Below, piece by piece: positions 1-64,000 of a stretch of DNA of 64,000 bases. Under the pieces are notes generated by a model. It did no database searches, was not told the origin of the DNA, and saw only the letters and a program-made list of their open reading frames with translations. Every line of letters begins with the position of its first letter. The stretch's first letter is position 1. Source of the stretch: Limnochordaceae bacterium (GTDB lineage Bacteria > Bacillota > Limnochordia > Limnochordales > DUMU01); assembly GCA_014896305.1 (NCBI GenBank), contig JADBKQ010000003.1, forward strand, positions 1 through 64,000, written 5' to 3'. Made by a program: the position numbers and the translations under genes.

Positions 1-28
1 GTAACGAGGAGAAACGAGGGGGATACAG

Positions 29-1890
<1,862 letters not shown>

Positions 1891-1894
<4 letters not shown>

Positions 1895-2181
1895 CCCAGG
1901 TAGCTGGGCCGGCCCGGCCGGCTCGACCGCAACCCCAAAGGACTTGCGTGGGTTGCCAGCAAGTGCGCTCCAAACGGGAGTTGATCCGTATCGTCCGGAC
2001 GCCGGATGGGCAGATCCGGGTGGACCGGAGCGGTCGCCAGCCCGGACGAGGAGCCTATGTCTGTCCCCGGCTGGAGTGTTTGGAGAGCGCCATCCGTACC
2101 CACCGTCTGGAGCGAGCCTTAGGCCAGCCGATCTCCGGGGCTGTGGTGGAGGAACTCCGGGGAGGGTTGCAAAGTGTTTGA
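1891..2181 (+). CDS. ylxR: YlxR (DUF448) RNA-binding protein
   Basis: A 96-residue member of the DUF448/YlxR family, always found between nusA and infB. The signature RTCVGCQQVRSKRELIRIVR near the N-terminus and GRGAYVCP in the middle are intact. In other bacteria YlxR has been described as a nucleoid-associated or RNase P-binding regulator, so a precise role here is inference. It starts with TTG overlapping the nusA stop, with an AGGAGGGG ribosome-binding site inside the nusA end. It overlaps ylxQ by 8 bases, so translation is probably coupled. Confidence 0.93.
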
Positions 2182-2557
2182 CGGCTTGCTGGGCCTGGCC
2201 GTACGAGCGAGGGCCGTGGCGATTGGGGCCAGGGCGGTACAGCGCTCCCTGCGGCGTAAGCAAGCCTTCCTGGTGTTGCTGGCGGAAGATGCCGGAGCCG
2301 CCTTGACCCGCACGATTCTGGAGTTTTGCCGGCGCACCCATGTACCGGTAGTGCCTGCAGGAACAGCGGAAAGTTTGGGAAGGCAGGTGGGACGTGAGCG
2401 GGTGAGCGTCCTGGCCGTGGAAAACGAAGGTTTCGCCCGCAGTTGGCAAGAGCGTCACCCAGTCCCAATCGCATGGCCAGGGAGCTGGGGCAGCCAGCCA
2501 TTGAGGACGACGGCCGATCCGGGGATTTCGGATAACCGGGGGGATGTAGATGACTGA
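2174..2557 (+). CDS. ylxQ: YlxQ, L7Ae-family RNA-binding protein
   Basis: The 127-residue product belongs to the L7Ae/L30e/S12e/Gadd45 family, which binds K-turn RNA. The segment with [18 protein letters not shown], the [13 protein letters not shown] strand and the central VPVVP shows this. The last 30 residues (after ENEGFARSW) have no obvious counterpart in short family members. GTG start inside the end of ylxR and 8-base overlap with infB mark it as part of the nusA-infB operon. Confidence 0.85.
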
Positions 2558-5231
2558 AACGACCATCATGGAGTGGGCTCGCACGTTCGGCGTGCCAGCC
2601 AAACAGATTAATGACTTTTTGGCGGAGCAGGGCTTGTTGCCGCCTGCCGACGGCCAGCCTCTCTCGGCCGCGGCCATACAGGCTCTCCAACTTCGCTTCG
2701 CCCCCAATTCGGCTGCAAGAGCGGCTCGCTCCAGTACGGCCACGGCCGTGGGCAAACCGGTGGGACTGCATGGTGTTGGGAAGCGGGCGGTAGCAGCCCA
2801 TCCTTCGCGTCCTGTCGCCCGGCGCTCGCCCCTCCAGGGGGTGACTGCTGCGCCCTCCGAGGCTGCGCCGCTGACCCCAAAGGATACGCCGGCGTCTGCC
2901 GCCTCGCCGACAAGCGCCCGCACTTCAGCCACAACTGCGGCCGCAGCAGGTCAAAGCAGGAAAACCCCCTCCCGGCGAAATACGAGCACCGCTGCCCCAG
3001 CGAGTGTTCAACCCAAGGCCGGCCAGCCCGCGGCTAACCCCTCGCGTGGCGACATCCCGGTCGCTCCTGTTTCCCCCGGTGAAACGGCCACGCCCACCCC
3101 GGTCACACCAGTCTCCGAGACTCCGGCTCAGGCTCAACTCGCAGGCGAGGCTGCCGCGGCTCCTGACGTTTCGAGCCCGGCCACCGTCACTGCCCCGGCT
3201 GCGCCAGCGCCCCTGGCTCCCTCCACGAGGGCTGTGCCCGGTCAGACACGGGCGGCCGTGAAAGCTCCGGCCAAAGTGGCAACCTCACCGGCCTCCAAAC
3301 AGACCACGCGCCCCAAGACAGCGGCCCCCTCTGCCACGCCGGGTCGAGCTGCACGAACGGCACAGGTCCAGACGCGTGGCCAAACCCAGCGGCGTCCTCT
3401 GGCCCATCCCGGTCTGCATCCGCAAGGGGGACGGCACACCCCTGCCGCGACTCCGGCTGCTCCCCCCGTGACCGCTCGGGCCAAGACGGTGGAAATCGGT
3501 GAACAAATCACCGTCAAAGATCTGGCCCAACAGCTGGGCAAGCCAGTTTCCGATGTCATCAAAGAACTGATGAAGGCTGGGCTGATGGCCACCGTCAACC
3601 AGAGTATTGACCAGGAGACAGCCGCGCTGGTCGCACAGGAGTTCGGGGCTGAGGTCAAATTGAAAGAGACCGCCCATCTGGCGGAGATCGAGGACCAGCC
3701 TGATCCGGCCGAATCCTTGAAACCCCGTCCGCCTGTGGTCACGATCATGGGCCACGTGGATCATGGCAAGACGACCTTGCTCGATGCAATCCGAGAATCA
3801 CACGTCGCCGCGTCGGAAGCGGGGGGCATCACCCAGCATATCGGCGCGTACCAGGCCGAGATCAATGGCAAGAAGATCACGTTTTTGGATACTCCTGGCC
3901 ATGAGGCATTTACGGCCATGCGCGCTCGGGGAGCTCAAGTCACCGACATCGCCGTCCTCGTGGTCGCTGCGGATGATGGGGTAATGCCGCAGACGGTCGA
4001 AGCGATCCACCATGCCCAGGCGGCCGGAGTGCCGATTGTGGTCGCTATCAACAAAATCGATAAGCCCGGGGCTAACCCCGAACGAGTGAAGCAGCAGCTC
4101 ACCGAGTACGGTCTCGTGGCCGAGGAGTGGGGGGGCGACACCGTCTTCGTACCCGTGTCCGCCTTGCGGAAAACCGGACTCGATGAACTCCTGGAGATGA
4201 TCCTCTTAACCGCCGAACTCCGGGAATTGAAAGCCAATCCCGACCGGCCGGCCCGCGGTGTGGTCATCGAAGCCCAGCTGGATCGGGGACGTGGGCCAGT
4301 GGCCACGGTCCTGGTCCAAAAGGGCACGCTGCGGGTGGGCGACCTGGTGGTGGCTGGCGCCACGATGGGCAAGGTGAGGGCGCTTTTCAATGAGAAGGGC
4401 AAGAGGATGTCCCGTTGCGGTCCCTCGACCCCTGCCTTGCTGGTCGGCTTGAGCGAGGTGCCGACGGCCGGGGATGAGTTCGTGGTGGTAGAGGACGAGC
4501 GGTTAGCTCGCCAGGTCGTGGCGGCCCGAGTGGAAAAGCAGCGGCGAGAGGAACTGCAACCGCAGCATTCGGTAACGCTGGAGGGACTCTACGAAAAGAT
4601 CCAGCAAGGTGAGACGAAGGAGCTCAACCTCATCATCAAAGCCGACGTGCAGGGCTCGGTCGAAGCTCTCCGCCAGGCCCTGGGAGGACTGCAGGTCGAA
4701 GGGGTGCGGGTCTCCATCATTCATGCCGCAGTGGGCGGGATTACGGAAAGCGATGTCCATCTGGCAGAGGCATCCAAGGCTATCATCATTGGCTTCAATG
4801 TCCGGCCGGATGCTACCGGAGCCAAGGCGGCCGAACAGGCGCAGGTGGACGTCCGGCTTTACCAGATTATCTATGACGTAATTGCCGACGTGGAGGCGGC
4901 CCTCAAGGGAATGCTGGCACCGAAGATGGAGGAGAACACGCTGGGACGGGCCGAAGTCCGGCAGACTTTCCACATTCCCAAAGTGGGTGAAATCGCCGGT
5001 TGCGTGGTCCTTTCGGGCCGGATCCCTCGCAGTGCCATGGTACGGATTTTGCGAGATTCCAAGGTGATCTACGAGGGCCGCATCGCTTCGCTGAAGCGGT
5101 TCAAAGACGACGTGCGCGAGGTTACCGAGGGCTACGAGTGCGGCGTCGGAGTGGAAAAGTTCAACGACATCAAAGAGGGGGATATCCTGGAAGCGTACCG
5201 CATCGAAGCAGTACCTGCTTCCACTTCATAG
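2550..5231 (+). CDS. infB: Translation initiation factor IF-2
   Basis: GTPase that brings fMet-tRNA to the 30S subunit. The 893-residue protein has an N-terminal IF2-N helix bundle, then about 250 residues of Ala/Pro/Thr-rich linker, a second IF2-N module ([21 protein letters not shown]) and the G domain. In the G domain, GHVDHGKTT lies near residue 400, DTPGHEAF near 446 and NKID near 500. Domains II-IV follow and end in the fMet-tRNA-binding beta-barrel. ATG start with GGGGGATG ahead; it overlaps ylxQ. The long disordered linker is common in high-G+C species. Confidence 0.97.
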
Positions 5232-5291
5232 AGCTGGCCCGTGCCAGTCAGACAGGCTTACTACGGTACAGTCAAAAGCAGGGAGGCCGCT

Positions 5292-6746
5292 ATGAACCTG
5301 CGAGTTGAGCGTCTTCGCGAAGAGATCAAGCGAGAGATCAGTGACATCCTCCGGCGGTTCAAAGACCCTCGGATCGGCTTCGTCACGGTAACCGACGTGG
5401 AGCTTTCGCGGGACCTGGAACACGCGAAAGTCTTCGTCAGTGTATTGGGAACGGAAGAGGAAAAAGAGGAAACCATGAAGACGCTGACGGCCGCCACTGG
5501 GTACGTCCGCTCCGAACTGGGACAGCGAATCCGGATACGCCGCCTGCCTGAGCTGGTCTTCGTTTATGACCATGCCGTGGAACGAGGGGTTCGCATTACG
5601 CAAATCCTGCACCAGCTACACGCGCAGGAGACGGCCGCCCCCGTCAGCAGGGTGGCCACAGTGGCGTTCTCCGGCGCAGGACCGGCGGAGGGCTCACCCC
5701 CCCTTTCTTCTTCTAGCGGTGCCGTCGTCGAACCAGACACGGTGCTCCCAACTGCCGACTGGTCGGGGGACTTCGCGCCTCCGGCCGTGGTGCTGGAAGC
5801 GCTTCGTCGTGCCCGCCGGCCGCTCATTGCTTGCCACGAGCAACCCGACCCGGACGCTGTAGGCTCCATGTTGGCGTTGGGCGGATTTCTGCGGGCCCTG
5901 GGAGCTCAGCCGACGATGGTCTGCCCCGACCCGCTCTCACGTTCCTTGTTCTTGCTGCCCGAAGCGGAGCAGATCGTACTGCCCGCCCAGCTGGACCCGC
6001 TCGGCCCGTGGGATGTGGGCATCGTGGTGGACTGCGATCCCATCCGTACGGCAGCCGCCCTCCCGTATCTGCAGCAGCGGACGCAGGAGCTGGTGAACAT
6101 CGACCATCATGGCACCAATGACGCTGACCTGGTCGCCCGCTGGGTCCGGCCCGAAGCCGCGGCCTGCGGAGAGCTCATCTATGCGGTGGGACGCGCCCTG
6201 GGGGTGCCGCTCAACCCAACCCTGGCCACGCAGCTATTTGCTGCGTTGTCCGCCGATACCGGCTCTTTCCGGTTCAGCAACACCCGGCCGCGGACTTTGC
6301 GTCTGGCTGCGGCTCTGATTGAGGCGGGGGCGCCGGCGGCTTGGGTCTCTCACGTCCTCTTCGAAGAGAAAGATTGGAATTACGTGCGCCTGATCGGAGC
6401 GGTGGTGGATCGCCTCCAATTGAGCCCGGATGGGCGGGTGGCCTGGGCCAGCTTGCCCTATGACCTCATCCAGCAGTCGGGCGTACCGGAAAACGAACTC
6501 GATGGTTTCGTGAGCTACCCGCGCATGGTGGGTGGAGTGGAAGTGGCCATGCTGTTGCGGGAGATCCAGCCGGGCACGGTACGCATCTCGTTGCGTTCCC
6601 ACGAACGAGTGGATGTGAGTCAGCTAGCGGTCCGCCTGGGCGGCGGTGGCCATCCCCGGGCCGCCGGTTGCACGGTGGCGGGCTCGTTGGAGGAAGTCGA
6701 GCGCCGGGCCGTGGAACTCGCACAAGCGGCTGTGAACCAGCGATGA
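5292..6746 (+). CDS. RbfA-NrnA fusion: ribosome-binding factor A joined to DHH phosphoesterase
   Basis: One open frame encodes two normally separate neighbours. Residues 1 to about 115 are RbfA (30S maturation factor): the N-terminal VERLREEIKREISDIL helix, then FVTVTDVELSRDLEHAKV. After a Ser/Pro/Gly-rich linker (about 116-165), residues about 165-484 are a DHH/DHHA1 phosphoesterase of the NrnA type (nanoRNase / pAp phosphatase). It has DPDAVGS, VDCDPIR, NIDHHGTN, SADTGSFRFS and C-terminal GGGGHPRAAG. The ATG at 5292 follows GGGAGG by 5 bases. The stop overlaps truB (ATGA). RbfA and NrnA are usually adjacent cistrons in Firmicutes, so a fusion is plausible, but a sequencing-error fusion of two reading frames cannot be excluded. 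Confidence 0.9.
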   Translation: MNLRVERLREEIKREISDILRRFKDPRIGFVTVTDVELSRDLEHAKVFVSVLGTEEEKEETMKTLTAATGYVRSELGQRIRIRRLPELVFVYDHAVERGVRITQILHQLHAQETAAPVSRVATVAFSGAGPAEGSPPLSSSSGAVVEPDTVLPTADWSGDFAPPAVVLEALRRARRPLIACHEQPDPDAVGSMLALGGFLRALGAQPTMVCPDPLSRSLFLLPEAEQIVLPAQLDPLGPWDVGIVVDCDPIRTAAALPYLQQRTQELVNIDHHGTNDADLVARWVRPEAAACGELIYAVGRALGVPLNPTLATQLFAALSADTGSFRFSNTRPRTLRLAAALIEAGAPAAWVSHVLFEEKDWNYVRLIGAVVDRLQLSPDGRVAWASLPYDLIQQSGVPENELDGFVSYPRMVGGVEVAMLLREIQPGTVRISLRSHERVDVSQLAVRLGGGGHPRAAGCTVAGSLEEVERRAVELAQAAVNQR

Positions 6747-7861
6747 ACCCCGTCGGCCCCCATGGTACCTGGGGCCAGCCACTGCACGGGTTTCTCCTCG
6801 TCAACAAGCCCGTTGGGCCTACCTCCCACGATGTGGTCGCTTGCGTACGGCGCCGGTGTCCAGGAACCCGGGTTGGCCACCTGGGAACCCTCGATCCTGC
6901 CGCACACGGTCTACTCCCCCTGGCTTTGGGACTGGCAACCCGCCTGGCGGAGTACGCGCATTGGCATAGCAAGCAGTACAGGGCCGAGTGGTGGCTGGGC
7001 CGGGAGACTGACAGTGGCGACCTGCAGGGTCTGGTTGTCGCCCAGGCGGCTGCCGGCAGCTTTGTGACGGCCCAGGCAGTACGAGCAGCTCTAGTTGAGT
7101 TTCAGGGGGAAATCGAGCAAGTTCCACCAGCGGCCAGTGCCGTGCGGGTGGCGGGCCGCCACAGCTATGAGTGGGTACGGGCTGGCCTACCGCGGCCATT
7201 GCCACCCCGTTCTGTACGGATCTGGCGTCTGGAGTGGCTGGGGTGGCGTCCACAGCCCGGAGCTGCCTGGCAGCGCCCCCCCGACGCCCCGGCTGCGCCC
7301 ATCCATGCCGGGGAACGCCTGCTGGTGGAGTTAGACTGCTCGGCCGGCACCTACGTCCGGGCATTGGCCAAGGACGTCGGTCGCCGCCTGGGCTTAGGGG
7401 CTACGGTGGCTGACCTGTGCCGCACGCGGGTAGGGCCGTTCGTGTTGGAGCAAGCCCATCCCCTGGAGGAGCTGATGTACGCGACTCCCCAGCAACTGGC
7501 TGCCTGGTTACAGCCGCTGGATGACATTCTGCCGCTCCATTGGCGCCGGGTGGTATTACACCCCGCCGCCCTGGCACGGGTCGTCCAGGGAGGAGTCTTT
7601 TCTTCTGATGAGATTGTCCGCGAGCCAGAGGGAGAACGAGTACAGCAAGGAGAAGGAAACGCTGGCGCCGGGCGAGGGGAGACTCCCAGCCTGCCCGCCG
7701 TTCAACTCGAGGCTGAGGATGGCTGGCTGGCCGTACTTGACCCAGAAGGACGGCTGCGGGCACTGGCTCGCCAGGTGAAGCCAGGGGTCTGGCACCCCGA
7801 AAAGGTATTAACGTGGGAAGATGAGGCAAGCCCGAATGGCTGTGGACATAGAGGTTCGTGA
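6743..7861 (+). CDS. truB: tRNA pseudouridine-55 synthase TruB
   Basis: Makes pseudouridine 55 in the T-loop of tRNAs. GFLLVNKPVGPTSHDVV at the N-terminus and the catalytic-aspartate motif GTLDPAAHGLLP are present, followed by the second family block SAGTYVRALAKDVGRRLG. At 372 residues it is longer than the typical 300: there is a Pro/Ala-rich insert near residue 175 and a Gly/Glu-rich insert in the C-terminal PUA-like part. ATG overlaps the stop of the rbfA-nrnA fusion, and the end overlaps ribF. Confidence 0.95.
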   Translation: MNPVGPHGTWGQPLHGFLLVNKPVGPTSHDVVACVRRRCPGTRVGHLGTLDPAAHGLLPLALGLATRLAEYAHWHSKQYRAEWWLGRETDSGDLQGLVVAQAAAGSFVTAQAVRAALVEFQGEIEQVPPAASAVRVAGRHSYEWVRAGLPRPLPPRSVRIWRLEWLGWRPQPGAAWQRPPDAPAAPIHAGERLLVELDCSAGTYVRALAKDVGRRLGLGATVADLCRTRVGPFVLEQAHPLEELMYATPQQLAAWLQPLDDILPLHWRRVVLHPAALARVVQGGVFSSDEIVREPEGERVQQGEGNAGAGRGETPSLPAVQLEAEDGWLAVLDPEGRLRALARQVKPGVWHPEKVLTWEDEASPNGCGHRGS

Positions 7862-8795
7862 GATCGTTTGGAAATCGGCAGGGAAGCGTAACCTGCGACC
7901 GGGAGCTATCGTCGCCCTGGGGACATTCGACGGGGTTCACCGTGGGCATCAGGAGATTCTTCGTCACACCCGCCGGCTGGCGGCTGCGGCGGGACGTCCG
8001 GCGGTCGCTCTCACCTTTGACCGCCACCCCCGCTCCCTGCTGGGGGGAGCTCCTCCTCTGTTGACCACCACCGAGGAGAAGTTGGACCTATTGGAGCAAG
8101 AAGGCCTGGATGGCGTCTGGTTGATTCGTTTCGATCCGGCCTTCAGCCAGCTGAGTCCCGAACAGTTTGTGCACGAGGTGTTGGACACCCGCTTACAAGT
8201 GGCCGGGGCGGTGGCCGGTTTTGACTTCAGCTACGGGAGGGGCGGAGCGGGCAAGGCCGCCTCCCTGCAACGCAGCGGCCAAGAGCTGGGCTGGCAGGTG
8301 GAGATCCTGCCCCCGGTCGTCGTGGATGGGCAGGTGGTCTCTAGCACAGGCATTCGTCAGGCGTTGCAGGCCGGGCAAGTGGAACAGGCCGCCCGCTGGC
8401 TGGGACGCCCCTACCGCCTGCAAGGCCAGGTGGTGGCAGGCGACGGGCGGGGACGAAGCCTCGGATTTCCCACGGCCAATCTGGCTACGCCCGCCAACAA
8501 GGTTCTTCCCGCAGATGGAGTCTATGTAGCGGTGGTGACAGAGATTCCCGACCGCCCGGCGCTCGTCTCCATCAGCAGAAAGCCTACCTTCTGGACAGAG
8601 GGGATGGCTGCTCCGCTGGTGGTCGAAGTATATGTGGATCAGTACGAGGGCAACCTCTACGGCCAGTACCTGGCAGTCGACTTTCTGCAACGGCTGCGGC
8701 CCATCGCCCGCTTTGATACTGTCGAACAATTGGTCGAGCAGATGGAAGCAGATCGGGACCAGGCCCGCCATCTGTGGGGACGTTTACAGAGCTAG
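7836..8795 (+). CDS. ribF: Bifunctional riboflavin kinase / FAD synthetase RibF
   Basis: Phosphorylates riboflavin to FMN and adenylates FMN to FAD. The N-terminal adenylyltransferase domain carries ALGTFDGVHRGHQEIL, and the C-terminal flavokinase domain carries GDGRGRSLGFPTANL. ATG at 7836 is preceded by GAGG at 9 bases; an in-frame ATG at 7821 is possible but has poor spacing. It overlaps truB by 26 bases. The 3' end contains the likely -35 element of the rpsO promoter. In the second domain SRKPTFW replaces the commoner G-x-PTF context, a small variation. Confidence 0.94.
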   Translation: MAVDIEVREIVWKSAGKRNLRPGAIVALGTFDGVHRGHQEILRHTRRLAAAAGRPAVALTFDRHPRSLLGGAPPLLTTTEEKLDLLEQEGLDGVWLIRFDPAFSQLSPEQFVHEVLDTRLQVAGAVAGFDFSYGRGGAGKAASLQRSGQELGWQVEILPPVVVDGQVVSSTGIRQALQAGQVEQAARWLGRPYRLQGQVVAGDGRGRSLGFPTANLATPANKVLPADGVYVAVVTEIPDRPALVSISRKPTFWTEGMAAPLVVEVYVDQYEGNLYGQYLAVDFLQRLRPIARFDTVEQLVEQMEADRDQARHLWGRLQS

Positions 8796-8811
8796 TACTG
8801 CATGCTAGAAT
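8783..8811 (+). promoter_or_regulatory. Sigma-A-type promoter for rpsO
   Basis: TTTACA at 8783-8788 and TAGAAT at 8806-8811 are separated by 17 bases, overlapping the last codons of ribF. It would start a transcript about 135 bases ahead of rpsO. Read by eye, not measured. Confidence 0.6.
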
Positions 8812-8951
8812 GTCCTGGATCAGCTTGTGCACAGCTGGCCCCCGGGCGAAGCGGGGGGGCGGCGGCCAGCGGATCGAACCGGCGTCCGGCGTTGCTTCGG
8901 GGGGGCAGGCGCGGGACGGGCGGCGATTCTCAAATACGAGGAGGATTCTCC
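8812..8951 (+). promoter_or_regulatory. GC-rich rpsO leader, possible S15 autoregulatory site
   Basis: The 140-base leader has several complementary G and C blocks, including CTGGCC (from about 8830) against GGCCAG (about 8870), with a run of seven G in between. S15 is known to repress its own mRNA through structured leaders in several bacteria. No specific known fold was matched here, so autoregulation is inferred from position. The rpsO ribosome-binding site is GAGGAGGA ending just before the ATG. Confidence 0.35.
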
Positions 8952-9221
8952 ATGGCACTCGACCCCGAAGAAAAGGCCAAGATCATCAAGGAATATCAAA
9001 CCCATGAGGGAGACACTGGCTCACCGGAAGTGCAGATCGCCTTACTTACCCAGCGCATCAACCAGTTGAGCGAGCATTTGCAGGTTCACCGCAAGGACCA
9101 CCATTCCCGGCGAGGATTGTACCAAATGATCGGCCAGCGCCGTGGCCTGCTCAACTATTTGGAAAGCAAAGATGTGGATCGGTACCGGGCGTTGGTCGCT
9201 CGCCTAGGCCTGCGGCATTAG
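8952..9221 (+). CDS. rpsO: 30S ribosomal protein S15
   Basis: Primary 16S rRNA-binding protein of the small subunit platform. The 89-residue length is standard, and the family core [19 protein letters not shown] and [11 protein letters not shown] is intact. ATG follows a strong GAGGAGGA. A promoter lies upstream and a strong intrinsic terminator directly downstream, so rpsO can be a single-gene transcript between ribF and pnp. Confidence 0.98.
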
Positions 9222-9229
9222 AAGGACCA

Positions 9230-9264
9230 GGGGGAGAGCGGGGCAGCCCGCTCTTCCCCTTTTT
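9230..9264 (+). terminator. Intrinsic terminator after rpsO
   Basis: GGGGGAGAGCGGG pairs with CCCGCTCTTCCCC (one G-U) across a short GCA-type loop and is followed by TTTTT. Clear rho-independent architecture on the + strand. Confidence 0.9.
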
Positions 9265-9449
9265 CGGACCTGTGACACGGCGGGACGGGCAAGATAGCAG
9301 GGGGCAACGGCTCACAACGGTTCGCGAGGAATAGGCTGCCCGCAGGTCGACAGATGGACAAGGCTGGTGGTCGGCAAGAGTGGAAGCAGGCGGGGGCGCA
9401 GGCCGGCTGTGAACCGTTTGCCGGGAAGATTGCACAAGGAGGAGAACGC

Positions 9450-11690
9450 ATGGAGGTTTTCGAGACACAGCTGGGGGGCAGACCCCTCCGCTTTGAAACC
9501 GGCGAGTTGGCCAAACAGGCGAACGGCGCCGTGCTGGTTCGGTACGGGGACACGGTTGTGCTGGTCACGGCGACCATGTCGAAGGAACCCCGGGAAGGGA
9601 TCGACTTCTTCCCCCTTGTGGTCGATTACGAGGAGCGCATGTACAGTATCGGCAAGATCCCTGGCGGTTGGGGGCGGCGAGAAGGTCGGCCTGGGGAAGC
9701 CGCCGTTTTGCACGCCCGTGAGATCGACCGGCCGATCCGCCCGCTCTTTCCGGAGGGCTTCCGGCACGATGTGCAGGTCGTGGCGACAGTATTGTCCGTC
9801 GACCAAAACAACGACCCCGACATTGCTGCCATGTTGGGCGCCTCCGTCGCGTTAACCATCTCGGACATCCCCTTCCAGGGCCCCATCGCCGGCGTGAGGG
9901 TGGGGAAAGTCGACGATCAATTCGTGATCATGCCCGACTCGGAGGCTCGGGCTCGCAGTGTCCTCAACCTCGTGGTTGCGGGCACTCGGGATGCGGTCAT
10001 GATGGTCGAAGCTGGCGCCAACGAGGTATCGGAGGCGGATATGCTGGACGCCATCATGACCGGACATCAAGAAGTCAGGCGTCTGGTGGACCTGATCGAT
10101 GAGATGCGCACCAAGGTGGGACGTCCCAAATTCGAACCCCAACTGGCCCAGCCCGACCCTGAACTCGTTGAACAGGTACGCCAGTTTGCCCGGGAACCGC
10201 TGTTGTCGGCGTTGACCAATGCCGACAAACAGAATCGTGATGCTGCCATCGACATGGTGGCTCAGCAGACTCTTGTCCATTTCCAGGAGACAATGGACGA
10301 GGAGACCTTCGCCCTACGCAGTAAAGACATCCAAACGGCCTTTGACAAGCTGTTGAAGGAAGAAGTACGCCGGCTCATCACCCAGGAGAAACGACGTCCG
10401 GATGGGCGGCAGCTGGACGAAATCCGCCCCATCACCTGCCAGGTGGGGATTCTACCGCGGGTTCATGGCTCGGGTCTTTTCACCCGCGGGCAGACGCAGG
10501 TACTGACGACCTGTACTCTGGGGGTCAAATCCGATGAACAGATGCTGGATGACCTGCGGGAAGAAGACCGTAAGCGGTACATCCATCATTACAATTTCCC
10601 GCCTTACAGCGTAGGGGAGGTTCGGCCGTTACGGGCTCCGGGACGCCGCGAAATCGGTCACGGGGCTCTCGCAGAACGTGCGCTCCTGCCCGTGATCCCC
10701 CCTGAAGAGGATTTCCCCTACACCATTCGCCTGGTGTCGGAAGTACTGGAATCCAACGGTTCCACGTCGCAGGCGAGCGTTTGCGGGAGTACGTTGGCTC
10801 TGATGGATGCGGGAGTGCCCATTCGTAAACCGGTGGCCGGTGTGGCCATGGGATTGGTCAAGTACGGAGATTCTTTCGCCATCCTGACGGATATCCAGGG
10901 AATCGAGGATGCGTTGGGAGACATGGATTTCAAGGTCGCCGGCACTCGCGATGGAATTACCGCCATTCAGATGGACATCAAGATTGCTGGAGTGACCCGG
11001 GATATCCTGGCCCAAGCTCTGGAGCAAGCAAGACGCGGGCGTCTCTTCATTCTCGACAAGATGCTGTCCGTGATTCCAGCCCCACGTGCTGAACTGTCTC
11101 CGTATGCGCCGCGCATCATCACGATGGAAATCCCGGTGGACAAAATCCGGGATGTCATCGGGCCAGGTGGCAAGATGATTCGTAGCATCATCGACCAAAC
11201 CGGCGTGGAAATTGACGTTGAAGATGATGGCCACATCTTCATCGCCTCCGCCGACCAGGCTGCCGGGGCCAAGGCCAAGCAGATCATCGAAAACCTGGTT
11301 CGGGACGTGGAGGTCGGCGCCACTTACCTGGGCAAAGTTAAACGGACCACCAATTTCGGGGCGTTCGTTGAGATTCTGCCTGGTAAAGAGGGCCTCGTCC
11401 ACATCTCCGAACTCTCCCGAGAGCGGGTTGGCCGGGTGGAAGACGTGGTCAACGTAGGCGACGAACTCCTGGTCAAAGTGACGGACATCGACCGTTTGGG
11501 CCGGATCAACCTCTCCCACAAGGAGTGCTTGCCCCCGGCCGAAGGGGAAGATGATCATCCGCGTCGTGCGGCTGCCTCCCGTCCGGAGCGAGGTGAGCGT
11601 CGTGAACGGTCGGAGCGAAGTGACCGTGGCGAGCATAATGAGTATGGCGAGCGCGGCGATCGCGAATACAGGGGGTTGCACCGCCGTTGA
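9450..11690 (+). CDS. pnp: Polyribonucleotide nucleotidyltransferase (PNPase)
   Basis: Phosphorolytic 3'-5' exoribonuclease of mRNA decay. The 746 residues contain two RNase PH domains joined by the all-helical domain, a KH domain ([20 protein letters not shown], about 560-580) and an S1 domain (about 620-690). The tail is highly charged, rich in Glu-Arg dipeptides. Catalytic region [10 protein letters not shown] is present. In the first RNase PH half the usual GGFFKREGRPSE appears as [15 protein letters not shown] with AAGGAGGAG at optimal distance. Stop overlaps the next gene (TTGA). Confidence 0.97.
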
Positions 11691-12844
11691 TCCAGACACG
11701 TTGGGCCAAGGTTCAGGCTGTCCGCGAGTTCGGGCCCGGGCTGCAGGAGTTGGAGGTGCAGTTAGAGCGCCCCGTTGAGCCTGCCCGGCAGCCCCCCCTC
11801 CAGCAGAATGGCGCCCAGCCGGCGGCAGTCATGCCTACGGCCAAGGCGCTTCATTTTGTCGATTTCCTCGGTCCCGTTCATGCGGGTGAACAGGTGCTGC
11901 TCAACACGACGGCCGTCCAGCTCAACCTGGGAACTGGTGGCTATCACTTTGTGATTTGGCGCGCCGAAGCGGGGGAGCAGGAACGCGTCGACCCCGGGCA
12001 CATCATGAAGTTGCGCTACACCCCCTGGCAATTTCCTGTTCTCGCGGTGGAAGAACCGGACAGCCCCTACCATCGAGAGATGGCCGCCGCTGACTCCCTG
12101 GCTGGCCGGCCGGTCGTAGCCCTCTCGTTGCACAGCCAATTGGCACCGGCGGTGTTGGCCTGCAGGCAAGCGGCAGGGGAACGTCCGATCCGACTCGCCT
12201 ATGTGATGACCGACGGGGCAGCCTTACCCATGTCCTTCAGCCAGCAGGTGCAACAGCTACGCAAACTGGGGTTGCTCGACGTTACGGTGACCGTTGGCCA
12301 CGCCTTTGGTGGGGACATAGAGGCGGTTGGTATTCACAGCGGACTGCTGGCCGCCGCCATCGTCGGCCGGGCGGACATCATCCTGGCTGGCATGGGCCCA
12401 GGCATCGTCGGCACGGATACCCGGTGGGGCACCACCGCCCTGGAGCAAGCGTTCCTGCTGGATGCCGCCGACGCCCTGGGAGGGCGACCGGTGGCCGTTG
12501 TGCGTCTGTCTGGGGCTGATCCCCGTCCTCGTCACCGGGGTGCCAGCCATCACACGCTGACGGTCCTGGGACGGGCCGTACATGCCCGCTGCGAAGTTGC
12601 TTTGCCCCAGCTGGATGATGCTCCGCTTCAGAGCCAGATCCTAGAGCAAGTCACTGAGGCGGGCATCCCTTCCCGGCATCACCTCGTCTGGCTGCCAGTC
12701 CTGTCTGCTATCCTGGATGAAGCCGAGCGGATAGGCCTCGGCCTGCAATCGATGGGCCGCACGGCTCGCACTGATCCCTTACCTTTCCTCGCTGCCGCCG
12801 CGGCTGGCCAATGGGCGGCCCAGCTTGGGACAGGGGAGCGTTGA
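11687..12844 (+). CDS. DUF3866 family protein
   Basis: A 385-residue protein of the DUF3866 family, function unknown. The family-like core is visible in [20 protein letters not shown] followed by LGTGGYHFV, and in the glycine-rich [20 protein letters not shown] segment. No signal peptide or membrane segment is evident. TTG start overlaps the pnp stop, so it is co-translated with pnp. Assignment is from remembered family features. The operon position links it to RNA turnover only by neighbourhood. Confidence 0.75.
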
Positions 12845-12850
12845 ACGCAC

Positions 12851-13546
12851 ATGCCGTCATCTTCACCCCCATTAGTGGCCGGCTGGTTTCTGTTCTCTGG
12901 CCGGCTCGTGCCTGGGGCGACCCGTCTGTTACTTATCCGGCACGCCCAAACCGACTGGAACCATCAGGGGTTGATTCAAGGACAGCTTGATCCTCCGTTG
13001 AACGAAACGGGCATGGCCGAAGCACGGGCCGTGGCCCGTGCGGTACGTTACTGGGCGGAAACGATGGGTCAGCCCATCCGGGTGATTTTCAGCAGCGACC
13101 TGCAGCGCGCATACCAGACTGCACAAATCGTTCAGGGGGAGGTGGGTGCCCCTCTTCATCTGCACCAAGGTTTGCGGGAGCACCGGTTGGGGGACTGGCA
13201 GGGGCACTCCGCCCAGGAACTGCAGACCACGGATGCAGAGGCCTGGCAGCGCTGGATTGATAGCGGCGGACAGAGTCGCCCTCCCGGAGGAGAGACGATC
13301 CTCGAAGTACAAAGCCGGATGGTGGCAACGGTCGAGGAGATCGCCCGCTCGTTCGTGGGCAGCAATGTACTGGTCGTTTCGCACGGAGCATCCCTGAAGG
13401 CGTTGCTATGCTGGGTTCTTGGCTTGAACCTGGCCTTGCGCACCCACTTTTTTCTCGCCAACGCCAGCCTCACTTCCGTCCTCTGGCACACCGAGAAAGC
13501 ACCCGTATTGGAGTTTCTCAATGGGTTGGCGCGCGCGGAACGCTAG
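12851..13546 (+). CDS. Histidine phosphatase family protein (phosphoglycerate-mutase-like)
   Basis: Histidine phosphatase superfamily member: the catalytic LIRHAQTDWN block lies near residue 28, SSDLQRAYQTAQIV near 80, then LREHRLGDWQG, and the second histidine is in VVSHGASLKALL. Substrate unknown; such proteins include cobalamin-phosphate phosphatases and broad sugar-phosphate phosphatases. ATG at 12851 has GGGGAG 12 bases upstream; a GTG at 12908, closer to the conserved domain, is an alternative start. Confidence 0.85.
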   Translation: MPSSSPPLVAGWFLFSGRLVPGATRLLLIRHAQTDWNHQGLIQGQLDPPLNETGMAEARAVARAVRYWAETMGQPIRVIFSSDLQRAYQTAQIVQGEVGAPLHLHQGLREHRLGDWQGHSAQELQTTDAEAWQRWIDSGGQSRPPGGETILEVQSRMVATVEEIARSFVGSNVLVVSHGASLKALLCWVLGLNLALRTHFFLANASLTSVLWHTEKAPVLEFLNGLARAER

Positions 13547-13659
13547 CCCCTCTAGCGCCAGGCTGAGCTGGCTCGTCGCCGCTACGAGTCTCATTGGTTA
13601 TGCCGCTGCCGCTAGCCGCATAAGGTTGTACCACCTCGCGTGCGGCAGGGGGCAGACCG

Positions 13660-14289
13660 ATGCGCACCATCCTGGCCATTTTCCTGGAACGGCGTCGAGC
13701 CACCCTCTTTTGGGTCTGCTTACTGTTCGTTGTGGGTGGAGGGATTGGGTGGCTGATGGCATGGACCCTGCCTCCTACCCAGATCCAGCTGCTCAAGAAC
13801 GAGCTCACCCATTACTCCCTCTGGGCCGGACAGGCTCCCCCCACCAATAGCCTCGCCTTGCTGCGCCAGGCCCTCACCCAGGATCTGGTTTGTACTGCCG
13901 GCATCATCACACTAGCCGCTCTCTCCTTGCTGGGGGCGCCCGTGGTGCTACTGCTCGTGGGAGTCCGGGGTTTCGTCCTGGGTTTTACCAGTGGGTTGTT
14001 TACCCAGCCCCTGGGTTGGCACTCTCCCTTGGTCATAGCGGCTTTTCTGCTGCCTCACAATCTTCTGATCATCCCTGGGCTGATCCTGCTGGCCGTCGCA
14101 GCCCTGAGCCTAAGCAAAACGACGCTCCAAATCTTGCTGGGCCATCGCTCGGATACCTCTTACGGCCAGCAGTTGCTGGCTACATTGCTGATGACCTTGG
14201 TCACCTCGGGGATGATCGCCATGGGAGATCTGCTCCAGGCATTCGTCTCCCCCTACCTTCTGGCCGTCGTCAACCGGTTCTGGCCCTAG
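13660..14289 (+). CDS. spoIIM: Stage II sporulation protein M
   Basis: Integral membrane component of the SpoIIDMP peptidoglycan machinery that drives engulfment. The 209-residue protein has an N-terminal helix (LFWVCLLFVVGGGIGWLM) and four further hydrophobic segments. The central RGFVLGFTSG and the LPHNLLIIPG motif are typical of SpoIIM/DUF95 proteins. It sits just before xerD and deoB, as in other sporeformers; fur, often nearby, is not here. Confidence 0.88.
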   Translation: MRTILAIFLERRRATLFWVCLLFVVGGGIGWLMAWTLPPTQIQLLKNELTHYSLWAGQAPPTNSLALLRQALTQDLVCTAGIITLAALSLLGAPVVLLLVGVRGFVLGFTSGLFTQPLGWHSPLVIAAFLLPHNLLIIPGLILLAVAALSLSKTTLQILLGHRSDTSYGQQLLATLLMTLVTSGMIAMGDLLQAFVSPYLLAVVNRFWP

Positions 14290-14449
14290 GAGCTGCCTGC
14301 GATCCTAGAAGGAATGCCCAATATCCTGGAGAACCCTCCCCTTGACCAAGCCCTGTTTGGAGCGAGCCTGGACCGATCCGAGAAGTTAGCTGTGCGCGAC
14401 TCTTCCGGTCAGTATGGACTGACCCAGACCAGAGGGAAAGATCACGGGG

Positions 14450-15556
14450 GTGGGGAAGGCGAGCGATCGCAAGTGTCCGGCCCTGGGACGGGCCGATCGC
14501 CAAACAGAGTCCTCTTCCTTACATCAAGCGCGGATCCACTACGAAACCTACCTCTTGGCAGAGCGGCGGCTCAGTCCAGCAACCGTTCGTGCCTATCGGC
14601 AAGATCTCGATGCGCTGACCGCCTATTTGCAGCAACACCTGGCGCGGTCAGCCGAGCAAATCCGGTTGGCGGACTGTTCCGAAGAAAGGCTGGTTGCGTT
14701 CCTGGCCACCCGGCGGGCGGCAGGAGCCGCTGCCAGCAGCCTGGCCCGCCTCACCTCATGCTTGCGCGGCTTTTTCGCGTACTGGGCGGGTCAGGCAGGT
14801 GAACCCAGCCCGGCCGAACTCCTGGCCGCCACCCGCAAAGGCCGCCCGCTCCCGCGGGTGTTGGGCCAAAGACAGGTCAACCAACTGATCGAGCTCGCCC
14901 AGGGAGATCGCCCCCAGGACTTGAGGGACCGGGCGATGCTAGAGTTGCTGTACGGTGCCGGTTTGCGGATTTCCGAGTTACTTCGTCTCCGGCTGGAGGA
15001 CGTCGACCTGGGTCAGCAGCTGGTCCGTCCGTGGGGCAAACGTCGCAAAGAGCGCATTGTTCCATTGGGAGAGCCGGCGGTACAGGCCCTTCGACGCTAT
15101 CTGGAACATGGGCGACCCGCTCTCCTCAGGCGGGCTCACCGGACCGGTACAGTCCCGGCCAGAACTATCGACGTGCCCGAGTTGTTTGTGTCGGTGCGGG
15201 GTAGAGCCATCAGCCGCCAGCGGGGTTGGCAGCTCGTGCGGGAGTACGCCCGGCGGGCCGGCCTCACAGAACTTCCCAGCCCTCATGTACTCCGCCACTC
15301 TTTTGCTACCCACCTACTCGAAGGAGGAGCCGACCTGCGCTCCGTGCAAGAGCTGCTGGGGCATGCCGATATCCAAACCACCCAGATCTACACCCACCTG
15401 ACCACCAGCCACCTTCAAGACGTATACCGGGCCGCCCACCCGCGGGCCACCGATCCGGGGAAAGCTGCTGACGAGGACGACCAGAGCAGACAAAGGAGTG
15501 CAGGGTATGACAGATCGTCGCAACAGTCCTCTCATGACCCCACCAGGCCGGACTAG
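14450..15556 (+). CDS. xerD: Tyrosine site-specific recombinase XerD
   Basis: Chromosome-dimer resolution recombinase. The N-terminal SAM-like DNA-binding domain ([20 protein letters not shown]) precedes the catalytic domain with Arg in [38 protein letters not shown] and the nucleophile Tyr in that last block. The position between spoIIM and deoB matches xerD/ripX of other Firmicutes. It carries about 40 hydrophilic extra residues at the C-terminus that overlap the deoB start. GTG start at 14450 has a modest ribosome-binding site (AGGGAAAG). Confidence 0.9.
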
Positions 15557-16769
15557 CGCCACACCGAAGTCACACTCCCGTCGCCTCGAGCGGGTGGCCA
15601 TTCTCGTCATGGACAGTGTCGGCATTGGAGCTCTACCCGACGCCGGCCAATACGGGGATGGTGGCAGCAATACGGTTGTTCACACGGCGATGGCCGTAGG
15701 AGGTTTGCCGCTTCCCCACTTGTCCGCGCTGGGGCTGGGTTGGGTCATCGAACCGGCTCCCGGAGTGGAAAAGGTGGAGAAACCCAGCGGTGCGTATGGC
15801 CGGGCGGCTGAACGTTCACCGGGCAAGGATACCACCACGGGGCACTGGGAAATGATGGGGCTCGTCCTGGACCGCCCATTTCCCACCTATCCACATGGGT
15901 TTCCTCCCGAGATCATTGACGAGTTCACGCGGCGGATCGGCCGGCCTATCTTGGGCAACAAGCCGGCGTCCGGGACGATCATCATTCAAGAACTGGGGGA
16001 GGAACACCTGCGAACCGGTGCCCCCATCGTGTACACGTCGGCAGACAGCGTGTTTCAAGTGGCGGCCCACGAAGAGGTGATCCCCGTAGAAGAGCTCTAT
16101 CGCATGTGTCAGATCGCGCGGGAGATCCTCATCGGGCCGCATGCGGTAGACCGAGTCATTGCCCGCCCCTTTGTGGGCAAGCCGGGAGCATTCGTACGGA
16201 CCGAGCGGCGCCGGGACTTCAGTCTACGCCCGTTCCGTCCGACAGTGCTGGATGCGCTCAAGAAGGCGGGTCTGGCCGTGCGGGCGGTGGGGAAGATCGC
16301 GGATATCTTTGCCGGGCAAGGGATCACCTGGGCGGCGCACACGGGGAATAACCGGGAGACGCTGGAGGTCACCTGGGATTTGCTACAACACAGCGCTGAA
16401 CCCGGATTGATCTTCGCCAACTGCGTGGATTTCGACATGCTCTATGGCCACCGAAATGACGCTCCCGGCTATGCCCGGGCTCTCAGGGAGTTTGACGCCT
16501 GGATTCCCCGCTTGTTGGCCGCTCTGGGGCCGCGGGATGCGCTGGTCATCACGGCTGATCACGGGTGCGATCCCACCACTCCTTCGACCGATCATTCCCG
16601 GGAGTACGTTCCCCTCCTCGTGGCTGGACCCCCGATCCGGCCGGGCGTGGCGTTGGGCACCCGCTCCACCTTTGCCGACCTGGGGGCTACGTTGGCCGAG
16701 GCCATGGGGGTGGAGGCGCCAGAAGCCGGAACCAGTTTTGCCGATGCGGTGCTCGCCCAGATACAGTAG
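15507..16769 (+). CDS. deoB: Phosphopentomutase
   Basis: Interconverts ribose/deoxyribose 1- and 5-phosphate in nucleoside salvage. The alkaline-phosphatase-superfamily metal sites are visible: [13 protein letters not shown] at the start, [13 protein letters not shown] with the phosphorylated Thr, [14 protein letters not shown] and [18 protein letters not shown]. Length 420 versus about 390 usual, because of a 30-residue N-terminal extension. The ATG at 15507 has AAGGAG at 8 bases; it lies inside the xerD 3' end (50-base overlap). Confidence 0.95.
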
Positions 16770-16797
16770 CCGCCCACTCGCCCAAGGAGGTATGGCT

Positions 16798-18141
16798 GTG
16801 ACGGACTCGCTGAGTTCGCTGAGCATGTATGAACTCATCCGCAAAAAGCGCAACGGGGGGGAGCATACCGAAGCAGAACTGGCCTCGCTAGTGGCCGGAA
16901 TCACCCATGGTATCATCCCCACAGAACAGGTCAGCGCCTGGCTCATGGCCGTCTATTTTCGTGGCATGACGGAGAAGGAGACGGCGCTGTTTACCCGGCT
17001 CATGGCGGCCAGCGGCCATACGCTCGACTTGACGGCGATACCCGGCATCAAGGTGGACAAACACTCTTCCGGCGGGGTGGGCGATAAGACCACCATCGCC
17101 TTGGCGCCGCTGGTAGCAGCCTGCGGCTTGCCCGTAGCCAAGCTCTCCGGGCGAGCGCTGGGCCATACTGGGGGGACTCTAGATAAGCTGGAGAGCATTC
17201 CAGGGTTGCGGGTAGAGCTGAGCCAGGCCGAATTCATCGCCCAGGTGCAGGGGATTGGGCTTGCCGTCGCCAGCGCCGGGGTGGACCTTGCCCCCGCCGA
17301 CAAGATCCTTTACGCCCTGCGGGACCGGACTGCCACCGTCGACTCTCTGCCCCTCATTGCCGCCAGTATCATGAGCAAAAAGCTGGCGGCGGGAGCCGAT
17401 GCTTTTGTCCTGGATGTAAAGGTAGGGCGGGGGGCGTTTCTCAAGCAAACGGAGCAGGCGCTGCAGTTAGCCCGGACGATGACCGCCATCGCCGCGCGTG
17501 CCGGGCATCCAGCCGTCGCTCTGGTCACCGACATGAACCAGCCGTTGGGGCGGGCTGTGGGCAACGCGGTAGAGATTGCCGAGGTGGTCGACTTCCTCCG
17601 GGGAGATGGCCCAGCCGACCTGCAAGAACTCGTCTTCGCTCTGGGCAGGGAAATGCTGAAACTGGGGAGAGCCGCCGCAGATGACCAGGCAGCTCAGGCT
17701 CAGTTGGAGCGAGCCTGGCGTTCGGGCGCCGCCCTGGAAAGGTTTCAAACATGGATTCAGGCCCAGGGGGGAGATCCACGGGTGGCCGATTCCCCCTGGC
17801 AAGTCTTATCCCGAGCCCAACACGAGGTGACGGTGCTCGCCCCGGCCAGCGGCTATCTGGCTGGGGTCGATGGCGAGCTCCTCGGCCTGGTTCTGGCTCA
17901 CCTGGGCGCCGGCCGCATGGAACCGCACGCCCGTATCGACCCCGCTGTCGGGCTGTGGATGGAGGCCCGCATCGGCGACCCTGTTCAAGCCGGGCAGACC
18001 GTGCTGGCCAGGCTGTGGGGAAACGACCGCCAGCGACTGGAGGCCGCGGTGACTCGACTCCAACCTGCGTGGATCGTTGCAGACGTCCCCCCTGCCCACC
18101 CGCCTCTCGTGCTGGCACGGGTGCCGGCTCCCGCCAGCTAG
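16798..18141 (+). CDS. pdp: Pyrimidine-nucleoside (thymidine) phosphorylase
   Basis: Phosphorolysis of thymidine/uridine/deoxyuridine, feeding sugar phosphates to DeoB. The signature SGRALGHTGGTLDKLESIPG is intact, together with KVDKHSSGGVGDKTT and KVGRGAF. GTG at 16798 lies 7 bases after AAGGAGG; the ATG at 16792 is too close to it. 447 residues, normal for the family (about 435). A purine nucleoside phosphorylase gene, often between deoB and pdp, is absent. Confidence 0.94.
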   Translation: MTDSLSSLSMYELIRKKRNGGEHTEAELASLVAGITHGIIPTEQVSAWLMAVYFRGMTEKETALFTRLMAASGHTLDLTAIPGIKVDKHSSGGVGDKTTIALAPLVAACGLPVAKLSGRALGHTGGTLDKLESIPGLRVELSQAEFIAQVQGIGLAVASAGVDLAPADKILYALRDRTATVDSLPLIAASIMSKKLAAGADAFVLDVKVGRGAFLKQTEQALQLARTMTAIAARAGHPAVALVTDMNQPLGRAVGNAVEIAEVVDFLRGDGPADLQELVFALGREMLKLGRAAADDQAAQAQLERAWRSGAALERFQTWIQAQGGDPRVADSPWQVLSRAQHEVTVLAPASGYLAGVDGELLGLVLAHLGAGRMEPHARIDPAVGLWMEARIGDPVQAGQTVLARLWGNDRQRLEAAVTRLQPAWIVADVPPAHPPLVLARVPAPAS

Positions 18142-18255
18142 CACCCGGTTGTCGTAGCCGGCTGTGCACCCCGCCCATGCCTTGCGTAGCGGCCCAATCC
18201 AGGGGAAAACTACGCTCAAGACTACGGTGCAAACGGAAGGATGGGGGATGGGGGC

Positions 18256-19563
18256 ATGCATCTAAGGAGATGGGGTCGCACACATCCTGGGCATTGGATT
18301 ATGGGGATCTTGGGATTTCTCCTACCTCTGGCCACGGCGGGCATGGGCATGGCCTCGACAGCAGGCGCTGAAGGTCCCCGGCCACCGACTGGTGGTGTAG
18401 CCTCTCTGCCACCCGCCGCCTTCCAGCTCCAACAAAACACCCGCTCTGCCGTGCTGATGGATGCTGCCAGTGGCCGGGTGCTGTGGGCCAAGAATCCGGA
18501 CCAGCGGCAGCCCATCGCCAGTGTGACCAAGATCATGACCATGGTACTGGCTCTGGAGGCTCTTCGAGACGGGACGGTCTCCCCAAATGACCCGGTTGTT
18601 GCCAGCGAGTACGCCAAGAGTATGGGGGGCACCCAGATCTGGCTCGAAGTGGGGGAGAGCCGCCCCTTCCAGGAGCTGTTGACCGCCGTTGCGGTGGGAT
18701 CTGCCAATGATGCCGCCGTCGCACTGGCAGAACACCTGGCGGGCTCGGAGGAAGCCTTCGTACAAAAGATGAACGAGCGAGCCAAACAACTGGGCCTGAC
18801 CGACACCCTCTATGGCAACCCCACGGGGCTGCCCTCCGAGTCCGTCGGCAAACTGGGAGTGCCGCAGTACTCGTCCGCCTTGGACGTGGCCCGTCTCAGT
18901 CGTTACGCGCTGACGCTGCCTGGGTTTCGAGACCTCGTATCGACGTATGAGTACACGGTGCGTCCCGAAGGACTCCGCCAGCCGGTTCTGTATAATTTCA
19001 ACACGCTTCTGCGCCGCTTGCCGGGTGTCGACGGCATCAAGACCGGGTTCACCAACGAGGCGGGCTACTGCATCAGTGTCAGCGCTCTTCGAGACGGGCT
19101 CCGGTTGATTGCGGTGGTATTGGGCGCTCCCACCCGCGCCGAACGGGACACCGCCGTGGCTGCCTTGCTGAACTGGGGGTACCGTACCTTCACGGCGCAA
19201 CGGCTCGTGAGCAAAGACACTCCCTGGGGGGACCTTCCTGTCTGGCGGGGCAACCCCGAGAAGGTCGCCGTCGTGGTAGGCCAGGACCTATCAGTGACCG
19301 TGCCCAGAGGGACGAAAATTGAGTTCGAGACCGAGGCCACGGTGAACCAGCGCCTCACGGCGCCCGTCCAAGCGGGGCAGCAGGTGGGCAAGCTCACGGT
19401 CCACAGCGGCGGCGAGGTGGTCGGAGAGGTTCCGTTGGTGGCAAAGCAACCGGTGCGGTCCGCCTCTTTCTGGGAGATGGTAGGGCGCGGGATGAGGATC
19501 ACCCTGCAAGGGCTGTACCCGCCCCGCACTCCGCGCAGCCGTACGACTATGGTGCGGTTTTGA
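18256..19563 (+). CDS. dacF: D-alanyl-D-alanine carboxypeptidase, DacF-like
   Basis: Penicillin-binding carboxypeptidase (S11 family) that trims peptidoglycan stem peptides. N-terminal signal segment, then the catalytic triad of motifs: SVTK near residue 88, SAN near 150 and KTG near 262 (DGIKTGFTNEAGYC), followed by the C-terminal beta domain. In Bacillus dacF directly precedes spoIIAA and is forespore-specific; here five unknown genes separate them. Start chosen at ATG 18256 behind GGATGGGGG; ATG at 18241 is possible. Confidence 0.9.
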   Translation: MHLRRWGRTHPGHWIMGILGFLLPLATAGMGMASTAGAEGPRPPTGGVASLPPAAFQLQQNTRSAVLMDAASGRVLWAKNPDQRQPIASVTKIMTMVLALEALRDGTVSPNDPVVASEYAKSMGGTQIWLEVGESRPFQELLTAVAVGSANDAAVALAEHLAGSEEAFVQKMNERAKQLGLTDTLYGNPTGLPSESVGKLGVPQYSSALDVARLSRYALTLPGFRDLVSTYEYTVRPEGLRQPVLYNFNTLLRRLPGVDGIKTGFTNEAGYCISVSALRDGLRLIAVVLGAPTRAERDTAVAALLNWGYRTFTAQRLVSKDTPWGDLPVWRGNPEKVAVVVGQDLSVTVPRGTKIEFETEATVNQRLTAPVQAGQQVGKLTVHSGGEVVGEVPLVAKQPVRSASFWEMVGRGMRITLQGLYPPRTPRSRTTMVRF

Positions 19564-19657
19564 ACGCCTGGTCCCATCACCCGCTTCCCCCGGGCCGCTT
19601 ATGATACTACGGCGAGCTGCCCACGGGGAAAGGAGGGAGCGCGGCGCCTGCCACACC

Positions 19658-19897
19658 ATGCCGTACTCGACACAAGCTTACGAGAACCTCTTTCAGTCAC
19701 TGAAACCGTTTCTGAGTGACTATGGTCAATTGGCCGCTGATGCGGTCATCCAGTTGGTGAGAGCGTACGCCGGCGTGATGGAACAAGTGGAGACCATCCG
19801 TCCTACGATGCAGGCCTTGCTTGCTGCTCGCCAGCGGAACGCTTCCCCTGAATCACCTACTGTGAACGGCGGGACGGCAGGCGAACAGAGCCGCTGA
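19658..19897 (+). CDS. Unknown small helical protein
   Basis: Not recognised. A 79-residue product: a helical stretch beginning MPYSTQAYENLFQSL and containing YGQLAADAVIQLVRAYAGV, then a polar Ser/Gly tail. No signal peptide or membrane segment. The ATG at 19658 starts the well-behaved part, but the best ribosome-binding site (AAAGGAGGG) is about 24 bases upstream, so a longer form from ATG 19601 is possible. A strong terminator follows. First of five genes placed between dacF and spoIIAA. Confidence 0.55.
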   Translation: MPYSTQAYENLFQSLKPFLSDYGQLAADAVIQLVRAYAGVMEQVETIRPTMQALLAARQRNASPESPTVNGGTAGEQSR

Positions 19898-19919
19898 CCG
19901 TCGCCGCCGTTCACACCGC

Positions 19920-19950
19920 AGAGGCGGGGAAGATCCCCGCCTCTCTCTTT
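19920..19950 (+). terminator. Intrinsic terminator
   Basis: AGAGGCGGGG pairs perfectly with CCCCGCCTCT across AAGAT and is followed by CTCTTT. It closes the dacF-side transcript; the stem could also serve the convergent gene at 19978-20358. Confidence 0.75.
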
Positions 19951-19977
19951 GACTGTTCCCGTTGGCTGTCCGGCTTG

Positions 19978-20358
19978 CTACACCGGCTGCGAAGAAGAGG
20001 GCGGGCCGGCTGGCCCGGCCGGCTCTGGCGGAGGGGCCGCCGCCGGTGCGGCAGGTTCAACAGACTCAGAGGGTGGGGGCGTCGGGATCGGAGTGGGTTT
20101 GCCCCCTGTCGCTCCGCCGGCCAGGACCATCTGGAAACTGTGACCCAACTGGGCCAGCAGGGCTTGTTCAGCCGGACTCAGCTGTTGAAACATGTTGGCT
20201 GCTTTTCGCATCAGTTCCTCGTCCGAGTCTTCCCGCGTGGGCCGATCCGGTGTGGTCTTCAACCGCTGGGTCAACGCCTCGATGGCGGCCCGCTCCTGAT
20301 CCGAAAGTCCAGCCAGGGCGTGCTTCAAAGTTTGATGATGTTGATCCAAGTTGCGCAC
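19978..20358 (-). CDS. Unknown protein, helical with Pro/Ala tail
   Basis: Not recognised. The 126-residue product opens with a hydrophilic helical region (from RNLDQHHQTLKHALAGL through ELMRKAANMFQQLSP), continues with AEQALLAQLGHSFQMVLAGG and ends in about 45 residues of Pro/Ala/Ser. GTG start at 20358 follows GGGAGG on the minus strand. The stop codon of the next minus-strand gene lies 15 bases upstream, so the two are probably co-transcribed. Real coding is supported by the ribosome-binding site and by amphipathic helices, not by homology. Confidence 0.5.
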   Translation of the reverse strand: MRNLDQHHQTLKHALAGLSDQERAAIEALTQRLKTTPDRPTREDSDEELMRKAANMFQQLSPAEQALLAQLGHSFQMVLAGGATGGKPTPIPTPPPSESVEPAAPAAAPPPEPAGPAGPPSSSQPV

Positions 20359-20372
20359 CTCATTCCCTCCCG

Positions 20373-20639
20373 CTAGGCGGCTGCAGCTGGAAGTTTGCGA
20401 AACAGCCCCCGCTCCAGTCCTTGTGCCCAGAACGACAAGACCAGCAACAACAAGATGAGGAACAGCAAGAATGGCAGGGACCCCGATCCGCCCAGGCCAT
20501 CCCCCGGCCCCGGAGGGCACGGTGCAGGCGGGGAGGGGCAGGGCGGCGGCAGTCCAGGCTCTGGCTTTGGTGGTGGAGGCGGGGGCTCTGGCCCACCCAA
20601 TCCTTCCGGACCCCCGGCCCTCATCTCATCCGAAAGCAC
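20373..20639 (-). CDS. Small proline-rich protein with one membrane helix
   Basis: Not recognised. 88 residues: a Gly/Pro-rich first half with a PEPPPPPPKPEPG-like run, then a single strongly hydrophobic helix (LPFLLFLILLLLVLSFW) near the C-terminus and a short basic tail. GTG start with AAGGGGGG 7 bases upstream. The architecture (short, hydrophobic helix of alternating Leu/Ile/Phe) resembles the two tiny proteins encoded at 45078-45301 and, loosely, the tiny sporulation-associated membrane proteins of bacilli. Role unknown. Confidence 0.5.
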   Translation of the reverse strand: MLSDEMRAGGPEGLGGPEPPPPPPKPEPGLPPPCPSPPAPCPPGPGDGLGGSGSLPFLLFLILLLLVLSFWAQGLERGLFRKLPAAAA

Positions 20640-20856
20640 GCAAGCACCCCCCTTCGTTTTCCTGCCCGGCCTGGTGAACCATGCGGCCGCTGCAGCAAGC
20701 GACAACCTCCCCCAACCGACGATCCAGCCTATGCGGGATCTCGCCCCGATGTCCTGACCTGCGCGCCCCAAAGCACCAGGGTGCTGTCAAATCGCAGCGG
20801 GCGTTCTCTGACGGCGTTGCATATGCTGATGAGTAACAGGCGGGAGATTTGCCGGA

Positions 20857-21744
20857 ATGGTGGTGACCAGCGTGGAGGGAGCTCCAGCATTCGCTCTCCC
20901 AGTGGCCGCGCCGCCGTCGTCGCCGCTGGCGCGCCTGAGCGACGAACTGCAAGCCATGGCCAGCCTGCTGCGGATGGCTGCCGACCCCCAGGATCCTGCG
21001 GCCCGCAGAAGGGTACGAGCCACGCTCGAGACGGCGTTGCTTCTTCGTCCCCTGCTGGCCCGCAAAGGGGACGACGTCATCCTGGAGCGTCTTCAACAAC
21101 AGGTGAACACTGCGCAAGCTCTGATTGATTGGCGTGCTCGCAAGCCAGCGGGAGAGGAGCCCCCACTGAGCCTAACGCAAGTGCTGCCGCTCCTGCTCCC
21201 ACTCCTGGAACGAAAACCGGCCGGGGGGACAGCGGGAGGGTCCGCCTCGACAGCCGGCGGCACTCCCGGTTCAGTGCCTGCTACAGTAGGGGCGACGACT
21301 CCGGCGAGCAGCGAGGGGGCCGGGGGGATTCTCTCCAGGCTGTTGCCCGCGGTCACAAACCCTACGACCCTGGCCAACCTGGCGGGGCTCGTCGCGTCGC
21401 TGAACGCCCTGCGGGCCCACTCCGCCCCCCCGCCGGCCGCTGGGGGGGAGGCAGGGACATCGCTTCTCCCCCCTACTTCCTCCTCGTCATTCTCCTCTTC
21501 CTCTGCATCTACACCTGGCAGCCAGCCGGACGGCGGACAACTCCCGGCCGCGCTCAACCAGCTGGTGCCGGCGGCTGCCGCCTTGCTCAATAACCCGGCT
21601 GGCTGGCAACAGATTCTGACCCAGGCAGAGCAGAGGCTGGGACGGGAGCGCTTGGAACACTTGTACCAGTTGGCGCAACGCCTGGCAGCCGGCGTCGACC
21701 CGGCCGCCCCTACCACCACCGCCACCGGCGCCGCGGCGAGCTAG
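20857..21744 (+). CDS. Unknown Ala/Pro/Ser-rich protein
   Basis: Not recognised. 295 residues with a helical N-terminal part (LARLSDELQAMASLLRMA; ARRRVRATLETALLLRPLLA), then long low-complexity Ala/Gly/Thr and Ser/Thr linkers separating short Leu-rich helices (LTQVLPLLLPLLE; LANLAGLVASLNAL; AAALLNNPAGWQQIL). No membrane segment long enough to be certain. ATG preceded by GGGAG. Its 3' end overlaps the convergent gene at 21710-22405 by 35 bases. Confidence 0.45.
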   Translation: MVVTSVEGAPAFALPVAAPPSSPLARLSDELQAMASLLRMAADPQDPAARRRVRATLETALLLRPLLARKGDDVILERLQQQVNTAQALIDWRARKPAGEEPPLSLTQVLPLLLPLLERKPAGGTAGGSASTAGGTPGSVPATVGATTPASSEGAGGILSRLLPAVTNPTTLANLAGLVASLNALRAHSAPPPAAGGEAGTSLLPPTSSSSFSSSSASTPGSQPDGGQLPAALNQLVPAAAALLNNPAGWQQILTQAEQRLGRERLEHLYQLAQRLAAGVDPAAPTTTATGAAAS

Positions 21745-22405
21745 AGGCGGACGACTCGTGACGGGGCGACCCTGAGGAGGTCGTCCCGCGGGGAAGGGAA
21801 GCGGGGGGAGACGATACGGTAGGGGACGAGGCGGCCGGACGAAGTGGCCGTACCTTGGGTTCAGGTGCAGGCCGTACGGAGGCGTCCGGCTGACCCGACA
21901 GCATGACGCCGGAGGGACGGCCTGACCAGCTCCCTCGCGCTAGAGGAGGGGCTACTCCGGCCCCGCCGCTACCTGTGCCAGCCAGACCCGGCACCCCTCT
22001 CCGCGGACGACCTGCTTCATCGGCTTCTGCCCGTTGGCACAGCCGTTCGATCCGGTCGACCAGAGCGGTTCCCCGGTTGAGCAGGTGTTGGGCCTGGCCC
22101 AGCCATTGCTGCCATTCCTCCCGCACAGCCGTAACGGCTGCGAGCAGGGCAGGAGAGGCCTGGTCGGGTGTCTCCCCTGCCTGGGACGCCGGCATGGCAG
22201 AGGGAGCTGTCCCCTCTGCGTGATCCTGGGCCTCGCCAGGCTGTGGCCCAGCGCTGGCCCGCACCGCCACCAGCATCAGCAAGGCCTCGTTCAGGTCGAC
22301 CACATGCTCATCCACCTGCTGCAGCTGGGCTTGCAGGCGCTGCGCCCAGGTGGGCTCCATCGTCTGCTCCGGGTTTCCATGATTCTGAATGTCCCCCTCG
22401 GCCAT
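21710..22405 (-). CDS. Unknown protein with two helical segments and a basic Ser/Pro tail
   Basis: Not recognised. 231 residues: an N-terminal coiled-coil-like helix (RLQAQLQQVDEHVVDLNEALLML), a second one (VREEWQQWLGQAQHLL), then a Gly/Pro/Ser/Arg-rich tail ending RRRWRWW. Start ATG at 22405 behind GAGGGGG on the minus strand. It is transcribed divergently from spoIIAA and its 213-base upstream region is shared with the spoIIA promoter. The 3' end overlaps the convergent gene. Confidence 0.45.
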   Translation of the reverse strand: MAEGDIQNHGNPEQTMEPTWAQRLQAQLQQVDEHVVDLNEALLMLVAVRASAGPQPGEAQDHAEGTAPSAMPASQAGETPDQASPALLAAVTAVREEWQQWLGQAQHLLNRGTALVDRIERLCQRAEADEAGRPRRGVPGLAGTGSGGAGVAPPLARGSWSGRPSGVMLSGQPDASVRPAPEPKVRPLRPAASSPTVSSPPASLPRGTTSSGSPRHESSASSSPRRRWRWW

Positions 22406-22543
22406 GCTCGCGCCCCCTCATCCCGATGGTTCTGGCAGTCTACCTATGGGTATGCGTACGCCCGCAAGAAATAGGCAAAACCACGGGCGTTTTCGGCACA
22501 CGATCCACTGCTATCGCCTGCCTCGCCTTCCCCTCTCCCGGGC

Positions 22544-22568
22544 AGGATTTCCCACCCCGGTCACGAAT
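22544..22568 (+). promoter_or_regulatory. Sigma-H-like promoter ahead of spoIIAA
   Basis: AGGATTT at 22544-22550 and GAAT at 22565-22568 are 14 bases apart, fitting the sigma-H pattern (RnAGGAwWW, then RnnGAAT). The spoIIA operon of Bacillus is known to be sigma-H dependent, and a sigH-like gene is encoded at 55614-56225. The R of the -10 element is not matched. Confidence 0.55.
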
Positions 22569-22618
22569 CCGGGTTATGAGTTGGCCTATCCTTGGCTCAG
22601 AAAGTAGGGGTGTCCAGC

Positions 22619-22987
22619 GTGGTCAACCTGGAATGGGTCTCGACCCCGGCAGGACCCTGTTTGGTCGCAGCCATCTCCGGTGAACTGGACCTGCAAACCG
22701 CCCCGCTTCTTCGGACACAAATCGAAGGGGCCTGGTCCCAGCACCCTGAGGCTCGTCAACTCATTCTGGACCTTAGCGGCGTCACATTTGTAGATAGCTC
22801 TGGGTTAGGAGCGGTACTGGGGCGCTACCGGCAGTGTGTGCTGCGTGGAGGAAGGATGGCTCTGGTCGGGCTACAACCCAACGTGCGCCGCCTTTTTGAG
22901 CTGTCGGGCGTCCTGCGAATCATGGAGGCGTATAACAGCCTGGACGAAGCGCTACCGCTACCCCGGGAAGGAGGGGGAAGAGCTTGA
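22619..22987 (+). CDS. spoIIAA: Anti-sigma-F factor antagonist SpoIIAA
   Basis: STAS-domain protein that, when dephosphorylated, frees sigma-F from SpoIIAB in the forespore. The phosphorylation site TFVDSSGLGAVLGRY is present (Asp59-Ser60-Ser61 from the chosen start), with the N-terminal SGELDLQTAP strand. GTG at 22619 lies 8 bases after GTAGGGG and gives 122 residues, close to the usual 116; an upstream TTG at 22592 would add nine. Overlaps spoIIAB (TTGA). Confidence 0.93.
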   Translation: MVNLEWVSTPAGPCLVAAISGELDLQTAPLLRTQIEGAWSQHPEARQLILDLSGVTFVDSSGLGAVLGRYRQCVLRGGRMALVGLQPNVRRLFELSGVLRIMEAYNSLDEALPLPREGGGRA

Positions 22988-23469
22988 GCGGTGCGACAGA
23001 CGGTACACACCCCCGCCTTCAGGAGAATCACTTCGTGCTGGAGTTTCCCAGCCTGCCCGCTAACGTGGCCTTTAGCCGCTATGCGGTGGCCGCCTTCGCC
23101 TCGCAACTCGACCAGTTTACCCTGGTGGATATCGAGGACATCCGCATCGCTGTCTCGGAGTTGGTCTCCAACGTAGTGATTCACGCCTACCCGGATGGTC
23201 CGGGACCGGTACGGGTAGAGGGACGGCTGCGCGAAGGCTGCTTGGAGATCACCGTTTCCGACCAGGGTCGCGGCATCGCCAATGTGGAGCAGGCCCTTGA
23301 GCCCACCTTTACGACACTCCCGGGTGAACGAATGGGGTTGGGGCTGACCTTCGCCCGCCAGCTGATGGATGAAATGACGGTGACCTCTGTGCCCGGGGAG
23401 GGAACCGTCGTTCACCTGGTCAAACGTCCTTCGGCTGCGCCGGTACAACCGCCGGCGGTCTCCTCATGA
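22984..23469 (+). CDS. spoIIAB: Anti-sigma-F factor / serine kinase SpoIIAB
   Basis: GHKL-fold kinase that holds sigma-F inactive and phosphorylates SpoIIAA. The N-box AVSELVSNVVIHAYPD, the G1 box SDQGRGI and the G2-like ERMGLGLTFARQLMD are present in order. 161 residues, slightly longer than Bacillus SpoIIAB (146) at both ends. TTG start overlaps the spoIIAA stop, and its own stop overlaps the sigF ATG, so the three are translationally coupled. Confidence 0.95.
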   Translation: MSGATDGTHPRLQENHFVLEFPSLPANVAFSRYAVAAFASQLDQFTLVDIEDIRIAVSELVSNVVIHAYPDGPGPVRVEGRLREGCLEITVSDQGRGIANVEQALEPTFTTLPGERMGLGLTFARQLMDEMTVTSVPGEGTVVHLVKRPSAAPVQPPAVSS

Positions 23470-24335
23470 GCCGGCCGGCCGCACCCGCCGACGGACTGCC
23501 TTCAGGTTCCTCTCCATGGCCCGCGCCTTTACCGGAGGCCCAACTACATCAGCTTTTCCGGCAGTACCGGGCGGGTACGGAGCAGTCGGCCAGTGCGCGC
23601 CAGAGTATCATTCAGCACAATCTGCGCCTGGTCGCCACTCTGGTTCGCCGCTGGTGCACCGAGGCCGCCGTGGTGACCGGCGCTGCGGTCGAGGAGAGCG
23701 ACCTCTTTCAAGCGGGTTGTGTGGGCCTGGTCGAGGCGGTAGACCGCTTTGACCCCGATCTCGGTTTCGCCTTTTCCACGTACGCCGTACCCCTCATTTT
23801 GGGAGAACTGCGGGCCGCGGTACGACAGCGGTCGTTCACTCACTGGACCCGGAGTCTGCGGGATCGCTCGCAACAGGTGCAGACCTGCCAGGCGCAGCTA
23901 CGACAACATCTGCAACGAGAGCCCACCTTGCGGGAGCTGGCGGAGGCGTGCCGGCTTCCCACCGAACAAATTGTGGAGGTGCTCGAAGCCAGTCGTCCAC
24001 CCCTTTCCTTGTCAGAGATAGGAGAATCCGAAGAGGACTCGCCGCCCTGGGCAGAGCGGGTGGGCCAGGAAGACCGGGAGTTGCACCGGCTGGAGGAGGG
24101 GTTGGACCTGCGGCAAGCCCTGCAGTCCTTACCCGACCGCGAGCGAGAGTTGATTGAACTGCGCTTCCTGCACGGCCACAGCCAAACGGAGGTAGGCGTC
24201 CGGCTGGGCTTGTCACAGAGTCAAGTCTCCCGGCTCGAGCGCCAGGCTCTGCGCCAGCTGCGCCGAGGTCTGGCGACCGAAACAGAAGACTGCAGGCGTG
24301 CCGGGAATTGCCGAAAGGGAGACAGGCCGGGCTGA
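23466..24335 (+). CDS. sigF: Sporulation sigma factor SigF
   Basis: Forespore-specific sigma-70-family factor. Region 2 (SDLFQAGCVGLVEAVDRFDP; STYAVPLILGELRA), region 3 (LREHLQRE-type helix with REPTLRELAEACRL) and region 4 helix-turn-helix (SQTEVGVRLGLSQSQVSRLE) are all visible. ATG overlaps the spoIIAB stop. 289 residues, longer than Bacillus SigF (255) because of N- and C-terminal extensions. Position in the spoIIA operon separates it from the close paralogue SigG. Confidence 0.94.
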   Translation: MSRPAAPADGLPSGSSPWPAPLPEAQLHQLFRQYRAGTEQSASARQSIIQHNLRLVATLVRRWCTEAAVVTGAAVEESDLFQAGCVGLVEAVDRFDPDLGFAFSTYAVPLILGELRAAVRQRSFTHWTRSLRDRSQQVQTCQAQLRQHLQREPTLRELAEACRLPTEQIVEVLEASRPPLSLSEIGESEEDSPPWAERVGQEDRELHRLEEGLDLRQALQSLPDRERELIELRFLHGHSQTEVGVRLGLSQSQVSRLERQALRQLRRGLATETEDCRRAGNCRKGDRPG

Positions 24336-24451
24336 CGAAGTCCTTGGGTGCAATGGGATGAATGCCGGCCATAGTTGTACCCTTTGCAGCACTCATCGTT
24401 GCTTTCTACACCGACTTCATCGCCGCAACTACACCCGAGGGAGTGGCAGAC

Positions 24452-25000
24452 ATGATTTTAGCCGGCGCGATGGTTACCCTGCGACCGTTGCAGCGCGAAG
24501 ATGTCCCGGCCCTGGTGCGCTGGGCCAACGATCCCCTGATTGTGGATCTCATGGATGGAGGCTACCCCGACACGGAAGCAGAGTGTCTTGCCTGGCTGGA
24601 GCAGCTGGAATCCTCACGTCAGGAGAAGCACTTCGCTATCCTATCCCCCGACCGGAAGTTGATCGGGGACATCGAGCTCGATCACATCTGCTGGCGGCGT
24701 TTCGAGGCGGAGCTGCGCATTTGTATCGGCGACCCGGCATACTGGGGTCACGGGTTTGGCACCGATGCGGTCACCACTTTGTCCTGGTACGCTTTCAAAC
24801 ATCTTCATCTCCACACCATCTTCTTGCGAGTATACAGGGATAACTCCAGAGCCATTCGTTGCTACCAGAAGGTTGGCTTCCGCTCCGTGGGACGGTTGGT
24901 CCGTAACGTCCGCGGGGTCGATCGGGAAGTGTATCTGATGTTGCTGACGCCCGCCGACCTGGCAGCCCGCCGTTCGATCAGCCTGGCACTGGCAGGTTGA
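24452..25000 (+). CDS. GNAT family N-acetyltransferase (RimJ/RimL type)
   Basis: Acetyl-CoA-dependent N-acetyltransferase of the RimJ/RimL subgroup; substrate unknown. Family blocks: VTLRPLQREDVPALVRWAND at the N-terminus, GDPAYWGHGFGTDAV (acetyl-CoA pyrophosphate loop) and the C-terminal RDNSRAIRCYQKVGF. ATG at 24452 lies 8 bases after GAGGGAG; 182 residues is standard. Stands alone downstream of sigF. Confidence 0.9.
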   Translation: MILAGAMVTLRPLQREDVPALVRWANDPLIVDLMDGGYPDTEAECLAWLEQLESSRQEKHFAILSPDRKLIGDIELDHICWRRFEAELRICIGDPAYWGHGFGTDAVTTLSWYAFKHLHLHTIFLRVYRDNSRAIRCYQKVGFRSVGRLVRNVRGVDREVYLMLLTPADLAARRSISLALAG

Positions 25001-25096
25001 TCGTGAACGCGTCCCGGGTGCGGCGTAGCCGCCAGGGCAGCAGCAACTTCACGAAAGGTCGGGCAGCCGGCAGGGAGACGTGCAGCCATGCCGTAT

Positions 25097-25139
25097 ACCT
25101 AATCGACTTTTCACTCCGCCACGCGGAGCGTCGTTAGGT
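25097..25139. repeat. Nested stem-loop before the ABC ATPase gene
   Basis: An outer imperfect inverted repeat (ACCTAA-T-CGAC at 25097-25107 against GTCGTTAGGT at 25130-25139, one bulged T) encloses an inner hairpin CTCCGC/GCGGAG (25114-25128). No T-run follows on either strand, so it is not an obvious terminator. It ends 9 bases before the next start codon. Confidence 0.5.
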
Positions 25140-25148
25140 TGACGGAGG

Positions 25149-25895
25149 ATGGAGGCAACCTGGTTGGAGCCGCTGATTCTCGCAGAGCATGTGCACAAGC
25201 GTTTTGGTCGCCTGCATGTCTTGCAGGACGTCAGCTTGTCCGTCTTTCCCGGTGAGGTCGTGGTGATCATCGGTCCCTCCGGATCGGGCAAGAGTACATT
25301 CCTGCGTTGCCTGAATGGACTGGAGCGGATCGATGGGGGACGAATCCGGATAGACGGTCAGGATCTCGACGACCCGCACGTGAACATCAACCAGATCCGA
25401 GCGGAGTTGGGGATGGTCTTTCAGCAGTTCAACCTCTATCCGCACTACACCGTGATGCAGAACATTACCCTTGCCCCTATCAAGGTGCGCCACCTTCCTC
25501 CAGACAAAGCCCAGGCTGTGGCGCTGGACTTGTTGCAGCGGGTTGGGATCCCCAATAAGGCGTCAGCTTACCCCTGGCAGTTATCCGGCGGCCAGCAGCA
25601 ACGAGTGGCCATCGCTCGCGGACTGGCCATGCAGCCAAAGGCCATGCTCTTTGACGAGCCCACTTCCGCGCTGGATCCGGAGATGATCAAAGAGGTCCTC
25701 GACGTCATGAAGGGTCTGGCCCAGGACGGGATGACCATGGTCGTCGTCACTCACGAGATGGGCTTTGCCCGCGAGGTGGCAGACCGGATCGTCTTCATGG
25801 ACGGCGGGCGGATTCTCGAGGAAGGCCGTCCGGACGAGTGGTTCACTCACCCGGCGACCGAGCGGGCACGCCAGTTTCTCGAGAAAATCCTCTGA
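25149..25895 (+). CDS. Polar-amino-acid ABC transporter ATP-binding protein (GlnQ/HisP type)
   Basis: ATPase subunit of an amino-acid importer. Walker [11 protein letters not shown]-loop [12 protein letters not shown], signature [16 protein letters not shown], Walker [15 protein letters not shown] and the switch His in [11 protein letters not shown] are all intact. No permease or substrate-binding protein gene lies nearby, so it is an orphan here. ATG 25149 has GGAGG touching it; TTG at 25164, 8 bases after a second GGAGG, is an equally good start. Confidence 0.92.
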
Positions 25896-26085
25896 ACGTA
25901 TCCCACGTCTCCTTCCTGTTCCTGGGTGGTGGTTTTTCCCTGCTATACCAACCAATCAAATCCTCCGAAAACGGGGGTAGTGAGGAGGAATGCCCCTTCC
26001 GCGCGTAGAACCTGGTGGCAACGTGTGGGATTTTGCAGGAACTCGTTCCCGTCCCCGACACCTTTAGCCGACGGAGGTCTGTTCG

Positions 26086-26745
26086 ATGTTGGACGTCTTT
26101 GCCAAGGGCGGCCCCACCATGTACGCTCTTCTGTTGTGTTCGGTTGTTGCCTTAGCCATCACCATCGAGCGGCTCTGGTTTTTCTGGAAAGTGCACCAGC
26201 CTGCTGACGAGCTCATGGACGACGTGCGTCAGACGCTGGCGGAGGGCAAGATGGTGGAAGCCATGCAGCTGGCCCGGGATAGCGACTCACCGACAGGAGC
26301 GCTGCTGGCTGCCGCCATTGAGCGTTGCGACGAAGGCCGGCAAGCCATGGAGGATAGCCTGGAGCGAGAGGCCGGCGAGCAGCTGGCCCGGCTCGAGCGC
26401 GGGTTGCCGATCCTGGATGTCATCGTGACCATCGCCCCGTTCCTGGGCCTGCTTGGAACGGTGCTCGGGATCATCCGGGCATTCAACGTGATGGGTTCGT
26501 TGCAGGGGGTCGACAGTCCCACCCGTCTGAGCGTGGGGATTGCGGAAGCCCTGATCACCACCGCAGCAGGACTGATCGTGGCCATACCGACGTTGGTGGC
26601 CCACCGGTACCTCTCGAGCCGGGTCGATGAATTCGTCGCCGAAATGAACGTCCAGGCATATGAGATTCTGGATATGCTGCAGCAGTCGCTGCCAGCCCAG
26701 GCGCCGGCCAAGCCGCTGGCTGCCGCCGCGCGGGAGGTGGAGTAA
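26086..26745 (+). CDS. exbB: ExbB/TolQ-type proton channel subunit
   Basis: Inner-membrane channel subunit that couples the proton gradient to TonB or Tol complexes. Three membrane segments are visible: near the N-terminus (ALLLCSVVALAITIE), VIVTIAPFLGLLGTVLGII with the conserved family core, and ALITTAAGLIVAIPTLVAH. A cytoplasmic helical domain lies between the first and second. ATG with GGAGGT 7 bases upstream. Immediately followed by exbD. Confidence 0.93.
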   Translation: MLDVFAKGGPTMYALLLCSVVALAITIERLWFFWKVHQPADELMDDVRQTLAEGKMVEAMQLARDSDSPTGALLAAAIERCDEGRQAMEDSLEREAGEQLARLERGLPILDVIVTIAPFLGLLGTVLGIIRAFNVMGSLQGVDSPTRLSVGIAEALITTAAGLIVAIPTLVAHRYLSSRVDEFVAEMNVQAYEILDMLQQSLPAQAPAKPLAAAAREVE

Positions 26746-27177
26746 GTGCTGATTACCCGCCGCCGGGCTTCTCGTTCCCCCGAAATCCAGTTGACCTCAT
26801 TCATGGACATCGTTTCCTATCTTCTGTTTTTCTTTATGGTTGCCACGACGTTTCGGGCCAATGCCGCCCAGTTTCCCATCGACCTGCCCAAGGCGAGCCA
26901 GGCGGCCGCACAGATGCGGACACAGTTCATCGTGACCGTCGATCGGCAGGGTGAGATCTACCTGGACAACAGCCGGGTAGATCAAGCTCAACTCCAGCTG
27001 GCTACCATGGCTGCTCTGAAAACCGATCCTTCCCTGTTCGTGGTCATTCGGGCGGACCGGCAGGTCCAGTACGGGGCGGTGGTTCAGGTGATCGACGCAC
27101 TGCGGGCGGCCGGAGTGAATAGTCTCGGTCTGGCCGTAGAACGTGTTCCGGCGCAAACCCCAGGGCAAGCCGCCTGA
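26746..27177 (+). CDS. exbD: ExbD/TolR-type protein
   Basis: Partner of ExbB with one membrane helix and a periplasmic domain. The helix has the conserved protonatable aspartate in LTSFMDIVSYLLFFFMVATTF-like context (Asp near residue 21). The periplasmic half has IVTVDRQGEIYLDNSRV and VVIRADRQVQYGAVVQVID. GTG start abuts the exbB stop; 143 residues is the normal size. Confidence 0.92.
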   Translation: MLITRRRASRSPEIQLTSFMDIVSYLLFFFMVATTFRANAAQFPIDLPKASQAAAQMRTQFIVTVDRQGEIYLDNSRVDQAQLQLATMAALKTDPSLFVVIRADRQVQYGAVVQVIDALRAAGVNSLGLAVERVPAQTPGQAA

Positions 27178-27221
27178 TCGGTTGTACAACTGGAAGAAAC
27201 CAAACTAAGGAGGGAACGGAG

Positions 27222-28262
27222 GTGTTTCGTCCGGCACAGCCGTCAGCACGACGCGCAGCCTCGTTCACTCTCTCCGTCCTCATTCACCTGCTATTCTTCT
27301 TGCTCTTTCCGCATTTGTCCTCCGTCTTTCAGGGTGAGGTCGCGGGGGAAGGTTCTCTGGGCGGAGGCGCTCCCCTCGATATAGTCACAGTGCAGCCCTG
27401 GGCTGTGGATGCTTCGGTCATCGTACCGTCGCCAGGGCTTGGCAAGACTCCCGGCAGCTCGCCCAACTCTCAGCGCCCCGCACCTGGCCCAGCACCGGCA
27501 AGGCCCGTTCGTCCACAAGAGGAGCTTACGCCCCCATCCGCCTCGTCCAGGACTCTTTTACCGGCAGCGGTGACATCGTCTGCAGAGCCGACGGCCGCCT
27601 TGACCCCCATGACGGCCAAGAACCCACCCCCTGCTGCCGATGAGTTGTTGACCAGCCCCACTGGGAAGGTGCTCGTACGTGCGGAGCCAACGCCGGCGGC
27701 TGCTGTTCAGCCCAGATCGGAGACTCCCCAGCCGGCCCAGCCAGGTTCCGACTCATCGGCAGGGCCGTCCGGCGCTACCCCTTCGTCCAGCCAAGCGGTT
27801 CAAGGGCAAAAAGAGCAGGGTGGAGAGGGGGAGGGGGGTACCTCGCCCGTACCGGCCCCGCCTCCCGCTCCTCCGGTAGGAAATGGGCCGTGGTTGGGAG
27901 GACCTGCTCCCCAATATCCCAAGAGTGCTCAAAACTCCGGGGTAGAAGGGGTTGTGTCCGGTCAGGTCCTCATCTATCCAGACGGGGCCACTACTGTCCG
28001 TCTGGTCTCCTCGTCTGGATCGGCGATCCTGGACCGCCAGGCCGTCGGCACCATTCAGGACCGCTGGCGGAGTACCTACCAGCCACCCGCCGGTTGGGTC
28101 ACCGTGGTGGAGTGGCAGGTGCGCTTTGCCCGTGAGAACGAGTACCAGGTGCTCGTCACTCAGAGCGGTGCCTTCAACGTGCGGGAAGAGGCGGTGCCCG
28201 CACAAGGGCCCGTTCCCCGGCCTGCGCCTTCTTCTCCGACGCCGGCTGGGACCGGGCGTTGA
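27222..28262 (+). CDS. tonB: TonB-like energy transducer
   Basis: N-terminal anchor helix with the SVLIH motif (the Ser-x-x-x-His pair that TonB uses to interact with ExbBD), a long Pro/Ala/Ser-rich spacer (about 35-225), and a C-terminal TonB domain. That domain starts near residue 232 with PQYPKSAQNSGVEGVV, followed by GQVLIYPDGA and SGSAILDRQAVGTI. 346 residues; the spacer would span a periplasm. ATG-type start is GTG at 27222 after AAGGAGGG. TonB is expected only in diderm cells. Confidence 0.85.
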   Translation: MFRPAQPSARRAASFTLSVLIHLLFFLLFPHLSSVFQGEVAGEGSLGGGAPLDIVTVQPWAVDASVIVPSPGLGKTPGSSPNSQRPAPGPAPARPVRPQEELTPPSASSRTLLPAAVTSSAEPTAALTPMTAKNPPPAADELLTSPTGKVLVRAEPTPAAAVQPRSETPQPAQPGSDSSAGPSGATPSSSQAVQGQKEQGGEGEGGTSPVPAPPPAPPVGNGPWLGGPAPQYPKSAQNSGVEGVVSGQVLIYPDGATTVRLVSSSGSAILDRQAVGTIQDRWRSTYQPPAGWVTVVEWQVRFARENEYQVLVTQSGAFNVREEAVPAQGPVPRPAPSSPTPAGTGR

Positions 28263-28283
28263 TGGTGCCCTGTAGGAGGGAGG

Positions 28284-30386
28284 ATGGCATTGGCAATGGA
28301 AAACCGTCGCTTGGCTCGGGGAGCATCCTGGCGACTCCCGCTCGTGTGGGTCACCGCTCTGATAGCCTGGGGTGTGGTGGCTGCCGCAGCTGGAGCCGAA
28401 GACAAGCTTCCTGAGGTGGGCGGCTCTTCGTTAACCCTGCAAAACGAGTTCATCCGTATCGTGCAGAACGGGGGTCCGAAAGAGGCGGGGCGCTTTTCGG
28501 TGAGTACTACGGGGGGCGATCCCCAACGCGCGGATGACAACCAGCGCCCCCTGATCTACGGGATGGACCGGCCCTGGACAAGCTACACTACCGTTCGCAT
28601 CGACAACGAAAGCTATCTGTTCGGTGGTCCCACGGACCGGCGGGCCGGGGCCAAAGTCCCGACGGGCCAGGTGATCACGGCGCCCCGCCGGGATGGCAAC
28701 AGCTTGGTCACTGTCTGCCAGATCGGCCCGATTCGGGTGGAACAGCGCTTGAGCATCGTACAAAGTCTCGATACCGGGGTGGAAGATTCGGCCCGGGTCG
28801 AGTATGCTCTCACAAATACCGATACCCAACCTCACCAGGTAGGCCTGCGCATCATGGTCGATACCATGCTGGGTGACAACGATGGTGCTCCCTTCCGGGT
28901 GGGGGAGACCGCATATGAAAGTGATGCCTCTTTGTCCGGCAGCGCCGTACCTGACTTCTGGCAGGCCTTCGATTCGCTGAACAGTCCCCACGTGACCTCC
29001 CAGGGAACGCTCCGGGGGCCGCAGTTGACCGCTCCGGACCAGCTGGTGTTCACCAACTGGGGCAACCTGGCGGATCATCCTTGGGATGTCCCCCTCACTC
29101 CCGGCCGCGACTTCACCCGGTCCGGAGAGTATGAGCTGGACTCCGCCACTGCGTTGTTTTGGAACCCTGTCACCGTTGCGCCTGGCCAGACCCGGTTCAT
29201 TGCCACCCAGTATGGGCTGGCCGGGATCAGCATCGCCCGGGGTGACCTGGCCGTGGGATTGTCGTCGCCGGCCCAGGTCGTGCAGGGAAGCGTCTTTCAC
29301 GTCATCGCGTACGTGGAAAACAACGTGGGCGAAGCTCGGGACGTCCAGGTGACGCTCGACTTGCCGGCGGGTTGGCGGCTGGTGTCCGGTACGGCCCAAC
29401 GGCAGTTGGGAATTCTCAAGCGAGGTGCTAGCGCCCAGGTGGCATGGGCGATTCAGGCGCAAGAGGAGGGAACGCGTCCCGTCACGGTGAGGGTCACCTC
29501 CAGTAACAGCCAGCCTTCCCAGCTGACACGTCAGGTCCAGGTTGTCCCCGGAGTCCAGCTCCAACTCGAGGTGAACCTGCCCTCATCCTTACAGGTCCAG
29601 GGGGAACGCCGCGTCCCCAATCCGGTACCGCTCGCGGTCACAGTTACCAACATCGGCTCGCAGACGGCCGACAATGTGACCTTGCGCCTGGAGAGAACCG
29701 GGGCGGCTCTACCCTTGGCCAGTGCGGACTCCCCGTGGCGTCGCTGGGGACCTCTGGAACCGGGTCAAGCCGCGGCGGCGACGGTGACCTGGTGGCTGAC
29801 GCCGCAAGCGAGCGGGCCGGCTGAGGACGTGGTCGTGGGCGTCAGTGTTGCCTCCGACAACGGGCCTAGCGTTGCCGCCACTCGGGTCGTGCAGCTGCCG
29901 GCCGTTTCGCCGCGAGTGTTCCTGGCCTCACCCCGCTCGGTTCAGCAGCCGGGAGGGCCCACCCTGGTGGAAGTGGACGTGATGGCCACCAACATTCCCG
30001 GTTTCTACGGGGCGGTCGTCGGCCTCGCGTACGACCCGCAGCGGTTGACGCCGTTGACCCCCCTCGTACTCACTGCCCGTCCTGGCACCCTCGCGGTGGG
30101 GCCGGCGGGAGGTTCAGCAGGGCTGTTCCGGGTCCTGCCAGCGGCTCCAACCGGGGTGAAGGTGGGCGGCGTACCCGCCGGCTGGCAGCAAATCTGGATC
30201 GAGTTGGAGCGGCGAACGGCGGGTCCCCTGGCTTGCACGCAGCCCAGCGATACCCTGGCCACGGTTCGGTTTATCGTCCAGGGATCGCAGACGGATCAGC
30301 TGCAGCAATCCTGGCTTCTGTTGCCGGGGCAGGTCACGAACCAGGCGGGCGAGATCATCCGCGTCGAGGGAGCAAACCGGCCGTAA
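28284..30386 (+). CDS. Large secreted protein, unknown function, with cohesin-like C-terminal domain
   Basis: Signal peptide (hydrophobic WVTALIAWGVVAAAAGAE), then a domain of about 280 residues that begins SLTLQNEFIRIVQNGG and includes PWTSYTTVRIDNESYLFGG; its family was not identified. Next come two beta-sandwich-like repeats of CARDB/DUF11 flavour (VVQGSVFHVIAYVENNVGEA; PLAVTVTNIGSQTADNVTL). A final cohesin-like region starts near residue 565 (VEVDVMATNIPGFYGAVVGL ... LATVRFIVQG). It lies 21 bases after tonB and is probably in the same operon. An exported envelope or surface role is inferred from signal peptide and neighbours. Confidence 0.75.
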   Translation: MALAMENRRLARGASWRLPLVWVTALIAWGVVAAAAGAEDKLPEVGGSSLTLQNEFIRIVQNGGPKEAGRFSVSTTGGDPQRADDNQRPLIYGMDRPWTSYTTVRIDNESYLFGGPTDRRAGAKVPTGQVITAPRRDGNSLVTVCQIGPIRVEQRLSIVQSLDTGVEDSARVEYALTNTDTQPHQVGLRIMVDTMLGDNDGAPFRVGETAYESDASLSGSAVPDFWQAFDSLNSPHVTSQGTLRGPQLTAPDQLVFTNWGNLADHPWDVPLTPGRDFTRSGEYELDSATALFWNPVTVAPGQTRFIATQYGLAGISIARGDLAVGLSSPAQVVQGSVFHVIAYVENNVGEARDVQVTLDLPAGWRLVSGTAQRQLGILKRGASAQVAWAIQAQEEGTRPVTVRVTSSNSQPSQLTRQVQVVPGVQLQLEVNLPSSLQVQGERRVPNPVPLAVTVTNIGSQTADNVTLRLERTGAALPLASADSPWRRWGPLEPGQAAAATVTWWLTPQASGPAEDVVVGVSVASDNGPSVAATRVVQLPAVSPRVFLASPRSVQQPGGPTLVEVDVMATNIPGFYGAVVGLAYDPQRLTPLTPLVLTARPGTLAVGPAGGSAGLFRVLPAAPTGVKVGGVPAGWQQIWIELERRTAGPLACTQPSDTLATVRFIVQGSQTDQLQQSWLLLPGQVTNQAGEIIRVEGANRP

Positions 30387-30478
30387 CGGCCAAGGAAGTC
30401 GCTGTCCCTTCCGGACAGGGAGGGCCAGGACCGAGTCCCACAAATGGGGGCGAAGACAAGGAAAGGAGAGAGTCTACA

Positions 30479-32113
30479 ATGCAGCGGTGGTGGCAGAGCA
30501 AGTGGACAGCGGCCGCACTGGTCGGACTGTGCTGGCTGGCAGCGGGCGGACGTGGACAAGCCGCAACCCTTAAGGATGTACCGAAGAATGACCCTTACTA
30601 CGATGCCATTGAACGGCTCGTCAGCAAGGGGTACCTCTCTGTCTATTCGGACGGCTCGTTTGGCCCGAGCCGGGCGGTCGATCGCTACACTCTGGCTGTT
30701 GCCCTGGATCAGGTGGTTACCCAGCTAGAGAAACTGCAGGCGCCGCAAAGCCAGATCGATGTTTTGCGCTCGCTGGCCAACGACTTGCGGGCACAACTCG
30801 CCAAAGCCGTGGCTGACCAGGGAAAGCTGAGCGACCAAGTCACCGGGGTCAGCAACCAGCTGGGGGCGTTGCGCCTGGACCTGACCAACCTGGCGAATCT
30901 GGTCTCTCAACATGACCAGCAGTTGGGCGAGTTGAGCAAAGGGTTGGCCAGCCTGCGCACGGATTTCACAAAAAGCTCGCAGGACAACCAGGGGCAATGG
31001 CAGAAAGCACAAGCCGATCTGAAGCAGCTGCAGGCAGGCCAGCAGAGCTTGACCGACCAGCAAACCCAGCTGGCTGCCCGGGCCGATGGGTTACAGGGGC
31101 AGTTGAGCCAGGTCCAGGCCCAGCTAGACCAGGTCACCAAGGATCTTCGGGGCCGGCTGGATACCCTTTCGACTGCCCAGGACCAGCAGAGCCAGGGGCT
31201 GGCTCAATTGCAGCAGGCACTGGCAGAAGAGAAAAAGCAGCGGGATGAGGCCATTGCCCAGGCGGTGGCGAGCCTGCAAGCTGCTTTGCAGGCCACCGGC
31301 GACCAGCAGGGCAAACTGCAAAGTGCCCTGGACTCCAGCACGGCTCAGTTGGCCACGCGGGTGGACACATTGGAGAAAGGTCTGGCAGACGAAGCCCAGC
31401 AGCGTGAAAAGGCTGTGGCTGCTGCCGTTGCCGACCTGACCCAGCGCCTGCAGGGTCTGGACGCCCGCCAGAACGAGCTGGCCAACTCGCTGCAAGCCCT
31501 GGATCAACGGCTGCAAAACCTGGCCGGCCAGCTGGTGCAGACGTCCACACAAAGCAGCCAGAATACGGAGCGAGCCGACAAGCTCGCTCAAACCGTGGCC
31601 GACTTGAGCAACCAGCTGCAAGAGCTGCAAACCGGCCTGCAAACGACGAACAGCACTGTGGCAGACCAGGGTTCGGACGTGAATCGGTTGAAGACTCTCA
31701 TTTCAGCCCAGGACGAAACGCTCAGTTCTCTCCGGAGCGACCTCACCGCCACGCGGAGTAGCCTGGATCAGGTGACGGGCAGCACGATCCCCTCCTTGCA
31801 GCAGGCCGATCAGGAATTGACGGCCCGGCTAGAAGGGCAGCAGGTTGCCTTCCAGCAACAACTGGATGCCATCAATGCCAAGCTAGATGCGCTGGCCCGG
31901 GATGTGGGGGATCTCAAGACCAACCGGGTCGATGTGGCAGCACAGCTGGCTGCTGCGTTCAACAACATGACGAAGCTACAGCGGGATCTGGACCAGTTGC
32001 GCAGTGATTTCGAGAGCTTCCGCACGGATACGAGCAAGAAACTCTCCACCGTGGATCGGAACCTCATGGTCGTAGGCGCAGTCGCCTCCATGCTCGGAAT
32101 CGCGGTAAAGTAG
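30479..32113 (+). CDS. SLH-domain coiled-coil envelope protein with C-terminal membrane helix
   Basis: 544 residues: signal peptide, one SLH domain (about 30-80; LKDVPKNDPYYDAIERLVSK then YSDGSFGPSRAVDRYTLAVA), about 440 residues of Gln/Leu/Ala-rich heptad-like coiled coil, and a C-terminal hydrophobic helix (LMVVGAVASMLGIAV). The same domain order is known from Thermotoga Omp-alpha, which links the cell wall to the outer membrane; Negativicute OmpM has SLH plus coiled coil plus barrel instead. Wall-to-outer-membrane tether is therefore the best inference. ATG with AAAGGAG. A CTGTCC/GGACAG hairpin lies in the gap after the preceding gene. Confidence 0.85.
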   Translation: MQRWWQSKWTAAALVGLCWLAAGGRGQAATLKDVPKNDPYYDAIERLVSKGYLSVYSDGSFGPSRAVDRYTLAVALDQVVTQLEKLQAPQSQIDVLRSLANDLRAQLAKAVADQGKLSDQVTGVSNQLGALRLDLTNLANLVSQHDQQLGELSKGLASLRTDFTKSSQDNQGQWQKAQADLKQLQAGQQSLTDQQTQLAARADGLQGQLSQVQAQLDQVTKDLRGRLDTLSTAQDQQSQGLAQLQQALAEEKKQRDEAIAQAVASLQAALQATGDQQGKLQSALDSSTAQLATRVDTLEKGLADEAQQREKAVAAAVADLTQRLQGLDARQNELANSLQALDQRLQNLAGQLVQTSTQSSQNTERADKLAQTVADLSNQLQELQTGLQTTNSTVADQGSDVNRLKTLISAQDETLSSLRSDLTATRSSLDQVTGSTIPSLQQADQELTARLEGQQVAFQQQLDAINAKLDALARDVGDLKTNRVDVAAQLAAAFNNMTKLQRDLDQLRSDFESFRTDTSKKLSTVDRNLMVVGAVASMLGIAVK

Positions 32114-32185
32114 AGTCTCACTGGAACCGCAGTTGCGGGTGATGGTGGCCGCTTACTCGAGAGATACGAGATCCAACCCAGGGGC

Positions 32186-32213
32186 GGCGGGGAAGTCCTC
32201 TCCGCCACCCTTT
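32186..32213 (+). terminator. Probable terminator after the SLH gene
   Basis: GGCGGGGA (32186-32193) pairs with TCTCCGCC (32199-32206), then ACCCTTTG. The T-run is weak, so this is tentative. Confidence 0.45.
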
Positions 32214-32320
32214 GGTTTGCTACATTCCCATGACCACGCAGCACCCTGCCTTCCACCGCCGGCGTCACAGCCCCGTCGGCGGCTCTCCACCGTTCTGTGC
32301 CGCTTCTGCTGAGTCGCTGG

Positions 32321-33019
32321 TTACAATAACGCCAACAGGCCAGGAAACGCCAGCGCCAGCGGCAGGGCAGGAAGAAGATTGGTCACTGGCACGACCTCCA
32401 GACCCAGTAGATTCAGGCCCAGGCCAACGATGATCAAGCCGCCTGTGCCGGTCAACAAACCCATGGAGGCAGACGTCAGCCCGGCGGCCACCAGATGGGC
32501 GGCAAGAGTAATGCCTCCCTGGTAGACCAGGACGGCCAGGGCCGAGGCCAGCACCCCAGGGCCAAGCGTCGAAGCGAAAGCGACCGCGGCAATCCCATCC
32601 ATGAGCCCCTTGGTAAGCAGGAGACGGTAATCCCCGGTCGTGCCATCCTGGATGCTCCCCAGAATCGCCATGGGGCCGACTACGAACAGCAAGCTGGCTG
32701 CGACGAAGCCCTGACTCCAGTGCTGCGAGTGGGTACCACCCCAGCGCTGCTCCAGACGTTTAGCGAAGTGGCGCAGCCGATCCTCCAGCTGAAGGGCCTC
32801 CCCGACCAGCGCGCCGCCCGCCAGGCTGAGCAGAGCGAGAATGGGCCGCTGGCCAGGGCGGGAGAGCTGCGCGGCCATATCCGCCCCCACGTACAGCACG
32901 AACAACCCCACTCCCCGCATCATGGTCTGCGTCCACCGTTCCGGCAATACCCGCCGGGCCATCAGTCCGATGCTGGCTCCGCCCAGTACCAACGCCACAT
33001 TGATCCACGTTCCCAGCAC
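32321..33019 (-). CDS. DUF554 family membrane protein
   Basis: Integral membrane protein of the DUF554/YdfK family, 232 residues, about six to seven hydrophobic segments. Family features: GTWINVALVLGGASIGLM at the N-terminus, VGPMAILGSIQDGTTGDY in the middle and GLLTGTGGLIIVGLGLNLLG near the end. Function unknown; transport is suspected for the family. GTG start at 33019 follows GGGGAAGGG by 8 bases. It is divergent from miaB. Confidence 0.85.
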   Translation of the reverse strand: MLGTWINVALVLGGASIGLMARRVLPERWTQTMMRGVGLFVLYVGADMAAQLSRPGQRPILALLSLAGGALVGEALQLEDRLRHFAKRLEQRWGGTHSQHWSQGFVAASLLFVVGPMAILGSIQDGTTGDYRLLLTKGLMDGIAAVAFASTLGPGVLASALAVLVYQGGITLAAHLVAAGLTSASMGLLTGTGGLIIVGLGLNLLGLEVVPVTNLLPALPLALAFPGLLALL

Positions 33020-33334
33020 AAGGTCCACCCTTCCCCATTTTTTGCGTGAACCCCAGGCTTCGCCAGGTAGCGCCTTTCTCCTGCTCCTGCCCATACGCGG
33101 CAAACCTGACCAACACTGCTTCTTCCGAGCCGCATTCTATTCCATGCCGGGTTGCTGGGCGAAGGTGCCCGGCTTTGGCCTAGTCGGACGTGTGGCGACC
33201 TGTGGGATGTACGCGGGCGTACATCCGTGGGTCCGCCGCCGTCGTACGCTTGTAGCACGCCCTTCGCCCGGGTGGCCCGACTGTCCCCAGGTACATGGTA
33301 TAATGAGAACGAGTGTACAGAAAGGGGGACGGTC
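33020..33334. other. Divergent intergenic region between DUF554 gene and miaB
   Basis: No gene was found. It holds the perfect inverted repeat at 33205-33226 and a TATAAT at 33299-33304 that could be the -10 of the miaB promoter (no good -35 at the right distance). Confidence 0.5.
33205..33226. repeat. Perfect 10-bp inverted repeat
   Basis: GGATGTACGC and GCGTACATCC are exact inverted copies separated by GG. No T-run follows on either strand. Located between divergent genes, about 75 bases upstream of the TATAAT for miaB: candidate operator or RNA hairpin. Confidence 0.7.
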
Positions 33335-34786
33335 GTGGAACAACTCTTGCCGCCGGCCCAGCTGGGGGCCGGTAAACGCGCGTTCATCCGCACCTTTGGT
33401 TGTCAGATGAACGAGCATGATTCTGAAATCATCCGGGGAGAGCTCTCCCTATTGGGATATGAGCTCATAGAAGACCCGCAGCAGGCCGACTTGATTTTGT
33501 TTAATACCTGCGCAGTGCGGGAGAATCCCACGCGTAAACTCCTGGGCCAGGTGGCTGACTTGAGCGCTCTCAAACGCTCCCGTCCCAACCTGGTCATTGG
33601 GATCTGCGGCTGCCTGGTCCAGCAGCAAACCGAGCTGGAGCGAATCCTGCACCAACTCCCGCATGTGGACCTCATCTTTGGCACCCACAACATCCACCGC
33701 CTGCCCGTATTACTGCAGACCGTCCTGGAAAGCGGGCGCCAAGTGGTGGAAGTCTGGGATGAGGACCAAGGGATCGTCGAGGGCCTGCCGGTACAGCGGG
33801 TCGACGATCTGAAGGCGTATGTTACGATCCAGCACGGCTGCGACAAATACTGCAGTTTCTGCATCGTGCCCTACACACGGGGGCGAGAGCGTAGCCGCCG
33901 GGCAGGGGACATCCTGGCCGAGATCGAGCAGTTGGGCCAGCAAGGCTTCAAGGAAGTCACCCTGCTGGGTCAAAACGTGAATTCATGGGGGAAAGACTTG
34001 ACCCCCCCGCTAGACTTTGCTGATCTTCTCTGGAAGGTCAACGACATTCCTGGGATCGAGCGGATCCGGTTCACCTCACCCCACCCGCGAGATATCACGG
34101 ATGCGCTCATCGCCTGCCTGCGGGATGCGCCCAAGGTGATGGAGAGCCTTCATCTGCCGCTCCAGTCCGGTTCCGATCGGATTCTCTACCGGATGAACCG
34201 CCGTTACACGCAGGCCCACTACTTGCGACTAGTGGACAAGGTGCGGGCCGCCATCCCCCAGATTGGCCTTACCACCGACATCATCGTGGGTTTCCCGGGT
34301 GAGACCGACGAGGACTTTGAACAGACGCTGGACGTGGTCCGAAAGGTGCAATATGACGGGGCGTTCACGTTTATCTACTCCCCCCGTCCCGGCACCCCAG
34401 CCGCCCGCCGGCAGGATCAGGTACCCGACAACGTGAAGAAAGAGCGTATCTACCGTCTCATCCAGTTGCAAAACGAGATCTCGCACCAGCGGATGCAGCA
34501 GATGGTGGGAAAGACGGTGGAGGTACTGGTAGAGGGACGCAGCGAAAAGGATCCCACCAAGCTAGCCGGGCGGACCCGGACCAACAAATGGGTGATCTTT
34601 GAGGGGCCATTGAGCTTACGGGGGCAACTGGTGCCGGTCAAGATTACCCGGGCTCAAACGTTCAACCTGTTTGGAACCCTGACCGGGCCAGAACCCTGCC
34701 GGCAGGCTCCGTCTGGCTCTACGACCAGCTCCTCCCGGTCGTCAGGGGGACGGGCTGCAGCCCCGGCCGCTTCAGCCATTGCCTGA
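33335..34786 (+). CDS. miaB: tRNA-2-methylthio-N6-dimethylallyladenosine synthase MiaB
   Basis: Radical SAM methylthiotransferase acting on the i6A37 made by MiaA. N-terminal UPF0004 cysteines are in TFGCQMNEHDSE, NTCAVRE and GICGCL. The radical SAM cluster motif is CDKYCSFC, followed by LLGQNVNSWG and a C-terminal TRAM domain. GTG start after AAAGGGGGA. 483 residues, with a Ser/Pro/Ala-rich C-terminal extension. miaB directly upstream of mutS is a common Firmicute order; miaA follows 5.6 kb later. Confidence 0.95.
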   Translation: MEQLLPPAQLGAGKRAFIRTFGCQMNEHDSEIIRGELSLLGYELIEDPQQADLILFNTCAVRENPTRKLLGQVADLSALKRSRPNLVIGICGCLVQQQTELERILHQLPHVDLIFGTHNIHRLPVLLQTVLESGRQVVEVWDEDQGIVEGLPVQRVDDLKAYVTIQHGCDKYCSFCIVPYTRGRERSRRAGDILAEIEQLGQQGFKEVTLLGQNVNSWGKDLTPPLDFADLLWKVNDIPGIERIRFTSPHPRDITDALIACLRDAPKVMESLHLPLQSGSDRILYRMNRRYTQAHYLRLVDKVRAAIPQIGLTTDIIVGFPGETDEDFEQTLDVVRKVQYDGAFTFIYSPRPGTPAARRQDQVPDNVKKERIYRLIQLQNEISHQRMQQMVGKTVEVLVEGRSEKDPTKLAGRTRTNKWVIFEGPLSLRGQLVPVKITRAQTFNLFGTLTGPEPCRQAPSGSTTSSSRSSGGRAAAPAASAIA

Positions 34787-34857
34787 TACAAATGGCCGAA
34801 CCGATCGCGACCGGAGGCACAGCGGGCGACAGGGGTAGCTTGCGAGGAGGGAATCCC

Positions 34858-37611
34858 ATGGACGAGACGCCCATGTACGCCCAATATCTGGAGGAGAAGC
34901 AGAAGTACCCCCAGGCGCTGCTGCTTTTTCGCCTGGGGGACTTCTATGAACTCTTCGGCGAGGACGCCGAGACCGCCAGCCGCATCCTGGAGCTGACGTT
35001 GACCTCCCGTGAGATCGGCAAGGGACGTCGCCTGCCCATGTGCGGCGTACCCTATCATGCTGTAGACAGCTATGTCAGCCGCTTGGTGGATGCCGGCTGG
35101 CCGGTGGCCATCTGCGATCAGATGGAAGACCCCCGCTTTGCCAAAGGTCTGGTCAAGCGGGAGGTGACCCGCGTGGTCACTCCCGGGACGCGGCTTGACC
35201 CCGCCGGCCTGGACGAGCGCCGGGCCAACCGGCTGGTGGTGGTGGCAACGGCCGCCTCGGCTGCCCCTCAAGCTTTTGCCGGGCCTTTGGGGCTGGCCGC
35301 CCTGGACTTGTCCACCGGGGAGTTCACCGGCGTGGAACTGTCGACCTCGCCGGCGCAACCAGAGTTACGGGCCAGCCTGTGGGAGGAGTTGCTGCGCCTG
35401 GATCCTGCCGAACTGCTCTTTGACCCGCTTCTGGCCGGTGACCCCTTCTGGGAGAAACTGCGGGATCGGTTGCCTCATGCCCGGCTGGCCGCCGGCGAGA
35501 GCCGTTCCTTCATCGTGGAAAGCGCCCGTCAACGCCTGCTGGCGCAGTTTGGTACCCACTCTCTCGCCCCCTTTGGCCTCGAGGGCCGGCCGGCCCTCAT
35601 CTCCGCGGCAGGAGCGGCCATTGCCTACGTGCAGGAGACGCAGAAGAGCTCGCTGCCCCATATTACCAGCCTGCGCACCTACAGCACCGCCGATCATCTG
35701 CTGATCGACCCCTCCAGCCAGAGAAACCTGGAGCTCACCCGGAATCTGGCCGACGGCAGCCGGGAGGGGACTTTGCTGGCCGTACTGGATCGCACGGTCA
35801 CATCGATGGGCGCCCGGCTGCTGCGCCAGTGGGTCGAGGAGCCGCTCGTCGTCGTGGAAGCCATTCGCCGGCGGCTGGATGCCGTTTCCTACCTGGTTCA
35901 GGAGACGACGACCCGTCGCCGCCTGCGGCAGTTGCTGTCCAGCGTGCGGGACATCCAGCGGTTGACCGCGCGGGTCAGCTGCGGCAATGCCGGTGCCCGG
36001 GAGCTGGTCGCCCTGGCCAGTTCGCTGGAACCGTTGCCCGCCCTTCCGTCCCTATTCGATACAAAAGAGCTGCCCGCACTCTTACAGCAGACCCTCTCCC
36101 AGGTTGACCCGCTGGAGCCGCTCGCCCGCCGCCTGCGGGCTGCCTTCGTGGACGAGCCTCCCATCAACGTTCGTGAGGGTGGGCTCATCCGGGAGGGCTT
36201 CTCTCCTGAACTCGACGAAGTACGAGCCCTGGCCCGGGGAGGAGAGGAGTGGATTGCCCGCCTGGAGGCGGAAGAGCGGGAGCGGACGGGCATCAAGAGC
36301 CTCAAAGTGGGGTTCAACAAGGTGTTCGGCTACTACATCGAAGTGACCCGGGCCAATCTGGAGCAGGTCCCCGACGACTACATCCGCAAACAGACCCTGG
36401 CCGGAGCCGAGCGATACATCACCCCGGCTCTCAAAGAAAAAGAGGCCCAGGTGCTGGGGGCACAGGAGCGCCTGGCGAGCCTCGAATACGATCTGTTCGT
36501 ACGCTTGAGGGAAGAGACGGCCAAAGAAGCGCCCCGTCTGCTGCAAACCGCCCGTGCCGTCGCCCAACTGGACGTGCTGGCGACGCTGGCCGAGGTGGCG
36601 GTGGAGCGGGGGTACTGCCAGCCGGAAGTTACCGAGGATGATATCATCGAAATCCATCAGGGCCGCCATCCAGTGGTGGAGGCCCGCCTGCCGGCTGGCC
36701 GCTTCGTTCCCAACGACGTGATGCTGGACAGCCACCGGCAGCAGATCATTGTGCTGACCGGGCCCAACATGGCGGGCAAGTCCACCTACCTGCGTCAGAC
36801 TGCGTTGATCGTCCTCATGGCCCAGATGGGCAGCTTTGTACCGGCCACCGCCGCTCACATCGGGGTGGTGGACCGCATTTTTACCCGGGTGGGTGCCTCC
36901 GACAACCTGGTCACCGGAGAGAGTACCTTCATGGTGGAGATGAACGAGCTCAGCTACATCCTGCACCACGCCACGCCCAAGAGCCTGGTCATTCTGGACG
37001 AGGTAGGGCGGGGGACCAGTACATTCGATGGCCTCTCGCTGGCCTGGGCGGTCACGGAATACCTCCACAACGAACCGAGCGTGGCGGCCAAAACCCTCTT
37101 CGCCACCCACTACCATGAGCTCACCCAACTGGCTCACGACTTGCCGCGGGTAGTTAACTTTCACGTCGCCGTGGAGCGAGCCTCTGGCGGCATCATCTTC
37201 CTGCGCCGGGTCGAGCCGGGAGGCGCCGATGAGTCATACGGAATCGAAGTGGCCCGGCTGGCCGGACTCCCTGAACCGGTGCTCCGCCGCGCCCACGAGG
37301 TCCTGCAGCAGTTGGAACAGGAGTCGAACCAGGAGGGCAGGGAGGGGGAACTATTGCGCCCCGAGCGGACCCATCGACCGACTGCTGCGGGCGGCTCGAC
37401 GAAAGGCCGTGCCCGCTGGGCGGCCCTCCCACTGGCGACGGACGGCGCCCCGCCAGCCCAGCAGCTGCTCCTGTTTGCGCCCGCCCCACCGACTCATCCG
37501 ATCTTGCAAGCCCTGGCCGACCTGGACCTGAACCATCTGACTCCGCTGACCGCCCTCAACCTGCTGGCCCAATGGCAGGAGCAGATTCGAAAGGAGAAAC
37601 ACTCCTCATGA
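34858..37611 (+). CDS. mutS: DNA mismatch repair protein MutS
   Basis: Recognises mismatches and activates MutL. The mismatch-wedging motif GDFYELF, Walker A GPNMAGKSTYL, Walker B VILDEVGRGTSTFDG and ATHYHELTQL are present. 917 residues, about 60 more than Bacillus MutS, mostly in the Pro/Ala-rich stretch near the C-terminus. ATG at 34858 after GAGGAGGG. The stop overlaps mutL (ATGA). Confidence 0.97.
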   Translation: MDETPMYAQYLEEKQKYPQALLLFRLGDFYELFGEDAETASRILELTLTSREIGKGRRLPMCGVPYHAVDSYVSRLVDAGWPVAICDQMEDPRFAKGLVKREVTRVVTPGTRLDPAGLDERRANRLVVVATAASAAPQAFAGPLGLAALDLSTGEFTGVELSTSPAQPELRASLWEELLRLDPAELLFDPLLAGDPFWEKLRDRLPHARLAAGESRSFIVESARQRLLAQFGTHSLAPFGLEGRPALISAAGAAIAYVQETQKSSLPHITSLRTYSTADHLLIDPSSQRNLELTRNLADGSREGTLLAVLDRTVTSMGARLLRQWVEEPLVVVEAIRRRLDAVSYLVQETTTRRRLRQLLSSVRDIQRLTARVSCGNAGARELVALASSLEPLPALPSLFDTKELPALLQQTLSQVDPLEPLARRLRAAFVDEPPINVREGGLIREGFSPELDEVRALARGGEEWIARLEAEERERTGIKSLKVGFNKVFGYYIEVTRANLEQVPDDYIRKQTLAGAERYITPALKEKEAQVLGAQERLASLEYDLFVRLREETAKEAPRLLQTARAVAQLDVLATLAEVAVERGYCQPEVTEDDIIEIHQGRHPVVEARLPAGRFVPNDVMLDSHRQQIIVLTGPNMAGKSTYLRQTALIVLMAQMGSFVPATAAHIGVVDRIFTRVGASDNLVTGESTFMVEMNELSYILHHATPKSLVILDEVGRGTSTFDGLSLAWAVTEYLHNEPSVAAKTLFATHYHELTQLAHDLPRVVNFHVAVERASGGIIFLRRVEPGGADESYGIEVARLAGLPEPVLRRAHEVLQQLEQESNQEGREGELLRPERTHRPTAAGGSTKGRARWAALPLATDGAPPAQQLLLFAPAPPTHPILQALADLDLNHLTPLTALNLLAQWQEQIRKEKHSS

Positions 37612-39509
37612 GCACGATCCAGGCCTTGCCGGCCGAGGTGGTGGAAAAGATCGCTGCGGGGGAGGTGATCGAAAACCCCGCCGCCGTCGTCAAGGAACTG
37701 GTGGAAAACAGCCTGGACGCCGGGGCACAGCGGATTACCGTGGAGATCCGGGGCGCGGGCAAGGAGCTGATCCAGGTTACCGACGACGGGGCCGGCATCC
37801 CCGCGGGCGAGCTGCCGTTGGCCGTCGCTTCCCATGCGACCAGTAAACTCCGCTCCCTGGCCGACCTCCAGCACATCACGACCCTGGGCTTCCGGGGCGA
37901 GGCGCTGGCCAGCATTGCGGCGGTCTCCCGCCTGCAGATCACCAGCCGTCCCCCAACCGCTTCCCAGGCGAGCACGCTCTCCGTACACGGCGGCCGGGTA
38001 TCGCCAGCGGGAGTACAGCCTGCAGGCGCACCCACGGGCACAACAGTGAGAGTGGAGGAGCTTTTTTTCAATACCCCTGCCCGCTATCGGTTCTTACGCC
38101 AGGACCCTGCCGAACGCCGGGCCATCGTCCAAGTGGTCGCCCAGCTGGCTCTGGTTCACCCCCAGGTGCACTTTCGCCTGGTGGCCGAGGGGGAAGAGGT
38201 TTTGTCGACCCCCGGCGACGGTTCGCTGCTCAACGCTGCCCGGGCGGTCTGGGGCGATGCCGTTGCCGAGCAGCTGCTCCCGCTGCCAGCAGATGCCGGC
38301 GCCGGCTGGGCCCTGGATGGATTGATCGCTGCCCCCGGACTCGACCGGGCTCACCGCCAGGATGAGGTCCTCGCACTCAATGGCCGAGTAGTGGAGGTCC
38401 GCTCGCTGCGGGTCGCCATTGAAAAGGCCTACGAGTCCCAGCTGCCTCCTCGTCGCTTTCCCGTCGCCGTCGTTCGGATGCAGATCGATCCGGCGCTGGT
38501 CGACGTGAACGTTCATCCCACCAAGCGGGAGGTCCGCCTGCAGGAAGAGTCGGTGCTCTTTCGGGCTGTCCGCTACGCCTGTGTACGAACGCTGCAGGAG
38601 TGGGCCGGCGCCGGGCCACGCTTCCAGTTGAACGTCGGTGGGCCGCTCAGTGATACGCTATCGCCGGGAGTGCCTGGGCAGAGCCGGGCCGAGTCGGCGG
38701 AGACGCCGGGCGAGTACAACCCCGGCTCTCCCACAGGGCAGGGAGTCCCCATCCCAAGTACGCCGGCCCAACTACGCCCGGGCAGCGGTCCGCCGGAGGC
38801 CGGAATCACCTCCCCACAACTTTCAGAAACCGCTCCGGCGGAGGCCGCCTACGGCAAAGCCCTGCAGGAGCTGCGGGTCATCGGACAACTCCACCAGGCG
38901 TTCATCGTGGGCGAGACTCCGGCTGCCCTGTGGCTCATCGATCAGCACATCGCACATGAGCGGGTCCTTTTCGAAGCCTTGCAAGACGAGTACCAGAAGG
39001 CCCGGGTCAGCGGGAAGCCTGCTCCCAGCCAGGAGTTGTTGCTGCCGGCCCCGGTACGGTTGCCGGTGACCAGCCTGCCGGCGGACGATGCGGCCATCTG
39101 GGGTGAACTACGGGAACTGGGTTTCGTTTGCGAACCCTTCGGACCGGCGCGGGTGGTCGTACGCGCCGTGCCGCTGGCCTGGGGGCGGCTGGGCCGGGAG
39201 TTGGCCCAACCCGGGCAGGTGGAGGCGGCCATCAGCGAGATCCTGGCCGCCTGGATGCAGGAGGGCGCTACAGCCGGAGGGCATGCTGGGGTGAGCGATC
39301 GTCTATACCGTACCTGGGCTACACTATCCTGCAAGGCGGCGATCAAAGCCGGGGAGTATCTGACGCCGGCCCAGATGGAACAGGTGGTCCGGCAGCTCGC
39401 CCTGTGCCGGAACCCCTACACTTGCCCCCACGGCCGGCCCATCGTGTTGCGGATCGGTCGGGACGAACTCCTGCGGAGCTTTGGCCGCCCCGTTCGGCCG
39501 GCAATGTAG
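37608..39509 (+). CDS. mutL: DNA mismatch repair protein MutL
   Basis: GHKL ATPase domain with VVKELVENSLDAG, DDGAGI and TLGFRGEALASI; variable Pro-rich linker (about 345-420); C-terminal endonuclease domain with IDQHIAHERVLFE, SCKAAIKAG and CPHGRP. The metal-binding motif normally DQHAxxE reads DQHIAHE here, an Ala-to-Ile change; the metal ligands are otherwise kept, so nicking activity is likely. 633 residues. ATG overlaps the mutS stop. Confidence 0.96.
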   Translation: MSTIQALPAEVVEKIAAGEVIENPAAVVKELVENSLDAGAQRITVEIRGAGKELIQVTDDGAGIPAGELPLAVASHATSKLRSLADLQHITTLGFRGEALASIAAVSRLQITSRPPTASQASTLSVHGGRVSPAGVQPAGAPTGTTVRVEELFFNTPARYRFLRQDPAERRAIVQVVAQLALVHPQVHFRLVAEGEEVLSTPGDGSLLNAARAVWGDAVAEQLLPLPADAGAGWALDGLIAAPGLDRAHRQDEVLALNGRVVEVRSLRVAIEKAYESQLPPRRFPVAVVRMQIDPALVDVNVHPTKREVRLQEESVLFRAVRYACVRTLQEWAGAGPRFQLNVGGPLSDTLSPGVPGQSRAESAETPGEYNPGSPTGQGVPIPSTPAQLRPGSGPPEAGITSPQLSETAPAEAAYGKALQELRVIGQLHQAFIVGETPAALWLIDQHIAHERVLFEALQDEYQKARVSGKPAPSQELLLPAPVRLPVTSLPADDAAIWGELRELGFVCEPFGPARVVVRAVPLAWGRLGRELAQPGQVEAAISEILAAWMQEGATAGGHAGVSDRLYRTWATLSCKAAIKAGEYLTPAQMEQVVRQLALCRNPYTCPHGRPIVLRIGRDELLRSFGRPVRPAM

Positions 39510-39589
39510 AGATGCAAGGAGCAGGCGGGGAGCAGGGCGTCATGAGACCAGGCGGACCCGGCGAAGGGGGACGGTGGGGAAGGATCGTC

Positions 39590-40408
39590 ATGACGACGGC
39601 CCGCCAGCCAACGCCTGTGGACGAACAAGAAGTAGAACAGCTCGCAGCTGAACTGGGGATAGGCTTTTGCGCCCGCCGGGGCCGGGCGACGGCGGATCTC
39701 TTGGACGACCCAGGCGCTGTCCCACCCGGGTATGTGCTGGTGGTGGCCGGTCGCGACCGTCAAAGCAGGCAATGGACCTTCTCCGCCTACGAACCAGGAT
39801 CCAAAGCCCCCTTCATGTTTCATCCTAATATGGCCAAAGTACGGGTGCAGACCCTGCGACTCGGGGGTCGTGACCCCATGGTCGAAGCCATGGGCCTGAC
39901 AATCGGACAGACCGTGCTGGACTGTACGCTAGGACTGGCTGCTGACGCGATCGTAGCCAGTTTCGTCACCGGCCCGACGGGGCGAGTCGTGGGCTGGGAG
40001 AGTTCCGCTGCCATCGCCCTGGTCGTGCGCTGGGGACTGGCCCATTACACGCTGCCGCCCCGTTCCGAGCTCCCCCCGCTGGTTGACGCCATGCGACGGA
40101 TCCGGGTGGAGTGGAGGGACCACCGGGAGGGCTTGCCCCTTCTTCCAGACAACTCCTTCGACGTGGTATACTTTGATCCCATGTTCCGGCAACCCATTCG
40201 GGCGGCCCAGCCCCTCGCGCCCCTGCGGTCACTGGCAGACCCTCGCCCGTTGACGCTGGAGAGCATCGATCAGGCCCGCCGAGTCGCCCGTCGCCGCGTG
40301 GTGGTGAAGGAAAGAGCGGATGGCACAGAGCTGACCCGACTGCAATTGCCGGAACGAGTGCAAGGGAAGGATAGCCTCGTCGCTTTCGGGGTCTGGCGCA
40401 AGCAGTAG
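39590..40408 (+). CDS. RsmJ-like class I SAM-dependent methyltransferase
   Basis: Rossmann-fold methyltransferase. SAM-binding region VLDCTLGLAADAIVAS, acidic loop VVGWESS and the catalytic-type DVVYFDPMFRQP resemble RsmJ (16S rRNA guanine methyltransferase), whose motif is DPMFP. Homologues often sit between mutL and miaA in Firmicutes. Target rRNA is inferred from that resemblance. ATG at 39590 follows GGGGAAGGA; an ATG at 39542 would add 16 residues. Confidence 0.8.
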   Translation: MTTARQPTPVDEQEVEQLAAELGIGFCARRGRATADLLDDPGAVPPGYVLVVAGRDRQSRQWTFSAYEPGSKAPFMFHPNMAKVRVQTLRLGGRDPMVEAMGLTIGQTVLDCTLGLAADAIVASFVTGPTGRVVGWESSAAIALVVRWGLAHYTLPPRSELPPLVDAMRRIRVEWRDHREGLPLLPDNSFDVVYFDPMFRQPIRAAQPLAPLRSLADPRPLTLESIDQARRVARRRVVVKERADGTELTRLQLPERVQGKDSLVAFGVWRKQ

Positions 40409-40423
40409 GAAAGGAGGGGCCGC

Positions 40424-41557
40424 GTGGCAGGGAAAGCGATGGTGCTGGTCCTGGTCGGCCCGACCGCGGTGGGCAAGACGGAGGTGGCGTTACGTTTGGC
40501 TGAACGCTTGCAGGCTGAGATCGTCTCCGCCGACTCCATGCAAGTATACCGGGGGATGGATATCGGCACAGCCAAACCCACCCCGGCCGAGCGACAGCTC
40601 GTCCCTCACCACTTGATCGATCTGGTCGATCCTGGGGTTCCCTTCAGCGTCGCCCAATACGTGCAACTGGCTGACCAGGCTCTGGCCCAGATCCAAACTC
40701 GCGGGCGTCTGGCCATTCTGACCGGGGGCACAGCCTTTTACGTGCAAGCGGTGATCGACGGCCTGCCGGCCGGCGCCACCGCCCCACCCAACCCAGAGCT
40801 CCGTCGCCAGCTGCTGCTGGAGGCGGAATGCCTGGGTACGGAGGCGCTCCACCAGCGCCTGGCCCAGGTGGATCCGGAAAGTGCAGCCCGCCTCCATCCG
40901 CACGATCGACGCCGCATCATCCGCGCCCTGGAGATCTATCTCCAGACGGGACGTCCTCGTTCGTGCGAGGGGGCGGCGACGTGGGCACGTGACGTAGATG
41001 CCTCTGCACCGGCCTCCGATTCCGCACTCTCGCAGGGGCGGTCGACACGGCCAGCTACGCCTGCCACCAGCGGACGCTACAACGCCTGCTGGTTCGGGTT
41101 GACGCGGCCCCGCCGTTCACTATATGAACGGATCGCCCAGCGAGTCCACCTCCAGCTGGAAGCGGGGCTCGTGGATGAGGTCCGGCGACTCTTGCAGCAG
41201 GGATGGGATCCGGATGCCACGAGCCAGCAGGCTCTGGGCTACAAGGAAATGGTCGCCTATCTGCGAGGACGGCTGACCCTGGCAGAGGCGACGGAGCTTC
41301 TGATCCGCTCCACCCGCCACTATGCCAAACGACAGCTCAGCTGGTGGCGACGGGACAGTCGCATCCGCTGGCTGGACCTGGACCGCTGGTCGGTGGATCA
41401 GGCGGTTGCCTGGATCTCACGAGCGTTTTTGGCGGAGGCTGCCCCCGGCGTGGACCTGGCGTCGCTGATTTCCCCGGTTCCGACGAGCCCGGACACCCGT
41501 TCGCCGTTTCTAGCCACACCCGATGTCGATGAGCGGACCACCAGCCCCGAATGGTAG
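40424..41557 (+). CDS. miaA: tRNA dimethylallyltransferase MiaA
   Basis: Adds the dimethylallyl group to A37 of tRNAs reading UNN codons, supplying the MiaB substrate. P-loop GPTAVGKTE, DSMQVYRGMDIGTAKP, TGGTAFYVQAVIDGL and the GYKEMVAYL / RHYAKRQLSWWRRD blocks are present. A Ser/Ala-rich insert of about 30 residues lies around residue 185, and the C-terminus is extended by about 40. GTG start with AAAGGAGG. hfq, usually next, is absent. Confidence 0.95.
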   Translation: MAGKAMVLVLVGPTAVGKTEVALRLAERLQAEIVSADSMQVYRGMDIGTAKPTPAERQLVPHHLIDLVDPGVPFSVAQYVQLADQALAQIQTRGRLAILTGGTAFYVQAVIDGLPAGATAPPNPELRRQLLLEAECLGTEALHQRLAQVDPESAARLHPHDRRRIIRALEIYLQTGRPRSCEGAATWARDVDASAPASDSALSQGRSTRPATPATSGRYNACWFGLTRPRRSLYERIAQRVHLQLEAGLVDEVRRLLQQGWDPDATSQQALGYKEMVAYLRGRLTLAEATELLIRSTRHYAKRQLSWWRRDSRIRWLDLDRWSVDQAVAWISRAFLAEAAPGVDLASLISPVPTSPDTRSPFLATPDVDERTTSPEW

Positions 41558-41560
41558 GCC

Positions 41561-41583
41561 GGCAAGCTGAGGCAGGGCTTGCC
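41561..41583. repeat. Hairpin between miaA and spoVK
   Basis: GGCAAGC (41561-41567) and GCTTGCC (41577-41583) form a 7-bp stem with a 9-base loop, starting 4 bases after the miaA stop. No T-run; could slow or process the transcript. Confidence 0.4.
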
Positions 41584-41666
41584 TGTCAAGCAGACAACCT
41601 GTACCAGCGTATATATTCTCTGCCTCCATCCGTAGGCCCGTGCCACGAGGCAGGAGTACAGGCGAG

Positions 41667-42611
41667 GTGCATGGGGTGGCGGAGAGATTCTCAGCGGCGG
41701 CTTCTTCAGCTCACCCGAGAGAAAGCAGTTTTCCTGAGCTCTCAGAAGCGCGGGCACAGGAGCTACGCCAGGTTCACCAGGAGCTGGATTCGCTGGTGGG
41801 GCTGCAGCGGGTGAAGCGCCTGGTATACGAGCTCGAGGCCTTGCTGCGGGTGCAACAGGAAAGAGCCCGTTTCCAACTGGCCAACGATCCGCTCGTACTG
41901 CACCAGATCTTCCGCGGCAACCCCGGAACCGGGAAGACAACGGTGGCCCGCCTGCTGGGCCGGCTTTTCCATGCTCTGGGAGCGCTGCCCAAAGGCCAGC
42001 TGGTGGAGTGCAGCCGCGCCGATCTGGTGGGAGAGTACATTGGTCATACCGCTGTCAAGACCCGCGAACAGGTGCGAAAAGCGGCAGGAGGGGTTCTCTT
42101 CATTGACGAGGCATATGCGTTAGGCCGCGGGGGAGAGAGGGATTTCGGGAAAGAGGCCATCGATACCCTGGTCAAAGAGATGGAGGACCGGCGCTACGAA
42201 TTCGTGCTGATTTTGGCCGGCTATCGGGAAGAGATGGACCGGTTTCTTTGGCTGAATCCGGGGCTACGTTCCCGATTCCCGCTCCATCTGGACTTTCCAG
42301 ACTATACTGTGCCTGAGTTGATGGAGATCGCCGAAACGATGCTGGCCCAGCGAGAGTATGTGCTGAGCGCCGCCGCCCGCCACAAGTTACGGTTACTGTT
42401 GGAGGAGTCGGCCCGGCAACAAGAGTTTGTCTTCGCCAATGCACGGCTGGTGCGCAACCTCGTGGAGAGGGCGATCCGCCGGCAAGCCGTTCGGCTGGCC
42501 GCCCCTGGAACATCGATCCATGTGGCCGGCCGGCTAGCCAGCGGGGGACGGCGGCGTCAGGAACTGATGACCATTTTCCCGCAGGACTTGACGCTGGAAG
42601 ATGCATTCTAA
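41667..42611 (+). CDS. spoVK: Stage V sporulation protein K-like AAA ATPase
   Basis: CbxX/CfqX-SpoVK subgroup of AAA ATPases. Walker A GNPGTGKTTVARLLG lies near residue 85, then LVGEYIGHTAVKT, Walker B GVLFIDEAYAL, and the sensor region ILAGYREEMDRFLWLNPGLRSRF. In Bacillus spoVK is needed for spore maturation and lies after miaA-hfq, matching the position here. Start uncertain: GTG 41667 has AGGAG at 9 bases; GTG 41640 is also in frame. Confidence 0.87.
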   Translation: MHGVAERFSAAASSAHPRESSFPELSEARAQELRQVHQELDSLVGLQRVKRLVYELEALLRVQQERARFQLANDPLVLHQIFRGNPGTGKTTVARLLGRLFHALGALPKGQLVECSRADLVGEYIGHTAVKTREQVRKAAGGVLFIDEAYALGRGGERDFGKEAIDTLVKEMEDRRYEFVLILAGYREEMDRFLWLNPGLRSRFPLHLDFPDYTVPELMEIAETMLAQREYVLSAAARHKLRLLLEESARQQEFVFANARLVRNLVERAIRRQAVRLAAPGTSIHVAGRLASGGRRRQELMTIFPQDLTLEDAF

Positions 42612-42692
42612 GATGCTTGTCCGCAGACTCTGGCTGTGTTAGATTCCCAGTAACTCCTGATCTTCCGGGGAAAGGTGGCTCGGGCAGCAGGC

Positions 42693-43616
42693 ATGGAGTT
42701 TACAAAGATGCATGGGTTAGGAAACGATTATGTGTACGTGTCCCTCTTGGAGCACCCGGAATGGGAAGAGAGGGTGGATTGGTCGGCGCTCTCCCGAGCG
42801 GCCAGCAATCGCCACACGGGCGTAGGCAGTGACGGGTTGATTCTGATCGCCCCCGCCCAGGCCGGCGGCGATTTCCGGATGCGAATCTTCAATGCTGACG
42901 GTAGCGAGGGGGAGATGTGCGGCAACGGCATCCGCTGCCTGGGGAAGTATGTGTACGATCACGGCTTTACCCAGGCCGAGTCGCTGCAGATCGAAACCAG
43001 GGCGGGGATGCGGCAACTCCGGTTGCAGGTGCAAGCCGAGCAGGTGGTGGCAGTCGATGTCGAGATGGGGGTGCCGGCCCCGGCCGCCGTCTGTGCCCAG
43101 GTCGATCCCACTCCAGCGCGGCCCTTGCGCCCGGCGGCTGGCGGGTTCAGCTGGTGGGAGGTGGCCGAGCCCAGACTGCCAGAAGCCGTGTTGCTGATCC
43201 CCGTCTCCATGGGCAACCCGCACGCGGTCTGGTTTGTGCCCGATGTAGGCCAGGCGCCGGTGAAGAGCGCTGGTCCTGTCCTGGAGCGCCATCCTGCTTT
43301 CCCGCAGCGGGCCAACATCGAGTTTGCTCACGTTCGCGCGGGCGACCCGCGGCAGTTGGACGTGCGGGTGTGGGAGCGAGGCAGCGGCGAAACCCAGGCG
43401 TGCGGCACAGGCGCTTGTGCCGCCGTCGTGGCGGCGCGCGTGGCCGGGTATACGCAAGAGAAAGTAGTGACCGTGCACCTGCCAGGGGGAGATTTGTCCA
43501 TTCGCTGGCCAGGCCCCGGACAGGTTTTGTGGATGAGCGGCCCGGCGGTGGAGGTGTTCACCGGTCGCTGGCAGACGGGCTGGCTGGCGGCGGCGGGAGC
43601 GTTTTTACACGCGTAG
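42693..43616 (+). CDS. dapF: Diaminopimelate epimerase
   Basis: Converts LL- to meso-diaminopimelate for lysine and peptidoglycan. The two catalytic cysteines are in MCGNGIRCLG (near residue 76) and ACGTGACAAVVA (near 237). FTKMHGLGND marks the true N-terminus, so ATG 42693 is preferred over GTG 42675. 307 residues. Followed 151 bases later by an LL-DAP aminotransferase, so the pair completes the aminotransferase route. Confidence 0.95.
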   Translation: MEFTKMHGLGNDYVYVSLLEHPEWEERVDWSALSRAASNRHTGVGSDGLILIAPAQAGGDFRMRIFNADGSEGEMCGNGIRCLGKYVYDHGFTQAESLQIETRAGMRQLRLQVQAEQVVAVDVEMGVPAPAAVCAQVDPTPARPLRPAAGGFSWWEVAEPRLPEAVLLIPVSMGNPHAVWFVPDVGQAPVKSAGPVLERHPAFPQRANIEFAHVRAGDPRQLDVRVWERGSGETQACGTGACAAVVAARVAGYTQEKVVTVHLPGGDLSIRWPGPGQVLWMSGPAVEVFTGRWQTGWLAAAGAFLHA

Positions 43617-43767
43617 GAGGCCGCTCCGCACGGATGCATGGGCGCTGAGCCCAGCTACTTTGTTCTCCAGGTAGATGCAGCCGCGTGACGAGCTGGCCGG
43701 ACCGGCGCTGATCCAGCACGGAGGCGGGATTCCATCGGTTGAGGTCATCATTGGGGGAGAGAACAGG

Positions 43768-44937
43768 ATGCAGACGGCACGAAGGATTCAAGCTATTCCA
43801 CCGTACCTATTTGCCGAGATCGACCGGAAGATCGCTCAGGCAAGAGCGGCCGGGGTGGACGTCATCAGCTTTGGCATCGGCGACCCGGATCGGCCCACGC
43901 CAATCCCCGTCGTGGAGACCCTGCAGCAGGCAGCCGCCGATCCAGCCAATCACCGCTACCCTTCCTACGAGGGTCTGCCTGCCTTCCGGCAAGCGGTGGC
44001 CGACTGGTATGCACGCCGGTTTGGGGTACAGCTCGACCCCGACAAGGAGATCGTCTCCTTGATCGGCTCCAAGGAGGGGATCGCCCATATCGCTCTCTGT
44101 TACGTGAACCCGGGAGACGTCACCCTTGTTCCCGATCCCGGTTACCCTGTGTACGCTCTGGGTACGTTGTTCGCCGGCGGTTCTCCGTACTATCTCCCGC
44201 TCCTGCCGGCCCGGGGCTTCCTTCCCGACCTGAGCGCCATCCCCAGCGATGTGGCCCGGCGAGCGCGGATTCTATACCTCAACTATCCCAACAATCCCAC
44301 CGGCGCCGTGGTCAGTCCGGATTTCTTCGCTGAGGTGGTGGAGTTCGCCCGCTCCTACGATCTGTTAGTCTGCCATGACGCCGCTTACACGGAGGTCTCT
44401 TTCGATGGGTACCGACCACCCAGCTTTTTACAGACTCCTGACGCGAAAGAGGTAGGAATCGAGTTTCACTCTCTGTCCAAGACATACAACATGACAGGGT
44501 GGCGGCTGGGTTGGGCTTGTGGCAACCCAGAGGCGATCGAGGCTTTGGGACGCCTCAAAACCAACATCGACTCCGGGGTGTTTCAGGCCATTCAGTACGC
44601 GGGGATCACGGCCCTGCGTCTGCCGGACCGCTTCATCGAAGAGATGCGGGCCGTCTATCAGCGGCGGCGCGACTTGCTGGTGGCGGGACTGCGGAGCCTA
44701 GGAGCGCCCATAGAGCCCCCCAAAGCGACGATCTACGTTTGGGTGCCTGTCCCGGAGGGCGAAAGCTCCACCTCATTCGCCACCAAGCTACTGGAACGGG
44801 CAGGCGTCGTCGTGACCCCCGGAGTGGGTTACGGAGCAGCTGGCGAGGGGTACATCCGTTTCTCGCTGTCGATTCCGGACGACCGCCTGCGAACCGGTCT
44901 GGCTCGCCTGCAACAGGCCGGTGTCCGTTGGAAGTAG
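43768..44937 (+). CDS. dapL: LL-diaminopimelate aminotransferase (DapL-type)
   Basis: PLP-dependent class I/II aminotransferase. [42 protein letters not shown], and [14 protein letters not shown] with PLP-lysine near residue 238 are typical of DapL, which makes LL-DAP from tetrahydrodipicolinate in one step. Assignment over a general aspartate aminotransferase rests on these features and on adjacency to dapF. ATG at 43768 after GGGGGAGA. 389 residues. Confidence 0.85.
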
Positions 44938-44950
44938 GAGAAGGAGAACA

Positions 44951-44967
44951 GGGAAGGGCAGGGTGGG
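44951..44967 (+). repeat. G-quadruplex-type motif downstream of dapL
   Basis: Four GGG runs with loops AA, CA and T, beginning 14 bases after the dapL stop. It shares the 13-base core GGGAAGGGCAGGG with a second such motif at 52519-52542. Confidence 0.5.
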
Positions 44968-45019
44968 TTGAGCGGGACCCTGGGGTTCGCCGCCACAGGT
45001 CCAGGAACTGATGTTTTCA

Positions 45020-45043
45020 GGGGGTGGACCAAGGTCCACCCCC
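45020..45043. terminator. Perfect 11-bp hairpin between convergent genes
   Basis: GGGGGTGGACC and GGTCCACCCCC pair exactly around AA. It lies between dapL (+) and the tiny membrane genes (-). Neither side has a convincing T-run, so it is a probable shared end structure rather than a textbook terminator. Confidence 0.5.
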
Positions 45044-45077
45044 GCTGTTCCAAGGGACTTCCCGATGACTGGGCCAA

Positions 45078-45158
45078 CTAGTTGCCCAGAACCAACAGGA
45101 TCAGAATAAGGAAGAGCACGAAGGCCCAGTGAGGTCCAAACATCAATCCGTCCCCCAT
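45078..45158 (-). CDS. Tiny membrane protein, 26 residues
   Basis: The product MGDGLMFGPHWAFVLFLIL continues with a few hydrophobic residues and ends LLVLGN. A short Gly-rich head is followed by one membrane helix. ATG at 45158 has AAGGGGGG about 7 bases upstream. Size and design match the tiny transmembrane proteins of sporeformers (YjcZ type), though sequence identity to that family was not tested. Downstream neighbour of a second, similar tiny gene in the same orientation. Confidence 0.65.
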   Translation of the reverse strand: MGDGLMFGPHWAFVLFLILILLVLGN

Positions 45159-45214
45159 CGTCTACCCCCCTTTTGTGTTGAGCCCTCGCATTGGCTGGTC
45201 GATCTCGGTTAGGC

Positions 45215-45301
45215 CTAGTTCCAGAGGATGAGGAGGATCAACACGAGGAAAATAATGAACACCCAGTTGGTGCCCAACGGTCCTCCCAAAAAGCCGCCCA
45301 T
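45215..45301 (-). CDS. Tiny membrane protein, 28 residues
   Basis: Product begins MGGFLGGPLGTNWVFIIFL and ends in a hydrophobic run with LLILWN. It has the same Gly-rich head plus single helix design as the product of 45078-45158, which it precedes by 56 bases, suggesting a duplicated pair. GGGAGGGA lies 5 bases before the ATG. Probably sporulation-associated by analogy with YjcZ-like proteins; this is inference. Confidence 0.65.
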   Translation of the reverse strand: MGGFLGGPLGTNWVFIIFLVLILLILWN

Positions 45302-45502
45302 CGTATTCCCTCCCTCTGACTGGAGTCGGGTAATGGATCGGGCCGTTCCACCACCCGCTACACCATACGCGCTGCCGGCTGGGTGGACACGGGAGCGTAG
45401 GGGGAAATGCATGGGTCGGCAGGGGGGCAACGCGGCTGACGCTTGGATCTCGGCAGACCTGGGGTGAACCGGCGTCTCCCGGGCAATCCGGTGCGAATCC
45501 CC

Positions 45503-45532
45503 TTGACAACGCGATTCTGCTCGCAGTACAAT
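45503..45532 (+). promoter_or_regulatory. trp operon promoter
   Basis: TTGACA (45503-45508) and TACAAT (45527-45532) with an 18-base spacer: a near-consensus sigma-A promoter, giving a leader of about 255 bases before trpE. Confidence 0.8.
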
Positions 45533-45544
45533 GCGCCCAAGTTA

Positions 45545-45676
45545 CCCGCTGACCGCGGGAGACGAGACGAGCCGAGTGGAGCAGAGAACCCTGTACACCC
45601 GTGTGTGTACGAGGAAAGAGCTAGAGAAGCAGATGAGGAAGGCATAGAGGCCGCGGTTTGGGCGGGCGTTTTCTTA
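45545..45676 (+). promoter_or_regulatory. TRAP-type trp leader with eleven (G/U)AG triplets
   Basis: A 5' stem-loop (CCCGC 45545-45549 / GCGGG 45555-45559) leads into six GAG triplets at exact 5-base intervals (45559, 45564, 45569, 45574, 45579, 45584). A hairpin GTACAC/GTGTAC (45593-45610) follows, then GAG at 45611, 45618, 45624, 45635 and a TAG/GAG at 45645-45649: eleven in all. A GC hairpin (45650-45667, one bulge) followed by TTTTCTT could be the attenuator. In Bacillus, tryptophan-loaded TRAP (11-mer) binds eleven such triplets after a 5' stem-loop to terminate the trp transcript. No mtrB gene is in the window. Confidence 0.75.
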
Positions 45677-45796
45677 TCCGTTTCAGACAGCCTTCTTCGC
45701 TGTATTCGTCGATGACGGACGGGGTGAAACCCCCTCTGCTGCCGGCTCGATCAGATCCGTCGGGTTTGGTCAGGGCAGGACGCGGAGGTGGTTTTT

Positions 45797-47461
45797 TTGT
45801 ACCCTGCTATCATCCCTTCGCGGGAGCAGTTTGTTTTCCAGGCTCAGGCTGGTTACCGAGTCCCCCTCGCGATCCGCCGGCTGGCGGATCTGGAAACCCC
45901 GATCTCTCTGTATCAAAAGTTGCGGGCCCGGCCGCTGCCTGCAGCCGGCCCGCATGTCAGGGTTTCCAGCTTCTTGCTGGAAAGCGCCGGTACAGGTGCA
46001 GAGGAAGGCGGTCGCTACTCCTTCCTCGGGGTGTCGACCCAGCGGCTGGTGCTGCGAGCGGGCCGGCTTACCGTCGAGGGAGAGGGAGCCGTCACGTCGG
46101 ATCCGGGCTCGTCTGCCAGTCACGGCGAAGCGAGGGCGAAAAGCCCAAACGAGCCTCAGACCTGGCCAGCTGCTTCTTCACGCCCGTGGGAAGAGATTCG
46201 TCAACGCGTGATGAACCCCCGGGTCGAGCGGGCCGGTCTGCCGCCGCTCCCTCCTTTTCTGGGGGGCGTAGTCGGTTACATCGGCTACGACGCGGTGCGG
46301 ACCATGGAAAAGGTACCCGATCTGGGCCGCCCAGGCTTGCCCCTGCCCGACGCCTGCCTGCTGGTCACCGATCTGGTGCTCGCCTTCGATCACGCCGAGC
46401 GAACCCTCTGGGTACTGGCGGCACCCACTGTCCCTCCCGGCACCGACCCAGGGCTTGTTTACGATCAAACAGTAGAACGGATGAACCAACTCCTGGCCGA
46501 CCTGGATCGCCTGTCGTTACCCCCCCATCATCCTGACAGCAGTATCCCCGTGCCCGCCGCCCCCGGCACGGCCACGGGCACAGGAAACGAGACCATCGCC
46601 TCGCAGGAGGCTACGGCAACATCTCCGGGGTATCCCTGGCGCTCGACGTTCTCGGCAGAAGAGTATGCAGCCGCCGTGCGAGTGGCGCAGCAGCACATTC
46701 GAGCCGGGGACATCTTCCAGGTGGTACTCTCGCAGCGGCTCGATGGCCCAGCGCCGGACAGCCTGGATTTCTACCGGGCGTTACGCATGATCAATCCGTC
46801 TCCCTATCTGTTTCATCTCGACTTTGGGACGTTCCAGGTGGCCGGCTCGTCGCCGGAGGTGATGGTCCGCCTGCAGGGGCGGCGGGCCCAGGTACGCCCC
46901 ATCGCCGGTACCCGTCCCCGGGGCCAGACGCCGCTCGAGCAAGAGCGGCTGGAGGCCGAATTGCGCAGCGATGGGAAGGAGCAGGCGGAACACGTGATGC
47001 TGGTCGATCTGGGACGCAATGACCTGGGGCGGGTTTGTGATTACGGAACGGTGCATGTCCCGGAGCAGATGGTCGTCGAGCGGTACTCCCACGTCTGCCA
47101 TCTGGTCTCTCAAGTGGAAGGGGAGCTACGGCCCGGCAAGGACGCCATCGACTTGTTACAGGCCACCTTCCCGGCCGGCACCGTCAGCGGAGCACCCAAG
47201 GTCAGGGCCATGGAGATCATCGAGATGCTCGAACCCGTTCGTCGTGGCGTCTACGCCGGCGCCGTCGGATATATCGGTTGGGACGGCAACATGGATACCT
47301 GCATCGCCATTCGCACCGGTGTGATGGTGGGAGGACGTTTGTATGTGCAGGCGGGGGCCGGGATCGTGGCGGACTCGGTGCCGGAGCGGGAGTATCAGGA
47401 GACTTTGCAGAAGGCGGCCGCCCTCTTGCGTACGGCAGAACTGCTGACAGTGAGGAGCTGA
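45797..47461 (+). CDS. trpE: Anthranilate synthase component I
   Basis: Converts chorismate to anthranilate with TrpG-supplied ammonia. The N-terminal feedback-site motif SFLLESAG is present, and the C-terminal chorismate-binding domain has FQVVLSQRL, SPSPYLF-like NPSPYLFHLDFG, PIAGTRPRGQ, LVDLGRNDLGRV and TFPAGTVSGAPKVRAMEII. A Pro/Thr/Gly-rich linker of about 50 residues sits mid-protein. TTG at 45797 is 8 bases after GGAGG and fits the family N-terminus; GTG at 45788 overlaps that site. Confidence 0.95.
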   Translation: MYPAIIPSREQFVFQAQAGYRVPLAIRRLADLETPISLYQKLRARPLPAAGPHVRVSSFLLESAGTGAEEGGRYSFLGVSTQRLVLRAGRLTVEGEGAVTSDPGSSASHGEARAKSPNEPQTWPAASSRPWEEIRQRVMNPRVERAGLPPLPPFLGGVVGYIGYDAVRTMEKVPDLGRPGLPLPDACLLVTDLVLAFDHAERTLWVLAAPTVPPGTDPGLVYDQTVERMNQLLADLDRLSLPPHHPDSSIPVPAAPGTATGTGNETIASQEATATSPGYPWRSTFSAEEYAAAVRVAQQHIRAGDIFQVVLSQRLDGPAPDSLDFYRALRMINPSPYLFHLDFGTFQVAGSSPEVMVRLQGRRAQVRPIAGTRPRGQTPLEQERLEAELRSDGKEQAEHVMLVDLGRNDLGRVCDYGTVHVPEQMVVERYSHVCHLVSQVEGELRPGKDAIDLLQATFPAGTVSGAPKVRAMEIIEMLEPVRRGVYAGAVGYIGWDGNMDTCIAIRTGVMVGGRLYVQAGAGIVADSVPEREYQETLQKAAALLRTAELLTVRS

Positions 47462-47466
47462 TGGGC

Positions 47467-48198
47467 ATGCCGGGGAGAAACGACATCTTCGAGACAGTCG
47501 ATGGGCTCGGTGCCAGGTCGAATGCGTTGCATGATACTGTCCGAATCCTCGTGATCGACAACTACGACTCGTTTACCTACAACCTCGTGCAATTGCTTGG
47601 ATCCCTGGGCGCAAACATTTCGGTTTTTCGCAACGACGAGATCGACATTGCCGGAATCGCGGCCTTGCGGCCCGATGGGCTCGTGATCTCCCCGGGCCCG
47701 GGGCGGCCCGAGCAGTCCGGAGTCACCTTATCCGCTCTACAAGCATTTGCTCCCACACTACCGACTTTCGGCGTCTGCCTGGGCCTCCAAGCGCTGGCCG
47801 TCGCCTGCGGCGCCCGCCTGGGGGCGGCCCATTCTCTGATGCATGGCAAAACCTCTCAGATCTGGCACGATGGGCGCGGTGTTTTCGCCGGGCTGCCGCC
47901 GGAGTTTACAGCGACCCGCTACCACTCCCTGGCGGTGGTGCGCGACAGCCTGCCGGCAGAGCTGGAAGTAACGGCACAGACGGCAGACGGGGAAGTGATG
48001 GGCCTGCGTCACCGGGTCTGGCCGGCGGAGGCGGTGCAATTCCACCCGGAGTCGTTCTTAACGGAGTATGGCGATCGGTTACTTCTGAACTTCCTTCTGC
48101 AGGTGGAAAGGTTCGCTGGCCGCCGCCACCCCGACGCGCCGCAAGAGAGAGCCGCTTCCCAGTCGGCCAGGGTTCTCACGGCCGGCAAAACCTCGTAA
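47467..48198 (+). CDS. trpG: Anthranilate synthase component II (glutamine amidotransferase)
   Basis: Class I glutamine amidotransferase. ILVIDNYDSFTYNLVQLLG, ISPGPGRPEQSG, nucleophile Cys in FGVCLGLQAL and the His-Glu pair in AVQFHPESFLTEYG are intact. About 25 residues precede the usual start and 30 follow the usual end. ATG at 47467 is 9 bases after GAGGAG; ATG 47461 overlaps the trpE stop. Could also serve folate synthesis (PabA), as in Bacillus; position favours Trp. Confidence 0.94.
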   Translation: MPGRNDIFETVDGLGARSNALHDTVRILVIDNYDSFTYNLVQLLGSLGANISVFRNDEIDIAGIAALRPDGLVISPGPGRPEQSGVTLSALQAFAPTLPTFGVCLGLQALAVACGARLGAAHSLMHGKTSQIWHDGRGVFAGLPPEFTATRYHSLAVVRDSLPAELEVTAQTADGEVMGLRHRVWPAEAVQFHPESFLTEYGDRLLLNFLLQVERFAGRRHPDAPQERAASQSARVLTAGKTS

Positions 48199-48254
48199 GG
48201 GACACAACCACGCGAACAAGAGCTCAAGCGGGCAGCAAAGGAAGGATGAGGAGC

Positions 48255-49349
48255 ATGATTCGTGAAGCGATCGCTCAGGTGACGAGTGGGCAAGCGTTGA
48301 CCCAGGAAGAGGCAGCTGCCGCTATGACCGACATCATGGAAGGCCGAGCCACTCCCGCCCAGGTGGCAGCCTGGATCACCGCCTTGCGGCTGCGGGGCGA
48401 GACCGTCCCTGAGATCGCCGGTGCGGCGATCGCCATGCGGGCCGCTGCCCACCGGATTACTCCCCGGGTCGCCCGTCTGGTGGATACATGCGGGACCGGA
48501 GGAGACGGAGCCCATACATTCAATATCTCGACCGCCGCTGCCATCGTCGTGGCCGGGGCGGGTGTGCCGGTGGCCAAGCACGGCAACCGGGCAGTCTCCA
48601 GCCAGGCCGGAAGCGCCGACGTGCTGGAAGCCCTTGGAGTGGAAGTCCTGCTCAGCCCCGCCTCGGTGCAGCAGTGTATCGAGACCATCGGCATCGGCTT
48701 TCTGTTTGCCCAGGTATTCCATCCCGCCATGCGGTTCGCGGCCGGCCCCCGGCGGGAGATCGGCATTCGCACGATCTTTAACGTCCTGGGCCCCCTGACC
48801 AATCCGGCCGCCGCCCCCACCCAATTGGTGGGGGTTTACTCAGCCGAGCTGGTTCAACCGGTGGCGGAGGTGCTGGACCGGCTGGGGTGTGAGCGGGCCC
48901 TGGTTGTCCACGGTTTGGAGGATGGAGTCGACGAGATCTCTTTGAGCGGCCCCACCCTGGCCGCCTTCCTGGACCATCATCGGGTCACCATCCGGACGCT
49001 GACGCCACAGGATCTGGGGCTCACCGCGCAACCGCCCCAGGCTGTCCGGGGCGAGAGTGCGCAAGAGAACGCCCAGCGCATTCGCCGCCTGCTGGCAGGC
49101 GAGAAGGGGCCAGCCCGTGACGTGGTGCTGCTCAACGCGGCCGGTGCTCTGTGGGCGGCCGGGGTTGCCGGCGATTTGTCCCAGGGGGTTCGACTGGCTG
49201 CCGAGAGCATCGATTCCGGCGCTGCCGCTCGCCGCCTCGAGGAGTGGGTGATGTTTACGCGTGCGGCCAAACAAGCGGAGTTACGCCAGGCCGCCCAGGC
49301 CGGCGATAGCCCCGAAACCGTCGAGCAAGTCCGGGGGGTGGCCGGCTGA
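48255..49349 (+). CDS. trpD: Anthranilate phosphoribosyltransferase
   Basis: Transfers phosphoribose from PRPP to anthranilate. PRPP-binding DTCGTGGDGAHTFNISTAAA, the KHGNRAVSSQAGSADVLEALG segment split across the active site, and GPLTNPA are present. 364 residues, slightly long at the C-terminus. ATG 48255 is 9 bases after AAGGAAGG; ATG 48246 is possible. Stop overlaps trpCF by one base. Confidence 0.95.
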   Translation: MIREAIAQVTSGQALTQEEAAAAMTDIMEGRATPAQVAAWITALRLRGETVPEIAGAAIAMRAAAHRITPRVARLVDTCGTGGDGAHTFNISTAAAIVVAGAGVPVAKHGNRAVSSQAGSADVLEALGVEVLLSPASVQQCIETIGIGFLFAQVFHPAMRFAAGPRREIGIRTIFNVLGPLTNPAAAPTQLVGVYSAELVQPVAEVLDRLGCERALVVHGLEDGVDEISLSGPTLAAFLDHHRVTIRTLTPQDLGLTAQPPQAVRGESAQENAQRIRRLLAGEKGPARDVVLLNAAGALWAAGVAGDLSQGVRLAAESIDSGAAARRLEEWVMFTRAAKQAELRQAAQAGDSPETVEQVRGVAG

Positions 49350-51118
49350 TGACAGACGCATACATCGGGCCCCGGCACGACGCGGGGGCGCTCGCCCCGA
49401 TTCTGGCTGCTCGCCGTCTCCAAACGGAGCAAGCGAAGGCGTTACGGCCGGAGGTGCAGTTGCGCCGGCAGCTGGAGATGCAGCCAGGCCCAACCAATGG
49501 ACAACCGGGCGTTGCCCGGTTCACCCGGGCGTTACGGGAGAACGGGCCGCTGGCAGTGATCGCCGAGCTGAAGAGGCGTTCGCCCTCGGCCGGACCCATC
49601 CGTCCCGAATTGGATCTCGGGGCTCAGGCGCGAGCATACACCCAGGCCGGGGCTGCGGCTCTTTCCGTGCTGACGGAGTCGGCCTACTTCGGTGGCAGCG
49701 CAGAAGATCTCGAGCGGGTGGCCTTGGCCAGTCGCTTGCCACGCCTGCGCAAAGACTTTCTGACCGAGCCGTACCACCTGTACGAAGCGGCCGCCCTGGG
49801 CGCCGATGCGGTGCTCCTGATCGTCCGCATCCTCGGCGACGACCAGCTGCGGGAACTCCTGGCCTTGGCGGAGCAACTGGGCCTGGCCGCACTGGTCGAA
49901 GTCCACGACGAAGAGGAGCTGGGCCGGGCCATCGCCCTGGATGCTACGGTGATTGGGATCAACAACCGGAACCTGGATACGCTGGTGACCGACCTGCAGA
50001 CGGTCCGGCGGCTCGCCCCGCTGGTGCCTCGCCGGCCTGGGCGCTGGGTGGTGGCGGAGAGCGGCTATCGCACGGCAGCAGACGTTGCCGACCTGCCGGG
50101 CCTGGGGATAGACGCCGTGCTGGTGGGCGAAGCGCTCTTGCGGGCCGCGGATCCGGCCAAGCGGCTGCAGGAGCTTCGTTCCGCTGGCAGCGCCGCCGGC
50201 GCACGCTCGGCGCCGGCCTTAGCAACGGCGACCCCACCCCAGCCTGAGGTACGAACGCAGGCGTCCGTGCGGGCTCAGGAGCTACCGCTGGCCAAGGCCG
50301 GGCCGGCACCGTCCGTCAAGGTGAAGATCTGCGGCCTGCAGGATCTGGCTGCGGCCCAGGCGGCCCGGGCTGCCGGCGCCGATGCCCTGGGCTTCGTCTT
50401 CTACCCCCATAGCCGCCGCTTTTTGGACCTGGAGGCGGCGCAAGCCCTCGTCAGTTCCTTACGCTCCCTGGCTCGGGATGAGGGTCTGCCCTGCCCGCAG
50501 CTGGTGGGAGTCTTCGTCCGTGCCCCGGAAGCCACCATCCTCCACCATGTGCGAGCCCTCCAGTTGAACGTCGTGCAGCTGCACGGGAACGAGTCTCCCG
50601 CCTTCGTGCAGTCTTTACGCCACCAGCTGGACCAGGCCGGGTTCACTGATACCCGCTTGTGGCTGGCCGTACCTTGCTCTCATCCGCAGGCGGCCCGCCA
50701 ACGCCTGGCCGAGCTGGGGCTGGGTAGCAGGACGGCGCCACCCCCGGTATCCGCCGTCCTGATCGACAAGATGGGTCCAGCGCCCGGAGGCAACGGGCAG
50801 CCGTTCACCCCTGAGGAGTTTGCGACCGTGCGGTCGCTGCGGGAGCACGCTCCGCACCTGGGCTGGGGGCTGGCCGGCGGTTTGCGTCCCGGCAACGTGG
50901 CCGCCGCCATCGCCGCGGTTCGTCCCGACTTCGTCGATGTTTCATCCGGAGTGGAGATCGATGGACGCAAGGACCCTGTGCTGATTCGACAATTCGTTCA
51001 AAACGCTCAACAGGCCTTTGCCTGGCTAGAAACAAAAGCAACAGCCACCGAAACGACGGCTGAGGCCGAGGCGGGCACAGGCAGGGCAGGGCATTCACCG
51101 AAGGAGGTCTTCTCGTGA
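49349..51118 (+). CDS. trpC: Fused indole-3-glycerol-phosphate synthase / phosphoribosylanthranilate isomerase
   Basis: 589 residues in two TIM barrels. Residues about 1-275 are Trp[61 protein letters not shown] and VAESGYRT. An Ala/Pro linker (about 275-320) joins Trp[44 protein letters not shown] and DVSSGVE. The order C-F equals the enterobacterial fusion, but most Firmicutes keep separate genes. ATG overlaps the trpD stop; end overlaps trpB (GTGA). Confidence 0.95.
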
Positions 51119-52380
51119 TCCACCGTGCAGAACACGTTCCCCCTGCCGACACTTTTGCAGCGGCAGAATCGCCCTGTGCTGGCCAGGACCAACCGTACGG
51201 ACAGCCGGACGCCCGCGGCCACTTTGGGGTATTTGGAGGTCGCTTCGTGCCCGAAACGCTGATGCCGGCTCTGATCGAGCTGGCTCAGGCCTACGACGAG
51301 GCCCGCCAGGATCCCGCCTTCGTCCGCACCTATGAGAAGCTGCTACACGAGTATGTGGGGCGCCCCACCCCCCTGACGCTGGCACAGCGCCTGAGCGATC
51401 GGTATGGCTTTCCGATCTACCTCAAACGGGAGGACCTCTGCCACACCGGTGCCCACAAGATCAACAACGCGCTGGGTCAGGTGTTGCTCGCCCGGCGTCT
51501 GGGCAAGCGGAAGGTGATCGCCGAAACCGGGGCGGGGCAGCACGGCGTGGCCACCGCCACCGCCGCCGCCCTTTTAGGCCTCGAGTGCGATGTCTATATG
51601 GGAGAAGAGGACATGGCCCGCCAGCGTCTGAACGTCTTCCGCATGCGCCTGCTGGGTGCCCGGGTCATCCCCGTCTCCTCCGGCACGCGTACGCTCAAGG
51701 ATGCCACCAACGAGGCCATCCGCCAGTGGGTGAGCCATGTGCGGGAAACGCATTACGTTATCGGTTCGGTAGTGGGCCCGGAGCCGTATCCCCGCATGGT
51801 TCGGGACTTCCAGTCGGTGATCGGGCGGGAGGCCCGCCAGCAGATCCTGGCCGCGACCGGGCGACTACCCGCCGTCTGCCTCGCCTGTGTGGGCGGCGGA
51901 TCCAACAGCATGGGGTTGTTTTACCCGTTCTTGAACGACCCGCAAGTGCAGCTGATCGGCGTCGAAGCCGCCGGACACGGACTGGAGAGTGGTCAACACG
52001 CTGCCTCCCTCAGTGGCGGCACCCCCGGCGTGCTCCACGGGGCGTACACGTTCTTACTGCAGACCCCGGAGGGACAGGTGCAGCCGGCTTACTCCATCTC
52101 TGCCGGCCTGGACTACCCGGGGGTGGGCCCTGAACACGCCTACTTGCGCGAGAGGGGGCGGGCCCGCTATGTGAGTGTGACCGACGAAGAGGCTCTCGCC
52201 GCGACCCAGGAGCTGTGCCGTCTGGAGGGCATCCTGCCCGCCCTGGAGAGCGCTCATGCTCTGGCCTACCTGCCGCAGTTGGCCCGGAGGGCACAACCTC
52301 CTACCGGGTCAGTGATCGTAAATCTATCTGGCCGTGGGGATAAGGATGTCGATACGCTGATGGCACGCCTGTCCAGCTAA
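51115..52380 (+). CDS. trpB: Tryptophan synthase beta subunit
   Basis: PLP enzyme condensing indole with serine. It is TrpB1 type: [15 protein letters not shown]-lysine in [38 protein letters not shown], the Gly-rich phosphate loop [10 protein letters not shown] and the C-terminal HALAYLP. 421 residues; an N-terminal extension of about 25. GTG start overlaps the trpCF stop with AAGGAGG inside trpCF. A 177-base gap, unusual for trp genes, separates it from trpA. Confidence 0.96.
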
Positions 52381-52518
52381 GGCAGGGCGTCAGCTCCTGG
52401 TGGAGTGCTGCCGCCAGGTTGCTGGTGCGCCTGTCCCGCCAGGGCCAGATGACAGCTGGTGACGAGTTTTGTGGGTGAAGGACGGGCAAGTGCACGGGAG
52501 CAGCTGCTCCACAGAGTT

Positions 52519-52542
52519 GGGAAAGGGTAGGGAAGGGCAGGG
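52519..52542 (+). repeat. G-quadruplex-type motif in the trpB-trpA gap
   Basis: Five GGG runs (52519, 52525, 52530, 52535, 52540) with loops AAA, TA, AA, CA on the sense strand, ending about 15 bases before the trpA start and just ahead of its GGAAGGAG ribosome-binding site. Confidence 0.55.
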
Positions 52543-52557
52543 AAGGAGAAGATCTTC

Positions 52558-53373
52558 GTGTCCACACGGGTTCAGCAGCTATTCGGGCGTCTTCGTGCCG
52601 AGCAAGAGAAAGCTCTGATCGGGTATCTTCCGGTTGGGGACCCGGATCTAGACGGGTCCTACCACCGCTGTCGTGCGGCCCTGGAGGCTGGGCTAGACGC
52701 TCTGGAGCTGGGGGTTCCATACTCGGACCCCCTGGCCGATGGCCCTGTCATTCAGGCAGCCGGCAGCCGCGCGCTGGCGGCCGGCTTTCGGCTCGACTGG
52801 CTCTGGTTGCAGGTCGAGCGTCTGCGCCGGGATTTTCCCGGACCCCCCCTGGCTGTGATGACCTACATCAACCCGGTTATCCAATATGGGCCGGAATCGT
52901 TCGTTCGCCACCTGGCGCAGGCCGGTGCGGACGCGCTGATCGTGCCCGATCTGCCAGGAGAGGAGTCTGCGGAGCTGGAGGCCATCTGCCGTCGATATGA
53001 GGTGGCACGCATTCCATTTGTCGCACCCACCACGCCGCCCGAACGCATGCGACAGATCCTGTCCCAGGCTGAGGGCTTCGTCTATTGCGTCTCCGTCACC
53101 GGGGTGACCGGCCAGCGACAGGCCGAAGAGTGGGCAGCGCAGGCTGCCTCTGTGCGCCACCTGGTTCACTCGGTCCGCCAGGCGGCCGCCGGGCTCCCCG
53201 TCTGTTTGGGCTTTGGTATCGCCTCGGGAGCCGATGTCCAGCGTCTCGCCGCCGAGGCAGATGGAGTGATCGTCGGCAGCGCCTTGATCATGGCTGCACA
53301 AGAGGGCCGCTTGCCCCCCCTGGTGGCCGAGCTCAAGCAGGCAACTCTTCCAGAAAGTCGCTGGAAAGGGTAG
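52558..53373 (+). CDS. trpA: Tryptophan synthase alpha subunit
   Basis: Cleaves indole-3-glycerol phosphate to indole for TrpB. The catalytic Glu and Asp lie in LELGVPYSDPLADGP, followed by MTYINPVIQYG, DALIVPDLPGEES, YCVSVTGVTGQR and the phosphate-site GFGIASGADV/VIVGSAL. 271 residues. GTG start; ribosome-binding site AAGGAGAAG. Likely last gene of the trp operon. Confidence 0.96.
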   Translation: MSTRVQQLFGRLRAEQEKALIGYLPVGDPDLDGSYHRCRAALEAGLDALELGVPYSDPLADGPVIQAAGSRALAAGFRLDWLWLQVERLRRDFPGPPLAVMTYINPVIQYGPESFVRHLAQAGADALIVPDLPGEESAELEAICRRYEVARIPFVAPTTPPERMRQILSQAEGFVYCVSVTGVTGQRQAEEWAAQAASVRHLVHSVRQAAAGLPVCLGFGIASGADVQRLAAEADGVIVGSALIMAAQEGRLPPLVAELKQATLPESRWKG

Positions 53374-53421
53374 AATGAAATATCAAAGAAGGTTGGAAAG
53401 GACGACGTTGGGCTGCACGTC

Positions 53422-54777
53422 TTGAATTCCCCTCGTTTCACTTCGTCTGTGACGTCTTCCCCCTCTTCCGCCTCTCCCAGTCCATCGTCGGTCGCTTGGA
53501 CGATCCCCGTCGCTTCGGCGGCCGCCTGGCAGGAGGTGGCGGTTGCTCGCCAACAGGTGGAACCGCTCTGGCGCGAGCTGGACGAGGTCGTGCGGTTCAA
53601 CCAGGCACGGGTCCTGGAGGCCTTCTGGCGGGCGGGTGTCTCCCAGGATATGCTGGGCGGCAGCACTGGTTATGGCTACGACGATGCTGGCCGGGAGGCT
53701 CTGGAGGCAGTCTATGCCTCCTATTTCCAAGCAGAGGCAGCGCTGGTGCGACCCCAGCTCGTCTCCGGTACGCACGCCCTGGCCTGTGCCCTCTATGGAT
53801 TGTTGCGACCTGGAGACGAGTTGGTCACCGTGGGACGCCCCTACGACACGCTGGCTACCTTGATCGGCCTTGGCCCCGGCGACCACGCCGGGACCCTCAT
53901 CGACAGCGGCGTCCGTTACCGGGAGGTACCCTGGGATTCTCCACAACCCGTGGATGTAGACGCAGTGTTGCGACAACTGTCCAGCTCTACCCGCGTGCTC
54001 TTTCTCCAGCGCTCCCGGGGTTACAGCCGCCGCCCTTCTTTGAATATAGAAGCGATGGCCGAGCTGATTGCAGCAGCCCGTCAGCGGGCCCCTCAGGTAA
54101 AAGTGGTCGTTGATAACTGTTACGGCGAGTTCGTAGAGACTCGCGAGCCGAGCATGGTGGGAGCCGATCTGGTCGCTGGCTCGTTGATCAAGAACCCCGG
54201 TGGTGGCCTGGCCGTCACCGGCGGGTACATCGTCGGTCGCCAGGAGTGCGTGGAAGCGGCGGCCCGCCGGCTCTTCGCTCCGGGTCTGGGCCGGGAGGTC
54301 GGCCCTCTGCTCGACCTGGCCCGTTCTCTATTCCAAGGCTTTTTCCTCGCTCCCCACATCGTGGGTGAGGCTGTGCGTGGAGCGTTGCTGGCCGCCGCTT
54401 TCTTTGCGGCCCGGGGTTGGCCGGTGGCGCCGGGCCCCCAGGAACGTCGAACGGACTTGATCCAGACGATCGACTTTCCCGATGCCGCTTCGCTGTTGAC
54501 CGCGGCGCGGGTGCTGCAGGCGGCCAGTCCCGTCGACAGCCAGGCGATTCCTGAACCCGCACCCCTGCCGGGTTACCCGGATCCGGTAGTCATGGCGGCC
54601 GGCACCTTTGTGCAGGGAGCTTCGCTGGAACTCAGTGCGGACGCGCCGTTGCGCCCGCCGTTCACCCTCTACTGGCAGGGAGGCCTTACTCGGGAGCATG
54701 TAGAAGTCGCCTTGGCGCGTATGGCTGCCAGCCTGCCGGGTCACAACCCGGGTCACAACAACGAAATGCCGGGCTAG
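53422..54777 (+). CDS. ynbB: Methionine gamma-lyase-like PLP protein (aluminium-resistance / YnbB family)
   Basis: Cys/Met-metabolism PLP-fold protein of the YnbB family. VRPQLVSGTHALACALYGLL, GSTGYGYDD, VVVDNCYGEF and LIKNPGGGLA (PLP-lysine near residue 257) are typical. Substrate uncertain. In Bacillus ynbB follows spoVK; here trp and dap genes intervene. The TTG at 53422 leads into a Ser/Pro-rich segment absent from relatives, so a later start is possible. The end lacks an obvious terminator. Confidence 0.85.
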   Translation: MNSPRFTSSVTSSPSSASPSPSSVAWTIPVASAAAWQEVAVARQQVEPLWRELDEVVRFNQARVLEAFWRAGVSQDMLGGSTGYGYDDAGREALEAVYASYFQAEAALVRPQLVSGTHALACALYGLLRPGDELVTVGRPYDTLATLIGLGPGDHAGTLIDSGVRYREVPWDSPQPVDVDAVLRQLSSSTRVLFLQRSRGYSRRPSLNIEAMAELIAAARQRAPQVKVVVDNCYGEFVETREPSMVGADLVAGSLIKNPGGGLAVTGGYIVGRQECVEAAARRLFAPGLGREVGPLLDLARSLFQGFFLAPHIVGEAVRGALLAAAFFAARGWPVAPGPQERRTDLIQTIDFPDAASLLTAARVLQAASPVDSQAIPEPAPLPGYPDPVVMAAGTFVQGASLELSADAPLRPPFTLYWQGGLTREHVEVALARMAASLPGHNPGHNNEMPG

Positions 54778-54803
54778 CGGGCTTTTGCCACGCTCCACCA
54801 GGC

Positions 54804-54831
54804 TTGACAGAGGGGGGGGATCTGTTACAAT
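54804..54831 (+). promoter_or_regulatory. speD promoter
   Basis: TTGACA (54804-54809) and TACAAT (54826-54831), 16-base spacer with a run of eight G. Sigma-A type, about 105 bases before speD. Confidence 0.75.
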
Positions 54832-54938
54832 GGCGCGGTGTCATTTGTAAACTGGGTGATGTCAGACCTGCCTGTGGACAAGGTAACCCGGTTCGACAAA
54901 GGACACACAAAATGGGTGGCGGGGGAGGCATTGTATGA

Positions 54939-55361
54939 ATGAAAAAGGCTTTGGGACGTCATATCCTGTGCGAGGCGTACGGGTGTGACCCCGAGGTCCT
55001 CGATGATCGCCGGCAAGTGGAGTCCCTCATGGTGGAAGCCGCCTTGGAAGCCGGCGCCGAGGTGCGGGAAGTAGCGTTCCACCAGTTTGTGCCCTGGGGC
55101 GTCAGCGGCGTTGTGGTCATCTCTGAGTCGCATTTGGCCATCCACACGTGGCCAGAACACCGGTACGCGGCCATAGATGTGTTCACCTGTGGGGAAGAAG
55201 TGGATCCACAGGTGGCCTGCAACCTCATCCTGCAGCGCTTGGGCGCACAATCCCACCAGCAGATGGAAGTCGCCCGAGGCACTTTCCCGCCGCTCACGGA
55301 AGTGCTCGACGTCCCCAGTCAGAAAGGGGAGAAACAACTCTTGTATGAGTCATCCCGCTAA
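54939..55361 (+). CDS. speD: S-adenosylmethionine decarboxylase proenzyme
   Basis: Pyruvoyl enzyme producing decarboxylated SAM for spermidine synthesis. The self-cleavage serine is in [14 protein letters not shown] (Glu-Ser bond, near residue 63); His and Cys of the active site appear there and in FTCGEEVDP. 140 residues, the usual bacterial small type plus a short tail. ATG 54939 is 10 bases after GGAGG. Own promoter upstream and terminator downstream; speE is not in the window. Confidence 0.95.
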
Positions 55362-55384
55362 TATCAGCGGTAGTGCCAAACTGT

Positions 55385-55432
55385 AGCGCCCGCCCTGGTC
55401 GGTAAGGCCGAGGCAGGGCGCTCACCTTTTCT
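55385..55432 (+). terminator. Terminator after speD
   Basis: AGCGCCC (55385-55391) pairs with GGGCGCT (55416-55422), with further pairing inside, followed by CACCTTTTCT. Confidence 0.65.
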
Positions 55433-55613
55433 CTGCCAGGCTTCACTTTTGTTCCGCATATGAGAGGATTCTGGACCGGCTTGTCGAATATTCCCATTTT
55501 AGCAGCACATTTGCCTCAGTCAGCGTCGTGTCTGGTGCACGCAACCGATTCGTAGCTCTTCTGGACCTGGACCGCGCGAGCCGCTGCGCAAACGGTTGGG
55601 GGAGGAGTGCGAC

Positions 55614-56225
55614 GTGTTGGCGACCGGGGTGAAGCCTGTTCCGGCAGATGAGGAGCTGGTTTTTTCAGCCCAGGGAGGGGACGTTTCCGCACAGGAAGAG
55701 TTGGTTCAACGGTACTGGCAGCAGGTTCACCGGTGGAGTCGGCGCTACTTCCTGCCCGGCGCCGAGCCTGACGACTTGTGGCAAGAAGCATTGCTGGGGT
55801 TTCTGAAGGCGGTGCGAGATTATACTCCGGGCGCGAGCTCGTTCGGGGGGTTTGCTTATCTCTGTGTGCGACGTCACCTGATTAGCGTTGTCAAAGGGTG
55901 CAACCGATACAAGCACCAGCCGCTCAACCACTATGTTCCCTTGCATGTCCCCATTACGGACGTCGATGGGGAAAGACCGTTGATTGAGACTCTTCCACAA
56001 TCTCTTTCCAGCGACCCTGAGTCGCTGGCCATCCTTCGCGACCAGCTGCATCGAGTACAAGACATCATTGCCCACTCCCTCAGCCCATTCGAGCTGGATG
56101 TGCTTTCTCTGTATATCAACGGCCTAAGCTACCATGAAATGGCAGAGAAGCTGAAGACGCATGCCAAGTCGATCGATAATGCTCTTTGCCGGATCAAGCA
56201 GAAGATGCATCAAGTAACTTGCTAA
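55614..56225 (+). CDS. sigH: RNA polymerase sigma factor, SigH (Spo0H)-like
   Basis: 203-residue sigma-70-family factor. Region 2 includes ELVQRYWQQVHRW, DDLWQEALLGFLKAVRDY and FGGFAYLCVRRHLISVV; region 4 has LSPFELDVLSLYINGLSYHE with helix-turn-helix AEKLKTHAKSIDNALCRIKQK. This matches stationary-phase/sporulation SigH rather than ECF factors. GTG 55614 lies 6 bases after GGAGGAG. It is not in the usual rpmG-secE-nusG context. Could direct the spoIIA promoter at 22544-22568. Confidence 0.85.
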   Translation: MLATGVKPVPADEELVFSAQGGDVSAQEELVQRYWQQVHRWSRRYFLPGAEPDDLWQEALLGFLKAVRDYTPGASSFGGFAYLCVRRHLISVVKGCNRYKHQPLNHYVPLHVPITDVDGERPLIETLPQSLSSDPESLAILRDQLHRVQDIIAHSLSPFELDVLSLYINGLSYHEMAEKLKTHAKSIDNALCRIKQKMHQVTC

Positions 56226-56376
56226 GTCGTGGCCTGTACCCAACGGTCACCAGTTTGCTCCTTCCGTCGTACGCTGCAGGTACCCCGGCTCTTCGTATGG
56301 GCGGGGACCCACCACCTTCCGCGCCGGTGTGGCCCTGAGTCAGAGCCGGGCTACCTGCAGCGAAGGGGGAAGGGCA

Positions 56377-56631
56377 ATGGTAGTGTTACTCCTGGTGGCC
56401 GTCGTCGCCGGGCTTTTAGCCAGCCTCTGTATGGCCGCCACCGTCGAGGCCGGCTGGGGGGTCCCAGCAGTATCCACCGCTGCCGAACCGCCGCCCGGGA
56501 CGCTGGCGGATCCACCTTGGGGATGGTTCACCCGGTTCGTGGGCTGGGTAAGCTTGATAGTGTACGTGCTGGCCGCCACGGCCGCCCTGACGGGGGAGGT
56601 CGTGTGGCGGGTTCTGGTTCACATTCTCTAG
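56377..56631 (+). CDS. Small unknown membrane protein
   Basis: Not recognised. 84 residues with two hydrophobic segments: LLLVAVVAGLLASLCMA at the N-terminus (possibly a signal anchor) and GWVSLIVYVLAATAAL, separated by a Pro-rich loop. ATG follows GGGGGAAGGG closely. Located 151 bases after the sigH-like gene. Confidence 0.55.
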   Translation: MVVLLLVAVVAGLLASLCMAATVEAGWGVPAVSTAAEPPPGTLADPPWGWFTRFVGWVSLIVYVLAATAALTGEVVWRVLVHIL

Positions 56632-56856
56632 CAGTTTTCCCCTCGCCCCTTCTTTCGTCTCGGTGAACCGCCTGCCTACCTTCGATTCCTGTCCGGCACG
56701 GGTCCGGAAAACGGGAGCGATCTCGCCAGGAGTCTGGCTTTTGATGGCGAACCGTTCTACCTAGCGGGGCGTGCGAGTGCCATAGCCAGTTGCGCACTCC
56801 TCGTATCATGGCTGGTTCGTGATCGCGCTTGGGCCTCTGCGGAAGGAGTCAGTCGT

Positions 56857-57585
56857 ATGATGCAAGGATGCCTGAAGCGCAAGGAGGACGCCCGGCGAGG
56901 CGCTCTCTGCACCCTGTTCCTGGGAGGATGGGCAGGCGGGTTTATACTAGTAGTGCTGATGGTTTTCGTCGGGGCAGCCGTGGCGGCTGCCAGGGAAGGC
57001 GCTATGTTGCGCTGGGGAGACGGGAAAACCGGCAATTGGTATGACTTGATTGCGGACTACCAGGGGCAAGCGGTGAGCAGCAGTGGGTCGGTAGAGCAAC
57101 GCTTGATCCTGGCGACGGCGTATGCCAACACTGGCCAGCTGACGCGTGCGTTCGAGATCTTTCAGCAACTGGGTCAGCAGACTGATCGCGCCTTTGCCCA
57201 GTCGGTGATCAACAAGTACGCCGATCGAACCCGGCAAGATCCCAATGATTTATTGGGCTGGAATCTGCAGGCGTTCGCCTGGTACTCATTGACCGGGTAC
57301 GACCAGGCCGTTCGCTGCTTCAACCAGGTTCTTCGCCTGGATCCAAATAACGTCTGGCCCAGAGAGTTTCTTGCCCTCTCGCTGGCATCGCAAGACCGGC
57401 TCGACGACGCCATCGATGTGCTGGAAAATGCTCTCAAGCTGGATGAGGGGAACCAATACACCCATTTGCTCCTGGCCATGGGATACTATCGAAAGAGGAA
57501 CTACAGCCTGGCCTTGTGGCATCTGGCGCATGCTCCCAAAGCGGCGGCGGAATTGGCACGGTACGGCGTGAAAGTAGGGTCATAA
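56857..57585 (+). CDS. Tetratricopeptide-repeat protein, membrane anchored
   Basis: 242 residues: short basic head, one membrane helix (FILVVLMVFVGAAVAAA), then TPR-like helix pairs from about residue 70: RLILATAYANTGQLTRAFEI, AFAWYSLTGYDQAVRCFNQV with LRLDPNN, and AIDVLENALKLD. TPRs mediate protein contacts; partners unknown. ATG at 56857 is 9 bases after AAGGAG. Probably outward facing, as a type II anchor, which is inferred from charge distribution. Confidence 0.75.
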   Translation: MMQGCLKRKEDARRGALCTLFLGGWAGGFILVVLMVFVGAAVAAAREGAMLRWGDGKTGNWYDLIADYQGQAVSSSGSVEQRLILATAYANTGQLTRAFEIFQQLGQQTDRAFAQSVINKYADRTRQDPNDLLGWNLQAFAWYSLTGYDQAVRCFNQVLRLDPNNVWPREFLALSLASQDRLDDAIDVLENALKLDEGNQYTHLLLAMGYYRKRNYSLALWHLAHAPKAAAELARYGVKVGS

Positions 57586-57780
57586 CTCACGCCGGCTGCA
57601 GTGACTCGAATGACGCACAGCACACTTGCGCATTGCGTAGGAGGGGGCCTGGTTCACTTGCCTTCCCCCGTTGAACCCAACTATGATCCGGCTCGTCCAT
57701 TCTCTGAAGAAGCTTCACAGTCCCGGCCATGTGCAGAGGGGTCAGCTGCCCATCAAGATGGGGGAGAGCGGACGCCGGCA

Positions 57781-58062
57781 GTGGAGAAAAGCAGGCCAGG
57801 CAGCACAGCAGATAGTGCGGTGCAGCTCCTGGGGAGCCAGACTCTGGCGGTGACGGGTCAAGTCTATCAACTCGTTACTTTCCTCAATCGCTGCCTGCGC
57901 GACCGCCACCTGGAGTTTGGGCTGCGTCGTCAAAGCGATGGCCAGTACTTGTTGTCCGTGTACCAGGTACAGGATCCGATCGGCCTGCCGTCCCAGGTGC
58001 TCTCTGCGGCAGCGCGTTCGCCAGCTCAAGTGGGGCAGGGAAAGGGCCGAAACCTGGAGTAG
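57781..58062 (+). CDS. YpmA-like / DUF4264-like small protein
   Basis: The core QLLGSQTLAVTGQVYQLV then TFLNRCLRDRHLEFGLRRQ resembles the small DUF4264/YpmA family (strand, helix, FGL strand), function unknown. GTG 57781 follows GGGGGAGAG loosely; GTG 57820 is nearer the conserved core, and the frame stays open up to GTG 57601 but the added part looks non-coding. C-terminal 25 residues are low complexity. Confidence 0.5.
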   Translation: MEKSRPGSTADSAVQLLGSQTLAVTGQVYQLVTFLNRCLRDRHLEFGLRRQSDGQYLLSVYQVQDPIGLPSQVLSAAARSPAQVGQGKGRNLE

Positions 58063-58348
58063 AAAGGGCTTGAGTCCAAAGACCGTGCAGAGGGGGAGGC
58101 CAATCCCGTCCTTGCATATGTTGGCAAGGGGGAGGGCATGCTCCTGGCGGCGACAGTTGATCCGTTGACGGAGATCAAGGGGAGGTTGCAGGAAAAGGCC
58201 GGGGCCACCGAATATGGCCGTCGTCCATCACAATAGAGATGAGAAAGGCAAAAACAATGAAGGAGGTGGTTCCCCCCTGGCGAATGAGGTGTTGTGAGAC
58301 CGGAGGCTGCAGCGTGATGGCGTGGCGATGCAGAAGGGGGAATGCGCC
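58063..58348 (+). other. Intergenic stretch with only doubtful micro-frames
   Basis: Two short frames (58138-58236, 32 codons, behind AAGGGGGAGG at very short spacing; 58239-58352, Cys-rich) are open but unconvincing. Several purine-rich GGGGGAGG blocks occur. No clear RNA gene. Confidence 0.4.
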
Positions 58349-58759
58349 GTGAATCAGATTGCGCAAGAGGACGTGCTGCGGGCTCTCAAGAAGTTCAAGC
58401 GTCTCGCCAAACAGGACTTTCTTGCCAGCTCGCTGATGTCCAATCCACAGTTTTGGAGTGAACAGGCCGAAGCCCGGCGAGCGGTGTACGATGAGTTGAT
58501 GAAGTGGGTCGAGAATGATGGGGTAGAGTCGGCGTACCAAAAGGCACAAGAATGGTACGTGACTCTACCCCAAATTCGTATGGACGAACCGAATGCGCCC
58601 CTGCACGGGCAAGAGCAGGCCCTGGAGATGTTCTTCATGGTGCTGGGCATCGGTGCGCCGCAGATAGAGCAGTGGAAGGCCCAGCGACCGGCGTCCCATG
58701 GTAGCACTCCCTCGACCAGCGACGATTCCCGCCTTTCAATGGGAGTCTATGGTGCGTAA
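58349..58759 (+). CDS. Unknown cytoplasmic protein
   Basis: Not recognised. 136 residues, soluble and helical, with NQIAQEDVLRALKKFKRLAK at the N-terminus and a Trp-rich middle (NPQFWSEQAEARRAVYDEL; AQEWYVTLPQI), ending in a Ser/Pro tail. GTG 58349 is about 8 bases after AAGGGGGAA. The hairpin at 58778-58803 may end its transcript. Confidence 0.6.
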   Translation: MNQIAQEDVLRALKKFKRLAKQDFLASSLMSNPQFWSEQAEARRAVYDELMKWVENDGVESAYQKAQEWYVTLPQIRMDEPNAPLHGQEQALEMFFMVLGIGAPQIEQWKAQRPASHGSTPSTSDDSRLSMGVYGA

Positions 58760-58777
58760 AAGGGCGTGACCAGGCGG

Positions 58778-58803
58778 CGTCTGCCGGGCGTTTCCGGCAG
58801 ACG
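58778..58803. repeat. Perfect 10-bp hairpin
   Basis: CGTCTGCCGG and CCGGCAGACG pair exactly around GCGTTT, 18 bases after the preceding stop. No T-run follows, so termination is uncertain. Confidence 0.6.
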
Positions 58804-58823
58804 TGGCGCGCCTTGCCCAGGGC

Positions 58824-58867
58824 ATTGAGGTATTGATATTGATATTGAGAAGGTACTGATACTGATT
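58824..58867. repeat. Hexamer micro-repeat before a start codon
   Basis: ATTGAG-GT-ATTGAT-ATTGAT-ATTGAG followed by TACTGA-TACTGA-TTATGA: A+T-rich 6-base periodicity in an otherwise G+C-rich region, ending at the ATG of the next gene (58868). Confidence 0.65.
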
Positions 58868-59335
58868 ATGAACTGGTCATGGTTGCCCTGGTTACGGGGA
58901 AAGAGCAAGCCGCCGCTGCCCAGCGGCGCCACTGCCGAACTGATCCCACCGGTCGAGTCCGACGGTGCACAAGCCCTGCGCGCGTATGTCCGCTGCCAAG
59001 CCTGCGGCGAACCTATCAGCGTGCGGATCCGGCTCACCGACGAGGTGGGGCGAGCCGATGAGGGCACTCCCTATACCTTCTTTGTGCAGAAAACCGTCAT
59101 CGGTAGCGGTCGCCGGCCAGCCCGCGGTCACCGTCCACCTTGCTTCCGTCCCATCGAACTCCGGCTGGAGCTGGATGCGCACTATCGCGTCATGGGTGGA
59201 CAGCTGCAGGGCGGGACGTGGATGACGGCCGATGAGTATGACGTGGCACGCCGCGAATATGAAGCAGGCCTGCAAGCCCCGCCCTCCACTGAGGCTGCCG
59301 GAAACGGGGTCAACGACCCCAGGGCTTCTCAGTGA
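58868..59335 (+). CDS. Unknown protein with partial zinc-ribbon-like cysteine motif
   Basis: 155 residues. RCQACGEPI (Cys43, Cys46) and a lone Cys92 in [10 protein letters not shown] suggest a remnant or three-Cys metal site; [28 protein letters not shown] and the C-terminal [16 protein letters not shown] complete it. Similar short proteins with RCxxCGE and VGSG...CFxxIE blocks exist, but I know no function. Only a weak AAGG ribosome-binding site precedes the ATG. Its end overlaps lexA (convergent) by 7 bases. Confidence 0.65.
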
Positions 59336-59982
59336 TACAACCGGCGGAAAATGCCAACCGCCTTTCCCAGGACCTTGACTTCGTGTGGTTGAGCATAGAT
59401 CGGCTGGTAACGGCTGTTTTCCGGCTGCAGCCGGATCCGGTCCCCCTCGTTGTAGAACCGCTTGACGGTAGCCTCGTCTTCTAGCAAGGCGACGACAATA
59501 TCGCCATTCGTCGCCGTGGCCTGGCGCTCGACCACGAGCCAGTCACCATCGATAATCCCGGCGCCCACCATGCTGTCTCCCTGAACCCGCAAGATGAACA
59601 GCCCATCCCCGGCCTCACCGCTGAACAAGCCGGCAGGCAAGGGAAGGTACTCCTCGATATTCTGGACCGCCAGGATGGGCAGTCCAGCTGTTATCCGGCC
59701 AATCACAGGAACTGCGATGGCAGACCGTCGTTGCGTATCCCCGGGTGTACGTAATTCGAGCGCCCTTGGCTTGGTAGGATCACGATGCAGGTACCCTTTC
59801 TGCTCCAATTGGCGTAGGTGTCCATGTACCGTAGAACTGGAACGCAAGCCTACCGCTTCGCCAATCTCGCGCACAGAAGGTGGGTACCCCTTCCGAGCCA
59901 CCTCTTGGCGCACAAACTCCAGAATCTGGCGCTGACGAGCGGACAACGCCCTATCCTTATGATGACGCTGCATGCGCTCCAC
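59329..59982 (-). CDS. lexA: LexA repressor
   Basis: SOS repressor: N-terminal winged helix ([36 protein letters not shown]) and C-terminal S24 self-cleavage domain. The cleavage site is Ala99-Gly100 in RITAGLPI, the nucleophile Ser137 is in [10 protein letters not shown], and the general base Lys174 is in EATVKRFY. 217 residues from GTG 59982; ATG 59973 is an alternative. Transcribed from the promoter at 60089-60117. Confidence 0.95.
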
Positions 59983-60460
59983 CAGCGGCGCACCCCCTCC
60001 GGTCGCGGATCAAAGACGGTCCGCGCGTGTAGTCTGAACCCGACAGTCAGCCAATCCTTGCACTCAGTGGGCGTCCCATGGTGGTTCTAGTATAACAGCT
60101 CCAACCGACAGGTGCAAACAGCCGTTCTGCCACACTTCGGTGCAGGCGTGGCGGCCAGCCCACCAGCCGGGCTTCGCAGGCGGAACAGCCCCATCAGTAT
60201 GCTTCTACGCCCTCAGTGTTATTTCGCAAAATGTAGATTATGTAAAATCAAACACAATCGTGAACTAAGCTGGAACTACCACGAAACCGAAGACCAACGC
60301 ACTGACCTGACGAGAAAACCGGCTCTCGGCCAGGCTCGGCGCGACGCAGCCCCACAGGTCCGTAAGACTCGACACATCCAGGCCGCCATCCCATTCACAC
60401 GCCGCCCCCGCCGACGAGCCGGTCCTTGCCACCCCAGCTGCTGGCCACCCACGCCCGGAC
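59983..60460. other. Intergenic region between lexA and the lipoprotein gene
   Basis: No credible gene. It contains the lexA promoter and, at about 60220-60270, an A+T-rich island (including TTATTTCGCAAAATGTAG) standing out from its surroundings; a weak promoter pair TTCACG-16-CATAAT can be read on the minus strand there. No SOS box of the GAAC-N4-GTTC type was found. Confidence 0.5.
60089..60117 (-). promoter_or_regulatory. lexA promoter
   Basis: On the minus strand TTGCAC (60117-60112) and TATACT (60094-60089), 17-base spacer; about 100 bases before the lexA start. Confidence 0.65.
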
Positions 60461-61087
60461 CTACACGCCGGTGCCGCTTCCGCTGTTACTGGCGCTGCCA
60501 GGCTGAGCCCGCTCGGCTTGCACCGTGATCTTGTATTGCACGCCGCTCAGTTCACCCGTCTGTAGCTGTATTTGCCAGTTGCCGGGGACACTTTGAAGCA
60601 TACTGCTGCGATCAAACGTCCACGTTTGATGGATACTGACGGGCGCTCCGCTGGCAGCCGTTCCGAGTGGCACAGCCATCTCGTTGTACTCTGGGTTCGT
60701 GAGTGAAACCAGGACCGCGCCGCTATTCGCGTACGGCTTGACCACTTTGTCGGCAGTCAGGTCGAGGGTAATCTGTACCCGCGCCAAATCTTCCGGCGGC
60801 CGGTTGGCTAACGCTGCCAACTGCTGCAGTATCTGCTCGGTCAGCTTCTGTCCCGGTTTCACCTTGGGACGAGAATCTGGCCAGCCGATCCAGATCGTTT
60901 CCGTCCGTTCGCCCGTCAACGTATCCAGCTTCGGAGAATTGACCACCGTCTCTTTCAGGGACCCCGGAGTCAGGTTGATTGAGGTGGTGGCCACTTCGCT
61001 GGCACAGCCTGCCGCCGCCAGTGCTACAGCAGCTCCCAGCACCAGCGCTCCCAGCCAGCGATTGCCTTGGGAACCCAGCCCTTTCAC
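60461..61087 (-). CDS. Unknown lipoprotein
   Basis: 208 residues with an N-terminal hydrophobic segment ending in lipobox LAAAGC (Cys near residue 28), so lipid-anchored. The mature part is hydrophilic with beta-type segments (ERTETIWIGWPDSRPKV; VQITLDLTADKVVKPYANSG; GAPVSIHQTWTFDRSSML) and a Ser/Gly tail. No family recognised. Start ATG after GAGGGG on the minus strand. Confidence 0.75.
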   Translation of the reverse strand: MKGLGSQGNRWLGALVLGAAVALAAAGCASEVATTSINLTPGSLKETVVNSPKLDTLTGERTETIWIGWPDSRPKVKPGQKLTEQILQQLAALANRPPEDLARVQITLDLTADKVVKPYANSGAVLVSLTNPEYNEMAVPLGTAASGAPVSIHQTWTFDRSSMLQSVPGNWQIQLQTGELSGVQYKITVQAERAQPGSASNSGSGTGV

Positions 61088-61320
61088 TACGAACCCCTCC
61101 TCGTCACACCCATCTGCGACCAGTCGCCTCTGTCGCCACGTCCGCCGTCATTTCGGTCTCGCGACAGAGCCTTGCCGCTACCGTTTACGCATTACACCGG
61201 AGCAGCACAGATACCCAGCTAGGAGACCCTAATCCCTAATGATGTATCGTATGAGTTATTCCGCATCCGACGGCGGATTCCTTCCGGCTGTACGCTGGGG
61301 CGAGGTCTCTCCCTGGCTTC

Positions 61321-62328
61321 TCACTCCCCCCTGATCTGTCCCCGGGGCACGAGACCAAAGGCTGCCTGCACCGCCTGGAGCGTGGCCGCTGCCACTGGTT
61401 GGGCCTTGCTGTATCCGGCCTCCAGGATGGCTTCAATGGCGCCCGGCTCAGACAGTTCCTGAAAACGCCGCTGAATCGGCGTTACCAGTTCGACTACCCG
61501 TTCTGCCAGGTCGTTCTTGAACTTGCCGTACCCGCTGCCGCCGTATCGCTCGGCAATCGTATCCAGCGACTCGCCACTGACCAGGGAGTAGATGACCATC
61601 AGATTGGAGATGGCCGGCTTCTCCTCCGGGTCATAGCGAACCTCTCGCCCCGAATCGGTCACGGCGGACCGGATTTTCTTGCGGATCACGTCCGGGGGAT
61701 CCAATAGCGCTACATAGCTGCGGGAATCCTGGGACGATTTGGACATTTTCTCCGTTGGATCCTGCAGGCTCATGATTCGCCCACCTGCCGTCCGGGGCGG
61801 GATATATGCCTCCGGCACCTTCACCAGAGGGCCAAACCGGCTGTTGAGACGGGTGGCCAGGTCCCGTGTCAGCTCCAAATGCTGCCGCTGATCCTCCCCC
61901 ACGGGCACTTCGTCAGTCTGGTATAGCAGGATGTCCGCGGCCATAAGGGCAGGGTAGGTAAACAATCCTGCCGTCACCACTTCTTGCTTGGCCGCCTTAT
62001 CCTTGAACTGCGTCATTCGTCGAAGCTCGCCGTAGTAGGCCGTACACTCCAGAAGCCAGCTGAAAGTGGTATGTTCAGGCACGTGCGACTGAACGAAGAT
62101 CGTGGCAACCGTGGGGTCGACCCCGCAGGCCACAAAGAGGCGAGCAGTGTTTAGCGTGTTCCGCCGCAACTCTTCCGGATCTTGAGGTACGGTCAACGCA
62201 TGCAGATCAACCACACAAAAGTAGCACTCTGCCTCATGCTGCAAGGTGGTGAAATTGCGAATCGCCCCCAGATAGTTGCCGATCGTCAACAAACCGCTCG
62301 GCTGTACGCCAGAAAACACCCTTTTCAT
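61321..62328 (-). CDS. trpS: Tryptophanyl-tRNA synthetase
   Basis: Class Ic synthetase charging tRNA-Trp. HIGH-equivalent region FSGVQPSGLLTIGNYLGA at the N-terminus, KMSKSSQD near residue 190, and Trp-site elements (ADILLYQTDEVPVGEDQRQH) are present. ATG 62328 follows GGGGGGAT by 6 bases; ATG 62343 upstream is unlikely. 335 residues. A Trp-specific T-box leader precedes it. Confidence 0.97.
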   Translation of the reverse strand: MKRVFSGVQPSGLLTIGNYLGAIRNFTTLQHEAECYFCVVDLHALTVPQDPEELRRNTLNTARLFVACGVDPTVATIFVQSHVPEHTTFSWLLECTAYYGELRRMTQFKDKAAKQEVVTAGLFTYPALMAADILLYQTDEVPVGEDQRQHLELTRDLATRLNSRFGPLVKVPEAYIPPRTAGGRIMSLQDPTEKMSKSSQDSRSYVALLDPPDVIRKKIRSAVTDSGREVRYDPEEKPAISNLMVIYSLVSGESLDTIAERYGGSGYGKFKNDLAERVVELVTPIQRRFQELSEPGAIEAILEAGYSKAQPVAAATLQAVQAAFGLVPRGQIRGE

Positions 62329-62487
62329 CCGCGATCCCCCCATCTACCTACTCTCTCCCCCGGCTTACACGTTGCACGCCAGAGTGGCCCGCACGATAGC
62401 TCGCTCCAGTCCCTGGGTAGAAGGCCAGCCTCCCCGTCTCGCCGCACCCCTCTAAACACTGTCGCCGAAGCCATCACCGCCGCAGGA

Positions 62488-62701
62488 AAAGAAAAACCCC
62501 GTCCCATTGGGACGAGGTTCCCCGCGGTACCACCCAACTTGCCCGGGCCAGGATCGGCTCGGACCCACTCTACCCGTGTAACGGCCGGCAGCCGGATCCT
62601 GCTCCCGGGCCCATTCCGTCCAGTCAACCCGCCAGGCTCTCACCTTTCCTGACTCGCTGCGGGGCGACACTGAGCGTACTTTTCCCGTTCATCGCAGTTC
62701 G
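62488..62701 (-). promoter_or_regulatory. T-box riboswitch (tRNA-Trp) upstream of trpS
   Basis: Read on the minus strand: stem I elements GCGATGAACGGGAAAAGTA near the 5' end, AGAG/GCCTGGCGGG-type distal loop region, a specifier UGG (62613-62611) in a GAA-UGG context, then the T-box TGGGTGGTACCGCGG (62536-62522). The terminator ACCTCGTCCC/GGGACGGGGT with TTTTTC lies at 62519-62495. Uncharged tRNA-Trp should stabilise the antiterminator and turn trpS on. Confidence 0.93.
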
Positions 62702-62707
62702 CAAAGC

Positions 62708-62736
62708 TTATGATGAATCCAGATTTCCGTTGCCAA
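62708..62736 (-). promoter_or_regulatory. Probable trpS/T-box promoter
   Basis: Minus strand TTGGCA (62736-62731) and TCATAA (62713-62708), 17 bases apart, placing the start a few bases before T-box stem I. The -35 overlaps the inverted repeat at 62732-62755. Confidence 0.5.
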
Positions 62737-62755
62737 AAGGCTCTAGCCTCTTGGC
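62732..62755. terminator. Inverted repeat between tRNA-Trp and T-box
   Basis: GCCAAAAGGCT and AGCCTCTTGGC pair over 11 bp (one G-U on the minus strand). Likely end structure for the tRNA transcript, though no T-run follows on the minus strand. Confidence 0.5.
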
Positions 62756-62775
62756 TTCCTCGCAAGGTACAGGAA

Positions 62776-62851
62776 TGGCAGGGGAGAAGGGACTCGAACC
62801 CCCAACACCCGGTTTTGGAGACCGGTGCTCTACCAGTTGAGCTACTCCCCT
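62776..62851 (-). tRNA. trnW: tRNA-Trp (CCA anticodon)
   Basis: Minus-strand cloverleaf with acceptor AGGGGAG/CTCCCCT, D-arm GCTCAACTGGTAGAGC, anticodon loop CTCCAAA, T-arm GGGGGTTCGAGTCCC and encoded 3' CCA. The T-box specifier UGG downstream matches this anticodon. Confidence 0.97.
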
Positions 62852-62864
62852 GCGTAACAACTGT

Positions 62865-62893
62865 ACTTTACCATCCTCTCGCAGCGGTGTCAA
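62865..62893 (-). promoter_or_regulatory. tRNA-Trp promoter
   Basis: Minus strand TTGACA (62893-62888) and TAAAGT (62870-62865), 17-base spacer, 13 bases before the tRNA. Confidence 0.8.
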
Positions 62894-63015
62894 TTCCCCG
62901 TCCCGGCACAAGTGACTATGCTGGCCGGCCTGGCGACGACGCTCGGCCCAAACCAACCCCCCGCGTTGAAGCGTGGACAGCACCACCGGCGGGCCAGATT
63001 CGCTTACCGCCTGCG

Positions 63016-63453
63016 TCACCGCCAGCGGCCACCGCCTGGCTGACTGGCTTGCGTGGCGGACCCCACCATGCCGCCCAGCGCTCCCACCAGAAACGCCAGG
63101 ACAAGCCAGGTAACCAGCGGTGGAGAGAAGATGTGAATCCCGTAGCCTACCCACCAGGCAACCAGGATTGCATAAAGGACGCCCACAGCCAGGCCGTGGA
63201 GCCAGCCCAACCGCCGGGTGCGGCGTCCGGTCACCACTGCCCCCACGCCAATGGCCGAGAGGTTGAGTACCCGCAGCCAGCGATCGGACAAGGCGGGCCA
63301 GTTGGTGAAAGCCAGCGCCAATCCTTGCAGAAGCGCCAACACTAGGATGACCAAGCCGGCAGCGATCACCCCTCTCAAGAAGGCTCCCAGGTAAAAGGGA
63401 GAATGGCCATCCACCAGCTCATCGCCATCGAGCGGAGTGCGTACGGTCGGCAT
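63016..63453 (-). CDS. TIGR04086-like small membrane protein
   Basis: 145 residues with four hydrophobic segments: GAFLRGVIAAGLVILVLALL, WLRVLNLSAIGVGAVVTG, GLAVGVLYAILVAWWVG and VTWLVLAFLVGALGGMVG. Length and layout fit the TIGR04086 family of Firmicutes, function unknown. ATG at 63453 with AAAGGAGG 10 bases upstream. Followed on the same strand by tRNA-Trp. Confidence 0.7.
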   Translation of the reverse strand: MPTVRTPLDGDELVDGHSPFYLGAFLRGVIAAGLVILVLALLQGLALAFTNWPALSDRWLRVLNLSAIGVGAVVTGRRTRRLGWLHGLAVGVLYAILVAWWVGYGIHIFSPPLVTWLVLAFLVGALGGMVGSATQASQPGGGRWR

Positions 63454-63664
63454 AGCTGCCCAACCTCCTTTTCTGGACACTGCGCCCGGACCCCCCGCCA
63501 AGGATTTCGCGAACAGCCCGCTCGCCGTCGAGTCCCCGCCTCATACTACGAAAGAAGCGGCCCGCCTAGACCTGACTTGTCCGGCTGAGCCGCTCCTCGT
63601 TGGGGCCGACCTGTTTATTGAACTGAACGCCGTCTTCCACCGCGTTCGCCCGCGGCGATAGCGA

Positions 63665-64000
63665 TCAGGATGCTTTCTCCTTGTGCGCCTGCTCAATGAT
63701 CTGCTGCGCGATCGGCCCCGGAACCTCTTCATAGTGATCGACGTTGACCCGGAACGAGCCGCGCCCTTGCGTGATGGAGCGAAGATCCGTGGCGTAACGG
63801 AACATCTCCGCCTGCGGTACCAGCGCCTTGACGATCTGTTGCCCCGCCGGACCCGGCTCCATCCCTAGGATCCGCCCCCGTTTCTTGTTGAGATCGCCGA
63901 TCACGTCGCCCATCACCGACTCCGGCACGTGCACCTCAACCATCAGAATCGGTTCCATCAGGATTGGCGTCGCTTCCATAAACGCTTTCTTCATCGCCAT
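63665..64000 (-). CDS. Elongation factor G-like protein, C-terminal part
   Basis: Partial: only the last 111 residues lie in the window. Domain V of EF-G is recognised from [28 protein letters not shown], and [17 protein letters not shown]. The sequence [19 protein letters not shown] and the solitary position (no rpsL-rpsG-tuf neighbours) suggest a second EF-G-like paralogue rather than the main FusA. Confidence 0.85.

Follow-up and report, generated by a model that had tools for sequence, protein, structure and literature searches.

A conserved five-gene unit contains an ExbB-ExbD-TonB motor without a detectable receptor in a diderm Limnochordia genome with sporulation genes

Results

The window, by which we mean the whole 64,000-nucleotide stretch of DNA analysed here, corresponds to contig 23 of a Limnochordaceae genome of 2.56 Mb (58 contigs, 92% complete). 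Five genes, all on the plus strand, occupy the interval 26086-32113. The first (26086..26745) encodes a 219 aa protein of the ExbB/TolQ family, the proton-channel subunit of the motor (PF01618, E=2.7e-34), and is followed without a gap (0 bp) by a gene (26746..27177) for a 143 aa motor subunit of the ExbD/TolR family (PF02472, E=3.8e-30), whose membrane Asp is residue 21 (26806-26808, within FMDIVSYLL). After 44 bp comes the gene for a 346 aa force transducer of the TonB family (27222..28262), for which PF03544 (E=7.8e-12) and TIGR01352 both scored over their cut-offs; it contains an SVLIH anchor (27273-27287) and a C-terminal TonB domain (27903-28106, PF03544 over cut-off). The fourth gene, located 21 bp further downstream (28284..30386), encodes a secreted protein of 700 aa, named protein X here, which was characterised by a Pfam CARDB match (E=3e-6), alignments, AlphaFold and Foldseek. 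About 92 bp downstream of it lies a gene (30479..32113) for a coiled-coil protein with an SLH domain (PF00395, E=1.8e-8) and a hydrophobic C-terminal tail; the likely start of this gene is the ATG at 30479, and a longer ORF starts with a TTG at 30233. An earlier note on this DNA had described exbB, exbD and tonB as adjacent and co-oriented, and had named the membrane Asp of ExbD and the anchor and C-terminal domain of TonB. All of this is borne out for 26086-28262; protein X and the SLH gene were absent from that description, although the interval it gave runs to 32113, where the SLH gene ends. Upstream, as context outside the conserved unit, lie spoIIAA-spoIIAB-sigF (22592..24335, plus strand) and, in the interval between sigF and exbB, genes for a GNAT acetyltransferase and an ABC ATPase (24362..25895, plus strand).

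Motors of the ExbBD/TolQR type use the proton motive force via the Asp, and TonB, held by its SxxxH anchor, passes force through the periplasm via a proline-rich linker; TonB and TolA both transmit force toward the outer membrane. The Asp was invariant in the aligned ExbD/TolR sequences (58/58), and the SxxxH anchor was kept in 64/72 TonB frames (one per locus). Of the other eight, seven retain the His, and one is a frame that was misread. The TonB linker is rich in proline (19%). Matches to ExbD and TonB_C were near-universal among the 61 genomes of the class, and an ORF at the TonB position was found in four genomes (G015, G024, G033 and G054) that were all missed by the Pfam model. ExbB and ExbD of the window scored highest against tolQ/tolR models. 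Receptor-linked copies did likewise, so that this preference is uninformative on Tol kinship and was dropped as an argument for it. The lengths of TonB and of the SLH coiled coil showed a weak link (rho 0.26, p=0.04, kinship ignored); given this weak correlation, matched lengths of two proteins that would both span the periplasm were not used as an argument either.

The earlier note took the TonB system, combined with sporulation genes in the same window, as a sign of a diderm endospore-former. Family matches confirmed these sporulation genes: spoIIM (13660-14289; TIGR02831, E=3e-24), spoIIAA (22592-22987), sigF (23466-24335) and spoVK (41640-42611; TIGR02881, E=5e-113) gave strong matches below the curated NCBIfam cut-offs, and spoIIAB (22984-23469) scored over its cut-off. 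The genome contains two full-length bamA genes, on contigs 57 and 9 (E=1.4e-53 and 4.6e-49), and one LpxC gene (E=1.3e-72), beside which a stretch of contig 57 encodes LpxI, an LpxA-like acyltransferase, LptF/G, OmpH and BamA. Together with the sporulation genes of the window, this set of BamA and LPS genes establishes that the genome belongs to a diderm that has sporulation genes, and the inference is thus correct. Most relatives of the source genome carry a single full-length BamA/Omp85 copy. According to the passages of PMC11456536 that cite Watanabe 2016 and Taib 2020, Limnochordia are Gram-negative diderms and L. pilosa is a Gram-negative spore-former; diderm Limnochordia are described in PMC11448272 too. 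Two membranes are reported from microscopy for cultured Limnochordia relatives (PMC11456536); for the source organism the diderm assignment comes from its genes. Since diderm Limnochordia have already been reported, this part of the earlier note is correct but not new.

Of the outer-membrane genes that the earlier note proposed to look for, the genome has BamA and LpxC but yielded no TonB-dependent receptor; the note had paired BamA with the TonB receptor in its refuting condition, and just the former is present. The receptor Plug domain (PF07715) was found neither in the source genome nor in any of the 13 further genomes from its order, G004, G005 and G008 being single-contig assemblies, and a search for receptor barrels in the source genome and the rest of the order agreed with the Plug result. 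The Ton system, which had been called complete, therefore consists of a motor with its Asp and an SxxxH-type TonB with a C-terminal domain, and has no receptor plug or barrel detectable in the genome. Within the class, Plug matches were present in 9/61 genomes and absent from 52/61. A second ExbD was found in 7/9 of the plug-bearing genomes versus 0/52 of the others (Fisher p=8e-8), and in the loci examined the second exbD adjoins the receptor gene. In a tree of ExbB plus ExbD, the receptor-linked Limnochordia copies formed a clade with 100% support and the Bacillota core copies a separate clade with 84% support; monophyly of all core copies, including those of Armatimonadota and UBP13, was not recovered. 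Given the absence of a receptor, the motor looks built for another job, and the TonB motor of the window is probably not a Ton system for nutrient uptake. A separate operon in receptor-bearing Limnochordia (L072, L073 and L075) combines genes for the receptor, ExbB, ExbD and TonB with a conserved gene whose product has 230-240 aa (cluster c38).

Ordinary Ton uptake, in which the motor energises receptors that have diverged beyond detection, or else outer-membrane channels of an unlinked, non-canonical kind, has in our judgement a small though appreciable probability. The family assignments of ExbB, ExbD and TonB are those expected, the classical task of a TonB system is to energise receptors, and diverged receptors are one of two options given in the excerpted text of the Halothermothrix orenii genome paper (PMC2626281). 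Moreover, outside the class some receptor-bearing genomes show a single ExbD: in 28 genomes reached via loci mostly from other groups, a second ExbD was present in 5/10 with a plug versus 1/18 without (p=0.013), and this loose link means that some core motors might also serve a receptor. Against uptake, the Plug model readily detects receptors of Bacillota (matches in 45/399 phylum genomes, including 13/14 BamA-positive, X-less genomes of families f44, f74 and f85), and the receptor-bearing genomes of the class mostly carry their own exbBD. Uptake also leaves the linkage of the five genes to X and the SLH protein unexplained.

To follow the unit across the phylum, full-length X was scored at E<1e-120 in a set of 399 genomes. 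It was present in 88/399 and BamA in 103/399, and 87 of the 88 X-bearing genomes were positive for BamA (p=5e-70, kinship ignored). The only X-bearing genome that gave no BamA match (G442) is a fragmented assembly and has LpxC. Because the genomes are related the p value overstates independence, but the pattern is still near-perfect. No plug was found in 58/88 of the X-bearing genomes. BamA without X occurred in 16 genomes, 14 of which belong to the receptor-rich families f44, f74 and f85, which are probably Negativicutes; X is therefore not universal in diderm Bacillota. Several X-bearing genomes, for example those of class family f8, gave no LpxC match, indicating that the unit is independent of LPS.

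Protein X has a signal peptide followed by a conserved supersandwich domain (28422-29252), Ig-like domains resembling CARDB and NPCBM_assoc, and a C-terminus that is cohesin-like according to a weak Cohesin match obtained with a homologue; no lipobox was seen. Across the class, identity to the copy of the window was 35-54% for the full protein and 49-74% for the N-terminal domain. The AlphaFold model of the latter (pLDDT 86, pTM 0.88) matched, in Foldseek, supersandwich domains from GH94/GH116 enzymes and from proteins of the galactose-mutarotase-like type (TM ~0.5, E ~1e-7 to 1e-6), and also the periplasmic domain of YidC. With full-length X, Foldseek returned only long multi-domain chains at low TM-scores. 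A sequence search of the N-domain profile against solved structures gave no match, nor did X match PHROGs. No match to a beta-propeller was obtained either, the model consisting of the supersandwich and Ig-like domains. The modelled N-terminal fold points to a binding domain, without a pointer to its ligand.

X might accordingly be a glycan-binding protein, periplasmic or on the surface, that is moved or loaded by TonB in the PMF-driven handling of glycans or other outer-membrane cargo, and the SLH protein would then serve as a scaffold anchored in the wall. The combination of supersandwich, Ig-like and cohesin-like domains is typical of glycan-handling proteins, as is reflected in the resemblance of the N-domain to GH94/GH116 and galactose-mutarotase-like proteins and in the NPCBM_assoc and cohesin-like matches, and regions resembling the N-domain are present in very large ORFs (~1600-2600 aa) in genomes that gave no match to BamA (G301, G412, G451, G237, G263 and others). 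We nevertheless regard glycan handling as rather unlikely: because the periplasmic domain of YidC shares the fold, the fold is no proof of glycan binding, no transporter or enzyme gene beside the unit is conserved across all lineages, and X tracks BamA.

The SLH protein contains a single SLH domain, a coiled coil recognised by coiled-coil family matches and, straight after the coiled coil, a hydrophobic segment some 20 residues long at its end (32063-32110). This tail is present in nearly all intact copies, and the coiled coil differs strongly in length by lineage (211 to 1447 aa for the total protein). An N-terminal SLH domain and a coiled coil are shared with the SlpA/OmpM tethers, but the C-terminal outer-membrane beta-barrel of these tethers (PMC9388160, PMC10628300) is absent from the SLH protein. 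The closer likeness is to Omp-alpha of Thermotoga, with which the SLH protein shares a signal peptide, an SLH domain and a long coiled coil, and which has a terminal transmembrane helix (PMC9388160), the corresponding helix here being predicted from hydrophobicity. The tail could lie in the inner membrane. Unlike Omp-alpha, SlpA and OmpM, the SLH protein is coupled to an ExbBD-TonB motor operon.

When genome contigs were scanned for matches to the X alignment, 232 relatives emerged, the best 80 of which were inspected for gene order. The order exbB-exbD-tonB-X-SLH was complete in 66 of these best 80 loci; among the 14 incomplete ones, 13 end at contig ends. The remaining one (L116), from an Armatimonadota genome of the class Hebobacteria, is a similar operon outside Bacillota, the last gene of which encodes a short coiled-coil protein without an SLH match. 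Relatives bearing the unit include Halanaerobiales, Halobacteroidaceae and Hydrogenispora. In 36/37 core loci of the class, exbB-exbD-tonB is located just downstream of spoIIAA-AB-sigF, and X and the SLH gene then follow wherever the contig goes on. Outside Limnochordia, as far as gene names can be read off the sequences, the unit is flanked in one set by plsX/fabD/fabG/fabF/rnc and in another by rlmN, FHA and FtsW/RodA-like genes. That the order of the five genes is kept while their surroundings vary is most simply read as selection on the whole unit. In nearly all Limnochordia loci the GNAT acetyltransferase gene (24362-25000 in the window) is located between sigF and exbB, and the ABC ATPase gene in this interval is variable among genomes. 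Apparent chemotaxis and flagellar switch genes, going by a reading of the sequences, follow the unit in L051, L060, L066, L069, L081 and L082, which belong to several Limnochordia families.

The neighbourhood of sigF could mean that the unit is dedicated to sporulation, being expressed together with sigF and doing outer-membrane work in engulfment or outgrowth, and a weak scan found no plus-strand terminator between the sigF block and the unit. Despite the near-constant position in Limnochordia we hold this improbable, given the unrelated neighbour genes outside the class and two loci (L057 and L094) in which the genes for pyrimidine-nucleoside phosphorylase and PHP have no dacF-spoIIAA-AB-sigF block between them. 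There the exbBD-tonB unit remains, which makes a sporulation device unlikely. Loss of sporulation is possible in these two lineages. That the unit is a relic of an uptake system with no present function, as the missing receptors of most genomes might suggest, is very improbable and already disfavoured by its conservation, all five frames being open and conserved, the ExbD Asp kept in 58/58 and SxxxH in 64/72 sequences, and X being 35-54% identical to the window copy across the class.

Discussion

Tol-Pal pulls on the outer membrane and anchors it, and acts both at division and along the cell. Our analysis suggests, with about even confidence, that the five-gene unit constitutes a PMF-driven coupling of the outer membrane to the cell wall, which would be Tol-Pal-like in function without being a member of Tol-Pal and without serving TonB-dependent receptors. 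ExbB-ExbD would draw on the proton motive force and TonB would carry the force across the periplasm, where its C-terminal domain would act on X and/or the SLH coiled-coil protein instead of on a receptor. In this way the connection of the outer membrane to peptidoglycan could be pulled, released or repositioned, as by Tol-Pal. X would take the role of TolB as a soluble periplasmic adaptor, and the SLH coiled coil with its tail that of Pal, as a peptidoglycan-binding tether.

In terms of these supposed roles, exbB-exbD-tonB-X-SLH has the same order as tolQ-tolR-tolA-tolB-pal of E. coli. Like tolQ-tolR-tolA-tolB-pal-cpoB, the unit comprises a motor pair, a TonB/TolA-type transducer and a soluble, beta-rich periplasmic protein, with a protein of the peptidoglycan-binding, membrane-anchored kind last, and both occur in diderms. 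A TolQRA-type motor and transducer thus lies beside genes for periplasmic partners, as expected of Tol-Pal, but TolA and TonB are indistinguishable by structure alone (PMC12204202). The components themselves differ: TolB is a beta-propeller whereas X is a supersandwich/Ig rod, and Pal is a lipoprotein with an OmpA-type domain whereas the tether here has an SLH domain and a C-terminal tail and is not a lipoprotein. Because X has no propeller and the SLH protein is no lipoprotein, the likeness to Tol-Pal goes no further than order and architecture. None of the 61 genomes of the class contained Pal over the TIGR02802 cut-off (0/61), and weak matches to it also arise in B. subtilis. Curated Tol-Pal systems were found only in Gracilicutes, and among diderm Firmicutes Ton systems were detected only in Negativicutes (PMC12204202).

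With the Ton system the unit shares ExbB, ExbD and a TonB that carries both the anchor motif and the TonB_C domain. A Ton system has receptors, whereas here most genomes lack them and the operon is tied to X and the SLH protein. The excerpted 2009 account of Halothermothrix orenii (PMC2626281) reports ExbB, ExbD and a putative TonB together, without receptors, and suggests a different function; X, the SLH partner and conservation are undescribed in that excerpt, whereas the unit reported here is class- and phylum-wide. The five-gene unit is undescribed in the literature searched; as this did not include Taib 2020 and Witwinowski 2022, an earlier mention is possible. What is new is thus the receptor-less motor within a conserved five-gene unit, the diderm nature of Limnochordia being known already.

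Somewhat more tentatively, we propose that the unit is an undescribed PMF-driven outer-membrane stabiliser, with periplasmic parts unrelated to those of Tol-Pal, that is present in nearly all diderm Bacillota save three receptor-rich, probably Negativicutes, families and has kin in at least one Armatimonadota MAG; it may be an ancient Terrabacterial solution to the task for which Gracilicutes use Tol-Pal. Repeated transitions from diderm to monoderm are thought to have occurred in the phylum, and the unit provides a set of genes with which to study how outer membranes are kept in place there, and how they are lost. According to a 2025 survey, further systems that stabilise the outer membrane are still to be found (PMC12204202). 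A receptor-less motor operon that tracks BamA and includes a tether of the wall-binding type is a concrete candidate for such a missing system, and it suggests why H. orenii has a TonB without receptors, a puzzle noted in 2009. The SLH coiled-coil protein reaches ~1450-1490 aa in two loci of class family f12 (L054 and L056), compared with 211-854 aa elsewhere, and their coiled coil, if unbroken, would measure ~200 nm.
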